From: Timema cristinae
Lineage: Eukaryota; Arthropoda; Insecta; Phasmatodea; Timematidae
Reading direction: 5' to 3'
Length of the DNA: 64,000 bases
Assembly: GCA_039000515.1 (NCBI GenBank)
Contig: JBCFYV010011135.1
Span: 12,942,468-13,006,467, forward strand
The position numbers and the translations under genes were made by a program. Within the stretch, counting starts at the first letter, position 1. Each line of letters starts with the position of its first letter. The notes beneath the pieces were generated by a model. It made no database searches. It was not told where the DNA came from and was given only the letters and a program-made list of their open reading frames with translations. Shown piece after piece: positions 1 to 64,000 of the stretch.

Positions 1-3000
1 AGATAGGATAAGGGTGTATTAGGTGGACTGGATAGAGCTAGCTCAAGATAGGGATAGGGTGTAATGAGGTGGACTGGATATAGCTAGCTCAAGATAGGGA
101 TATGGTGTTATTAGGTGACTGGATAAACTAGCTCAAGATAGGGATAAGGTGTAATTAGGTGGACTGGATAGAGCTAGCTCAAGATAGGGATAGGGTGTAT
201 TAGGTGGACTGGATAGAGCTAGCTCAAGATAGGGATAGGTGTTATTAGGTGGACTGGATAGAACTAGCTCAAGATAGGGATAAGGTGTTATTAGGTGGAC
301 TGGATAGAGCTAGCTCAAGATAGGGATAAGGTGTTATTAGGTGGACTGGATAGAGCTAGCTCAAGATAGGGATAAGGTGTTATTAGGTGGACTGGATAGA
401 GCTAGTAAGATAGGGATAAGGTGTTATTAGGTGGACTGGATAGAGTAGCTCAAGATAGGGATAAGGTGTTATTAGGTGGACTGGATAGAGCTAGCTCAAG
501 ATAGGATAAGGTGTTATTAGGTGGACTGGATAGAGCTAGCTCAAGATAGAGATAAGGTGTAATGAGATGGCCTGGATAGAACTAGCTCAAGATAGAGATA
601 GGGTGTAATGAGGTGGACTGGATAGAGCTAGCTCAAGATAGGGATAGGGTGTAATGAGGTGGACTGGATATAGCTAGCTCAAGATAGGGATATGGTGTTA
701 TTAGGTGGACTGGATATAACTAGCTCAAGATAGGGATAAGGTGTTATTAGGTGGACTGGATAGAACTAGCTCAAGATAGGATAAGGTGTTATTAGTGGAC
801 TGGATAGAGCTAGCTCAAGATAGGGATAGGTGTATTAGTGGCTGGATAGAACTAGCTCAAGATAGGGATAAGGTTATTAGGTGGACTGGATAGAGCTAGC
901 TCAAGATAGGGATAAGGTGTTATTAGGTGGACTGGATAGACTAGCTCAAGATAGGGATAAGGTGTTATTAGGTGGACTGGATAGAGCTAGATAAGATAGG
1001 ATAAGGTGTAATTAGTGGACTGGATAGAATAGCTCAAGATAGGATAGGGTTAATAGGTGGACTGGATAGAGCTAGCTCAAGATAGGGATAAGGTGTATTA
1101 GGTGGACTGGATAGACTAGCTCAAGATAGGATAGGTGTTATTAGGTGGACTGGATAGAACTACTCAAGATAGGGATAGGTGTATTAGGTGGACTGGATAG
1201 ACTAGCTCAAGATAGGGATAAGGTGTTATTAGGTGGACTGGATAGAGCTAGCTCAAGATAGGGATAAGGTGTTATTAGGTGACTGGATAAACTAGCTCAA
1301 GATAGGGATAAGGTGTTATTAGGTGGACTGGATAGAGCTAGCTCAAGATAGGATAAGGTGTTATTAGGTGGACTGGATAGAGCTAGTCAAGATAGGGATA
1401 AGGTGTTATTAGGTGGACTGGATAGAACTAGCTCAAGATAGGGATAAGGTGTTATTAGGTGGACTGGATAGAGCTAGCTCAAGATAGGGATAAGGTGTTA
1501 TTAGGTGGACTGGATAGAGCTAGCTCAAGATAGGGATAAGGTGTTATTAGGTGGACTGGATAGAGCTAGCTCAAGATAGGATAAGGTGTTATTAGGTGGA
1601 CTGGATAGAGCTAGCTCAAGATAGGGATAAGGTGTTATTAGGTGGACTGGATAGAGCTAGCTCAAGATAGGGATAAGGTGTTATTAGGTGGACTGGATAG
1701 AGTAGCTCAAGATAGGATAAGGTGTATAGGTGGACTGGATAGACTAGCTCAAGATAGGATAGGTGTAATGAGGTGGACTGGATAGAGCTAGCTCAAGATA
1801 GGGATAGGGTTTTGGTGACTGGATAAGCTAGCTCAAGATAGGATAAGGTGTTATTAGGTGGACTGGATAGACTAGCTCAAGATAGGGATAAGTGTTATTA
1901 GGTGGACTGGATAGACTAGCTCAAGATAGAGATAAGGTGTTATTAGGTGGACTGGATAGAGCTAGCTCAAGATAGGATAAGGTGTAATAGTGGCCTGGAT
2001 AGAACTAGCTCAAGATAGGATAAGGTGTTATTAGGTGGACTGGATAGAGCTAGCTCAAGATAGGGATAAGGTGTATTAGTGGACTGGATAGAACTAGCTC
2101 AAGATAGGATAGGGTTATTAGGTGGACTGGATAGAGCTAGCTCAAGATAGAGATAAGGTGTTATTAGGTGGACTGGATAGAACTAGCTCAAGATAGAGAT
2201 AAGTGTTATTAGGTGGACTGGATAGAGCTAGCTCAAGATAGGGATAAGGTGTTATTAGGTGGACTGGATAGAACTAGCTCAAGATAGGGATAAGGTGTTA
2301 TTAGGTGGACTGGATAGAGCTAGCTCAAGATAGGATAAGGTGTTAATAGTGGACTGGATAGAACTAGCTCAAGATAGGGATAAGGTGTTATTAGGTGGAC
2401 TGGATAGAGACTAGCTCAAGATAGGGATAAGTGTTAATGGTGTGACTGGATAGAGCTAGCTCAAATAGGGATAAGGTGTATTAGGTGAACTGGATAGAGC
2501 TAGATCAAGATAGGATAAGTGTTATTAGTGACTGGATAGATAGTCAAGATAGGTATAAGGTGTTATATAGTAGACTGGAATAAGCTACTCAAGATCAGGG
2601 ATAAGGGTTATAGGTTTGACCTTGGATAGACTAGATCAAGATAGATAAGGTGTTATTTAGTGATGATTAGACTAATAAAATAGGGAATAAATATGGACTG
2701 GATAGAGATAGCTCAAGATAGGATAAGGTGTTATTAGGTGGACTGGATAGAGCTAGCTCAAGTAGGATAGGTTATAGGTGGACTGGATAGAGCTAGTAAG
2801 ATAGGGATAAGGTGTTATTAGGTGGACTGATAGAGATAGCTCAAGATAGGGATAAGGTGTTATTAGGTGGACTGGATAGAGCTAGCTCAAGATAGGGATA
2901 AGGTGTTAATGAGGTGGACTGGATAGAGCTAGCTCAAGATAGGATAAGGTTTATTAGTGGACTGGATAGACTAGCTCAAGATAGAGATAAGGTGTTATTA

Positions 3001-3655
3001 GGTGGACTGGATAGAGCTAGCTCAAGATAGGGATAAGATGTTATTAGGTGGACTGGATAGAGCTAGCTCAAGATAGAGATAAGGTGTTATTAGGTGGACT
3101 GGATAGAGCTAGCTCAAGATAGGGATAAGGTGTTATTAGGTGGACTGGATAGAACTAGCTCAAGATAGGGATAAGGTGTTATTAGGTGGACTGGATAGAG
3201 CTAGCTCAAGATAGAGATAAGGTGTAATGAGATGGCCTGGATAGAACTAGCTCAAGATAGAGATAGGGTGTAATGAGGTGGACTGGATAGAGCTAGCTCA
3301 AGATAGAGATAAGGTGTTATTAGGTGGACTGGATAGAGCTAGCTCAAGATAGAGATAAGATGTTATTAGGTGGACTGGATAGAGCTAGCTCAAGATAGGG
3401 ATAAGGTGTTATTAGGTGGACTGGATAGAACTAGCTCAAGATAGGGATAAGGTGTTATTAGGTGGACTGGATAGAGCTAGCTCAAGATAGAGATAAGGTG
3501 TAATGAGATGGCCTGGATAGAACTAGCTCAAGATAGGGATAGGGTGTAATGAGATGGACTGGATAGAACTAGCTCAAGATAGGGATATGGTTTAATGTGA
3601 TGGACTGGGTAGAGCTAGCTCAAGATAGGGTGTAATGAGGTATAATGGACAGAAA
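1..3655 (+). repeat. 46-bp satellite derived from LINE reverse-transcriptase 3' end (array 1)
   Basis: About 80 head-to-tail units with a main period of 46 bp (core GGTGGACTGGATAGAGCTAG, then CTCAAGATAGGGATAAGG). Read on the plus strand, one unit encodes VDWIELAQDRDK, a segment typical of the C-terminus of insect LINE endonuclease/reverse-transcriptase ORFs. Since 46 is not a multiple of 3, the array is not a coding repeat. Many units carry 1-3 bp deletions, especially at 800-1200, 1700-2100 and 2440-2800. That may be decay or long-read assembly error. The array runs off the left edge. It ends in a degraded LINE-like 3' end near 3655-3720. Confidence 0.93.
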
Positions 3656-4700
3656 TAGATCAAGATAGCATAATTTTGTAAGTCAGATTCTAGAGGTTAT
3701 GATGCCATAAAGTAAGTATCTAATACAGCAATCTCTTTCTGACAAAATGAGGTAAAGTTTACTACTTTTTTTTTCAGCCAAAGATCAAAATTAATACATT
3801 GTTTTTTTATTATTATTTAACTAATAAAATATAGTGAACACTAAATTAATATTTAAAACCAAAATTATTTATTTTATGTTTTTAAAAGCAAATTTTCACA
3901 ATTTTTAGCAATCAATGTGTACTATATAATATAAATATGCCCAAAAAATTCACCAACTGATATGTTTTACCCTAATAATTAGTTCTCTGATGCTCAATAA
4001 TTAATCCTCTACTTTTTTATTTCTCTCCTCTCCCAATCAGATGAACCTTATGGAAAGGGGGATGTCCCCTTTCTTCACCCAATAGTCACACCACCTTACT
4101 ATAGATTTATAGCGGTGAGATATGAAACTAATATTTAAATGCATCAGGGTTGGATTGTCCTTAAGGTGCGAAGTCGCATGGCCTCCAATCACCCCAACGA
4201 GTACCCACTTATAATAAACTCTGCCCAAACACCCGAGTACAGAGTAGACAGTGTCACACGTTATAAGGCGTCATACTCGCACTGGAAAGTAGAGGTCTCG
4301 AATCTCGTATGGGCATAGCAAAGTTGGTTTTTTTTTTCATAAATATTTCCCCATATCTCTCCTTCCATGCAAACTAAGTTACACAACCTAAAAAATGCTA
4401 CCTTCCTCAGCTCTACTTTCTTAGCATAAAAACATCCGCGGATATTCCGGATACATGAGATCCAATTACGTAGGAAGAGCCTTATCTGATAACGATAAAA
4501 GGTTACTTGATCCACTTTTTCGTATTCATACATCAATTCGTATGGTCTGCAGAAGTAATTTTTAATATATAGATATTCTAAATAACTATAAAAAAATATT
4601 ATCCATTTCAGCCATAAAAATATACGTGTGAATTCTCTTAAAGCACCCTTATTTTGAAAATTGGACTGTACTAGTACGAATGTGTATCAAGAGCATAAAT
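3656..4700. other. AT-rich intergenic spacer, LINE tail at its left edge
   Basis: The first 60 bp resemble the LINE 3' end that also follows the array at 21.5 kb (a 'gatgccataaag'-like stretch here, 'aatgccaaggag' there). The rest is AT-rich. A moderately GC-rich patch at 4190-4330 contains a tRNA B-box-like string but no convincing SINE body. The short ORFs here have no recognisable domain. Confidence 0.5.
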
Positions 4701-4705
4701 TGAGA

Positions 4706-5345
4706 GCTTTTGAGAATAAAGTTCTGAGAAAGATATTTGGTCCTAAGAGGGATGAACAAATAGGAGAATGGAGAAAGTTACATAAAGAAGAACTTCATGG
4801 CATGTAAACAGCCCCAAACAACCATTTACTTTTCCCGATTTTGAGGATTCTTTTTACAGCGTGTTACAACCTATTCAGGTTAAACACATTTATAATAATT
4901 ACTCTAATGGGGTAGGGATGAGAAATAAATCATTTTACAGGTAATCTACCTGTATTTGCATGGAAGGAGAGTGGGAAACCATATAGGAAAAACCACCCTA
5001 AGTAGACCCGACTGGAATTCAAACCCCGATCTCACCGTCTTCAGTAGGCCAATCCAACCGGAGAGTAACGCCTTAGACCGTTTGGCCACTGAAGTGGCTC
5101 ACAAACATGTTAAGGTTAATCAAGGCGTGCAGCCTGGAGTGGGGTGGTCATGTGGCACGTATAGGTGATGACAGGTATATATATCAAACTTTTTGGTTGA
5201 GAAACTTGAAGATAAGAGAGCCCTTGGCTATCCGAGACATTGATGATAGAATAAATTGAGTAAGGATTTGAAGGAGGTTTGGTGTCAGGATAGGGATTCT
5301 ATGGAGCTTTCTCAGGATAGGGTTGAAGGGAGAGTACCTTCTGGT
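4706..5345 (+). pseudogene. Degraded LINE endonuclease/reverse-transcriptase C-terminus, split by a SINE
   Basis: Two blocks belong to one LINE ORF. At 4706-4810 the plus strand reads KIFGPKRDEQIGEWRKLHKE, a hallmark of the late C-terminal part of insect LINE reverse transcriptases. At 5125-5345 it continues with EWGGHVARIGDDR, then a segment ending DLKEVWCQDRDSMELSQDR. A SINE lies between the blocks. Stop codons and frame changes show that it is dead. Its last segment is the single-copy counterpart of the 46-bp satellite unit seen at 1-3655, 20.3-21.5 kb and 35.4 kb, which makes it a useful reference for how the satellite arose. Confidence 0.75.
4870..5105 (-). mobile_element. SINE family B, diverged copy
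   Basis: In reverse orientation it has the family-B body (ATTTGCATGGAAGGAGAGTG, then AAACCATATAGGAAAAACCA) and a tRNA-like head near 5030-5100 with a B-box-like 'ggaattcaaacccc' complement. It interrupts the LINE fragment. Confidence 0.6.
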
Positions 5346-5366
5346 TGCCATGGAGTTTCAAGTTCC

Positions 5367-6049
5367 TTAAGATACGAGAAAAAGTCAGTGCTTTTTTTTT
5401 TTTTTTTTAGGAAATATTATTTTTTGGTCCAAAATAGATATAATATTGCCTCAGTACAAACAAAGAGTTTAATTTTCTTCACATGTTGATATCAACAGTA
5501 ATTGTTGAATATCTGTCATGAGCATGGTGACATTATCTAACAAACCATTTTAAATGAAGAGAAAGATTATTATTATTATTATTATTATTATATTATTATT
5601 ATTTAGCACTGCGTCTTACTACCCATTCGGGTTATACGGTTAAGTACTAATTACAATAATTTTCTAGGAATTGAGAAGGTTGCATTTTAGAGGAAGTGAA
5701 CTCGCATTGGTGCGGAGGGAAATTGGAAAACCATTTAGAAAAAATCCTCCCCCGGTTCACCCAACCGAGATTTGAACCTTGTTCTACCCATCCTTGGCAG
5801 TCTAGCTCATCACGAAATAAGCGCGTTAGCTAACTACGTCACCGAAGAGAGAAAATTAAGAGAAAATGTCGTTATATTCCAGAACACCATTTACAGATAG
5901 CCAACAAATTTGTATGTCACCATGTGAAGAGAATTAAATTCTATGCTTATATTGATACAAAGTTTTTATATCGGCCAAAAAAATGTTTTACCCTAAAACA
6001 ACTGCAAAGACACAGGCTCTTTCTCGCGTCCTCTTCCATCCCACCTTAA
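5367..6049. mobile_element. Palindromic MITE M, copy 1, interrupted by a SINE
   Basis: The ends are TTAAG... (5367) and ...CCACCTTAA (6046-6049). The arms carry the family landmarks 'ttcttcacatgttgatatcaacag' (5477 on) and its inverse near 5910-5930, plus 'attgttgaatatctgtcatga'. A SINE B insertion (5576-5846) splits the central part. Full-length relatives lie at 47.6 and 58.7 kb. Confidence 0.75.
5576..5846 (-). mobile_element. SINE family B inserted in MITE M
   Basis: The reverse copy has a TTA-repeat tail (complement of the AAT tail), then 'gcgtcttactacccattcgg' and a tRNA-like head complement 'gcgttagctaactacgtcac'. The flanks GAAGAGAAAG (left) and GAAGAGAGAAA (right) look like an imperfect target-site duplication, so it entered after the MITE. 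Confidence 0.85.
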
Positions 6050-7605
6050 GGCCAGTGAGTTAGGGCAATTACATGTCAACAACGTAGAGGTATTCCCCTA
6101 AACAATAGCTCACAACAATAAATATAAGTTCTCATGGAAAATTCAGAAAGCGGAAGATGATATCGTTGTTAGGAAATGTTTATCTTCCGGAAGTATGCTT
6201 CATGAATCACACAACAACCTTGATGAGTGGAGATTATATATCATCCACGGTACGTCCTAAATTATGATTATCAAAACAATATTAGCCACTTTATTGATAG
6301 CATCTTGAGAATCAAAGGAACGTAGAGATTTAATTTGACGTGTTCCAGACCACGTGATACAACCAAGAACACAAAGGTGGTGTGCCTAAAGTAGGGGTTC
6401 ATATATTCTCTTTGAGGCGATTGACCCTTTTCATTTGGTATGGAAATGCAGAGACATTGGAACAAACGGTTATCTTAAAGAATATTTATTGTTTTGCACT
6501 TTTCTTTTCGAAAACGGGTTGTTCAAGAATAGAAGGATGTCAATTATTTTATATTATTTATATACACACCTCCTCTATAAATTTAACCTCATTTATAATT
6601 TTTTACTTTTTCAATAAAAAACTGCCAGTTGCATAACAAAAAATAAGAAAATTTATCAATTAATAAACATCGATACATCATCTTAGAAGAGGTGTTGAAA
6701 GTATGTACACAAAAGTTTCATTCGTTCTCGAAAAAACTGGTATTTCCAAACGTTTGATTTTCCCTCAAAACCTGTCCGTAGCTAGCTCCATCTACTGTTT
6801 CCGTATACATCTGTTCTTGTTTGCATGGAAGGCTTACGTCTCATGTGCGGTGCTATACTAAATTTAGGACTCTAGACCAGAATGGAAAGGCCCAGTTTCA
6901 TACGCAAGACTAGCCCATTACATTCAATCTTAATTGATGTTATCTTGTATCTTGGCACTGTAATATTGATAGTATAATGGTACAAATAAAATGATTAAAA
7001 ATTAGTATTATCATCGTTATGGTTTTGTTTTCATCAATTCCTGAATATTGGATTTGATGTTTGATAGAGCATACCTCAGATCACTTTTTACTTCAAGTAA
7101 ACAACACTTTAGTTTTTATGAAAATCAAGAATAAATAATTTAAAATCCTGTGGTGTTGCACGTGGCCACAATGGTAGCTGTGGTGAAGGGTTGATATGAG
7201 AATTGGGGGGCGAATACTAGGTTTGCTGGCTTGAAAATAAGCATGAGCGTCTTGGTTTTAGCTGATAAATTAATTGATAAATTGCAATTACCAGTGGGCA
7301 GTGTTTCCAATACCATAAATACAATTATCTTACTTACTTTGAGATAGGGACTACTAAAAATATGTCCTCAATTTTATTATTAAATGATTTTTAACGTTAT
7401 TTTCTAATGGTTCCACGCCCTCATTTGGAAGTGATTCACGACCCACAACCACCTGCTCCACTCCCAACCACTAAGATAGAGCATATCAACTCAATACCCG
7501 CACCGATAAGCACGCAGACAAGGCCGTCAGGTTCTTTTAATTTTGTTTACCAATGATGGGCAGGACATAAGTAGCATGAGCAGGAACATTGGATATAAGA
7601 AAGAC
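6050..7605. other. Intergenic DNA without recognisable genes
   Basis: AT-rich sequence with only short ORFs (60-84 codons) that have no known domain, low-complexity composition and no promoter context. Nothing here could be assigned. Confidence 0.5.
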
Positions 7606-7609
7606 CAGG

Positions 7610-8300
7610 AAAGAGGAGGCCATGGGAATGAAATTTGTGAGGAGCATGTTAGCTGTCACGAGAAGAAACAGGATTAGGAATGAAGTTATTATAGAAAGAG
7701 TAGGGTACAGGGAGTACATGAGATAGTAGAGGAAGCAAGATTGAGATGGTATGGTCATGTAATTGAGGATGTGGAGTACATGAGATAGTAGAGGAAGCAA
7801 GATGAGATGGTATGGCATGTAATGAGGATGTTGGAGTACATGAGATAGTAGAGGAAGCAAGACTGAGATGGTATGGTCATGTAATGAGGATGTTGGAGTA
7901 CATGAGATAGTAGAGGAAGCAAGACTGAGATGATGGTCATGTAATGAGGATGTTGGAGTACATGAGATAGTAGAGGAAGCAAGGGTGAGTGGTATGGTCA
8001 TGTAATGAAGATGTTGGAGTTCATGAGATAGTAGAGGAAGCAAGACTGAGATGGTATGGTCATGTGATGGGGATTTTGGAGTACATGAGATATTAGAGGA
8101 AGCAAGAGTGAGGTGATATGGGCATGTAATGAGGATGTTGGAGTACATGAGATAGTAGAGGAAATAAGACTGAAATGGTATGGGCATGTAATGAAGATGA
8201 AGGAGGTAAGGATTCCAAAGAAAACAGTTGATATGAACTATATAGGAACAAGATCGCAAATACAGCCAAGAAGAGATGAAGGAGCAGAAAACATAAATGT
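7610..8300 (+). pseudogene. LINE reverse-transcriptase C-terminal fragment with an internal tandem array
   Basis: The left block (7615-7715) reads MKFVRSMLAVTRRNRIRNEV, a typical late LINE reverse-transcriptase segment. The right block (8155-8300) reads EEIRLKWYGHVMKM followed by RIPKKTVD, the next typical segment. Between them a 62-bp unit encoding the RLRWYGHVMRM part has been amplified about eight times. Stop codons make it non-functional. The overlapping minus-strand 240-codon ORF is a low-complexity shadow of the array. Confidence 0.75.
7700..8195 (+). repeat. 62-bp tandem array grown from LINE coding sequence
   Basis: About eight units. Successive TTGGAGTACA starts (for example 7831 and 7893) are 62 bp apart, and each unit contains 'gatggtatggtcatgtaatg'. 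The unit encodes EEARLRWYGHVMRM in one frame. A 62-bp period shifts frame between units, so the amplification occurred at DNA level. Confidence 0.9.
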
Positions 8301-8571
8301 ATAAGGAAGAGGAGAAGAATGAAAGCGATTAAAGGAGTAATAGTGGTGGATGAGTATCAGTTACAAAGTAGCACGGTGAGCAATTCTCTCTTCTTTAATC
8401 TGTTTCTTGCCCCTAATCAGCTGTTACAAGTGATGGCGTTACGTCAGAGAAATCTATCCCCTTTGAAATCTACGCGTTTGCTGATATTAGCCTTGGTTCG
8501 GAAGTAAAATTTAAACTACAACCAAGTATTTCTAAAAATGTTCATGATTATTTGGTAAGTAGTAATAATAA

Positions 8572-9100
8572 TTGATAGAAGGTTATATCTTCTTGTTTGT
8601 TATTTTTATTCACTTCTCCTTATTTTATATGCGTTTTAGTTTTTCTTCTATGACAAAGACATGTTTCGGTAATTTTTCACCATCATTAAAGATGATTGAT
8701 ATTTATTTCATATGGAATCCATATAAAACTGTGTAATATCTCAAACTTTCCAATAGTATGAAGTAAAATCAATCATCTTTAATACAAATAAGACTTGAAG
8801 TTTGTGAAAAATCATAGAAGAAAAACTAAAACGCATATAACCAAACCCTTCCTTCACCTCTGACAAGACATCTTGTGAATGTGGGGAATGCCAGGCCTCC
8901 ACCGTGGTTCGGAATCCACGTTAAACTGTAGGTCCTTCATTTCATCTCACAATCACCCTACCATTACACATTAGCGTAAGTGCGTATAACCCGAATGGGT
9001 AGTAAGAGGTGGTGCTAATAATAATAATAATAATAAAACGCTTATAAAATAAGGAGAAGGGAATAATAAAAAAATCAAGAAGATATAACCTTAATATCAA
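8572..9100. mobile_element. Foldback/MITE-like inverted-repeat element with a SINE insertion
   Basis: The left arm from 8572 (TTGATAGAAGGTTATATCTT, then ATGCGTTTTAGTTTTTCTTC at about 8630) is matched in inverse at 8806-8840 and 9037-9100. The arms are about 90-100 bp and the centre about 170 bp. The right arm is broken by a SINE flanked by AAAACGCATATAA and AAAACGCTTATAA. Confidence 0.75.
8841..9036 (+). mobile_element. SINE family A, 5'-truncated
   Basis: It starts inside the family body (CCAAACCCTTCCTTCACCTC) and ends with an AAT-repeat tail. A 13-bp near-perfect target-site duplication (AAAACGC[A/T]TATAA) brackets it, showing retroposition into the right arm of the foldback element. Confidence 0.92.
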
Positions 9101-9589
9101 TTACAACTAAGTAATTCAAATACTCGTGCATTGAAATATTATTATTAGTTTTGTTCCAATCATTCGCTGTTGAGCTGCCTCTAGCTTGTAGCACAACTCT
9201 GTGGCGGTGTTTCGAAACACCGGCTAGTCTGGTTAGCGGTGCGGCTAACATAAGTGAAATGTGTCACGCCTTGTTTAGGTAACCGCTTGCTACTAGGAAT
9301 ACATTGCGCTTATGTCATCTCACATACTCGTTGGTCTACATCGAGTCTTGTTGCGTCACTTTTCTTTGTTGTCTTATAAGGTAGCGTTCTAAACGATGAG
9401 ATTCACTTTCAATATTATTATGATTAACGATCAAATTGAGGTAGATATAAAAAAAAATCTTACAAATAGTACATTACTGTTTATTAAATTAAGTATATAT
9501 CATCTCAGTTTCGGAAGTAAAAATATATGCCAAAAGACCTATATATTAATAACTATATTTATATATAAATACATCCTTATATAAATACA
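9101..9589. other. Unassigned spacer with a GC-richer patch
   Basis: 9150-9370 is less AT-rich than its surroundings and contains a short inverted repeat, GTTAGC-GGTGCG-GCTAAC, near 9235. No ORF or element family was recognised. Confidence 0.4.
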
Positions 9590-10065
9590 AATTTATAGAA
9601 AAAATATATATATTTATACATGTATAAATAAATATTATATATTGATATAATATAACTATATAGATATATTATATGTAAACATTATATATATTATGTATTT
9701 ATATATAATATATATATTATATTTATATACATATATAAATACATATTCATATATATATATATATATAAACGAATATATATATATATATATATATATATAC
9801 ATGAATACATATATATATGTATACATGAATACATATTTATACATATATAAATATATATTATATATTGATATAACTATATAAATATTTATATAAATATTTT
9901 ATGTTTATATATATATATAGATATATGTATAGAAATATTATATATTTATATACCTATATAAATATATATTTATCTATATTTTTAAATTTGTACATATCAA
10001 TATATATTTATATAGATATATAAATATGTATGTATATAAATATTTTCATAGTATATTTATGTATT
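9590..10065. repeat. (TA)-rich microsatellite block
   Basis: Nearly 480 bp of ATATAT/ATAAAT/TATACAT simple sequence. Open frames on both strands are low-complexity Tyr/Ile strings and are not genes. Confidence 0.95.
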
Positions 10066-10069
10066 GATG

Positions 10070-10198
10070 GTTCCTTAAGTCTTACTACCCGTTCGCACTG
10101 TTATAATTTAACCAAATAAATTGTCAAGGGATAAGGAAGGTAACATTTAGAGGAACTCGTAACCCCATTTGCGAGAAGAGAAAGGGAAACATTTAAAA
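10070..10198 (-). mobile_element. SINE family B, 3' fragment
   Basis: The reverse fragment has 'gtcttactacccgttcg' and the body string 'aaaccatttgcg'-like sequence near 10170. The tRNA-like head is missing. 10199-10900 to its right is AT-rich spacer with nothing recognisable. Confidence 0.6.
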
Positions 10199-10903
10199 AT
10201 AAACAAATTAAGTAGTTTTATAATTGAATATGAAGGCATGGTGGCCAACATAAACGATATTATTTTATTTGATCTTTCAACTTTTTGTAACCTTGTTAAA
10301 TTAATAACACTTTTCAAGCAATACATAATATATTTAAAAAAATTTAAAATCAAATAATCATTATATAAATAAATGTTTGAGTATACTTTTATTTTTCCTT
10401 TTATTTTATGAATCCAACCAGAATAATTTTATATTGAATCAATAAATTTACTAGTCTCCTTTCATTTTTGCTATAAAAATATTATTTTTAATCTTAGCTT
10501 GATTGCTGTAAATTATTAAGAAATCCTTTAATAAGCTCGGCTGTATATCAAACATTAGCTTCCCCCTGACAAGTAAACTAATTGTTATATTAACATTAAT
10601 TATACAATTATTTGAGAACTGGAAACTCATGTTGCCACAATGTAGTAAATAAAAATATCACAATGTTATGCATTTAGCTATTAAATTAAAGATAAATAAT
10701 ATTAGGAATTTTAATTGAAATATTTTGATCACGTTTTTAATTAATTAATCGAATATAACATTTTAAAAAGACGCCAAATTTTAGTGACTTTCAATCAATG
10801 TTGTTAGTCTAAAGTGGGCTTCCTATAAAAATCAGAGTTTATTCTAGCCCACTGGCTCACCATGGATGGTAATCAACAAGATAATAAATAAAGGACTCTC
10901 TTT

Positions 10904-11150
10904 AGTGGACGCATGGTCTGAGGTTCTATTCTCGCAATAGACCATACTGCCGAAAACGGCTAGATCAAGGTTCGATCCCCATTGGTGCAATGAAGATGTT
11001 TTTCATTCAATGGTTTTCCACTATACCTCGACGTAAGTGCGGGTGAACTTCCTATCAATTAAACCGTCCTAATCCCTAAGCCATTAGTGTAATTAGTACA
11101 TAGGAGTGTAGCCTGAACGTGTAGTAAGACGCGGTGCAAGATTAAAAAAA
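10904..11150 (+). mobile_element. SINE family B, near full-length, diverged
   Basis: tRNA-like head (A-box region near 10910, B box GGTTCGATCCCC at about 10969), body 'aatggttttccactatacct', 3' end GTAGTAAGACGCGGTGCAAG at 11118. Confidence 0.8.
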
Positions 11151-11229
11151 TAGCTAACGTTAACTTAATTGTTTGTAGAGCTTGTAGATTCATGGTGGAA
11201 GAAGCCGCCGTGTGCAACATCATATTGTT

Positions 11230-11716
11230 TAGAAGAAAGATGGTAAAGTAGAGATGAATCGAATCCTATATTTCTCGATTATGAATCTTAAATTTTCTTT
11301 CGAATATCAATTCCAAATTTTAATCTTAGAATCTTTAAAAATATTCTTTTTAGTCAAAGTGAAATAGCTTATTTAAAGTTTAATTTAAAATAAGTTGTTC
11401 AAGACTTGATGACACTGACAAATGCTATTTTGTTTGTCATGTCCGTTATGTCATATAGGCTACAACAAAGATAATAATTTTTTTTAGTAAATTGATTATA
11501 TTAATAAAAATTGTCCTTTTTTATATTGTCACCCTCACAACTAAACAAGTCTATCTAATTTCTTACACCAATAAAATTGTTATTTCATGTTAAGATCTTT
11601 ATAATTGTATTTGAGATAATTTTATTAGATTTTTACGAGAATCGATTCTCTCAAATAACATAGGATTCGAGGGATTCAAGGAATCGATGTTTCAAGCATT
11701 TCATCTCTAGAAGAAA
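11230..11716. mobile_element. MITE-like element with imperfect terminal inverted repeats
   Basis: The left end (TAGAGATGAATCGAATCCTA, 11249) is matched in inverse at the right end (TCGAATCCTATG and TAGAGATGAA complements, 11660-11709). TAGAAGAAAG occurs at both flanks (about 11230 and 11707), which would fit an 8-10 bp target duplication of the hAT type. There is no transposase. The superfamily is an inference. Confidence 0.5.
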
Positions 11717-12439
11717 GTTAAAAAAAAAAAAAATCTAAAAGACGAACGTAATCGATCTCTCAATATAGAAATATAACTTATGATTCAAATATTTAAGGAA
11801 ATAATAAATTGAAGATTTATTCACTAACAACATTTAATCAAGCCAACATTTTTCTACGTTTGATATATTATTATTATACTATTTTAAGTTCTGTCTTACG
11901 ACAGGTTTAATCTTTTTGTCATTTAACTTAGACCGCCCATGTATTATTTCCTGTTTCTCTTCCTTAAGCTCCCAGAATTAATTAATATTAATAAAAACAT
12001 TTAATTACACATTCTTAGTCTCTACGTCATACATTAGATACTGTGTTTAGTATGTATAGATTTTTCTAAATTTGTATAATAATTGTAATCCATTAAATGC
12101 TCTTTATAAAATCTACTTTCAGCAACCTAAATTGTTGTATTATACCAATAGTTATATTGTAAGGGTTTACTAAATTCATAGCATCATATAAAAACTGATT
12201 GATTGTGAACAGCGTATGCACACATACGGAAATTAATTAGGCTCGTTTGAAGTTATTTGGTGTTGTTACCTAATCGTAGTTTTCTTTACACCAAAGGGGA
12301 ATTTTGGGCAAAAAAGAATCTAGGTAATAAAGAAAGTTGGTTCTTGCTTCAAATACTTTAAATGATCGAAGATTTGTCTTCAATTGACTTGGTACATTTT
12401 TATTCATACAGATTTGTGTATATCTTTACTTTAAATCAA
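11717..12439. other. AT-rich spacer with an interspersed repeat fragment
   Basis: 11885-11990 (GTTCTGTCTTACGACAGG, then 'tttttgtca...cttagaccgccc') is a diverged copy of the sequence at about 46350-46470, so it is an unnamed interspersed repeat. The rest is featureless. Confidence 0.5.
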
Positions 12440-12697
12440 TTACTGTTTCCAGCCTGCAGTCTGGGTCTGTTTCTTATTAAAACCATATATTTTCCGCAAG
12501 TCCTGTTGTAGCTTAATATGCCTTATAATCTAACTTAAGACTGGTGCAGACACAACATCCAGTCCCCGACCGTTAATTCATCACTGTGAAAGGGCAAACC
12601 CACATTTCCCAAATGTTACATTTTTCGACGATAACAGGAATCGAACCATGGACCCCTAACTTGGTATAGTCACATTACCGACTGAGCTAAGGTGTCG
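12440..12697 (-). mobile_element. tRNA-derived SINE family C
   Basis: The reverse strand starts CCGACACCTTAGCTCAGTCG, a good tRNA A box, followed by B box GGTTCGATTCC. The body includes the complement of 'aattcatcactgtgaaaggg'. A plus-strand relative is at 46530-46665 and a 3'-part relative at about 32815-32930. Because a SINE-like body continues far past the tRNA 3' end, this is not a functional tRNA gene. Confidence 0.7.
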
Positions 12698-12827
12698 GAT
12701 TAATATGTGAGAAACTGATTTTAACAGAAATGTGGTTTTTTGATCGCTTTTTGCACCATATTCTTCGATTATTTTAAATGTGAAGAATAATTTCCAGTCG
12801 CTGTGGATAGTTTTGCTCGTATAAAAG

Positions 12828-12897
12828 GTATTATTATTATTATTACTATTATTATTATAATAATAATAATTATTATTACTATTATTATTACTACTAC

Positions 12898-12932
<35 letters not shown>

Positions 12933-13192
12933 ATTATTATTATTATTATTTAGCACCGCGTCTTACTACCCTTCGGGTTATACGCTTAAGTACTAATTAC
13001 ACTAATGGATTAGGAATTGGGAAGGTCGAATTAAAGGAAGTGAACCCGCATTTGCGTGGAGGGAGAGTGGAAAACCATTTAGGAAAAACCACCCCCAGTT
13101 CACCCGACCGAGATATGAACCTCCATCTCCCCGTCCTCAGCAGTCGAGCTCAACACGACAAGCGCGTTAGCCAACTACGCCACCGAGGCGGG
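12828..13192 (-). mobile_element. SINE family B, best copy, with a long (TTA)n tail
   Basis: About 120 bp of TTA/ATT microsatellite is followed by 'agcaccgcgtcttactaccc', the body 'aaaaccatttaggaaaaacc', then the head complement with B box 'gagatatgaacctc' and A-box region 'gcgttagccaactacgccac'. The open frame across it is not a gene. Confidence 0.9.
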
Positions 13193-13905
13193 TTAATATG
13201 TATTAGTGAGATCAAAGGCTATTACTATATACTGCCGAATAAATGTAGCAAATTTACAAGACAACAAGTGAATTATGGCAATATTGGCTCCAGTACAATT
13301 TTAATAGAAAGGACATTTATAAAAATATAAACATATTTTTATGACCAAAACAAATAAAGTTTTACTTTATTATTAGTGTTATTTTATGGGTATTGGTAAT
13401 ATCTATCAAAAGTGACAGCTGTGTATTATATGAACTGGTGTATAAGTAATTGAAAGTATAATATAAAGTAAACTGATTGTTTCAGTGGGAGAACAGGAAA
13501 AATAAGTTGAAATATAAAAACAGCCAGATTCATTATTGCTTGAAAAAAGAATGAGAAATCATACGTGAACAAATATAATACCTATAACAAAGTGTAGACT
13601 CTAAAGTCTGTTACATAATTAATGTAATTACAAGCTATCATATATTTTTAATTATTATCTAAATCCTCCTGATTTATAAAATCAAATACTACCAAAATTA
13701 TTACTAATAATGTAACTAATTAATAATAAACCCTCTATTGGACCAAAATGAAAATGTAAAATATTTATTAATAAATTTACCAAGCAAGAATATAAACATT
13801 AATTAATTATTTTATAAACTTTATCAATTAAATAGTTAATTATATAATCAATTAAAATAATTAATACTGTTAGTTTGACTTTAGTTAGTTTTAGTTAAAA
13901 ATGTT
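13193..13905. other. AT-rich spacer downstream of CSP gene 1 exon 1
   Basis: If the CSP gene on the minus strand has a short intron, its second exon would be expected at or below these coordinates. I looked for the CSP second Cys pair (C-x2-C) and the W..L..KYD-type motif in reverse and saw neither. Confidence 0.4.
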
Positions 13906-13909
13906 TGTT

Positions 13910-14090
13910 TCGGCAAGTCTAAGTTGCTGGATAGAAGGAGGTCATAGTTCGAATCTCAACCAGTTGTTTGAGATTTTTTTCTTACTAAATGTTTTATTTT
14001 ACACTCTCTCCACGTGATTGCGGGTACAGTCCTCTAAATTCTACCTTCCTCTTCCCTATTGTAGTATCGTAATTAATTGTGAGTAGCCCA
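13910..14090 (+). mobile_element. SINE family B-like, diverged
   Basis: tRNA-like head with B box 'agttcgaatctcaaccag' at about 13945, then the family-B style body ('ctctctccacgtgattgcgg', 'accttcctcttccctattgt'). The 3' end is degraded. Confidence 0.6.
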
Positions 14091-14099
14091 CTTACAGGG

Positions 14100-14285
14100 T
14101 CAAATGGTCTAGGGCGTCATTATAGCGTTAGCCTGGCCTGCTAGTGACAGAAGATCGAGGTTCAACTCCCGATCGGGTCTACTAAAGGTGATTTTTCCTA
14201 AATGGTTTTCCAGTCTCCTTCCACGCAAACGTAGGTACATTACCTTTCAAATGTATTTTGGTAGTAAGACGCAGTGGTAAAATAA
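14100..14285 (+). mobile_element. SINE family B-like inside the CSP1 intron
   Basis: Head 'tcaaatggtctagggcgtca' with B box AGGTTCAACTCCC at about 14158, body 'aaatggttttccagtctcct', 3' end GGTAGTAAGACGCAGTGG at 14259. It starts about 60 bp beyond the splice donor of CSP gene 1, so it lies within that intron. Confidence 0.8.
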
Positions 14286-14344
14286 AAATTCTGTCAATCC
14301 ATGTGGATGGATAAAAAATAAAAGAGATATAAAATATGCCTCAC

Positions 14345-14558
14345 CTTTGAGTTCTTTTGCGTCAGGACTGCATCTTTTTTCCCTGTCCAGCAAACAGTCG
14401 ACGTAGAAGTTAAGAAGACGGTCGCTTTTTAAGATGTCATCCAGGTTGATATTATCGTATCTGGTGGTATACTTGTTTTCCCTGGGCAGCCTTCCAGCGT
14501 GGACAGACATCAGTGTCGCCACCATCACCACCACCGTCACTAGAGTCAGAGTATTCAT
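14345..14558 (-). CDS. Chemosensory protein (CSP/OS-D family), exon 1
   Basis: Small secreted soluble carrier of the insect CSP family, which bind hydrophobic ligands. Only exon 1 is visible. It begins at ATG (14558, minus) with a signal peptide ([21 protein letters not shown]). The conserved CSP core follows: [16 protein letters not shown], then [19 protein letters not shown] with the first Cys pair (C-x7-C, one longer than the usual C-x6-C), then SPDAKELK. The splice donor GGTGAGG lies one nucleotide after the Lys codon, the intron position typical of CSP genes, so the open frame beyond 14345 is intron. About half of the 110-130 residue protein is encoded here. Exon 2 (second Cys pair) was not found. 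A TATA/initiator promoter and a short 5' leader sit upstream. The exon looks intact. Confidence 0.9.
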
Positions 14559-14626
14559 GATACCTCCTTGCGCTGTCTTAGCTCCTGGTAGTTACTATCT
14601 CTTACGGCTCGCTGCTCTCCTGGGAT

Positions 14627-14666
14627 TGACTAAACGGCCAACCGACACTCTTGCACTTTATATAAT
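14627..14666 (-). promoter_or_regulatory. Core promoter of CSP gene 1 (TATA + initiator-like)
   Basis: On the minus strand TATATAAAG lies at about 14657-14665 and an initiator-like TTAGTC at about 14627-14632, a spacing of about 30 bp. The predicted 5' leader is about 70 nt. The arrangement matches that of CSP gene 2, supporting a live promoter. Confidence 0.6.
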
Positions 14667-14910
14667 CAATCCCCCCTCACCGCTTGATTCTTTTTATTTC
14701 CCTCTCAATGCAACCTTCTGCTTGTATACTTCACTAGTAAGGTCAAACAACCTTATATCCGAAACACCTTTTATTATAGGTTCTGGAAACATTTTGTTTA
14801 CTTACTGCATCTGGTGACGTAGACATCAATTATTTATTTACGTTGCTGTCCTATATGTACTGAGAACAACGCTTGGGTATTTGGCAAGAACTATGGCAAT
14901 ACATTTCTTA

Positions 14911-15255
14911 GATACACACACACACACACACACAAAACACACCCTTCTCCCCCTCCCCCCCCTACACCAAGACCTTTGTTACTGAGAAACCAGTAAATAT
15001 GGACGTAGCCAAGGTGGGTTTTGGGGTTCATACCCCCCAAAATTTTATGAACAAAATATATATGGCTTTATGGTTCAAACAATATCAATAATTAAGATAA
15101 AAGTACAAATTAGGGGCTGTGTTACCATAAAAAGCATTTCAGATAGCTTCTAGAGATGTTTAATATTTAGAATTTTTTCTAGCTTCCGGAAATTGGGGGA
15201 GGTGCCCACCAAACCCCCCCCCCCCTGAAATTATTGGCTGGCTACGGCCTTGGTC
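14911..15255. repeat. (AC)n microsatellite and an unclassified repeat
   Basis: An (AC) run lies at 14912-14932. 15001-15250 starts GGACGTAGCCAAGG and ends GGCTGGCTACGGCC with internal poly-C tracts, so the ends are weakly inverted and the block may be an old DNA element. 15256-15680 beyond it is featureless. Confidence 0.4.
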
Positions 15256-15684
15256 ATAATAGAATCCTTCAAACTAAATTTATCCTCGCAATTCCAAAGA
15301 CCAAAAATGGGCCCCTTTTACCAATCACATTGGACATTAAAATAAATATAAGATTTGTTGTCGGGAAGTTTTTCGTCCTCCTAAATTTGACGGTATTAAC
15401 CAGTTGTTTAGGTTTTCACTTAACTTAATTTGGCTTTGCCTTAGTCCTTGATTCTCCCCTTTCTCCTATGAGGGTATTCAGAGGATTCATGTTTGAATCC
15501 AGGTTAGACAATTTGTGTGAAAATAAAAGTGGTTTTAGTTCCACTTTAATCCTGAGGTTTGATTATTCTAAGCTCTAATTTCCATAGGAAAAGCCTTTAA
15601 TAAAATAAATATTTTGGCTTGAGATCAACATTAATTGTAAATAACTTTTACTATTAATTATAATATTTTATTATTATTAATAAG

Positions 15685-16098
15685 GGTACGCGAGAAGGCA
15701 TTTTTCATTTGAATTTCGAACGAAAACATAAAGTTTTTACTTTTAAAAGTCAAATAATATAGATCAGTATTTGTACCAGAAATATTTCAAATTGAATTTC
15801 TTTAATCCCACAACTAACAAATAAAAACATAATTTTTAAAAAATGGCTCTTTTTTTATGAAAAAAAATTATAATCCAATAAATTCGCATTGATAGATAAA
15901 TTTTAATATAACCATACAAGCTATATATTTTCAAATCATACAAAAGGAAATATTGAGTGACTCTATTTGTCATGCAATAATTTCTTGGATTTGAATCGAA
16001 CTAATTAAAGTGTTCAACTATAATAATCTTCAAGTAGAGCTACAACAGCGATTAAAACTCGAACTCAAATTTTCAAGGACTCACTCACACCCTCCCAT
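15685..16098. mobile_element. MITE-like repeat N, copy 1
   Basis: About 410 bp. It shares order and wording with 16763-17170 ('ggcatttttcatttgaat', 'tatagatcagtatttgtacc', 'attaaaactcgaactcaaat'). The end 'ctcactcacaccc' is the inverse of the other copy's start, which suggests terminal inverted repeats. No ORF. Confidence 0.6.
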
Positions 16099-16280
16099 CT
16101 AAATATTAGTGTTATTTATATATTCTGCTAATATATATCAAAAATGGCCACTGTAGATCACATAACTTGAAGTATAAGTAAGTGATAGTAGTCTAGTAGC
16201 TTTGTTAGCTATCCGATCAGATTCTTCATATTGAAAATGAACTATAATAGTGATAAATAAGTTAAAACAACAAAAAGTAG

Positions 16281-16576
16281 TTATTATTATATTTATTATT
16301 ATTATTATTAGCACAACGTCTTACTATCCGTTCGGGTTATATGCACTTACGCTAATGTGTAATGGTAGGGTGATTGTGAGATGAAATGAAGGACCTACAA
16401 TTTAACGTGGAATCCGAACCACGGTGGAGACCTGGCATTCCCCACATTCACAAGATGTCTTGTCAGAGGTGAAGGAAGGGTTTGGTAATCAGATAAATCT
16501 GTGCCGAGACCGAGGATTGAACTCCGGCCGCCAGAACAGAAGTCTGACACCTTACCCCTAGACCACCAGGTCACCT
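16281..16576 (-). mobile_element. SINE family A, full-length
   Basis: Reverse copy with a TTA tail, 'cgtcttactatccgttcggg', body, and head complement ending 'agaccaccaggtcacc'. The flanks AAAAAGTAGTTA and AAAAAATGTAGTTA form an approximate target duplication. Confidence 0.92.
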
Positions 16577-16629
16577 AAAAAATGTAGTTAAATGAACATA
16601 ATTTAAAAGGGTATCCACCCCTGCCTCCA

Positions 16630-16745
16630 CGTCTTAGTACCCTTCCAAGGTATTCACATTTAATTAAGCTAATGGTGTACGGAGGTAGTGCTTATTATGA
16701 CCTGTAATTGCATTAGCGTGGAAAGAGATTAGAAACCCCATTAGG
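16630..16745 (-). mobile_element. SINE family B-like fragment
   Basis: A diverged reverse fragment: 'cacgtcttagtacccttcca', then 'gcattagcgtggaaagagat'. Confidence 0.45.
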
Positions 16746-16762
16746 ATAGTACAATCTCATCT

Positions 16763-17170
16763 AGGAGTGTGTGAGTGGGCATTTTTCACTTTGAGTCAAG
16801 TTTGAGCCGAGTTTAAAAGAAAACATTGGGTTTCTTAGAGTTCAAGTAGTATAGAGCAATATTTGTACAATAAATATTTTAAGTTGAATTTTTGTAATAG
16901 ATACATGGATGAATCATAAAAAAAAAGTACAAATATAATTTTATTATAATTATTCTTTTTGTGTGAAAATCTTGTTGACTACACAAACTCAAATTTTAAA
17001 TAAATTGAATTATAATTGGGTTTCTTTCAATTATGCAAAAGTAAAAATTGAGGGACTCTAGGAATTTTCAAGAAAAATATCAATATTTCTGAAATCCCAA
17101 CTAATTAGAGTTATGTAAAAATATTTTGGGTTGAGTTGGAGCAGCTATTAAAACTCAACTCAAACTCCAA
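16763..17170. mobile_element. MITE-like repeat N, copy 2
   Basis: Direct-orientation relative of 15685-16098, starting 'ggagtgtgtgagtgggcatt' and ending 'attaaaactcaactcaaact'. The first and last 20 bp are roughly inverse to each other. No coding content. Confidence 0.6.
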
Positions 17171-17352
17171 TTTTCGAATACTATTACAGACCTATTTTCA
17201 GCACACCAGCTTAAGATTCGAATACAGACCCCAGGAAACCAATCTAGATGAACTTGACGGTCAGTCCACGTGTCCACATACGCGAGTATTATGACTACTG
17301 ATATCAAACATGTCTGACTGAACATAAAAGATAACACACAAAACACACAATA

Positions 17353-17355
<3 letters not shown>

Positions 17356-17423
<68 letters not shown>

Positions 17424-17562
17424 GCACCGCGTCTTACTACCCGTTCGGGTTATACTCACTTACGCTAATGTGTAATGGTAGGGTGATTATGAGATGAAAT
17501 GGAGGACCTACAGTTTAACGTGGAATCCGAACCACGGTGGAGGCCTGGCATTCCCCACAGTC
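17356..17562 (-). mobile_element. SINE family A, 5'-truncated, long (TTA)n tail
   Basis: About 70 bp of TTA repeat, then 'agcaccgcgtcttactaccc', the body, and an abrupt end at 'ggcattccccaca'. CACACAATATT at 17345 and again at about 17568 is the target duplication. The minus-strand ORF over the tail is poly-Ile and not a gene. Confidence 0.92.
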
Positions 17563-17627
17563 CAAAGCACACAATATTGTTTTTTTCCTTTTTGGAAAAT
17601 ATATAAATATTAAACTAGTTTTTATGA

Positions 17628-18015
17628 TTAAGGTGGGAACTAGGAAACGCAAGTTAAGACCAGTGTTTTTATAGTTGTTATGGCAATATTTTTTCTTTGG
17701 GGTATAAATAAATAGAATATTGCTCTAATAGAAACAGAGAGTTCAATTTTCTTCCCACAGAGATATCAACAGTTGTTGAAAACCTGTCATGAGCATAGAA
17801 ACATTAGATGATAAACATTTTAAAAGAAGAGAAAAAGTTTGTCATTACATTTCAGGACACCCTTGACAGATATTCAACAGCTGTTGATATCACCGTGTGA
17901 AGAAATTTAAAATCTATGTTTATACTGGAGAAATATTTTATTTCTTTTGAGCAAAATAAATGTTTTGATATAAAAATACTTCCCTTAATTTGTAGTCCCT
18001 ACACTCACACCTAAA
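17628..18015. mobile_element. Palindromic MITE M, copy 2
   Basis: Left end TTAAGGTGGGA, right end 'tcacacctaaa'. Arms share the family marks 'agatatcaacagttgttgaa' (about 17760) and its inverse 'caacagctgttgatatcacc' (about 17875). Confidence 0.8.
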
Positions 18016-18144
18016 ATTTTTTGACAATAAATATAATTAATTTTAAAAAATTATAAGACATATCCAAATGTAACGGAAGTAAAATCTGAAGAAAAAATAA
18101 ATAAATAAAGAACCACTTTGCTTTCAGCCTTATTATTTATTATA

Positions 18145-18360
18145 CCTCGGTCCCGACACAGATTTATCTGATTACCAAACCCTTCCTTCACCTCTGACAA
18201 GATATCTTGTGAATGTGGGGAATGCCAGGCCTCCACCGTGGTTCGGATTCCACGTTAAACTGTAGGTCCTTCATTTCATCTCACAATCACCCTACCATTA
18301 CACATAGGCGCAAGTGCGTATAAACCGAACGGGTAGTAAGACGCGGTGATGATAATAATA
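18145..18360 (+). mobile_element. SINE family A, 5'-truncated
   Basis: It starts within the tRNA-like head (CCTCGGTCCCGACACAG) and ends GTAGTAAGACGCGGTGATGA. The 61-codon ORF opposite it is a SINE shadow. Confidence 0.9.
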
Positions 18361-18994
18361 TTTATTATAATTTTTATACGTAAATCTGGAGAACTGTGTC
18401 AAAATAAACTAAATTAAAATGAAAAAAAAAAAAGTTCCAATGTGTAAGCTTGCAAGTGAGCTATAGGGACCTAGCGGCCGCCACTGTTAGAGATGACAGT
18501 GCCAATATTTTCGGATAGAGGGTGTCATGTGGTCAGCACAAAAAAACCTTCGGACGTTAATCTCAGTTTTTTATTTATATAGCTCCTCATTTGTCCTAAC
18601 GAAGCTCAGTTCGAACTTGTTTCAGACCCATCGCTTTATAGACAAATTTAGGAAGAATCGAGGTTGAAATCTGAAATCTCCAGATTTTTAGCCAAAAACT
18701 TTGACTAATAAACCTTCGAGTGTACAATTAATAATTTATAAAATACTCAAAATATTGTTTTAAACTTTTATTAACAGTTATTATCCTATCTGATATCAAG
18801 CTATTCTTGTTTATGCATCTTTTGTTTTGTTTTTAGTTTAACCACGTTTCACCATCCTTCAGGGTTTTACAAAAATTCATTGTTCTTCTTTTTTAACTAT
18901 GAGTAAAAAAAACTAAGTGTCGGCCAACGTATTTATTTAATATTTATATTGCTAACAATTAATTTGATCAATATAGAACAGAACTTTTTCGGTG
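18361..18994. other. Spacer with an unassigned moderately GC-rich repeat-like block
   Basis: 18455-18690 ('gggacctagcggccgccact', 'tcgaggttgaaatctgaaat') is GC-richer than its surroundings and looks like an interspersed repeat, but I cannot name it. Confidence 0.35.
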
Positions 18995-19230
18995 GCCACA
19001 AAGTCTAAGTTTTCATTACATCAATAGACTATAAACTGCCTATGATGGAAAGATCGGGTTTCAAATTCCAATCTAGTGTTCTGAAGGTAGTTTTTCTTAA
19101 ATGGTCTTTCAAACTCATTTCATGAAAATGTGGATACATTTACCTTAAATTCAACATTTCTCATCCATAGATCATTAGTTTAGTTACAACATAAGCGTAG
19201 TCTTAACAGGTAATAAGACGTGGTGATATA
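18995..19230 (+). mobile_element. SINE family B, strongly diverged
   Basis: Head with 'agatcgggtttcaaattcca', body 'cttaaatggtctttcaaact', 3' end GTAATAAGACGTGGTG at 19210. Confidence 0.6.
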
Positions 19231-19234
19231 TATA

Positions 19235-19690
19235 TACTAGCCCCCTTACCCGTAAAAAAATATTGTAAAGAATCCTGTAAAACAAAGCTTCAAATCATTC
19301 ATCATGTCAATATTAAAAAAAAACTTTATTTTTACTTATTTTATTTGTTGAAAATACAGTCCTACCATCACTGTATAGCCCCCTCCCTCTTTTTATCCTC
19401 CCTCCTATTTTCATATCTTCCTCTTTCCTCACCCCTACTCCCCACCCCTTCACCAACCCCACTTTCCTTCAACAGCTTTTTTTTTCCAACGACTATATAA
19501 TATACTATCGACATTTTTATGAGGAATAAAATAAATTTTCAAAATAAAATATAGCCTCTGTTACTCGCTGATAATGTAGCTTTATATTGGTGAAAGAATT
19601 TTTAAAATCGGTCCAGTTGTTTTTGAGTTTATCCATTACAAACAAAAAAACAAAAAATCAAATCTTTCCTCTTTATAATATTAGTATAGA

Positions 19691-19700
<10 letters not shown>
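19235..19700 (+). mobile_element. Truncated non-LTR retrotransposon 3' end (RTE-like)
   Basis: It begins 'actagcccccttacccgt' and ends with 'aaatcggtccagttgttttt', an AAACAAAAAA-rich stretch and 'ctttataatattagtataga', a 3' end common in arthropod RTE-type LINEs. No ORF survives. A (TA)n run follows at 19694-19724. The family assignment is from memory of the 3' end, so moderate only. Confidence 0.5.
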
Positions 19701-19724
<24 letters not shown>

Positions 19725-19726
<2 letters not shown>

Positions 19727-20149
19727 CATAGTCCTATATCTAAATATATATATAGAAAAATATATAGAAAAACTTATAGTAATGGAGTAGGCATATAGGG
19801 AGAATAGTATATTAAAGAAAAAAAGATTTAAATTGTATAGTTTTATAGGCAAGAAAGAATAAATTATTTATTTGAGTCTAAAAGATTAGTTTTGGTATAA
19901 GCTTGTGAACACAATTAAAAAAGAACATTATAGTAAGAAGAAGAAAATTTAAACTAAATGTTTTGTTGTCTGATTTGTTAGGGTGTGAGATTAGACACAA
20001 AGGGGAATTAGGGCAGTGAAATATCCATAAAAAAATATATTTTTGCACGGGATGGTCATTATACTGATACTATATATGAATATAATGGTGAGTGGTGGAG
20101 GTTTAATAATGGCAAGCTACATATAATGTACTCACCACGTGGCATTGTT
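19725..20149. other. AT-rich spacer before the second LINE-derived array
   Basis: No convincing gene or element. Confidence 0.4.
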
Positions 20150-21600
20150 AGGGTACTCAAATCTTACAGGCTACAATAGGCAAAACATTCAACTTATATG
20201 GAATAATCTAGAATCTTGTTCAGGGTATTGACTGGCAAACCAAATGGGAAGAGATTATTGGGAAGACCTAGACGTAGATGGGAGGATAACATTTGGATAG
20301 ACCTGAGAGAAATAGGATGTAATGAGGTGGACTGGATAGAACTAGATCAAGATAGGAATAAGGTGTAATGAGGTGGACTGAATATAACTAGATCAAGATA
20401 GGAATAAGGTGTAATGAGGTGGACTGAATATAACTATATCAAGATAGGAATAAGGTGTAATAAGGTGGACTGAATATAACTAGATCAAGATAGGAATAAG
20501 GTGTAATGAGGTGGACTGAATATAACTAGATCAAGATAGGAATAAGGTGTAATGAGGTGGACTGGATAGAACTAGATCAAGATAGGAATAAGGTGTAATG
20601 AGGTGGACTGAATATAACTAGATCAAGATAGGAATAAGGTGTAATGAGGTGGACTGAATATAACTAGATCAAGATAGGAATAAGGTGTAATGAGGTGGAC
20701 TGAATAGAACTATATCAAGATAGGAATAAGGTGTAATGAGGTGGACTGAATATAACTATATCAAGATAGGAATAAGGTGTAATGAGGTGGACTGAATAGA
20801 ACTAGATCAAGATAGGAATAAGGTGTAATGAGGTGGACTGAATAGAACTAGATCAAGATAGGAATAAGGTGTAATGAGGTGGACTGAATATAACTAGATC
20901 AAGATAGGAATAAGGTGTAATGAGGTGGACTGAATAGAACTATATCAAGATAGGAATAAGGTGTAATGAGGTGGACTGAATATAACTAGATCAAGATAGG
21001 AATAAGGTGTAATGAGGTGGACTGAATAGAACTATATCAAGATAGGAATAAGGTGTAATGAGGTGGACTGAATATAACTATATCAAGATAGGAATAAGGT
21101 GTAATGAGGTGGACTGAATAGAACTAGATCAAGATAGGAATAAGGTGTAATGAGGTGGACTGAATAGAACTAGATCAAGATAGGAATAAGGTGTAATGAG
21201 GTGGACTGGATAGAACTAGATCAAGATAGGAATAAGGTGTAATGAGGTGGACTGAATAGAACTAGATCAAGATAGGAATAAGGTGTAATGAGGTGGACTG
21301 AATAGAACTATATCAAGATAGGAATAAGGTGTAATGAGGTGGACTGAATATAACTAGATCAAGATAGGAATAAGGTGTAATGAGGTGGACTGGATAGAAC
21401 TAGATCAATATACTGATAGGGTGTAATGAAGTGGACTGGATAGAACTATCTCAATATAGGAATAAGGTGTAATGAGGTGGACTGGATAGAACTAGATCAA
21501 GATAGGAATAAGGTGTAATGAGGTGGACTGGATAGAACTAGATCAATATGGGGATATATGGTGTACTTTTGTAATTGTGGAAAAATAACTTTTGAGATCC
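20150..21600 (+). repeat. LINE 3' end with 46-bp satellite (array 2)
   Basis: 20200-20320 is LINE reverse-transcriptase C-terminus in broken frames (GKP-like, then GRPRRRWEDNIW-like, then DLREIGCNEVDWIEL). From 20315 the same 46-bp unit as array 1 (GGTGTAATGAGGTGGACTG, then AATAGAACTAGATCAAGATA) repeats about 26 times to 21545. A LINE-like 3' end ('atcctaatgccaaggagtag') follows. Units here are far more uniform than in array 1 and lack its many short deletions. Confidence 0.93.
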
Positions 21601-21959
21601 TAATGCCAAGGAGTAGGCTAAATAACATTTCTAACACTAAGTTTGTATGTAATTTGTCTGCCAGGTTTTACTATACGTCTATATCATTTATATATATTTT
21701 TTATATTTTGAAGAAAAAATAACACCGTCAATACACAATTTTGTAATTTTAACCCAATTTTTCAGTCTCCTGAAAACTGGATATTCGAATATACATACAC
21801 TGAACGGATAGGGTTGTTGAAGAACGTTTTAAGAGTAAATTTAACAGTTTGGAGGAAAAATGGAAATACTTTTGAGGAAAAAGCTGATTATACTTGGATG
21901 GGATTTGAACCCTCACCTCGGAAACACCGTTAAACAAGACCATACAAAGTTGGAGGGGA

Positions 21960-21991
<32 letters not shown>

Positions 21992-22708
21992 GTCGTGGAC
22001 CTCTTCGGTCATAAGTAATATCAATATCAAATTAGTAAACTTCCAACATTACGATTCATGGTCACAAAAAGTGGGGAATTTAGTCTTTATGTTTCTTCAA
22101 CCACGTTAGTAAATTTAAATGATTGGAGTTAAGCCTTTTTATCATATAATCCCAGAGGTATTTATTACTCAATGGGTGTGTAATATTATCCTAAGCTCAA
22201 TAAGGCTGACCCTTTTCCAAATAGAATGATCCTACTCCCTCCCCTTCATCCATTCTACGAAACCATTACGTCACAGTAATAGGAAATTGACACAAGGTGT
22301 CTAAATATTGATTCGCATTAATGAACTGGGACTGATGACGTCCCAGTTGTGTAAGTACGTATAGGAAGGTAAGAGATTTTCTCGAGAATCTCATGGCCTT
22401 TATAACTTCTTAGAAAACAGGTTACTAATAGTAAATAGAATTTTTTTTAGTAGCAAAATGGTTACTTTATTTAAATTAGTATTTTAAGAAACTCATAATT
22501 ACAAAGTAAGGTGCGTTGCTTTTTATTTCAAATTAGTTTTATCAAAGCATCGCAAATAAAAAATGACCTTGTGAGCTGTGAAATTACCCTTTAGGAACTA
22601 GTTTTTTAATTTGCTCTTATTTTTTTTAGTGGTGTCCTCCACGTCTTAAAACCAGTCCGTGATAGCCACATATTTACTTAAATCTGAAAGGAATGAAATA
22701 ATAAATAA
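21601..22708. other. Spacer with (CA)n and a tRNA-like remnant
   Basis: A (CA) run lies at 21960-21986. 'gatgggatttgaaccctcac' at 21897 resembles an inverse B box from a decayed tRNA-derived element. No gene seen. Confidence 0.4.
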
Positions 22709-23008
22709 GGTGACCTGGCGGTCTAGGGGTAAGGTGTCAGACTTCTATGCTGGCGGCCGGGTTCAATCCTTGGTCCCGGCAAAGATTTATCTGATTACCA
22801 AACCCTTCCTTCACCTCTGACAAGACATCTTGTGAATGTGGAGAATGCCAGGCCTCCACCGTGGTTCGGATTCCACGTTAAACTGTAGGTCCTCCATTTC
22901 ATCTCACAATCACCCTACCATTACACATTAGCGTAAGTGCGTATAAACCGAATGGGTAGTAAGACGCGGTGCTAATAATAATAATAATAATAATTATAAT
23001 AATAAATA
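22709..23008 (+). mobile_element. SINE family A, full-length
   Basis: Head GGTGACCTGGCGGTCTAGGG with A box, B box GGTTCAATCC, body, and tail (AAT)n. Flanks AATAATAAATAAG on both sides suggest the target duplication, although the AAT tail makes its right edge ambiguous. Confidence 0.93.
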
Positions 23009-23780
23009 AGAGATTAAAGAAAAGTTATCCGCATTCATACGGAGAGAGGGTAGAAAATAAACCAGAAAATGGATTTTCGACACCAGAATGGAACATAAAC
23101 TTGTTCCGCCCTGCCACTTGACAAAACAAGATTGACATAACTCGATCCCTTGGAAAGAGAAGTATTGTGATCGTCAAAAAGAAAAAAATCTAAATCGAGA
23201 TTTGATAGTAACAATTATTATTATGATTACTATTGCCAGAATTTAAAAATATGGGCGATATTATTCAATGTCGTGTTATTATGGAGTTATTAAAGATAAT
23301 CAAGCCCATAGCTTTAATTTCTGACCAGAGCATAATACCATTGATGAATTGAAACATGTCGTCAAAATAACTGTGGAACACTTGCAGCCAGAAATCAAGG
23401 AACAGGGAATTACAGCTAATAAATGAATTTAATTTAATTTTTCAAATTTATTAAATTTTTCTGTCAATTCTCAAGAGTATTACTTTAATATTCAACATAT
23501 GCATTGTCATATCATCTTTAGATTTTATCAATTTAGTTTAACTTGAGTGTAATTATGATTCAGATGTCTATTAATTTAAAATATACTTAATTTTAGATGT
23601 TTTTACAATCTCAACATATTCCTTATTAAATGTATCATAGCTTATTAGTATTACCAAATCTTTTATAAAAATCATTTAAATATTGTGCATATATTATATA
23701 TTTATGTTTCTTTAACGTCAATCTGGTACAACTTGTCCAAAATTTACTTAAAATTGAATTTTATTTTTTTCTAAATATTC
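23009..23780. other. AT-rich spacer
   Basis: No recognisable gene or repeat family. Confidence 0.4.
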
Positions 23781-24110
23781 CTAAACGTTCCTTACTAAGC
23801 ATTTCAAATGTTTTTTCAAAAATTTATAGATCATGTTGACTCGATGCAGTAGTTTCTTCTTGGCTGCTTCCAGCATACTGATGTAAAGTCTGTTCAGCTT
23901 AGGAATTGTTTTCTGAAAGTACTTTTTCTCTGCCAGAAATCTATTATATGGTAGGATATTGGTAGGAAAAAAGACCTTGCAGAGAGTAATTCCTACCGTG
24001 AATGGAGTATAGTAAGACATCATTGGCAGGAGGTGCTGCGCCTAGTGGCGGTGTGTCGGTCTTTTCCCATCGGGAAGTCCAGATTCTTGGCCTTCAATGA
24101 GAGCGTAAAT
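23781..24110 (-). other. Possible decayed protein-coding exon, unidentified
   Basis: The minus strand has an 80-codon open frame (23781-24023). Upstream in a compatible direction, after a stop, lies a further stretch reading DNIYALIEGQESGLPDGKRP (about 24045-24110). The composition is less low-complexity than in other spurious frames and GC content rises at 24020-24170. I do not recognise a family. It could be a decayed host exon or an unknown element ORF. Confidence 0.2.
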
Positions 24111-24205
24111 ATTATCCAGTACTAATGAACCGTTGCCCAGGGGACGTCTGAGTGTACTAATCATACATCATTTAGTTGGAGGGTCTTTCCATGTCCAGAT
24201 TAGGT

Positions 24206-25380
24206 GATGGTGGTAGTGAGTATGAGGGAGATAGTGAATATGAGGGTGATAGTGAGTATGAGGGTGATAGTGAGTATGAGGGTGATAGTGAGTATGAGGG
24301 TGATAGTGAGTATGAGGGTGATAGTGAGTATGAGGGTTATAGTGAGTATGAGGGTGATAGTGAGTATGAGGGTGATAGTGAGTATGAGGGTGATAGTGAG
24401 TATGAGGGTGATAGTGAGTATGAGGGTTATAGTGAGTATGAGGGTGATAGTGAGTATGAGGGTGATAGTGAGTATGAGGGTGATAGTGAGTATGAGGGTG
24501 ATAGTGAGTATGAGGTTTATAGTGAGTATGAGGGTGATAGTGAGTATGAGGGTGATAGTGAGTATGAGGGTGATAGTGAGTATGAGGGTGATAGTGAGTA
24601 TGAGGGTTATAGTGAGTATGAGGGTGATAGTGAGTATGAGGGTGATAGTGAGTATGAGGGTGATAGTGAGTATGAGGGTGATAGTGAGTATGAGGGTGAT
24701 AGTGAGTATGAGGGTTATAGTGAGTATGAGGGTGATAGTGAGTATGAGGGTGATAGTGAGTATGAGGTTTATAGTGAGTATGAGGGTGATAGTGAGTATG
24801 AGGGTGATAGTGAGTATGAGGGTGATAGTGAGTATGAGGGTGATAGTGAGTATGAGGGTCATAGTGAGTATGAGGGTTATAGTTTTATTATTATTATTAT
24901 TATTATTAGCACCGCGTCTTACTACCCGTTCGGGTTATACGCACTTAAGCTAATGTGTAATGGTAGGATGATTGTGAGTTGAAATGAAGGACCTACAGTT
25001 TAACGTGGAATCCGAACCACGGTGGCGGCCTGGCATTCTCCACATTCACAAGATGTCTTGTCAGAGGTGAAGGAAGGGTTTGGCAATCAGATAAATCTGT
25101 GTCGGGACCGAGGATTGAACCCCGGCCGCCAGCATAGAAGTCTGACACATTACCCCTAGACCACCAGGTCTCCTAGGGTTATAGTGAGTATGAGTGTGAT
25201 AGTGAGTATGAGGGCGATAGTGAGTATGAGGGTGATAGTGAGTATGAGGGTGATAGTGAATATGAGGGTGATAGTGAGTATGAGGGTTATAGTGAGTATG
25301 AGTGTGATAGTGAGTATGAGGGTGATAGCGAGTATGAGGGTGATAGTGAGTACGAGGGTTATAGTGAGTATGAGGGTGTG
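24206..25380 (+). repeat. 18-bp minisatellite split by a SINE
   Basis: Unit GATAGTGAGTATGAGGGT, about 37 units before and 11 after a SINE at 24883-25174. Variants (GGTTAT, GGTTTA) recur in a roughly regular order, suggesting higher-order duplication of blocks. Open frames on both strands (DSEYEG or TLILTI repeats) follow from an 18-bp period without stops. There is no supporting gene context. Confidence 0.95.
24883..25174 (-). mobile_element. SINE family A inserted in the 18-bp array
   Basis: Full-length reverse copy with a TTA tail, ending 'agaccaccaggtctcct'. The array sequence AGGGTTATAG is duplicated on both sides (24873-24882 and 25175-25184). Confidence 0.95.
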
Positions 25381-27749
25381 GAACCAGTGGGAACACTTAA
25401 TTCTAACTCAAGTCCAACTAACCAAACCCTTTCGGGATGAATACCCAAAGTACCAGCTGGGAGCTGAACCTCGGAGCCATAGGCTTGTAGCCAGGTGCAC
25501 TGAACACTACATCTTAAAGAAAACCACGACCGGCTACCAGAGTCTCTGAACTCTGAAGCAGTCAGACGTTGGTTTTGCCATAGTTTTAATTTCGTTTCGT
25601 GTTTGATTGTACCTTATATTGAAATTGGTGAAAGATTTATCCCAGGAAGAAGATTACATATTGGACCATTTGCAAAGTATTCCTCAATTTTGGATACATC
25701 TTCCCCAGGGTACCGTGATAAACACGTGAGAACCCTATTCAGTGGTCGCATGATGGTCTAACCAGCTACTCTCACAGTAGATTAGAATGCCGATGACGAA
25801 TAGATCAAGGTTCGAGTCTCGGTCGGGTGAAGAAAAATGAATGGAAAAAATCGCAAATTAATTAGTGAGGTCACAGGTAAAAAAAAATACAATTGAAAAA
25901 ATCTGAAAGCTGAGGAAGTATATTTACTCAACAGAAAATTAAGCACGATTGGCTGTCACCGGTCGTCTCTTTTAGGGATACCTTATCCTGCAACCGCGAA
26001 ACACCACTTGAACGAGTGTGTTTGAAAGGTGACGCTAAGACCAGACAACCTCCAGTACGGATCTCATTATGGTTAGAGTTGGGGCTTGTGTTGGGGGAAT
26101 CCCGGTGTTTTTGCCTGAACTGAGGGTTTAAATATACAATAAATCAAATGTATCAGCAAAATCTTTTGAGAACAACACAACTAAATACACATTATAAGAT
26201 ATTAAAGGGAGTAATGACAAGGCTATAATTGTTTGTTTTTATTTACATAGTCAATAAAACCAAAGAGTATTTCCAAAATTATGTTTGATTTATTAAGATT
26301 GCAAAAACTACTACCTATAGTAAAACTGAAATTGTTGTTTCAAAGCCTTTTTAAGAAACCTAATTGACTGTAGGATATTGTCATAAGACATCTTTAGATA
26401 TTTCAATATAAAGAATGTTGATATGAGTCTCTTTAAAGTAATTCTCTTCTCGCATTATGAGGTACTTTTTTTGACACTTATTTGGAAGAAGGTTTAGGAA
26501 AGGCGGAAAGAAAACATGTAAAAGGGAGCAAATACAATATGGCTTTTACAATAAATGGAGAACGATGTTCACACTTTACAGTGCTGCCACTGGACAGAGA
26601 GGTAATGGCTCAATTTTCTACAAGAGACAATCATGACCTCTTTTTCCCGTGGCAGCAGTGTAAGGTGTGAACTGTGTAGAGTGTAAAAGCCAGATTGTGC
26701 TGGTTTCCTTTCACATGTTTTTCATCCAACTTTCCTGCACTTTCTTCGAAATACGTATAGCAATAATAAGAATGAGATTTTAAAAAGTTTTCTGGGAAAC
26801 AAAAATCGTCATCTGGTTTATATGCTTATGGGTAAAAGGGAGAGGATTATTTTAGTCTGTTCTTTTAGCATCACGTCTTTATAGTAGTTCTAGTCTCCAT
26901 AGGATGAAAAAGGGAGGTTGAAATTCTTTCATCTGACAAGTACTGAATCATAGAAATGCCAGAAGCATAGAATTCGACTCCTTAGAACTATATCTGTTGA
27001 TTCACACGCTCGCCGAAAAACTAGCACAGAACAGAAAAGTGGTCGCGTGACGAGCTCTAAGCCAATCGCAAGATTTCCACCTCATAGGCCTGAGCTGTTC
27101 TGAAAAGTTTAAATCATCTCTACTTCATCTTCTCTGACCGAGATGTTCGGCACAGGAGAACCAATCAAATCTGAGATCCAAACATCTCAAATAAATGCGC
27201 ATTGCGCATTTGATAACGGATACACTGTTCAGCCAGAAGCAAGCAGACAGCTTCATTGGCTTTTGTGAGGAGATTTGAAATAACCCCGTTAATGTAAAGC
27301 TTGTGTATCGGTGTATTGGATTGTGACACGACAGAGCGTTATAATTTGAAAACATCCATCGGGAGAATGATCCAAAATATATATGTATCCACCAGCAAAT
27401 AAATTATGTTGATAATAAGCTGTTTTAAGTTAGCGTTGCAATGAATCATGAATAAACTTAAAGTGTGTGTGAATTATTGTGCAGATCCTGCATTCTATTA
27501 TCGGCGAAAGTATTAATCAAGCTTTAACTTATTATTAATTTCCCCTAGGTTTGCCATTCTTATTTATATGTCAAATAAAGAGAAATAAAGCTTAAAAGAG
27601 GAATAATTACATCAACTTTCTTGACTCTTTATATCTTGGAAGATACAATAAAGGGCTAAAATACAGCCAGAATACAAGCCAAAACAAGAATGAATCACCA
27701 AACCACTTGGCTGCAGATTTTAACAACTTCTTTGGCGGCTTTTTACTGG
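25381..27749. other. Unique-looking spacer with a SINE head fragment
   Basis: 25738-25835 is a plus-strand family-B tRNA-like head (B box GGTTCGAGTCTCGGTCGGG) without its 3' body. 26000-26110 and 27000-27360 are GC-richer and may hold unrecognised repeats. Short ORFs at 26482-26670 and 27125-27355 have no known domain. Confidence 0.4.
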
Positions 27750-27903
27750 TAATAGCAGTGACCTGGTGACCTCCCATCAAACTGTGCAAATGCGGATAGA
27801 TTAAATTTAAAATACCTCCTTCCTCTTACCTACTCTCTTAGAGTAATTATTTATCATAATGCGTGTAACCTGAACAGATAGTAAGATGCAGTGATAATAA
27901 TAA
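27750..27903 (+). mobile_element. SINE family B, 3' fragment
   Basis: Body 'tgcaaatgcggatagattaa' and 3' end GATAGTAAGATGCAGTGATAA followed by AAT units. Confidence 0.55.
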
Positions 27904-28489
27904 ATAGTTGAGTAAAAAGATTGTCTAAGGTGGGGTTATTTTTTCTGACTCTGTATGTAATCAAATTGATGTTGTTTACTATGAATATTTAATAAAGGCA
28001 ATATTTTTCCTCTCCAAACGAAGTATTGCTCAAACGTCTCTAATTGGTTTGTGCAATAAACTTATTAGTATGAGCTATCAAATTACTCCGCCAACATTGA
28101 CGCATTTCAAGCACCATCAGCGGGATTTATATTATTTACTTGTGTTCGTTAAGGTGGAGTTTCGATTGTGCGATCGCCGCATGCGATGGCTGCGTCCAGT
28201 GGTTGCGTGCGACTGACGTATTCGGTTGGGTAGTTTTGTTAATGTAGTGATCGCGTAATATTGACGCATTGGGTAGGGTATTTTCGTTATTGCATTGATC
28301 GCATTGGGTAGGATAGTTTTGTTTATGTAGTGATTGTGTGCGATGGACACAGCTGAAACTACAGTCTACAATGTATCGTGTCGAGTGACAGATGTGTTTG
28401 TACTGTACATTTTAAAAGAATAATTAGTAAGGGGACAGGGGGTTGCTGTAAGAATGATGTTAGAAAGCCTCAAAATTAGAACTGATGAG

Positions 28490-30469
28490 ATTTACTGTAC
28501 ATGAGGAGGCATGAAGCAGAATACCAATCCAATTTAATTAATAAATACCTCATAGGCGATGAGAGCAAGCTCCACAGTTTTTTCGTCTAACGAAAATTCG
28601 GGTTGGTTCTTTTTTGTGTACTATTAAGATATTATGAAATTTCCTTCAAGAACAATAAGAAGAGTAATCACGCCAGAAGATAAACTTGTTGTCACTTGAG
28701 CCAAGTGGAAAAACTGCCGTTTAATCAATTTGTAATAATATCTTAGTGGGATCCAAAAATCGGTGGAAGTATTTAATCACGATATAGGCAAAAATATTTT
28801 GATTTTAATCACTTTACAAACAGAAATATTTTATTTTATTCAATTAACAAGATGATTTCTTCATTTAATAAAACTTTCCTCAATAATTGTTTGGATTTGA
28901 ATTTGTGGGATCTGAAATGAACACGTTGTTTTCCACATTCATCGTCTCAGTAGCGAATTGATATTTCAGTTCCATCACTATTTGTAGGGATCAGAGCTTC
29001 ACTTGGGATTGTAAATATCGTGGCAGCATTTTCACTGACATTGCTGTACTCTTGTAGAATAAATCCACCTAATCTTATTTTTCAACACTTTTCTTCAGTA
29101 CCTCCGCCGGATTGTCCCTTTCTTCTTCAGATTGTTGAAGTAGACGTGTTAAGTCGTCTCTCTGTGACATATTTATTCTTCTTCCCAGTGAGCTTTGTCT
29201 AGTACTTGATACACTACTTGGTTTAACATCTAATACGATAGTTTCACCTTCCATACTGACAGAATAATCCACCCCTTCTTCTTTGTATAAACTAACTCTG
29301 ACTCTAGTTCCTAATATAGCACACATCCCTGTAAGCTCCTTTTCGACTCAACATCATCTAGAAAACTCAAGCACTGAGCCAAAGGCTAACAGAACTTTGT
29401 ACGGTCCGCAAAGCCAATCCCTAATTCATTAGCTCTTTTCATGCGTTTACACGTATCTTTGATTGATCCCCCCCCCTTTTTTTTTGCAGCCTTGTCCTGG
29501 TAAAAAAATAACACTATTAACATATTTATAAAAATCAAGACTCAACCCCATTATTACTGATATCACATATTTCTGTTCTGTTACAGGTATATGGCAACAG
29601 GAGAATCTTTCCACTCTCTGAGGTTTGCCTTTCCAATATCACATAGTTACCTCAGTATGATTGTTGCTGATGTGTAAAAGATTACTTCACATTCTTATAA
29701 CTTTGCCCTCAAATAATGTATGGAAAGCAAATGCAATTAATTCTGGAAAAGGTGGAATTCCCCACACTGTGTCAGGGATATTGACGGAAAGCATGTCAGA
29801 ATAATGTCCTTCAAAGAATGGCTCGCAATTATTTGATTATAATTATTATTTCTAGAGTGTACTGTTAACAGTAGTAGGTGTAAATTATAAATTTATAACT
29901 ATTGATGTGAACTTTTTATGGAAGAAATGATGATAGTGGAATATTTTCGAGATCTAACATAGGGAATAAGCTATATGATATCAAAATAAATCTTCCCGCC
30001 AGATACAACATTGCCTGATTCAGACAGAGTTGTACCATTTGTCGTTGTCTAGGATGAAGAATTATTTTGGTTTCACCAAAATCTCATGAAACCCAGGCAA
30101 AGGATGGTTATGAAAAGGTAATATTCAATTATTACCTGAGTCGAGATAGACGCGTATCAGAAAATGCTTTTGGTCTTTTAAGTCAGGTTTTCAGAATGTT
30201 CTTACTTTCGGATTGCAGTTTAGCCACAAACTTGTAATTTGTTAATCTTAGCAGCGTGCTGCCTCCACAATTTAATTGTAGATGACTCTCCTGAAAATTT
30301 ACCGGTCAATAATTATGAAATAGAAACTGGAACAGTCTTAAGTAACATGGCTCATATGTATAGAGGTGGAGGTTTTGTTCTAGCAGAAGTTTTTAATGTT
30401 CAAAACGCATATAATTACTATTTTGTGACTGATTGTCGAGTGGAAAAATATAAGTTCATACTCAACTAA
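28490..30469 (+). pseudogene. PIF/Harbinger transposase, degraded (element A)
   Basis: Harbinger (HARBI1-like) DDE nuclease fragments in order. 28560-28700: a first part with HSFFRLTKI and RRVITPEDKLVVT. 29587-29830: RYMATGESFHSLRFAFPISH, then DIDGKHVRIM with the first catalytic Asp at about 29782. 30030-30075: VPFVVV.DEE with the second acidic site. 30130-30240: YYLSRDRRVSENAFGLLSQV with the catalytic Glu at about 30160. 30239-30469: AACCLHNLIVDD, the usual C-terminal signature. Several stops and frame changes make it dead. 28700-29586 has no plus-strand transposase sequence. An acceptor-like 'ctgttctgttacag' directly precedes the second block, so this may be an intron. The antisense MADF-like ORF lies in that gap. 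Confidence 0.78.
29075..29502 (-). pseudogene. MADF/BESS-like accessory ORF of Harbinger element A, antisense
   Basis: After an acceptor-like 'tttttttaccag' (about 29503, minus) the minus strand reads a basic stretch, IKDTCKRMKRANELG, a stop, LSFLDDVESKRS, then in the open frame 29326-29075 an acidic linker and SQRDDLTRLLQQSEEER. MADF-BESS proteins accompany PIF/Harbinger transposases, and 'SFL.DV' is typical of the MADF end. The match is by pattern only and the ORF is broken. A comparable antisense ORF sits at the same relative place in element B. Confidence 0.42.
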
Positions 30470-30778
30470 TTAATTAATTGAAACAATTAGGAAGTGATTC
30501 CCTTGACGTTTATATATCTTTCCATTTTTCTGTAAGTGTATTATGCAGATCATGTTCTGTTGCATACTTGCTCTGAATTTTTGTTTGATATTTAAAAAAT
30601 AAATAAATATAATGTTAAAAATATATAGTAAATAATAATGTAATTGAAAGAATTTATTTTTATTATATTATTTGTTGTAATAAATTGTGTAACTTAATGT
30701 AATCAAATGTTTTTATAAAGACATTATTTCTCACAGGTTTTATCCTCAAGATGTGAAGTAATATTTTCCCAAATATTG

Positions 30779-31015
30779 TCCTTAGGGTGGAGTGCTAGTG
30801 AGCGTGAGTTTAGGGCAGTATTTTTGCAGTTTTTATAGCACAAACATTTTTTGGCCAAAATAAATCAAATATTTCTTCTATAGAAACATAGAGTTTAGTT
30901 TTCTGCACATGCTAATCTCTCCAGTTGTTGAATATCTGTCATGAGCATGGCAGAATTTGGTGACAAACTTTTTAAATAAAGAAGAAAATTTTGTCACTAA
31001 ATGGTGCCATATCTC
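30779..31015. mobile_element. MITE M, copy 3 (one arm)
   Basis: Left end CCTTAGGGTGG, then the family wording 'ttttggccaaaataaatcaa', 'agagtttagttttctgcaca', 'gttgaatatctgtcatgagc' and the start of the inverse arm. The right arm is lost. Confidence 0.75.
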
Positions 31016-32474
31016 TATCATCTTTATGCGAATAATCATAAAGTTGGTTTGACTACAACTAGCTGAAGGGGTTTCGCGTTATTTTCCTTGGAAAAAAATC
31101 ATAGTTTCACCAAATATTCAACTTTTTAATAATAAAGGCCTCAATAAATAAACATGAGAACACATGCGGTCGCTGCAGGTGACTGGTCCCCGAAGCAGTT
31201 GATGGAACCGTACTATGCGGTCTATAGCGTAGGACGAGCAAATGTATATTCCGTTCACGATAGGTCTTTACCTGAATGACAGTTCGAAAATCATATGTTT
31301 AGGTTTTGGGTTGCCAATACTTGTAAAAGATCACAGTTTTGTTATAAATGTAAAGATCTTTAATTACCTGTTATATAGTACATTTAAAATAACGTAAACT
31401 TAAGTTCTCTCATACTATTTCATTTTATTTAATAATTTCTTTTTATTCAACTCCAAACACTATTTTAAACATAATTAAAAGTACTTATTTTTCGTTTTGG
31501 AACATTACTGATTTTGTGTAATATAGTGCACACATCAATATCTTTTAATACAGGCATCGTATTTACTTGGAAAAGAAAATATTGTAGTCATTTTTTTACA
31601 TACAATAAATTATTTTATGATTATTTTATCGTATTTTGAAATATTTAACAGAATAAAATATTTTCATCAACTGCGTGTCTGCATCATTGTAAAAAAACGT
31701 GTTTACCGTTATGTTCAATCATATGGTTTAGATTTGTCTGTCGCCATTTTGAAGCTATGTTCGTTAGAAGTTTTTGTGAAAATGGTGTTAATATTTTTGT
31801 AAGGGGAATAAAACTATGAATAAACTTTGTGTCCGACCTCAAATGAATGTATAAATAATATTGGCCTAAATTACTGTGGTTAGCTATCACATTAATATAT
31901 TACCATCTGTTTTCATTACGGTCATCCAAAGTGATAGATGTCAGCTGTTGGTGTAGTGATATATTAGGGATTACTTCTAGTAACATTTCGAGCTGTAATC
32001 CAGGTAAACTTAGCTCGTGAATGACTTATAAGCACTTGTGTAAAGTTCCATTTAACGAGTCATTGCAGTGGCGCGTGCAGTCATCGCATAAATAAAACTG
32101 CACCTTTATAAAAACACAGTAGAGGTGACTTTGAATTAACATCATTCACTCAACATATAAATTGAATACATGTTATGTATCATTAAATACCAGCAGAAGT
32201 ATCCGGCATTGCCTATGGTAACCACGAAATGAATTGCGTGGCTACCACTAGAAACACTTTTATTTTTATTTTCTAACAGAGACGATAAAACTATCTTCAA
32301 TTTATTTATTAAAGCCCACCATCCAATTAATTTAAAAATATCGAATATAAAATTCAAAATTCCAGCTCCAAGGGGGTAATATTTGTGTGCAGGGGTTAAT
32401 AATTTTATAATTTCAGACCTTTTGTGCGGTAAATATCATGCAATTATCATGACAGACACAAAAATTCTTCATTG

Positions 32475-32477
<3 letters not shown>
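31016..32477. other. AT-rich spacer
   Basis: No gene or known repeat recognised. Short ORFs have no domain features. Confidence 0.4.

Positions 32478-32545
<68 letters not shown>
32478..32545. repeat. (TA)n microsatellite
   Basis: About 66 bp of uninterrupted TA. The ORF spanning it is Tyr/Ile low complexity. Confidence 0.97.
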
Positions 32546-32549
<4 letters not shown>

Positions 32550-32814
32550 TGGTTATTTTAAATGTAATTTCTTAATCAAATAATTATATCAAATTATGAC
32601 TTATAAACTAGATTAACTTTATATCAGATATCAGTGTATCCCAAAATTTTAGAACAACCCAATTGTTTTAGAAATACCAAATTCGTAACCCTGGACATGA
32701 GGAGGGTAGAGATTTTTTTCCCCCTTTCCCATTTTCCATAAAATAATAATTACATAAATTTCACAACCAAACAACATTTTTTGCTGGCGACACTTTAAGA
32801 AATACTTTCTTTTA

Positions 32815-32930
32815 CATCCACTATTGTTTCCAGACTGTGACCTAGGTTATTTTATATTCAAGCCACATATTTTCCAGTACTGGCCTGCTAGGCCTCTCGT
32901 AGCTTTTGAGAAATACTGATATAGTTAGAA
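32815..32930 (-). mobile_element. SINE family C, 3' fragment
   Basis: 'ctattgtttccagactgtga' and 'agccacatattttccagtac' match the order of 'ttactgtttccagcctgcag' and 'aaccatatattttccgcaag' at 12438-12500 in the family C copy. Confidence 0.5.
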
Positions 32931-33183
32931 TAACATCGGTGTGCACGCGGAAGAAGTGTCAGACTCATATAGTCTTTAACGCCAGGAAAACCTTAGAATG
33001 AATGTATTCTAGAATAGACAAACAAAGGGTAATCTCACAAACAATATTGATTTGAGATATTGGTAGAGAGAGACTTCTATAAAATACAAACTTTTTTTGG
33101 CGAAAAAATTCATAATATCTAATTATATTATTATGTCGACCTTGGTAATATTGTGGCAGATAAGTCCTTCAATATTTAATTAT

Positions 33184-33433
33184 TTTTTTATTATTATTTT
33201 AGCATCATGTCTTACTACTCACTCGGGCTATACGCTCATATACTAATCATAATAATGGTTTTAGGTATTATGGAGATTATATTTATAAAAAATGTACCCG
33301 CATTTGCGTGTAGGATGAGTGGGAAACCACCCTCAGTACACCGGACAAAGATTAACACCTCTATCTCCCATTCATGGACAGTCTTGTCTACTGTTGGAGT
33401 AGCACCTTAGACCATGTGGCCACCGTAGTGGTA
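33184..33433 (-). mobile_element. SINE family B, diverged full-length
   Basis: Reverse copy: TTA-rich tail, 'agcatcatgtcttactactc', 'acccgcatttgcgtgtagga', and head complement 'caccttagaccatgtggcca'. Confidence 0.8.
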
Positions 33434-34164
33434 TGGAGGGTAAGTAAGACCATCGGTTCCATGTCTATTGTGTCGTGTAAAAGAATCTTGGAATGTATGT
33501 GAAAATATCTTTACTGGAAAAATTGGTAAACCTTTTCACGCTCGCTCATATAAATTCAGTGTGGAAGGTAACGGGGAGCTACATGGCATGTACACCAGAT
33601 GGTGAGGGAAGCACTAACCAGCTGACGGGCTGAGTGCGTGCCTAGTGCCAAATGGATAGAAATCAGATCAAACCAAACTTTGGGTTGTTGACTTAAAATA
33701 TATTATTTTTATATGTATATTAATAAAAACCCTGATAGTACAAGAGGTGTAGGTAATTTTTTTAATCATTTTGAGATAAATGGAGGTATATTTAGATCTA
33801 TACAGAAAACTCATAAATTTTTCTGATCTTTTCAAAATAATTAGGAGCATACATAAAGGTTCAACTTAGCTTATGTACTTGTCAAAATTAGAAAATATTA
33901 AAAACTTATTTAGTTAATAATTTATTTTTACAATTATTTGACTTATACCATTTGTGCTGTGAACAATTTTTGTAAGTGGATAATTAATTAACTCAAAAGC
34001 AGTTTGTGTATTTGAGGGAATTTTTCAGTTGTGAATTACAGATTAAAACACTTATTTAACTCTCCCTAACTTTGCACGCATCACATGGCCGTTTATTTTT
34101 ATTTTTTTTAGTAACTGCATTAGATAAAATGACTTGACGTATGAATACGTGAAAGTATTTTTTG
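33434..34164. other. AT-rich spacer
   Basis: Nothing recognised beyond simple AT-rich sequence. Confidence 0.4.
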
Positions 34165-34372
34165 TTTGTCATTGCGTCTCACTATCCTTTAGGGTTGTCC
34201 TCATAGAGTTATAATATGATGGGTACCCGAACTTGCTTTGAAAGAGTGGAAAACCATTTAGGAAATATCACCCTCAGTAAACCCTACAGGGATTCAAAAC
34301 CCGGTCTCCCCCTCATAGTCAGCCCAGTAATTTGTGAGAGTGACGCCTTAGACCATTCGAACACCAAAGAGG
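34165..34372 (-). mobile_element. SINE family B, diverged
   Basis: Reverse copy: 'cattgcgtctcactatcctt', 'gaaaaccatttaggaaatat', B-box complement 'gggattcaaaacccgg', head 'cgccttagaccattcgaaca'. The 108-codon minus ORF that starts in neighbouring DNA and ends here is not a gene. Confidence 0.7.
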
Positions 34373-35384
34373 AATAAGCAAAATTAACTTTTCTTTCAGA
34401 TAAGGTTGTTTTAGTGGAAATTGGACTGTACAAATATATTGTCTAGTTGTAAAATAGTTCCCAGTTGAAATTTTAAAAATCATTCGTTTATAACTCTCCC
34501 CATTTAAAACAAAAAATTTCTTGAGCTGCATTTTAAAAATTGGCTCATTAGTCATGGGAGTTAGTCCACTGATATAGATAACAATATAGTCAGAGCTGAA
34601 TTTTCTCGATGCGCAAGATAGCAGTTTGTTGAGTGACCTTGACAATGGTTTGAAATATCAACTGCAGCACATTAAACGGCAAAATAACATAGATTCTACA
34701 ACCATTCATGTAATCTTAAAATGGAGATGTTGAATATATATCCTTAAAGAACACGTTGGCAAAGGGACAAAAGTATTAAGGTTGATATTTCAAATTAGTT
34801 CCATATCTCACCGCTAGAAGGTATCAGTGACAAAAGTGTGACTACGAGAGGGAGGGTTCACAAAATGATGTATTATTTATTTCCTCCAAAACCTTTTGTT
34901 GGATGGAAGGGGAAAGAAGAATATTAATCAACTAATAAAGAAACATCTTCTAGTTTTGAATAAAATGATGGAGTTATATCTATATTGGCTGTTAAGGGAA
35001 AATAATCAGTTTTATTCACTTGGTTGCCAACTTCTCGGTGTATATATATATAAACATAGTGTGGGGTTGTGGTGGTAGGAGGGTTTAGATGCTGATGCCC
35101 CCCCCCCCCCCCCCATAAAAATGTTCCAGAAGTAAAGGTAAGTCTGGAGCTTACATTAAAACCTTTTTTTGAGCAATGGACATTTAAGGGATGTTTACAT
35201 AAATATTTTATCAGTTTACTTTGAAAGGCAGAATTTTACCTCCCTTGAATCAACTGAAATAATGGTGTAGTAAATCAAGGTAAGATTTTACCTTTCAGAA
35301 TAAATGGGGTGTAAATTGAAATTGTATACTAACTTTCTTCATCTTCAACAATGGGATCTCGAAATGTAAGCCAGCTCTATACAC
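34373..35384. other. Spacer with a hairpin and poly-C tract
   Basis: 35222-35305 forms an imperfect hairpin: 'gaaaggcagaattttacctc' is inverse to 'aaggtaagattttacctttc'. A 19-20 bp C run lies at 35096-35114. Confidence 0.45.
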
Positions 35385-35690
35385 TCCCCCTCATAGCATC
35401 CTAATACTATCTTGAGCTAGTTATAGCCGGTCCCCCTCATAACACCTTAACTTTATCTGGAGCTAGTTCTATCTAGTCATCCTCATAGCACCTTAGCTCT
35501 ATCTTGAGCTAGTTCTACCCAGTCCACCTCATTACATCTTATATATTTCAGGCCCATTCTAAGTTTATCCCCCCATCTGTGTGTAGGTCTTCCCAATTGT
35601 CTCTTACCATTGGGTTTGCCATTCAATATCTTGTTCACACAGCTTTATTTTCTTCCATTTGCGCTGCAGGTCCTGTCCGCCATAGCCTAA
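35385..35690 (-). pseudogene. LINE reverse-transcriptase 3' end with three 46-bp units (array 3)
   Basis: The minus strand reads LNGKPNGKRQLGRPTHRWG, then GLKYIRCNEVDWVELAQDR, the same C-terminal LINE segment as at 20.2 kb. It continues into two or three further diverged copies of the 46-bp unit (35385-35530). It shows an early stage of the expansion seen in arrays 1 and 2. Confidence 0.8.
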
Positions 35691-36152
35691 AATATTTTAT
35701 TACAGTCTGATTTCCATATGAAGGGCCACTTGGTGAATACAAATTTGTTTGCAATTTGTTTGCATAGTTTCTATTAACTATATTATTAGTTTGCTTTTAT
35801 AAGTATTGAAAATATATTTCAAAAATGAAAACTGCAGCGTCCATGACTTGATGCATCAATATATACCCTGCGCCCAGTCCCTTTCTATGAAAATTGGATT
35901 GCAATTACGTAATTTGTATTATATAAAGTATTATGTTTCAATAATCTAATATGTCGTAAATAATATTCACTTTGTGTTTATGCGATATCAATTCTTTGCA
36001 AATTAGGCGGTTACTGACCCAAACGACATTGCGTGATCATTAAATAGTCATCATGTACGTTTGATCTATTACCTTCAAAGAATGATATCATTCTAAGAAA
36101 TACATCAAACAAGACGGTAAGGGAAACAGGCGTAATGGCCACATTATGTTTT
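35691..36152. other. Spacer
   Basis: AT-rich and without recognised features, apart from CCACATTATGTTTTA (36139 on), the left target duplication of the next SINE. Confidence 0.4.
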
Positions 36153-36430
36153 ATTATTATTATTATCACTGCGTCTTACTACCCATTCGGGTTATACGCA
36201 CTTACGCTAATGTGTAATGGTAGGGTGATTGTGAGATGAAATGAAGGACCTACAGTTTAACGTGGAATCCGAACCACGGTGGAGGCCTGACATTCCCTAC
36301 ATTCACAAGATGTCTTGTCAGATGTGAAGGAAGGGTTTGGTAATCAGATAAATCTGTGCCGGGACCGAGGATTGAACCCTGGGCCCCCAGCATAGAAGTC
36401 TGACACCATACCCCTAGACCACCAGGTCAT
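36153..36430 (-). mobile_element. SINE family A, full-length
   Basis: Reverse copy with a TTA tail and full head. CCACATTATGTTTTA occurs on both sides (about 36139 and 36431), giving an exact 15-bp target duplication. Confidence 0.95.
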
Positions 36431-36714
36431 CCCACATTATGTTTTAGTTAAAGTGAATGCACGAAACTACCCTGTATTGTATCTGAACTAATATATCAAA
36501 AATAAATATTATGGCTCACACTGGTTGATTCACGAGTCAAGTGTCCAGATCAAATAGTCCGTTTAAAAAAAGTGAAAAATTATAGCCTGTATACAAGGAT
36601 TGAACCCGGTATTTTGAGTTTGCGCGGTTATGCCCAACCACTAAGCCATTATGATTCGTCTCGTATCCCAGTACATATTTCACTAGTTCTTGTATTGCAC
36701 TGTATTATATTGTA

Positions 36715-36830
36715 TGACTTGCCGGTGTCAGTGAGGTTATGGTTTGAATCACAGTTGGGTGTAATAAGAGTAGATTTCATTAAATGATTTTCCTCTCTCA
36801 CTTCACAAAGGTGTAATACATTAAAAAATA
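36715..36830 (+). mobile_element. SINE family B-like fragment
   Basis: B-box-like 'atggtttgaatcacagttgg' and body 'aaatgattttcctctctcac'. The 3' end is missing. 36560-36660 to its left holds another tRNA-like inverse string ('ggattgaacccggt'). Confidence 0.45.
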
Positions 36831-37664
36831 ATAGCCTCAGGTGACCTGCAGGGCTATTCTGACCGGACGGGAACTAGTTGACGACGTCGCGTTGGCTCGA
36901 TCCCGTAGCGATGCCGCAATGTGCGATTCTGTCCAGTCGGCTAGTTGGCGACACGACTACTCGTCGCGAACTCTGTCGCTTATTTACGAGACTGTCTACC
37001 CCCTCTGTTAACTTCCCGACTTTAATGGCGTTCGTTACTTACTTTTGGTTTTTACATATTTGATTGTTTATATTATCCAATTTAATTAGATAAGGGTTTA
37101 TTTTAGTGTGTTTTAGCGTTTAGTAATTTCCAAGTGGGATTTTTATTTGTATTTGCATCATAGATGTTTAAAACAGTTGTTTTAGTGTTAGGTTAAGGCT
37201 GAGCAGTAATTTAAACAACGTGTGAAGTTTTAAATGGTTTCTTGTGGTCGTTATATATTTTATATATTTCGTAGTTTCTCATCTTAATAAATACCTTACG
37301 CCATAAATTAAGCCCAAGCCCAAATGTTATTTGACAAAATGTCCCCAGTGCCTTGCAAACCAAAAAGCAACATTAAATTAACATAGGTTTTTGTTATGTA
37401 TGTGAATAAAAAATAAAAAGTTTATCAATGTTTTAGTTGCTATAGCATTATGTGTATTTTTACAGGTTTTTGGATATGATGTTGAAACATGGAATTTCAT
37501 CTTATAAATAAAAGTAGGTAACTTAGTATGGGTAATTAATTAATTGTGCAATAGGCCTACCTACTAGTTTCATCTTTATTTGAATTTTTCTTACAGATTT
37601 AGCTCGCATACTAGTCACTCTACACAAATTGTAAAATTAATTATAAATCGTACCATTTGATTTA

Positions 37665-37900
37665 TAAATGTTTATTTATACCAATTTAGAAACCATTCTA
37701 GGCCTAACTTACTAATGGTGATTGTACAGTTTCTAGTTTAATCAACATTTATTTATACCAACTTAGAAACCATTCTAGACCTAACTTACTAATGGTGATT
37801 GTACAGTTTCTAGTTTAATCAACATTTATTTATACCAACTTAGAAACCATTCTAGGCCTAACTTACTAATGTTGATTGTACAGTTGCTAGTTTAATCAAC
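37665..37900 (+). repeat. 77-bp tandem repeat, three copies
   Basis: Units contain 'aaaccattctaggcctaact' and 'gattgtacagtttctagttt'. Copies start about 77 bp apart (37670, 37747, 37824) and differ by only a few bases. They lie inside the CTG-flanked element. Confidence 0.93.
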
Positions 37901-38395
37901 ATAAAGCCATTACAAAAAAGTACAATAGTATATCCCATACAGTTTATTTTATTAAAAGAAAACAAAACTTCAATCAAAAAACTTCACTTGTCCTTCCTCG
38001 TCTGCGGTAGTTCAATATCATCTGAAACAAAACTTTTGATAAAAACAAACATCCTTAGATACATGGATTTTAATATAATATGATAGGCATGAATAAGATA
38101 TTTAAGAGGAAATGCACCTGCATTAGCATGGAAAGAAGGTTGAAAAAATACTCTGTAGACTTGTGTAGGATTCAAACTTCTATTCATAAACTGCAACAAA
38201 ATACAATAAATTTGTAAAAATAACAAACAACATAGCAAAAAGTATTAATATTTACAGTAAAATAGTGGTGATCCAATCCAACTGAATATTGGGAGTGCCT
38301 AAAATTGGAGGGTTTCTACACTAGATCTAATAAGATTGTGGATTCCATTTTTCATAATATTTATAAATGTTTATGTCTGTTTAAGCATTGAATAT

Positions 38396-38612
38396 TTTTT
38401 ATGCACCGAGCCTTATTACCTCTCAAATATATTGGGATATTTACAGTGATGACATTAGAATGAGGGAAGTAAACATGAGAAGAAATATGCCTACATTTGC
38501 ATGGAGGGAGAATGGAAGTACCATAATTACACTTGGTTTCAATTTGAACCCTCTCTATTTCACTGACAAACCTGACTATGTTGATGCTTTAGCGTTTGTA
38601 CCCCACAATTTA
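38396..38612 (-). mobile_element. Highly diverged SINE B-like copy inside the TIR element
   Basis: Weak matches in reverse: 'gcaccgagccttattacctc', 'tttgcatggagggagaatgg'. It accounts for the left part of a 119-codon ORF that I do not believe is a gene. 38620-40480 to the right is AT-rich with repeated TAGGCCTA words. Confidence 0.35.
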
Positions 38613-40581
38613 CCTAACAGTGAAAGTTTATTTGTAACTACCAGTTTAATCTCATCAAAGCAACTGCTTATAATTCCTTATCAAATCAATTTCAAAGGTA
38701 TTTTAATAATTTTAATCAATCACAAACAAGGATATATAAAAAATTAGGATGATGCACAAAATACAGTGTGTATACAACACCTTTTTTTGTTACAAAATAT
38801 AAAATAATAAATAGTTTAAAACAATAATCCTACTCATGAGCAAACGGTGAATCAAATGATACTAAAATTATAATTATGGACATTTATATTTTTTCACTTT
38901 TGCAAAACTTAATCAACGCACCCAAAACATCAAAGATATATAGCAATTGATGAACATTGTGTTTTTACATGTACGGCTTTGGGTTTATACAAATGATCCT
39001 TAACATTATCATCTCTATATTATTTATTTGATTACTACCGTTCAAAATTGTTATTTTTGTAGGCCTATACATGAAAGGTTAGGTCAATTTATTGGTTAAT
39101 ACTCCAATAATAAAGTTTTAAAATAGGGATTGGTTTTTCTTAACCCAAAATAACAAAATCCAACCTTCCAATCATAAAAAAAACATGACTTTGGTGTTTG
39201 GTTTAAGAGTTCTTAATCAAATGTTTCAATGATAAGCCTAACAAATATATTTAATAATTATTGTAATTTTACTATAATTTGATTTTCCGTATCCTTTTGA
39301 ATAGAGTGATGGTGTTAAATTATTTATTATTTTCTATTTTATATAGAAAATAGAGTCCTATATCTACCTGTTATTGTGCGCTTTCCCCGAAAAAGAACTA
39401 CTAACCTGGCCCTTATGTGATTAGGTTAAACATCTTGAAATAAACAAAATAAATAATTGGACGAGTCTTACATTATCTTACAGTCACATTAATCTTTGTT
39501 TCATTTAGTAAATACTTAATAAAATCTTTCACACATTTTTGTAGGCCTAAGCTCCACTAGCATTCCCTTACCAAAATAAAATGTATTGGTTTTGTGGCAC
39601 TTTATTATTGGTAAAACATTTGATAAATTACCATTTATATATAACTAATATTAACTTAGAACCGGATGACAAATAATCTAGGATAAATATTCAATTTTGG
39701 CAACCTATTCAACATATTTGTGTATACTATAAATGCAGCCCACTTTTGTCAATAATAAAAAGGGTAATACATTATAAGCTAACCTAACTAGTCCTACAAG
39801 AACTCGTAGCTTAGGTGTACTTTTAAGTTAAAACATCTTAATATAGTTTAGCAGTATTTTAAAGATAGTTTTTGTTTCAAAACTAGCGCTTAATTGACAA
39901 CACCACATTACAAGACTATGCACAATGATATAGGACTAGTTTAAATTTGTTGAATATAATTATATTGGGTCTACTCACGTTTCTTTATTTCCGCCATCAC
40001 GCTGGCACACAATGTATAATAATAAAAACTTTTCCGCCAATAAAGATAAAACAAACGTACAGTAATGCACTTAATAAGCATCGCATTCTGTTTGTAAGTC
40101 TAGGTTTAGTTATAAATAATGATACTGAAAATTACACCAAACTTGAAATTATACACAAGATTAAACCTACATAAAATATGAAAACACCCCAATAAATACC
40201 AATTTAATAGTAACTGAATTAAATAAATAGTAACTAATAAATTGATGGAGCAAGACTTTCGAAGAATGTGATGACTAATATAAAAATAAATACTAATCAT
40301 TAATAAAAACCGTGTCGTCTGCTAACTTCGAAATTGCAAATACAACCAAAAGTAAACAAGAAGCAATGAACTCTGGGTAAAATATGTTGCCAACCTAAAT
40401 AAATAGTGTTGAAAACCAAACACTGTTGATTACCTGTTGCCATGGCAACCATGGTCTTCCCGACATGAAGCCACGACCGGACAGAATCGCTGTTTCGGTA
40501 ACTTTTCACGACAACTCGTCGCGAAGCGTAGTTGACGACACTCGAGCCGACAAATGTTCCCGAGCGGTCAGAATAACCCTG

Positions 40582-40853
40582 CTGGTGGTTTTGGGTTAAG
40601 GTGTCAGATATTTGTGCTGGGGTCCGAGGTTCAATCCTCGGTCCCGGCACAGATTTATCTGATTACCAAACCCTTCCTTCACCTCTGACAAGACGTGTAT
40701 TAATCACATCTTGTGAATGTGTGAAATGCCAGGCCTCCACCGTGGTTCGGATCCCACGTTAAACTGTAGGTCCTTCATTTCATCTCACAATCACCCTACC
40801 ATTACACATTAGCGTAAGTGCGTATAACCCAAACGTGTAGTAAGACGCGGTGC

Positions 40854-40926
<73 letters not shown>
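40582..40926 (+). mobile_element. SINE family A, subfamily with a 13-bp insertion, disrupted 5' end
   Basis: The first nine bases of the head lie at 36840-36848, across the TIR element. The rest runs from 40582 through B box GGTTCAATCC to an AAT tail of about 70 bp. After GACAAGAC it carries GTGTATTAATCAC, absent from most copies but present in the copy at 61204-61357. Confidence 0.93.
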
Positions 40927-41463
40927 TTAAATGTTGTTTCGCATTTCCTGTACTCCAACGCTTCATGGATCATGAATATTTCAAAAATTTAATTTATTTG
41001 ATTTATTTAACGTGCACTTTCTGAACTGACTGATTGAATCAGTACACGAGAATTTCTATGATAGAGAGCAAAAGGACCTACCAATTTTTCCGGGAAAACT
41101 ACTCATACATCCCCTCCAGAGCTATTTTACTTGCCACAATCGACGTTAGACCAATGGTTTCACTTTCACTACGAAGGAAGTTGTGCTACAGATTTTTATC
41201 ATTCAAGAAAAATCCGTTGGCCCTAATTGGGTCTGAACCCACGAACATCGGCTCCTGAGGCGAGAACTTTGCCCCAATACCATCAAGGTCGACGATCTTG
41301 AACAAGTCCTTGGCAAACTTATTTATGTTATTATTGTATTACTACACCACCAGGATATCTGCATTTTGCTACACTAAAGCTCAATTCACACGTTCAACAA
41401 ACATAAGAACAGAATATGTCTTAGTAGCGCATCAATTCACACGCTGTGTGTTGACCCCGATAG
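40927..41463. other. Spacer with a tRNA-like segment
   Basis: 41213-41292 in reverse contains GGGTTCAGACCC (B-box-like) and an A-box-like GATGGTATTGG. It does not fold into a convincing tRNA by eye and is probably another SINE head remnant. Confidence 0.35.
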
Positions 41464-41704
41464 GGGTTATACGCACTTACGCTAATGTGTAATGTTAGGG
41501 TGATTGTGAGATGAAATGAAGGACCTACAGTTTAACGTGGGATCCGAACCACGGTGGAGGCCTGGCATTTCACACATTCACAAGATGTCTTGTCAGAGGT
41601 GAAGGGAAGGGTTTGGTAATCAAATAAATCTGTGCCGGGACCGAGGATTGAACCCTAGACCCCAGTACAGAAATCTGACACCTTGCCCCTAGACCACCAG
41701 GTCA
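41464..41704 (-). mobile_element. SINE family A, lacking its 3' tail
   Basis: Reverse copy starting at 'ggttatacgcacttacgcta' and ending 'tagaccaccaggtca'. The AAT tail and 'gtcttactaccc' end are missing. Confidence 0.88.
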
Positions 41705-41739
41705 GCACGTTTTTACAACAAAGAGCATTTTTCACAGAG

Positions 41740-41885
41740 TTAAATAAAATATAACTTCATTTGATACATTTATTTTAATTTTCTAAATGCAGTAATCTCA
41801 ACAGATTATGAATATTTGTCATCAAAATTGCAGATTTTGACAAGAAGCTTTTAAAATTAATTGAAAATGTTCATTTCAGGTTAAA
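41740..41885. mobile_element. MITE M fragment
   Basis: Weak copy of the central part: 'gtaatctcaacagattatga', 'atatttgtcatcaaaattgc', 'attttgacaagaagctttta'. Confidence 0.4.
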
Positions 41886-41910
41886 GGATGTTCATGGGTG
41901 ATATGTATTC

Positions 41911-42155
41911 ATTTTTAGCACCACGCCTTACCACCTATTTGGGACGCCTATATACTAATTACATTAATGTGTTGGGTATTATGAAGATTTCATTTAAAGA
42001 AAGTTCACCCGCATTTGTGTGGAGGGAAAGTGGAAACCATTTAGGAGAACCACCTTCTGTACATCCGACCAGGATCAAACCCCGTTCTCCACGTCTTCGG
42101 CAGTCTATTCTAACACGATAGTAGAGCGTTAGACCATGCGGGCACCCAAGCGGGT
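41911..42155 (-). mobile_element. SINE family B, full-length
   Basis: Reverse copy: 'agcaccacgccttaccacct', 'cacccgcatttgtgtggagg', head complement 'gagcgttagaccatgcgggc'. Confidence 0.85.
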
Positions 42156-42499
42156 ATGAATGATATTAAAGAACCGTTGAGAATAGGCCTAATATGGGTA
42201 GAAAATTAAACTTAATACCTCTACTGAATCAAATTTTAGTTATTTATTTTTACTAATAAACTCGCGTTCACCTTCAATCCTCTCTTAATACTACAAATCA
42301 TTAAGACAACAACAAAAAAAACACTATCAACGACTTAAGGCCACTACGCTTATTCGGAGGAAATAAAAGATTGTCTTCGTTACGGTTGATGAGATATTCA
42401 AACGACTTACCGTGCATCATATGGGTAAGTAGAGAAAACAAAATTATACTCACTTTTCAACAAGTCTTTTACCCCCTTTCCCTCACTGTAAACTCCCAA

Positions 42500-42535
42500 G
42501 TATATAATGTCTTCGTGGTCGAACAAAGGCAGTCG
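42500..42535 (+). promoter_or_regulatory. Core promoter of CSP gene 2 (TATA + initiator-like)
   Basis: TATATAAT at 42501-42508 and GCAGTC at about 42530, 29 bp apart, give a leader of about 30 nt before ATG 42560. An alternative is that 'ccttttgctcgcag' (42537-42550) is a splice acceptor and the true promoter lies upstream. Confidence 0.5.
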
Positions 42536-42559
42536 TCCTTTTGCTCGCAGGCCACCACC

Positions 42560-42758
42560 ATGTTGTTGACGTTGAGCGTGTTTTGTTCTATGTGCGTGAT
42601 GCAATCCTTGTCGGGGATCCCCCGGGAGGACAAGTACACCAAGAGATGGGACAGCATCGACCTGGATCAGATCCTTCACACGGACAGACTATTGGAGGGG
42701 TACCTCAGGTGTCTCATGGAGGAAGGGCCTTGCACGCCGGACGCTAAGGATCTTAAGA
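42560..42758 (+). CDS. Chemosensory protein (CSP/OS-D family), exon 1
   Basis: Second member of the insect CSP family, expected to be a small secreted carrier of hydrophobic ligands. I chose ATG 42560 because it has a strong CCACCACC context and opens directly into a signal peptide (MLLTLSVFCSMCVMQSLSG). The upstream part of the open frame has no such features. The mature start PREDKYTKRWDSIDLDQIL is the CSP N-terminal core, followed by DRLLEGYLRCLMEEGPC with the first Cys pair (C-x6-C) and TPDAKDLK. The donor A|GTGAGT lies one nucleotide after the Lys codon, as in CSP gene 1, so the frame beyond 42758 is intron. No exon 2 was recognised downstream. Many minus-strand frames here are shadows. 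The exon looks intact and its sequence is GC-rich against its surroundings. Confidence 0.9.
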
Positions 42759-43039
42759 GTGAGTATCAAATGAGAGGTGGGGCTTTATCGTGCGTTTGAT
42801 TGATTTAATCCCTATAAGGTGTACTTTTCTTATAAAGTAGGGCCCCCACTCATAAAGTGGGTTAAGCCCCAGAGCCTCGTTGTAAAGCGGAATACAGCCT
42901 TTTTTAAATTTTCAAATGCACATAAAATACTAATATCATGTTTTATAAGCAAAACATACGTTACAGATATACGTTACATATGTGCACCGGCTAAAATAAC
43001 AAATTAAATAAATGGAAAACACTAGTGATTAACAATTCC

Positions 43040-43600
43040 CATTAACTGCCAATATTGGCGTACGCTTCAGAAACGTGGGTAATGAAAGAACAAGATAAAA
43101 GCAGTATGAAGGCGAGTGAAATGAGATTTCTCAGAAGCAGGATCAGTGTGACAGAATTTGACAGGATGAGAAATGAGAGAGTAAGAGGAATAGTAAAGGA
43201 AGAGCTAGTTCAGAAAAGTATAGAGAGAGAAGACACAACTGAGGGGGTATGGCAATGTGAGAAGAACAGAGGAAGAAAGGATGAACAGGAGGATGTTGGA
43301 TCTGGAGGTGGGGATAGGAGGCCAAGAAGAAGACCAAGAGACAGATGGCCGAAGGGAGTAAGGAGGAGTGTGGAGGAGAGAGGAGAAGGCTGGGCCAAGG
43401 TGGAGGGAGAGAGGAGGTGGGAGGAAAGGAGATGATGGAGAGGCTTATGTTCCAAACAGACCCAGTCAGTAAGAAGAAGAGAGGAGAAGGCTGGGCCAAG
43501 GTGGAGGGTGAGAGGAGGTGGGAGGAAAGGAGATGGTGGAGAGGCTTATGTTCCAAACAGACCCAGTCATTGGCTGGAAGCTTTAATCATGATGATTAAG
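43040..43600 (+). pseudogene. LINE reverse-transcriptase C-terminus with a 101-bp duplication
   Basis: The plus strand reads YASETWVMKEQDKSSMKASE, then MRFLRSRISVTEFDRMRNER, GRPRDRW-like RRPRRRPRDRW and ERRWEERRWWRGLCSKQT, the successive C-terminal segments of an insect LINE reverse transcriptase. The last segment (43381-43470) is directly repeated with a 101-bp offset (43482-43572). The ORF ends at TAA about 43598. The frame is open for some 125 codons but is only the tail of an ORF of over 1,000 codons, so the copy is 5'-truncated. It lies in the presumed intron or downstream region of CSP gene 2. Confidence 0.85.
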
Positions 43601-44340
43601 AAATGGGAAAGTAGAACCCTTTTTTCAAGTCCAGAACTCAACATTCACAGAATCAATCGGTGAAACTTCCAGTAACGAATATAATATTTGACATGTATTT
43701 ATATTTGCGGTGTATTTCCATTTCATAGGCGCAGACAAGTGTAAAAATAATTGCTATTATAATTTCGAGTAGTTAATTTTGTTACGACTGGAGCTAACGA
43801 TGGACGCACACAGCAAGTATTAATGGATGAATCATTCGGTTGAGTGAATACAATTGAAACCAATTATATAAAAACTGCAAAATTAATGCATTAAACTCGC
43901 GCTCACATCTTAAGGAATTTCTAAATTAGTTTGGGATAAATTTTACCAAAAAAGAAAAATATTTAAAATATTGAATTATAATATTAGCACAAAATAAAAA
44001 TGCCAGGTAAAAGCGATTTATTTGCAAATGGGTGGGGGTCCCTAACCTCGGAGGCCCCTGTGCGTGGCACACTTGGCACACGCCTGCGGGCACTATAAGG
44101 CTCATTGATCCATTCACCTACTCTATTTTAGGGGCTGGAGGTGGCCAACAAATCACACACAAATCGACACCAACGACATGAACACTCAAATCACATGCAC
44201 TTATTTCTGCCCCATCTAATGATCAAGATTGAACAGTACTGGGACCAGGTTTAGAAGGGTTGGTCAGGCAAGCGCTCCATTCTTAAAGAGGGCCGATTCC
44301 TGGTGATGATACAAGAGAAACTTAACGTTCCAATAGGATC
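43601..44340. other. Spacer downstream of the LINE tail
   Basis: 44030-44110 is GC-rich with 'gtgcgtggcacacttggcac' and may be an unassigned repeat. The rest is AT-rich. No CSP exon 2 seen. Confidence 0.4.
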
Positions 44341-44630
44341 ATTATTATTATTATTATTATTAGCACCGCGTCTTACTACCCATTCGGGTTATACGCACTT
44401 ACGCTAATGTGTAATGGTAGGGTGATTGTGAGATGAAATGAAGGACCTACAGTTTAACGTGGAATCCGAACCACGGTGGAGGCCTGGCATTCCCCACATT
44501 CACAAGATGTCTTATCAGAGGTGAAGGAAGGGTTGGGTAATCAGATAAATCTGTGCCGGGACCGAGGATTGAACCCCGGCCGCCAGCATAGAAGTCTGAC
44601 ACCTTACCCCTAGACCACCAGGTCACCTAC
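44341..44630 (-). mobile_element. SINE family A, full-length
   Basis: Reverse copy with a TTA tail and complete head. CCAATAGGATC at 44330 and 44632 is an exact target duplication. Confidence 0.96.
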
Positions 44631-44721
44631 AACCAATAGGATCGTTTAAACATACAGCACAATAGTTGGTTTTTATTTTTTTTACCCAGGCGACAACTGT
44701 CCCTTGGATATAATTAGATAT

Positions 44722-45010
44722 GGTGACCTGGTGGTCTTGGGTTAAGGTGTCAAACTTCTGTGCTGGGGTCCGGGGTTTAATCCTCGGTCCCGGCACAGAT
44801 TTATCTGATTACCAAACCCTTCCTTCACCTCTGACAAGACATCTTGTGAATGTGGGGAAAGCCATGCCTCCACCGTGGTTCGGATCCCACGTTAAACTGT
44901 AGGTCCTTCATTTTATCTCACAATCACCCTACATTACACATTAGTGTAAGTGCATATAACCCGAACGGGTAGTAAGATGCGGTGCCAATAATAATATTAG
45001 TAATAATAAT
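44722..45010 (+). mobile_element. SINE family A, full-length
   Basis: Head variant GTCTTGGGTTAAGGTGTC, B box GGTTTAATCC (one change), body, 3' end and AAT tail. ATAATTAGAT flanks both sides (about 44711 and 45011). Confidence 0.94.
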
Positions 45011-45020
45011 ATAATTAGAT

Positions 45021-46134
45021 CCCTAACATTTCCCGTAAACTACCCACGCTAATAGGGAAATGTATAAAAACAGATTTTTGGTAACTGAGCATGTATTCTG
45101 AACGATACTATCACGGGTTTTTACCCTCATTTGTGTCAAGGGGTTATTCATGCTTTTACTTCCACTCAATAAGGGGGTTCCTGAATTATTTATTCTTCAT
45201 TTTGCTTGGGGCGGCCCCGCCCTAATATACTAGAGTCGTATATTTCCTTCAAATGATCACACATTGTAAAGTGCATGACGCATATCCACAGAACCCATTC
45301 CTAGCTTAACTTAGCTGCACATGTGGGGGGAGCAGTAGTAGAGTCGGCTCTCACAAGGGGCAGTGCGGTCTTCGGGGGCGTGTCATTCTTCCTCCTTCAA
45401 CCCCTGACCTTCCCCAAGTTTTAATAACATTACTTGACCAAAAGTGGACGAAAAAAAAAAACCAAATTTGTCATAAATAAGTAGTGCTCAGTAAATCAAT
45501 TGAGGCTTACATGCTAGTTTTAAACAAAATAAATTATATATATTTTTTCTAATTGATCTTAAATGAATGCCTCAAATGTCTACGTATTGAAAGCGTGTGC
45601 ACCTGCTTTGTAATATATCAGAACAGCACAAGGTAGGTGCAGCGAACCATTGTTTGTGCTCTCTGAAACACAAATGGCAAAACTGCTAGAAATGCATTTT
45701 ATTTAGGAATTAAAATCATCGTAGGTTTTGTGAATTAACCCATTATTAACCTAACCTAATTACTTTTGTAAAGAGTATGGAGATGGTTTCCTGTAGTTTT
45801 ATTATTTTATTGCAATATTGTAAATATTTGGGATTGGGTATTGCTTACAATACAATGCTTGCCATATTGTCACACAGAGCAATTGTTTTCCTTGTGATAT
45901 TTTGATCCATATTTTCATGTACTTTTGATATGAGCTGTGAAAGGATACTTATTAATTTCGGATAGCTGTAATTATATTCAAAACATCTTAAAGTACTCCT
46001 GAACCTATTAGAGATTTTATACTCTGTACAATATGAACGTTTTCTAGTCATACGTATCTATGCCCTGCTCTAACATTTATTTAACTACTCTACAATATAT
46101 TATTGATTCTAAGAAACTCATTGTACTTCATAGG
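45021..46134. other. Spacer
   Basis: No element family recognised. A minus-strand 68-codon frame at 45845-46051 has ordinary amino-acid composition but no known domain. Confidence 0.4.
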
Positions 46135-46505
46135 TTTTTTTTTCATACTCCTTGTCTTACTATCCATCTGAGCTATTCACATGTTTACACTATTTGAGTA
46201 GAGACGGGGAAGGTGGAATTTTTTAGGAAACCAAAATAAATTCTGTCATTTTAGCTTAGATGATATCGTGACTGTCTACAATGCTGAGATCCCGATTAAC
46301 TTAACGTTCACTTAATTTTCCCATTATTATCATTATTATTATTACTATTATTATGTGTTCTGTCTCACGACAGATCCATTCTTTTTGTCAGTAACTTAGC
46401 CCGCCAATGCCTCCTGTCCTCTGCCTCCTCCTTCAACTCTCAGAATCTTCTTCTTTCGTAATGGAAAGATTTTCCTGTTGTTTTTTTAAATGTAAGCCAT
46501 CACTT
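46135..46505 (-). repeat. SINE B fragment and an unnamed interspersed repeat
   Basis: 46140-46240 is a reverse SINE B 3' fragment ('ccttgtcttactatccatct'). 46345-46470 ('gttctgtctcacgacagatc', 'cttagcccgccaatgcctcc') matches 11885-11990 and ends near TTCTTC-rich sequence. It may be the 3' part of a LINE read in reverse. Confidence 0.5.
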
Positions 46506-46529
46506 AACGTTCATTTAACTTGAGGTCTG

Positions 46530-46665
46530 ACAGCTTGGCTCAGTCGATAGCGTGTCTGTATATTGAGCTAAGGGTTCCAGCTTCGATTCTGGTGTGGCCA
46601 TAAAATGTGTCATTAATTAAATATATTAATCCTCTTTCACAATGATGAATTAACTGCAGGAGTCT
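46530..46665 (+). mobile_element. tRNA-derived SINE family C
   Basis: AGCTTGGCTCAGTCGATAGC (A box) and 'agcttcgattctggtgtggc' (B box) give a tRNA-like head, followed by 'tctttcacaatgatgaatta', as in the inverse copy at 12440-12697. Confidence 0.65.
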
Positions 46666-47622
46666 AGATATTGTATCTGTTCTAGATTTTAATTATATTA
46701 TAAGTCGTGTGCTGATATACAGTAATTAGTAGGTTCAGAAAGGATACATTTAATATCTCAAATTAAGGAATAAAAAAAACTTAACGTTGTTTTGAGGAGG
46801 ACTTTCTCGTTAAGGTGCGTACACACTATGTGAACGAGGGTGAAAGGAGGTTAGCTAACGTATTACTGAATTTGTTCGTGGTTCGGTCCAAAATTCTCCT
46901 TGCCGTCCACATTTGACAAACTGAATGTTTTTACAAGTGTTCGCTCATTTTCGCTGGTGGTTTAGCTGGTAGGCCTAAGCTTTGGTGTTGCTTTAAAAAA
47001 CGTGATATATTGTGTCAAATAGATTACTTTACTATATTACTGATGAAAACTTAATTATAATCGCTGGTGCATTTTATGTATTAATCAGTGAAGAAGCCGT
47101 TCAGTCGAGAAAAAGATGCAAACAGCGCTAGTGGGTGACTTCACTTTTAAAAGTAGATAACGGTATAGTGGGACATATTTAATGCATAATAGGTGGAATA
47201 TGGATTATTTTTCTTTTAATTTCTGGAGAATGAACTCTACTGATTTTGAAAATGTATTGAATCGTATTGGCCCCAAAAAGAGTAAAACAAGCCACATTAT
47301 TTAGGAGAGCTATGCATGCAGCAGAACGGCTAATGGTCACTTTGCGATACTTGGCCACAGGAGATTCTTACACGAGCTCGATATACAACTCCACAATATC
47401 GAAACAACTTATCTAAAGAATTATACCTGAAGTTTGTTTTGCTTTAGGTGAATATTGTCATGAATATGTCAATGTAAGTAACCATAAAACATATTTTTTC
47501 AATAATTATTTATTCAATGGACAAAAAAATTACAAAATAAAAATGTGCTGGTTGTGCAAAGCCAAAACCTTGTTGAAGAGTTACAAAACCAAAAGGTAGT
47601 ATGCCTTATCTAGAATATAAAG

Positions 47623-47998
47623 TTAAGGTGTGGCAGAAGGGAGCGCGAGTAATTTTACAGTTTTTATAGCATTAAAGTTTTTTGACCAAAATATATAAAA
47701 TATTCTTCCAGTCGTAACATAGAGTTTAGTTTTCTGCACATGCTAATATCAACAGATCTTGAATATCTGTCAAGGAAGGGTTTCCTGGAATTTGGTCAAA
47801 ACTTTTTAAATAAAGAGAAAAGGTTTTGACAAATTTCCAGGAAAACCTTGACAGATATTCAAGATCTGTTGATATGAGCATGTGCAGAAAACTAAACTCT
47901 ATGTTGCTACAGGAGAAATATTTGATTTATTTTGGCCAAAAAATTGCAATTCTATAGAAACTGTATAAACACTTGTGCTCTCTTGTCCCGCACCTTAA
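47623..47998. mobile_element. Palindromic MITE M, copy 4 (best full-length)
   Basis: A nearly complete palindrome of 376 bp: TTAAGGTGTGGCAGAAGGGA at the left is inverse to 'cttgtcccgcaccttaa' at the right. The arms stay complementary to the centre at about 47815 ('gttttctgcacatgctaata' against 'tgagcatgtgcagaaaac'). It lies in the presumed intron of Harbinger B. There is no coding sequence, and the RNA would form a very long hairpin. Confidence 0.95.
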
Positions 47999-48031
47999 CA
48001 TTATTAAATTATTTCTAGGCTGAGAATGTAT

Positions 48032-48612
48032 TTATTTACTGCGTGAGTGAGGTATGTGATTCCTGAGAAACATTTGATAGAGACTTGGAATAGTATGAGT
48101 CTGATTGTGACAGGGGAAGGTCATGGAATGAGAGTAGTGATTGGATTTAAAATATTTTGTCTGGGATAATTCTGGTAAACTGGATATGTAGGACAAGGAG
48201 TTGTGGGAATGTGATGAACTGGAATAGGGGTGGTGTGACGTGTTTTCGTAACGACCCATATCACCATTGAAAAAGGATATTTCCAATTAAATGTTTAACT
48301 ACACTTCTTGTATGCGCACAGTATTTTCTGTGCTTTGATGCCAAGCTATAAATTGTACTTTCATCTCGTATATTTCTTTCTTAGACTGCATCCTTCATTA
48401 TATTGTAAACCTCCTCTTCCCTGGAGGTTTGAGGTTGTCTATTTCTTAACGGATTTAGGATGTTAAATGAGTAATTTTCCATTTGTATCTACTTTTGGCA
48501 TTGACGTCACTGATTCTTCAACAAAGGTGATTTTATCATGTTCATATTCAGCATTCTTCTCATTAATTTGAAATGTTTCGCCTTGACTCTCATTATTTGT
48601 CTCTGGCAAATC
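48032..48612 (-). pseudogene. MADF/BESS-like accessory ORF of Harbinger element B, antisense
   Basis: Minus strand after an acceptor-like 'ttattttcag' (48613): DLPETNNESQGETFQINEKN (acidic linker), then in changing frames IYSLASKHRKY and VVKHLIGNILF, close to the conserved C-terminal segment of MADF-BESS partners of Harbinger transposases. The 84-codon frame 48286-48032 then gives a Ser/His/Tyr-rich tail. It sits wholly between transposase blocks 1 and 2, so it is an antisense gene within the transposase intron. Stops and frameshifts are present. Homology is by pattern only. Confidence 0.45.
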
Positions 48613-49189
48613 CTGAAAATAATGGCTAGTTACTTAAACCTTTAGGTACCTTATCTATGTGTCATATAGTAGTATAATATAGTGTTATTAGAGATAATAA
48701 TATAAATGTATTAAGGGACATTTTCAACTAAATAAATTAAAGGGGATTCAAATGCTCTATTACTCACTTAAGATTTATTTAAAACAGTTTTATTCAATAT
48801 GAGAAATTTATAGTTATATATATTTGTAAATTGTATTATTCAGATGATTTCCATTGTAAAAGAATGGTTTCAGGCAGCGCAGATCTGTGAAAGTAAATGG
48901 AGTTTTCCACACTATATCAGTGCAATAGATGTCAAACAATGTACATTACAGGCACAAATAAATATCGGCAGTGAATATTACAGAGTCAACAGTTAAAACT
49001 GTTGTAGTTGAACACGGAAATGTTTAGAGGCGTAGTTTTGTAGAGTGAGCAAGAAATACCTACATACTCACAGTCCAATGAATCCCAAGCTGGAATGAGC
49101 TTTAGTAGAGAAAGGTGTGTGAAGTATTTTTAGACGAGCATACCCCTTCTGTGACCTGTTAGAGGCTATCTGATTACTTGTTACACTCT

Positions 49190-50060
49190 GTAGAGTGTCT
49201 TTTACGTTTTCACTCTTGTTAGAGGCTATTCTTGATTATAGCTTGTTACACTCTTGTTAGAAGATATCTTTTATAGCTTTTATACACTCTTGTTAGAAGA
49301 TAGTCTTGTTACAGCTTGTTACACTCTTGTTAGAGGCTATTCTTGTTATAGCTTTTACACTTGTTAGAAGATAGTCTTGTTACAGCTTTGTAACACTCTT
49401 GTTAAAGCCTATCTTGTTATAGCTTGTTACACTCATGTTAGAAGATAGTCTTGTTACAGCTTGTAACACTCTTGTTAAAGCCTACTCTTGCTATAACTTG
49501 TTACACTCTTGTTAGAAGATAGTCTTGTTACAGCTTGTAACACTCTTGTTAAAGCCTACTCTTGCTATAACTTGTTACACTCTTGTTAGAAGATAGTCTT
49601 GTTACAGCTTGTAACACTCTTGTTAAAGCCTACTCTTGCTATAACTTGTTACACTCTTGTTAGAAGATAGTCTTGTTACAGCTTGTAACACTCTTGTTAA
49701 AGCCTACTCTTGCTATAACTTGTTACACTCTTGTTAGAAGATAGTCTTGTTACAGCTTGTAAACTCTTGTTAAAGCCTACTCTTGATAACTTGTTACACT
49801 CTTGTTAGAAGTATTGTACAGCTTGTAACATCTTGTTAGAGGCACTCTGATTATTGTTACATTGTAAAGTAGTCTGTTAAGCTTGACACTCTTGTTAGAG
49901 GCAATTCTTGTTACAGCTTGTAACACTCTTGTTAGAGGCTACTCTTGATATAGTTTGTTACACTCTTCTTAGAAGATAGTCTTGTTACAGCTTGTAACAC
50001 TCTTGTTAGAGGCTACTCTTGTTATAGCTTGTTACAATCTTGTTAGAGTTTAATCGGGAT
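49190..50060. repeat. 74-bp (2 x 37-bp) minisatellite
   Basis: Alternating half-units around TTACACTCTTGTTAGAAGAT and TAACACTCTTGTTAAAGCCT. The 74-bp period is clear at 49440-49790 (for example GTTAGAAGAT at 49511 and 49585). Outer units are more diverged and short deletions cluster at 49780-49900. It lies between two halves of one transposase exon. Confidence 0.93.
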
Positions 50061-50958
50061 GTGGTCTTGTTAGATTATATTTGAAAGACTTATTGAAAGT
50101 TACCAGGGAAAAGCTTCGAGCTATTTTTCAGGGCTACCCATGATGGGTAAGATTGTGTTAAAGGTTCCAGTCTTCCACTCATGTATGGACTGAAGGGCAT
50201 TAGAGGTTATAAAGAGGGCTCATGAACATGTAGGATGGAGAAAGACTTGTTCGTCGTGTCCATACATAGTTACTGTACAACTTAGAAATATACTTTTATT
50301 GTTAAAACTCGTTTTATAATAAAATTTCAAAGAAAAGACCCCATTGCCTTTTACCGTATTTTCTAACGTGCTTCTCATCAATCCCCGTCGTGGGGTGGGG
50401 GGGGGGGGACATCACTAAATAGAAAATGGCAGTGACAATACTTCACAAATAATAAAAAATTGTTACTGTTCTGTTGGATGTCACACATGTTGGTTATTGT
50501 TTCTGTCTCGCCGATGTTGGTTGCTAAGGCAGAGTTTCATATGGAGGTGTGTTAGGAAACCCGTTTTTATTGAATAAATTACAAAATAATGAGATTAATT
50601 TATATTCTGAAGATTATCTACTAAATGGGCTAATGAAAGTTCTATATATATATATATATATTCGTGTTTGAAGATATTCAAGTATCCAAGTGAATTTAAT
50701 GAAAACTTAGCCAGTATAACAAAAAAAAGGGGTTCAAAGAAACGAGTTTTCAATCATAGATTAAGCAGGGCATGTCGTATTATTGAGAATACTTTTGGCA
50801 TAAGGTATGTCATTTTCAGAGTTCTGCGAGAACCAATTTTGCTGTTTTCAGATAAATCAGAATTCATTTATATGCACAATCTCTTGAGAAAGAGTATAAT
50901 TTCCCGAAACCCTCACACACCACTTGGTTCTTTCGACGAGGATAAAGATGGGGCCTAG

Positions 50959-51423
50959 TTCCAGGATCTTAAAGGAAAGAAAACAAAAATAATTATCTTC
51001 AAACTTTCCTTCTACTAACAAAACTACTAAATAAAAAAAAACAGCAACAAAATGTGAGGCGATTAGAAATCAACTTGCTGAATAATTTTCAGCTAAAGGA
51101 ATTTTGGGGTGGAAAATTAAATATGGTTCAAAATCTCTTCCATATGTAAATAAAGGAAATCAAACCTTGTTTAATATATAACTTAGTATTTATAAATATT
51201 TCGCCTCAAATTTATTAGTCAAAAAAAGAATGCTTTTAAAAGAAAACCATGTAGATTTATAAGCTTCATCAGCCCCATAGCCAGTTTTACATTATAATTG
51301 TTTTTGACGTTCACGTAGGAAGGAAATTACTAAAGATTCAATTTTCTTTTTCTCGTCAATTAGATCGCAATTTATTGGTTCACATATTTAATTCAAAGTG
51401 TCTAGTTTAAACAAATATACTCT
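50959..51423. other. AT-rich spacer right of Harbinger B
   Basis: The string 'gacgttcacgtaggaagg' at 51306 faintly recalls the inverse of the element's left end but is too weak to call a terminus. Confidence 0.35.
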
Positions 51424-51920
51424 TACTAGATAGCTGTTGCTCGCGGCTTTGCTCGCGTGGAAGTTGATTATATACAAATACGAAAATATACATATGTATT
51501 TACAGATTAATTTAAAATATTACGTTACGTTGATGACCATAACTTGACCTCAGATTAAAAATAATGCAAGTCCGATACAAACTTTCACACCCTTTTTCAT
51601 CCCTTATTAAATAAAATTTCCAAAATTCCTGAAACACGTATTAATTTGTTTTACGTCAATAACCGAAATACAAAATTTAGTTTATGTAACTTTCAAAATG
51701 ACGGACTTTCATAGATATTATCATACATATTATCATCCCCTATTTTGACCCCTTTGGGGTGGAATTTTCTAAAATCCTTTCTTAGTGGGTGCTTACATAA
51801 CAAAATGAATATACAGTCCGAATTTCATGCTTGTATCCTTGATAGTTTGCGCTCGGCGATGATGAATCAGTCAGTCAGTCAGTCAGTCAGTCAGTCAGGA
51901 CATATTTTATAAGTATAGAT
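51424..51920 (+). mobile_element. Truncated interspersed repeat ending in (CAGT)n
   Basis: It starts 'actagatagctgttgctcgc' and 'ggctttgctcgcgtgg', a start common to widespread arthropod repeats, and ends with about eight CAGT units (51868-51898) and 'cttttataagtatagata'-like sequence. Start and end resemble the element at 19235-19700 in style, suggesting a non-LTR retrotransposon 3' end. No ORF. Confidence 0.5.
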
Positions 51921-52029
51921 AATCACTGTTTGATGGATACAAGAGATACTCATGTTGTAATGCAAGAGTATTACTCCACTACATGGCCACACTAAATAAC
52001 AATATACTTATACTGTTTTATATCGCTTT

Positions 52030-53042
52030 CCAACCCTACTGCCCACACGATGTTCCAACCCTACTGCCCACACGATGTTTCAACCCTACTGCGCACACAA
52101 TGTTGCTACCCTACTGCGCACATGATGTTCCAACCCTATTGTGCACACAATGTTCCAACCCTACTGCCCACACGATGTTCCAACCCTACTGCCCACACGA
52201 TGTTCCAACCCTACTGCCCACACGATGTTCCAACACTACTGCCCACACGATGTTGCAACCCTACTGCCCACACAATGTTCCAACCCTACTGCCCACACAA
52301 TGTTCCAACCCTACTGCCCACACAATGTTGCAACACTACTGCCCACACGATGTTTCAACCCTACTGCCCACACGATGTTCCAACACTACTGCCCATACGA
52401 TGTTCCAACACTACTGCCCACACGATGTTGCAACACTACTGCCCACACAATGTTCCAACCCTACTGCCCACACGATGTTGCAACACTACTGCCCACACGA
52501 TGTTCCAACACTACTGCCCACACGATGTTGCAACACTACTGCCCACACGATGTTTCAACCCTACTGCCCACACGATGTTGCAACACTACTGCCCACACGA
52601 TGTTCCAACACTACTGCCCACACGATGTTGCAACACTACTGCCCACACGATGTTCCAACCCTACTGCCCACACGATGTTCCAACCCTACTGCCCACACGA
52701 TGTTGCAACACTACTGCCCACACGATGTTCCAACCCTACTGCCCACACGATGTTCCAACCCTACTGCCCACACGATGTTTCAACACTACTGCCCACACGA
52801 TGTTCCAACCCTACTGCCCACACGATGTTGCAACACTACTGCCCACACGATGTTCCAACCCTACTGCCCACACGATGTTGCAACACTACTGCCCACACGA
52901 TGTTTCAACACTACTGCCCACACGATGTTGCAACACTACTGCCCACACGATGTTTCAACCCTACTGCCCACACGATGTTGCAACACTACTGCCCACACGA
53001 TGTTGCAACACTACTGCCCACACAATGTTCCAACACTACTGT
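52030..53042 (+). repeat. 25-bp satellite
   Basis: About 40 units of CCAACCCTACTGCCCACACGATGTT with few variable positions (CCC/CAC after CAA, TCC/TGC/TTC, CACGA/CACAA). Because 25 leaves a remainder of one on division by three, all three plus frames read the same 25-residue cycle without stops, so the three ORFs of 301-367 codons are artefacts of periodicity. Lengths are very constant, unlike array 1. Confidence 0.96.
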
Positions 53043-53686
53043 TTAAATGCTACTGTATCAACTTTCTGCCAATGAACATCCTTTGAGTTACCATCCAGTG
53101 AGTGAAACTTGGCGAGTGCGAGCAAATGGGTTCGGTGGCGTTCATTTCTACGTACAGATTAACGGTGTTGCCAACTTGATAATTCCGAAGCTATTTTGCG
53201 AAGTGGGTTGCATCTTAACTTGATGCATCTAATCAGTCTAAGCATTATCGCTCTTAAATATTAATGTACGAAAGAGAAAAAGAACACGAAAATGAGCAGT
53301 TCACACTGAGAGGTTTCATGACAGTGTATATAATGATGACACCTCCCCTCTTCCTCTGACAAGTTTACACAGTCACTCTACTATTAGCGCCTTGAGAACA
53401 CTTAAGTTCATTTTAAAATTACCATTTTCTTGTCTCATAATATAGATAGACATATATTTCCACCGACATTTTAATCTACATCCTGGCAGCGAGACTCATA
53501 GAGGTAGTTTTCATGACTAAGCCAAATAGCTTAAGTTGCAGAAGATTTATAAAATATACGTATAAAAAAATTCAAGAGAAAAGTAATAATTTAGTGACGC
53601 TGTAGGACTATTCTTAGAATTATTTAAGAATTTATGATTTTTATTTCAACGTCATATCTTTAAGGCTCGTACCCTTCTCTGTGGCG
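53043..53686. other. Spacer
   Basis: No gene or repeat family recognised. Confidence 0.4.
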
Positions 53687-53913
53687 TAGTTAGCTAACGC
53701 GCTAGTTTCGTGTTGAGTTTACACTGCTGAAGATGGGGAGATCGAGGTTCGAATCTCGGTCGGTTGAACTGGAGGGTATTTTTCCCTAAATGGTTTATCA
53801 ATCTCTCTCCACACAAATGTGAGTTCACTTCCTCAAATTCAACCTTCCCAATTCCTAACCCATTAGCATAATTAGTACTTAAGCGTATAACACGAATGAG
53901 AAGTAATTATTTA
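53687..53913 (+). mobile_element. SINE family B, near full-length
   Basis: Head TGGCGTAGTTAGCTAACGCG (A box), B box GGTTCGAATCTCGGTCGG at 53748, body 'ctaaatggtttatcaatctc', 3' end 'taagcgtataacacgaatga' with a degraded tail. It is the clearest plus-strand view of the family-B head. Confidence 0.88.
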
Positions 53914-54792
53914 ATTTTAAAAATTTAAAATTCGCTGAATAAAATGTAAATTTACTAACATGGAAAATCCTATCTTTATTTGTGGTGTCGTCACAAGTAG
54001 GAAATGTCCTTAAGTTAACAATTCGTTTGTTACACTTCATTTGCCTTTGTTCGCCTAGTTACCTAGCATATGAACGTTAAATGAAGGATAACACGTGTTA
54101 TAGACAACCGAGCCTTGACTATTTAGTGCTACGTTTATTTGTTTATGTTGTACAGACGTATTCGGTATAGTATGTTTGTGTCACGTAAACTTTAAAACTG
54201 TTTAATCTCTTGATACATTTTTAATTTTGTAAATTCTATAAAGATTCTATTGAAACTATTTGTAGCCTAGCTAGCCCTAAATGCTTGAGCTTCATTTTAG
54301 AAAACTCCCCCCCCCCCCCTCCACCACCAAAGAGTATATGTCTTGCTTGAGTTGTTACGTTACATTACGTTAATCCTGATCACACACTAGTTTCCTTACG
54401 TTAATTGAACATTACATTACGTGAACGTTTAGTAAATTGCTTCCCCGGTATTAATATAATGGTCCAAGGTTCAATTTTCTTAAAAGCTGATCAATTTGTT
54501 ATTGCTGAAATTAAGATATCTATCAAAGTGATGTATTAACGGTCAGGAGACTAGGTGTTGTGTTTGTTCTACAATTAAGTTAGCTTGTATCCCTTGATTT
54601 TATTACGAATGTACAGTAAAGTTGAAGCACCTTTTAGAGAACACACACAAACAAATTATTGTCAGTGTTTATCATTTTAGTAATATATTAGTGTTAGTTT
54701 ATAGGCATTGATAATATTTAACACGTGACTTAACGTATGAATATGGGAGAGTAGGTTAAGTAACTTTTTCTAGCTGTGAGATAAGTCCATTC
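53914..54792. other. AT-rich spacer
   Basis: A poly-C run at 54307-54319 is the only notable feature. Confidence 0.4.
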
Positions 54793-55130
54793 TTAAGGTG
54801 GGCATATAGAGGACACTAGCAAATGGAAGTGTCTTTACTGTTTTTACAGATAAACATTTTTTTAGTAAAAATAAATCAATTATTATTTCCCTTCAAACAT
54901 AGAATTTATTGTTCTTCACATAATGATATCAACAGTAGTTGTTGATTATCTATCACAAGCATACTGGTATTAGATGAAAAAAATGTTTAATTAAAAGAAA
55001 AAGTTGTTATTAAATTCCAAGACACCCTTTACAGATATTCAACAACTGTTGAAATAAACTTGTGAAGAAAATTAACCTCTATTTTTATACCGAGGTATTA
55101 TATATATATTTTTTAGTTTTTACAAAAATA

Positions 55131-57981
55131 TAGAGGAAAGTGCCCAAATTCGGACACCTCCCCCTAAAGCCGACCCCCGGTCTCCTGGTTGTGCATTCAC
55201 CTGATCTCTACCGAGACCAAGCCTAACTATTAATTTAGGGTTCTACCACTCTGCAGAAAAGCGCGTGCATCACCCGCTTCACTTGTTGCTTGACAATCCG
55301 CCATTACTTGTTTTCCTAGTGAACAAAGTTTTCTAAGTGTACCAGTTTTTTCCTTATTTTTCCTGAATATTGGCAGGTAAGCCTTTCGACGTATATATAG
55401 TCTTAAATGGTAATGTTAAGGCTTGAGTTTTATCACATAACTGTTTCGTTTGAACGTTTGGTTAAAGATGTATTGGTTTTCAAAAACGTAGTATATGGTC
55501 GCGCAAACCGGACCCCTTTGAGTTGCCTAAACCGGAACCCCTATTTTTCATGCTCAAAGTCTCCTTTTATTTTCTTTCACACTCTTATTCATTGCAAACT
55601 GTTGCAGATTGCAAGAGAATAATATGGGGAAGACTAATCAAAGAAAGTGGAGTACGTCTGACATGACAAAAGCAATTGACGCAGTTAGAAAAAAGCAGAT
55701 GGGATGGAAGAAGGCCAGTAAACAGTTTAGTGTACCGAAAACAACGCTTATGAGGTTGTCTAACATCAAGTACGGAACACCTGAGGAATCAGCAAAAACA
55801 AATAGAGGCAGGCCTACAATTTTGTGTAAAGATATTGAAGAAGAACTGGTTCGGTATTGTCTTACTATGGAGGCATCCTTTTTTGGGCTTACTCGCGCTG
55901 ACTTGCGGAGAATAGCCGTACAACTGGCAGAGAGAAATAACATTGCACATCCTTTCAAGGATGAAATTGCTGGGAAAAAGTGGGTTAGTCTTTTCCTAAA
56001 ACGCCACAAAACCAAACTGTCGGAAAGGAAGCCTACCGGAACATCTTATAGTAGGGCCCTTGGCTTTAGCAAAGAAAACACACAAAAATTCTATAAGCTT
56101 CTTGAAGATGTTTACGAAAAGGATAAATTCACTCCTGATAGAATTTACAATGTCGATGAGAGTGGTATTACTATTGTAAGTCAAAAGTACCAAAAGTAAT
56201 TGGCCTTCGAGGTAAAAAAACAGGTAGCTGCTTTGACATCAGGAGAACGCGGTGCTCTTATAACATTTGTTGCTTGCATGAACGCAGCTGGTTCTTTTGT
56301 TCCTCCCTTAGTAATTTTCCCGAGGAAAAATATGAGTGAACAGTTAAAAAAGGGGGCTCCACCAGGAACAATTTTTGCAGCGCACCCTTCAGGTTGGATC
56401 CAAACCAACTCTTTCACGCAGTGGTTTCGACACTTCATTGAGTATTCCAGTCCTACAAAGGAAAAACCTGTGCTGTTACTCTTGGATGGTCACTACAGTC
56501 ACACACAAAATATTGAATTGATCGACTTGCAAAACAAAACAATGTTACAATTGTTTCACTGCCACCTCACTGCTCACACAAGTTACAACCCTTGGATAAG
56601 ACTTTCATGGGACCTCTCAAAGTCTACTATAGCGAGGAAATCAGGCAGTGGTTAAGGCATAATGAACGTGCTCTCAGTGCTTTTGATGTAAGGGAGCTGT
56701 TTGGCAAAGCCTATATTAGATGCCAAACTGCTCAAATAGCAATTAATGGATTTGAAGTAACAGGCATTTACCCCTTGAACAAAAACCAGTTTTCAGATGC
56801 GAAATACATTGAAGAGGCCAACAAAGAGCAAGGTTCTCCTTTTTATGTATCGGTGTTAAAAGGAAAGACAGCAAGAAATCATCTGACCCTCCCAGAGAAC
56901 AGAGAAGAATGTGTTGAGGACGAACCACAAGTTATTGAGCTGGAGTTTGACCCAAATAAACTATCAACATCTTCAACAGCTCGGGGTGTTACTCTCTCCA
57001 CAGTTTCTAGTAAACAACAGTTTCTTGAAGATTCCCAAGCTACCACGACTTCTAAAACCAGCCCTTTTGACATCAACCCCATTCCAAAAATTCATAAGAG
57101 GAGCTCTAAAAGGGACGAAAGGCCTGCAGCTCTATGGTCATTACATCTACGCCTTACAAAGCCAAATTGGTGGAAGCCAAACAAGCGAAAAAGCAACAAG
57201 GGATTCGTCGTGGTCGTGGACGCGGGAGCAATCCTGGCCGGGAACGTGGATCCGAACCCGCACTAGAGCCATCATATGTTAAGAAAGGGAAAGAGCTAGT
57301 GAAAAAGCGCCTCAGTTTTGAAAGAAAAGTCGAAGAATCCAGCAGCAAAGATAGTGAAAGCGTGTCCTCCGGTACATCAGATTTAGACTTTCCTCCAGGA
57401 GTTTCCCCTTCCACAGACAATGATGTGAGGTGTATGTTTTGTGATGGCAAGTTTTCGGATGACACTAAAGGCGAACTTTGGGTCATGTGCGTAATGTGTT
57501 CGCTGTGGGCCCATGTCGAATGTGCAGGGGCTGAAAAAAACACTTATATTTGCGACTTTTGTCGCCAGCCTACTTACTAATTCTAAAATGAATTGTAGAA
57601 GTAATTAACTGTTATAATCTACTTATTACTAACATCTTTTTATGTATTAAAAAGTATCATTGATGTATTACAAGTGTACTTTAAAATGCTATAATATTTT
57701 CTCTGATTTAATCTCTTTTTATATACTTTTTAGTGTTATTTTGGTTTTTTGTATTAGGGGTCCGGTTTAGGCAACCTTTTTTCAAAATTGCCAAAGTGTA
57801 ATGTTTTGGAAAAAAAATAATTACTTCCATAATTATTATTCTTTTTAGTGTAAATAAAATATATATAGTAAATAACATTATGAAGTATACATTACATGCT
57901 TTAAAAGATAACTTTTAACAATTTTCAATTTTTTTAAAATCAAAAACAAAATGGGGGTCCGGATTTGGGCACTCTCCTCTA
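55131..57981 (+). mobile_element. Complete pogo/Tigger-like DNA transposon (element 1)
   Basis: Terminal inverted repeats: left TAGAGGAAAGTGCCCAAATT then CGGAC; right is the inverse of TAGAGGAGAGTGCCCAAATC then CGGAC. The ends are flanked by TA, the pogo/Tc1-mariner target. Inside the ends are further motif copies: CAAACCGGACCCC at 55504, TTGCCTAAACCGGAACCCCT at 55523 and its inverse at 57755-57774. One broken transposase gene fills the interior. Length is about 2.85 kb. Confidence 0.9.
55624..57580 (+). pseudogene. Pogo/Tigger-like DDE transposase with C-terminal PHD finger (element 1), broken
   Basis: Start ATG 55624 (MGKTNQRKWS). Domains in order: a psq/CENP-B-type helix-turn-helix (KASKQFSVPKTTLMRL, about 30-50 residues in), the DDE_1 core with first Asp in YNVDESG (about 56155), second in LLLLDGHYSH (about 56484) and third in PLDKTFMGPLK (about 56590), a basic linker, then a PHD-type finger near the end (CMFC.. 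CVMC.. HVEC.. CDFC, 57430-57560). Undamaged it would be about 650 residues. Lesions: a locally frame-shifted patch with a TAA at 56197 (lost base near 56180 and an extra A in the A7 run at 56214), a frameshift near 56550 and another near 57130. A possible 5' leader intron runs from CAG|GTAAGC (55376) to 'ctgttgcag' (55605). The gene is inactive as it stands. Confidence 0.88.
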
Positions 57982-58133
57982 TATATAAATTGCGAGAATA
58001 TTGGCCTTTTATCACTTTCTCTTCATCCCCACCTTAAGAAAAAGGGTGTATGAGTAAAGTGTTGAAATAATGAGTGTTCAGAAATTATAATTTAAATACT
58101 GCAAAAAATAGATTTTTAAAAAGAAATATTGCC

Positions 58134-58428
58134 GGTGACCTGGTGGTCTAGGGGTAAGGTGTCAGACTTCTGTGCTGGCGGCCGGGGTTCAATCCTCGGT
58201 CCCGGCACAGATTTATCTGATTTCCAAACCCTTCCTTCACCTCTGACAAGACATCTTGTGAATGTGAGGAATGCCAGGCCTCCACCGTGGTTCGGATCCC
58301 ACGTTAAACTGTAGGTCCTTCATTTCATCTCACAATCACCCTACCATTACACATTAGCGTAAGTGCGTATAAACCGAACGGGTAGTAAGACGCGGTGCTA
58401 ATAATAATGATAATAATAATAATAATAA
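58134..58428 (+). mobile_element. SINE family A, full-length reference copy
   Basis: Head GGTGACCTGGTGGTCTAGGG with A box TGGTCTAGGGG (58144), B box GGTTCAATCC (58186), then a body of about 190 bp, 3' end GGTAGTAAGACGCGGTGC and an AAT/GAT tail. The head resembles a tRNA of the Glu/Asp/Gly type, but no parental tRNA can be fixed by eye. The overlapping 61-codon ORF is not a gene. Confidence 0.95.
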
Positions 58429-58686
58429 AGAAATAGTATTGTAATAACCTTGATTGAAGCGATTATTTCTTGAAATCTTTCCTCTGTTCCGTGTGGTAGT
58501 TTCCTAGTTTCCAAACCAGCAATCATGTTCTGTCTCTAATTGAAACCAATCAGGTTTGTGGTTTTGGATGAGTAGTTTATGTGGCTCTCTGTCACTCTTT
58601 GAATTCTAGTCGACCTTGATTTGAAGCCAAAACAGCGAGAAACCGAAACATGTACTGACAGGATATTCCAAGGTGAAGATCTTCCT

Positions 58687-58962
58687 TTAAGGTGAGGCCG
58701 AAGGGAGAGCAAGTATCTATACATTTTTCATAGAATTTTAATTTGTTGGCCAAAATAAATCAAAGATTTCTCCAGTAGCAACATAGAGTATAGTTTTCTG
58801 CACATGCTCATATCAACAGTTATTCGAGATCTGTTGATATTAACATGTGCAGAAAACTAAACTATGTGGCTATTGGAGAAATATTTGATTTATTTTGGCC
58901 AAAAAAAATATAATGCTATAAAAACTGTAAAAGTACTCGCACTCCCTTCTGCCGCACCTTAA
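58687..58962. mobile_element. Palindromic MITE M, copy 6 (short form)
   Basis: TTAAGGTGAGGCCGAAGGGA is inverse to 'actcccttctgccgcacctt' with AA. The palindrome runs almost unbroken to a centre near 58825 ('atatcaacag...ctgttgatat'). It is 100 bp shorter than copy 4, so the centre has been lost. Confidence 0.94.
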
Positions 58963-59345
58963 GAAGGAATTGTGAGGAAAGTGAGTGAAGGAAAATATGT
59001 TTGTAGTTTTTATAACAAAATATATTTTTTAGAAAAAATAAATAAAATATTGCTACAGTAGAAACATGTAGTTTAATTTTCTCAAAATTCTGATATCAAC
59101 AGTTGTTGAATATCTGTCATGATCATACCAGCATTAAATGACAAACTTTTTAAATGAAGAGAAAAAGTTGTCACTAAATTTAAGTATACTTTTGACAAAT
59201 ATTCAAGATCTGTTGAGGTCATTATGAGAACAAAATTAATTTCGATGTTTCTATTGAATAATTATTTGATGTATTATTTAAATAAACATGTTTTATGAGA
59301 TAAAAAAAAATACTGCCCTTAATTTGCATTTCCTACCTTCCCAGT
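58963..59345. mobile_element. MITE M, copy 7 (degraded), adjacent to copy 6
   Basis: Arms with 'ctgatatcaacagttgttga' and 'caagatctgttgaggtcatt', ends decayed. Two copies sit end to end, sharing the CCTTAAG junction. Confidence 0.7.
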
Positions 59346-59587
59346 ATTTTTTAATGTTTTCTATGAAATCCTAGACTAAACTGTACCAAAATGAGAAAAA
59401 TTTCCCCGACTGAATTCTTCCCCAATTTGGTCTTCCAATTTGATACCCGATCTGTTAAAAAAAAAACTTCAATGGCATGAATATAAAGAAAATATTACTA
59501 AAAGATATAGTCATGGGCACCTTCAGTAATGGGCAAGGGGGTAACTTGCCCTCACACCCCTGTACTTTTATCTTCTTTTGCAAGAAA

Positions 59588-59942
59588 ACATTGTTAACAT
59601 ATTTTACACATTGTTAAATATGTTAAACATTGTTAAAATATTTTAAACATTATTAACATATTTTAAACATTGTTAACATATTTTAAATATTGTTAACATA
59701 TCTTAAACATTGTTAACATATTTTAAACATTGTTAACATATTTTACACATTGTTAAATATGTTAACATTGTTAAAATATTTTAAACATTGTTAACATATT
59801 TTAAACATTGTTAAATATGTTAACATTGTTAAAATATTTTAAACATTATTAACATATTTTAAACATTGTTAACATATTTTAAATATTGTTAACATATCTT
59901 AAACATTGTTAACATATTTTAAACATTGTTAACATATTTTAA
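59588..59942. repeat. 20-bp AT-rich tandem repeat
   Basis: Unit ACATTGTTAACATATTTTAA, about 17 units. A larger block of about 180 bp (59590-59770 against 59750-59940) appears duplicated, because the same order of variant units (TTACACATTG, TGTTAAACAT, TTAAATATTG) recurs. Confidence 0.9.
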
Positions 59943-61080
59943 TCTTCTTGTGTGCACAGGAATAAAATCGGCTCAAAGTTGCTTTTGGAAAACAAAAAGT
60001 TATAAATCAACTTTGTAATTACCGTAGACTCCTTCAGTTTCTCTTTAAGTATGTCGTGTTTTTATGTAATGCTGTGAAATGAGTTCAAATTATAAGATTG
60101 TAATAAATAACTTCTTTCAAAAGTCTTTATTTTAGCTAACCAAAATAATAACAATCTTCCTAGGGCTTTCTCCCTAAATAAAGTAAACTTATAGAATCAT
60201 TGTGTAATGTATAAATAAGAGTTGGAATTTTTAAATAAACTCACAAAATTCCTAAATTTTATGGTCATATTTATAATACCAGATTATTTAGAGAGTTATG
60301 AATAGAATTATGGTTTTTACTTTATTTTAAATGCATGACCACATAAGATCTTCACGAGGTGAGCACGCGCGTTATATGAGTAGGTGGGAAAAGGGCTGGG
60401 GGGGAAATATGTCCCCCCCTCCCCAAGCCCTACCCCCTCAAGCCTCTGTGAAAAAGTTTTGTATGTGCCACACGCTATAATATATACAATTTAAATGACA
60501 GCTACCTTATGTTGTTCTGCTCCCATCAATTATATTAGAATAGTGACAAAGGAAAAAAAAATCATACCAATTTATCTTAGATCCTCAAATGGAAGATGAA
60601 CCGACTGGAGTGTGATTTTATTTGGAGGAACAGTCAAAGGATGTTTCTTGAACTATAAATATCCGTAGCACAACCTATTTCGGAGATTAAATAATGCCAT
60701 CGGTCTCATGTCGATTGTGGAATATAAAAGATACCTGGAAGGTATGAGAAAATATCTTTTCCGGCAAAAAAAAAAAAAATAAAAAAGTATGATCTTTTGC
60801 TCTCACTCATAGAGATTGTCGTGTGCTGATGTAATCAGTTGGTTCAGAAAGTGCATGTTGCAAACATGAAATAGATTAATTAATTAAAATTAAAATGGTT
60901 TTAATAACTTTATTACTACTATGAAATGGGGGTAGATTTTATTTTTTAAGGGGCTATCTCGCTCAATACCAAGCATATACATAATGTTCAGATCTCTCCC
61001 ACACCCCCCAAACCTCCAATGCACCCCCCAACATTTCTTATACTATGCTCTGCTGCAACCTAACAAACCCTAAGGCTTCC
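59943..61080. other. Spacer
   Basis: Short poly-C and poly-A tracts and AT-rich sequence. 60670-60800 ('atcggtctcatgtcgattgt', 'aaaatatctttt') matches 33450-33530 in wording, so both are copies of an unnamed repeat. Confidence 0.4.
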
Positions 61081-61084
61081 CTCT

Positions 61085-61203
61085 TGTATTAGACTGTTCT
61101 GCTGAAGTCGGAGAGATCGGGGTTAGAAACCCGGTAGGGTGTAATGAGGGTGTTTTTTTTTTCTTAATTGTTTCACACTCTCTTCTCACCCAAATGCGGG
61201 TTC
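61085..61203 (+). mobile_element. SINE family B, 3'-truncated
   Basis: Head B box 'gatcggggttagaaacccgg', body 'cacactctcttctcacccaa' and 'tgcgggttcc', running straight into the next SINE. Confidence 0.6.
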
Positions 61204-61357
61204 CTCACATTCACAAGTTGTGATTAATACACGTCTTTTGTCAGAGGTAAAGGAAAGGTTTGGTAATCATATAAATCTGTGCCGGGACCAAGGATTGAAC
61301 CACAGACCCCCAACACAGAAGTCTTGACACCTCATCCCTAGACCACCAGGTCACTTA
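61204..61357 (-). mobile_element. SINE family A fragment, 13-bp-insertion subfamily
   Basis: Reverse copy with 'gtgattaatacacgtctttt', the inverse of the insertion in the copy at 40.6 kb, and the full head complement 'tagaccaccaggtca'. The 3' half is missing. Confidence 0.88.
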
Positions 61358-61497
61358 TTAGGATTATAGATTTATGACATTTTTAAGACTCTAATTAGCT
61401 ACTTACTAGCTTTAGGAATTGAGGAAGAATATACAAATAAATAACGGAACAAATAAATACAAGTATAACCCAATTCCCCCCCCCTTAAAATATTCCT

Positions 61498-61665
61498 ACA
61501 TCTTGTGAATGTGAGGAATGCCAAGCCTCCACCGTGGTTCGGATACCACGTTAAACTGTAGGTCCTTCATTTCATCTCACAATCACCCTACCATTACACA
61601 TTAGCGTAAGTGCGTATAACCCGAATGGGTAGTAAGACGCGGTGCTAATAATAATAATAATAATA
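61498..61665 (+). mobile_element. SINE family A, 5'-truncated
   Basis: It starts ACATCTTGTGAATGTGAGGA and ends with an AAT tail. AAAATATTCCTA lies directly before it (61487) and after it (about 61666), a clean target duplication. 61358-61497 on its left is unassigned. Confidence 0.93.
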
Positions 61666-61769
61666 AAATATTCCTAGTATTACTAAAATAAAATAACAGC
61701 AGTTTCAATATTTCTTCTCAAAAGCGATGGGTTAGTAAAATTATGGTACACGTGAAGATTTTCTTGTAA

Positions 61770-64000
61770 TAGGGGAGAGCGGGGGAATCCCGCACACTTA
61801 AGCAAAACAAGACATTGCTATGTTCTCATATAGTCTATTAAATCTAGTAATATATCATTGTAAACTTGGTTTTTTATACATCAATTCAGTGTATTACTTT
61901 TATATACTGAATCTAGCATTCTCTTATAATTAATTAAAATATGGAAATAGTCATTGTGCGGCATTGCCCACCCTGGTAGGGCAATACCGCACACAGAGTG
62001 GGGAAATACCGTACAATTATAGTTATTGATTTATATAAAACTATAATTTGCTATACACACAAAAAATACAATTTAACTAGTAGAATTAACCCTGTATTAA
62101 CTTATATAAATTATGTATATGCCTAAACATAAAACTAAAAATATAATAATAGTAAAAAACATAGTTCATTTATACGGATATCAAAAGGTGGCAATATAAA
62201 TTAAATATTTTACTTTTTGAGACAAAAGTCACAAACAAAATTGTCTGCTCTTTCCGCTGCACTACATTCGGCATGTACCCAACCTGAACAAAGAACACAT
62301 CTGAACCACAACTCCTTGTTCCTCCCAAATTCTCCACAAAACATACAATTACAATCTGAATTGTTAAACATAGGCAAATTATTAGAGGATTCAGGTTCAA
62401 TATCATCCAGTTCATCATCATCGCACAGATTTGATAAATTCTCTCCTTCATCTGAGCTATCTTGGAGGAGTTTTTTTTGCACTAAAAGCAACTTTTTATT
62501 TTTATTATTAATTTCATTCTTGGAACATTCTTTGTTTTTATCCCTAAATTTCTTCTGTATCTCACATTTTCTTATGTTCTTCTTTTTCTTTGCTTCTTTC
62601 TCATTTTCTCGGATTGTTTTATTCTTACGTTTGAAATCTGCTTCTTCGAGTGTTTTTTTCAAGGGCGTTGCTGTAAAAATAACAGAGCTTTGCATTCTTG
62701 ATGAACGGTGCTGTTTTGATGGTTTATAATCTAGAATGGGTGTAGGCTTAATATCTTTAACAGAAACTATTTTTGAAGTAGATGGTTGTTGAGTGTCCAC
62801 TGTTTTAGTTTTGAAACATGCACTGTTTTCTATGTTATCCTGAACGTTATCCTAAACATCTTCTTCCATAATAGTAACAGCTTGGGGCATTGCTACTGCT
62901 GGTGCAAAGGCTTCTTCCGTGAATTTGTTTGGGTTAAGTGGAAAGATTCCTGACGAGGAAAAACCGGATACTCCCTTTTCAATTGTTGTTATCCTTATGA
63001 AAGCCTTATTAAAAAGTGAAGCAACATCATCAGGTCGTATCTTCTCATAAGGAAAAGTCTTGAGAAATAAACCACACTCTCTGTTATAAGCAGTTTTCAG
63101 AGGACCAAAAAAGGTAAGGTCCAGAGGTTGGAGTCTATGTGATGTGTGAGGTGGAATTGTCAAGACTACGATTCCATTTTCTCGACAAAATGTGAAAGCC
63201 TGTAGGGATTTGTGAGTACCATGATTATCAATGATTAGTAGAACTGGTTCGTTCTTGGTTGGTCTCACACATTTCACGAAATGTTGGAGCCAAATAATGA
63301 ACAGCTCTTCATTAATCCAGCCATTCTTAGAACAATGGTAAATAACTTCTTCTGGACCACCTTTGGCGAGTGTAGGACTCATCCTTAATCGAGGAAAAAT
63401 AAACATAGGAGGTACAAAGCTTCCACATGCACTCATAGCAGCACATACGGTAATATTTTTGCCTCTCTCCCAGCTTGTTGTAGATCCTATTTGCTTTTGC
63501 CCCTTAGGTCCTAATATTTTCTGTGGGGTATGAACAGTTGAAATTCCTGTTTCGTCCATATTATAGATTCTCGAGCCAGGGAACTTGTGTTTTTCCATTA
63601 CTCCTTCCAAATTTGAGAAAAACTTTTGCACAGCATCCTTATTGAAACCTAGAATTCGAATCACGCTTGTTGCCTCTGGTTCCCGAAGGCTGATTTCTTG
63701 ATTTCGCCTTAGAAACCCGCTGAGCCAGTCCTTACCAGCAGTTCTTAAGGTGGTGTTGAAATTGTGTGGTATGTTATTTCTACTTGCAAATTCAAAAGCG
63801 ATTTTTCGAAGCTCGATAGGTGATATTCCATGAAATATTTTAGCCATCATAATGACATGTTTAACCAGTTCTTTTTCTTGTTCATCAGAAAAGGTAGCTT
63901 TTCTTCCTAAACGTGCCTCTTGTGACTGACCAGACTTATATCTATCCTTTGGAGTAGAAACAGGAATTCCATATGCCCTGGATACTGCTCTCAGCTTTCC
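61770..64000 (-). mobile_element. Second pogo/Tigger-like transposon (element 2), 5' end off the window
   Basis: The 3' terminus is TAGGGGAGAGCGGGGGAATC (61770), next to a TA, and resembles element 1 (TAGRGGARAG). Subterminal copies of one motif follow: CCCGCACAC (61789), inverse at 61956 (TGTGCGGCATTGCCC), GGGCAATACCGCACAC (61978), GGGGAAATACCGTACA (62000). The other terminus is outside the window. Confidence 0.8.
62210..64000 (-). pseudogene. Pogo/Tigger-like DDE transposase with PHD finger (element 2), one nonsense codon, 5' partial
   Basis: Cut-and-paste transposase. The frame stays open from the window edge, which already lies in the helix-turn-helix (RAVSRAYGIPVSTPKDRYKS), through the DDE_1 core: first Asp in YNMDETG (about 63556), second in LLIIDNHGTH (about 63229), third in QPLDLTFFGPLK (about 63121). 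A single TAG at 62852-62854 interrupts it. It lies in a duplicated D-V-x-D-N stretch where the partner codon is CAG, so one C-to-T change explains it. The frame then continues unshifted through a Lys-rich linker with nuclear-localisation character and an acidic patch to a PHD-type finger (CMFC, CVLC, HAEC, CDFC; 62215-62345), stopping at 62210. It is the least damaged coding unit in the window. Alternatively, two proteins are made (332 codons plus a PHD protein). Confidence 0.88.

Follow-up and report, generated by a model that had tools for sequence, protein, structure and literature searches.

Three 46-bp minisatellite arrays in Timema cristinae and their relation to the C-terminal tail of a LINE-type ORF

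Can the coding tail of a retrotransposon turn into a tandem repeat, and does such a repeat then travel with the element or grow where a copy has landed? A 64,000-nucleotide stretch of the Timema cristinae genome (assembly GCA_039000515.1, contig JBCFYV010011135.1, forward-strand positions 12,942,468 to 13,006,467; the window) raises this question. An earlier sequence-only reading of the window had described a 46-bp satellite, at three sites and in one phase, that had grown repeatedly from a LINE reverse-transcriptase ORF. TRF, with a reporting threshold of score 50, confirmed period 46 at all three sites: at 1-3630 (81.2 copies, score 5658), at 20311-21546 (26.9 copies, score 2213) and, read on the minus strand, at 35385-35541 (3.4 copies, score 181). 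TRF and unit decomposition together delimit array A (about 1-3640, plus strand), which has 81 full 46-bp units and is open at the window edge, and array B (about 20318-21555, plus strand), which has 27 full 46-bp units and zero deletions. Array C (about 35385-35536, minus strand), delimited by TRF, has 3-4 diverged 46-bp units. In a wraparound alignment the unit boundaries of A, B and C coincide, with base variants. The common phase was thus borne out: units abut at one position in all three arrays, the last junction of array C reading TTAGGATG instead of AAGGTG.

Minisatellites consist of head-to-tail units about 10-100 bp long and form arrays of a few kilobases at most. The three arrays, with head-to-tail units of period 46 in 3.4 to 81 copies, belong to this class. 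The word satellite is too strong for them, since they are minisatellite-sized, span at most 3.6 kb in view and show no satellite-scale abundance in the window.

What does the unit encode? Its translation in one frame is CNEVDWIELAQDRDK; the unit codes for CNEVDWIELAQDR, a stretch of the tail at the C-terminus of a LINE-type ORF. We searched for proteins related to the B segment among those 0.55 to 1.75 times the length of the query. Relatives at E values up to 1e-3 made up 113 of the 114 candidates, and all were short proteins (jgi, ena). Behind their QDRx stretch the relatives have the consensus QWRALVNTVMNLRV, and an ORF end with at least 10 residues is present in 79 of the 113. When the LINE tail was compared with Pfam, no family reached the cut-off. 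By its RPRRRW-type motif we take it to be the tail of a LINE, a putative label that covers the tail segment and extends to no particular clade. Derivation of the unit from a LINE ORF is supported, but derivation from the reverse transcriptase domain is not: the segment sits behind the RPRRRW motif, in the C-terminal tail.

The arrays at 20.2 and 35.6 kb had been described as joined to an upstream LINE ORF, and both in-frame translations and tblastn agree. As tblastn queries we used the subset of the 113 relatives with at least 69 residues and the RRW motif. Directly upstream of array B, a LINE C-terminal ORF tail (RVLKSYRLQ...GKPNGKRLLGRPRRRWEDNIWIDLREIG) occupies 20147-20317 on the plus strand. 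The frame there is GKPNGKRLLGRPRRRWEDNIWIDLREIGCNEVDWIELDQDRNKV, its translation KPNGKRLLGRPRRRWEDNIWIDLREIGCNEVDWIELDQDRNKV continues into the array, and relative P0006 matched 72 amino acids at 20147-20362, reaching into the first B unit (E=2.3e-24). Directly upstream of array C, the corresponding tail lies at 35537-35671 on the minus strand; its frame is GKPNGKRQLGRPTHRWGDKLRMGLKYIRCNEVDWVELAQDRAKV, the translation NGKPNGKRQLGRPTHRWGDKLRMGLKYIRCNEVDWVELAQDRAKV continues into the array, and relative P0004 matched 35671-35498 (E=2e-15). Over 130 bp, of which 38 bp belong to the first unit, the DNA of the two loci is 83.8% identical. Array A reaches base 1, with its 5' flank outside the window, so that A is linked to the LINE by its units alone.

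Perhaps, then, a pre-existing satellite merely recombined with LINE copies? Array A, which has no demonstrated LINE flank in view, would fit such an origin. However, at both B and C the first unit carries on the reading frame of the LINE, conserved residues included, and the VDWIELAQDR-type stretch occurs without arrays in LINE relatives. We consider recombination with a pre-existing satellite very improbable. By unit homology the arrays are LINE-ORF-derived tandem repeats, with the tail segment in frame with its LINE flank at B and C and with 113 relatives, and the sequence supports the view that, at B and C, the 46-bp unit is a piece of the coding tail at the C-terminal end of a LINE ORF.

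We also searched other sequence collections for the repeat and the tail. In viral contigs the 46-bp array pattern had no matches, and 95 pattern matches to the LINE tail included none that could be confirmed. In genome contigs, 227 pattern matches to the LINE tail yielded three confirmed ones, all in bacterial MAG contigs and all at the contig end. These contigs, from Treponema, Coriobacteriia and Tannerella, end in 189, 132 and 93 bases, respectively, that match the LINE tail. The three are probably assembly chimeras with host DNA; the 46-bp array was found in none of them. Within the window itself, Rfam scans at the gathering threshold and tRNA scans found nothing. Two ORFs, at 14247-14591 (minus strand) and 42305-42799 (plus strand), match the opening part of the OS-D domain of insects (PF03392; E=1.1e-12 and 8.9e-14), as befits DNA that appears to come from an insect, and we presume that they may be part of a chemosensory gene cluster. 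At 55531-56655, adjacent ORFs with Psq, Tc5 DNA-binding and DDE_1 domains are probably the remains of a DNA transposon.

Does the LINE resume on the far side of the arrays? Behind array B, at 21556-21600 on the plus strand, the frame continues as a possible LINE tail, IWCTFVIVEK, against the relatives' consensus QWRALVNTVM. Taken together with the last B unit, this tail gave a tblastn E value of 3e-4, and its anchored profile score was reached by 201 of 25,584 control positions. With position left free, the best profile score near B was -12.8, against a mean of -12.7 for random 130-base pieces; the scores near A (-11.4) and C (-12.3) were likewise at the random level. Profile scoring found no LINE match above control in the 3' flanks of A and C. 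The DNA downstream of arrays A, B and C and of the copy at 5.3 kb was also compared, in all six pairs. The C-A score of 13 was reached by 1 of 60 controls, and the other five pairs, reached by 10 to 44 of 60 controls, were rejected. One pair in six at the 1/60 level gives no general support for likeness among the 3' flanks. A motif chosen by eye from these flanks, ATGCCANNAAGTA, is found behind A (at 3702, exact) and behind B (at 21603, with one mismatch). LINE sequence after the array is a possibility at B, at best weakly supported by these sequences.

An unexpanded version of the segment had been reported near 5.3 kb. It is real but diverged: a single copy of the segment within a LINE tail (HVARIGDDR ... 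ELSQDR) at 5134-5321 on the plus strand, matched by tblastn at E=1e-7. Upstream of it, about 4700-4803 is, by its motif, presumably LINE-like as well. The stretch just before 5134 recurs at many sites in the window at about 70-75% identity in a self-BLAST. This recurrence suggests that a dispersed repeat may have been inserted between the LINE-like sequence and the tail.

How far can the sequence of array A be trusted? The unit alignment contains 114 single-base deletions and 11 insertions in A, against no deletions in B. All but one of the deletions (113/114) lie within the 67 full units before base 2990, the remaining one being in a partial edge unit. Among those 67 units, 47 carry at least one deletion, compared with none of the last 14 full units; the hypergeometric chance of zero deletions in these 14 is 4e-6, with the garbled region 2477-2800 left out. 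Homopolymers take up 19 of the 46 columns and hold 66 of the 114 deletions. The interior of the array (1-2990) is thus deletion-rich, and especially garbled at 2520-2700, and its final 640 bp are clean. We infer that the interior is a long-read consensus polished only near unique sequence. Because of this resemblance to an unpolished consensus, the unit count and length of A are unsafe.

We wondered what the unit variants record about the growth of the arrays. The wraparound alignment gave 116 rows (83 from A, 28 from B and 5 from C), of which 109 were used after incomplete rows and rows with at least six gaps had been dropped. Mean substitution divergence within arrays was 0.051 for A (81 units), 0.049 for B (27) and 0.221 for C (3); between arrays it was 0.146 for A-B, 0.177 for A-C and 0.206 for B-C. 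For 105 of the 109 units the nearest neighbours belonged solely to the unit's own array, the exceptions being B24 and all three C units, which were nearest to A units. GAT (LDQDR) is present in 26 of 27 B units, including the LINE-attached one, and GCT in 73 of 77 readable A units.

Most A units carry a derived T at sites 3 and 6, which is absent from the last three full units. Most B units carry a derived A at site 17, which is absent from the first unit and the last four; GACTGGATA is kept in the first, the last four and two inner B units, and the remainder have GACTGAATA. Ancestral-like units also occur in the interior, in B at 20548 and 21192 and inside A as well. The 27 B units fall into nine distinct types, and an A unit found at 558 has an identical copy at 3223 and a copy with a single change at 3499. 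As far as the units can be read, this is a pattern of local growth and homogenisation in A and B. Separate expansion in each copy, one of the two histories that had been proposed, is therefore supported for A and B, which have their own derived variants and are homogeneous inside; the identical unit boundaries in all three arrays suggest that what expanded was a shared seed.

Could the LINE itself have dispersed the arrays? The source element might already have contained a multi-unit 46-bp array and scattered it by retrotransposition, as VNTR-bearing elements do, with array length drifting afterwards in each copy. Retrotransposons that carry VNTRs are described (PMC4432496; PMC7004042), and both the identical unit boundaries at three loci and the presence of the same LINE segment upstream of B and C are what such dispersal would leave. 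Against it, 46 is not a multiple of three, and a stop (TAA) in the LINE frame follows just behind the first B unit. The array thus terminates the ORF close behind its first unit, leaving array-bearing copies without the conserved ORF end. Such copies are, to judge from their frames, probably dead elements and not active spreaders, which makes spread of long arrays by retrotransposition less likely. Also against dispersal, an array-type tail (with a KV or NV start) was seen in none of the 91 relatives readable past the QDR motif, the other 22 of the 113 being unreadable by the motif used, and the units of A and B are almost entirely private to their array. Nor do target sites speak for it. The 9-bp candidate duplication around array B, GGAGTAGGC at 19784 and 21610, is at chance level, with 46% of 300 size-matched random pairs sharing at least 9 bases, and was rejected. 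An AT-rich 10-bp match at B was rejected as well, at least 10 bases being shared by 20% of 300 random pairs. At array C no common run of at least 8 bases was seen in the stretch searched. No full-length LINE copy was identified in the window. Dispersal of ready-made arrays seems to us unlikely.

Perhaps each LINE copy instead duplicated the same 46-bp segment independently, because the DNA of the tail favours that particular slippage? The private units of A and B would be expected from such a history. We examined a flank-joined model of B, which includes the decayed 3' flank, and counted repeats anywhere in it. The longest exact repeat at spacing 46 was 4 bases and lay clear of the junction; for exact repeats, this spacing was equalled or bettered by 69 of 116 spacings. 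Microhomology as the cause of the 46-bp spacing is thus unsupported in this model of the B tail. By eye, downstream codons reading GATAGGTGG would permit an ATAGG repeat at a spacing of 46, but the window copy has other codons there, and this too was set aside. Spacing 46 is unremarkable in this tail, yet the unit boundaries are common to three arrays. As exact repeats do not favour this spacing, three independent hits on one 46-bp segment look unlikely, and the shared boundaries suggest a single seed duplication common to the three copies. A shared seed and independent seeding are not cleanly separable with three loci in one window.

Independent duplication draws further support from two other LINE-tail-like segments in the window, which have expanded with other unit lengths; such tails may be prone to expansion. 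The window has nine arrays with a period of at least 20 and a TRF score of at least 150, starting at 1, 7711, 20311, 35385, 37671, 43377, 49211, 52028 and 59586. Five of them fall in LINE tails or tail-like ORFs; the three 46-bp arrays are firm cases, one goes by a weak match and one by motifs only. The weak match concerns a 62-bp array of eight units at 7711-8199 (plus strand; TRF and translation). It encodes HEIVEEARLRWYGHVMRM, which is similar to a stretch nearer the N-terminus of a LINE tail; the sequence at the end of the array gave a weak tblastn match to relative P0063 at 8152-8274 (E=0.004, 34% identity), and a protein search found no relatives of that stretch. The case that goes by motifs is a 101-bp tandem duplication of 1.9 copies at 43377-43569 (plus strand; TRF and ORF). 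It lies in an ORF (ASETWVMKEQDKSS...RPRDRW...) that we take to be LINE-tail-like, and protein search found no relatives of this ORF either. With no relatives in either protein search, the LINE label is weaker for the 62-bp and 101-bp segments. Independent duplication of the 46-bp segment at each of the three loci is, in our judgement, improbable.

Two other minisatellites, with no LINE link seen, coincide with long open frames: an 18-bp repeat (EGDSEY) at 24205-25378, with open frames on both strands, and a 25-bp repeat at 52028-53041, with open frames in three plus-strand frames.

We therefore lean, with some reserve, towards one old, shared duplication in the LINE lineage, followed by separate growth in place in A and B and by decay in C. 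The sequence itself shows the LINE reaching the first unit at B and C, the common register and the array-private variants; the single seed, growth after insertion and the mechanism are the inferred parts of this reading. Weighing against it are the ancestral-like units inside A and B, the differing last junction of C, the weakness of LINE sequence behind the arrays and the decayed 3' flank used in the spacing model. A segment that begins with the Cys codon in IGCNEVDW and ends shortly after DRD would have been tandemly duplicated in this LINE lineage; at least three copies with the duplicated segment lie here in a span of 36 kb. Slippage or unequal exchange would then have lengthened the short arrays of A and B where they stood, starting in each from a unit variant of its own, with local homogenisation of the units. 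Array C would have stayed at 3-4 units and decayed. A bolder proposition is that C-terminal tails of LINE ORFs are a recurrent birthplace of minisatellites in this insect lineage: three different tails in 64 kb, with units of 46, 62 and 101 bp, would have expanded independently, and one would seed arrays and carry them to new loci. We offer it as a speculation that may well not hold.

How does this case compare with known systems? Chicken HinfI, from CR1, and PROsat of Phodopus and seal Pvc20, both from L1 ORF2, are described as LINE-derived satellites (PMC9659126). As here, the tandem unit in these reported cases comes from a LINE, wholly or partly from ORF2; in contrast, the present unit is just 46 bp, is drawn from the last tail of the ORF and is still joined to the LINE in two arrays, and we claim no satellite-scale abundance. 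In Lathyrus, tandem repeats in the 3'UTR of Ogre retrotransposons are reported to seed satellites (PMC7004042). There too, short arrays inside a retrotransposon are occasionally expanded, but Ogre is an LTR element and its repeats are untranslated, whereas the present element is non-LTR and the repeats come from a coding tail; carriage by active elements is not claimed here. In several reports minisatellites originate within mobile elements, Alu and B1 among them, a duplication in a dispersed element being followed by growth through slippage or unequal exchange, much as envisaged here (PMC6947457). In the present B copy, the flanking short repeats proposed in that account do not show at spacing 46. 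SVA and LAVA are likewise retrotransposons with an internal variable tandem repeat, but the VNTR is described as a standing part of those elements (PMC4432496), whereas the readable relatives here are without an array. In the open-licence literature we found no closer insect case.

LINE-ORF-derived tandem repeats are already known, and the present case is a further example. Its merit lies in showing, within 36 kb, one LINE tail in unexpanded, short and long states. In many insects, LINE tails truncated at the 5' end rank among the most common sequences of the genome. If such tails often spawn tandem repeats, as five of the nine larger minisatellites here may indicate (three firm, two weak), they would supply new arrays steadily. 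If this is true, the birth of an array could be observed within a single genome, from one unit to about eighty.
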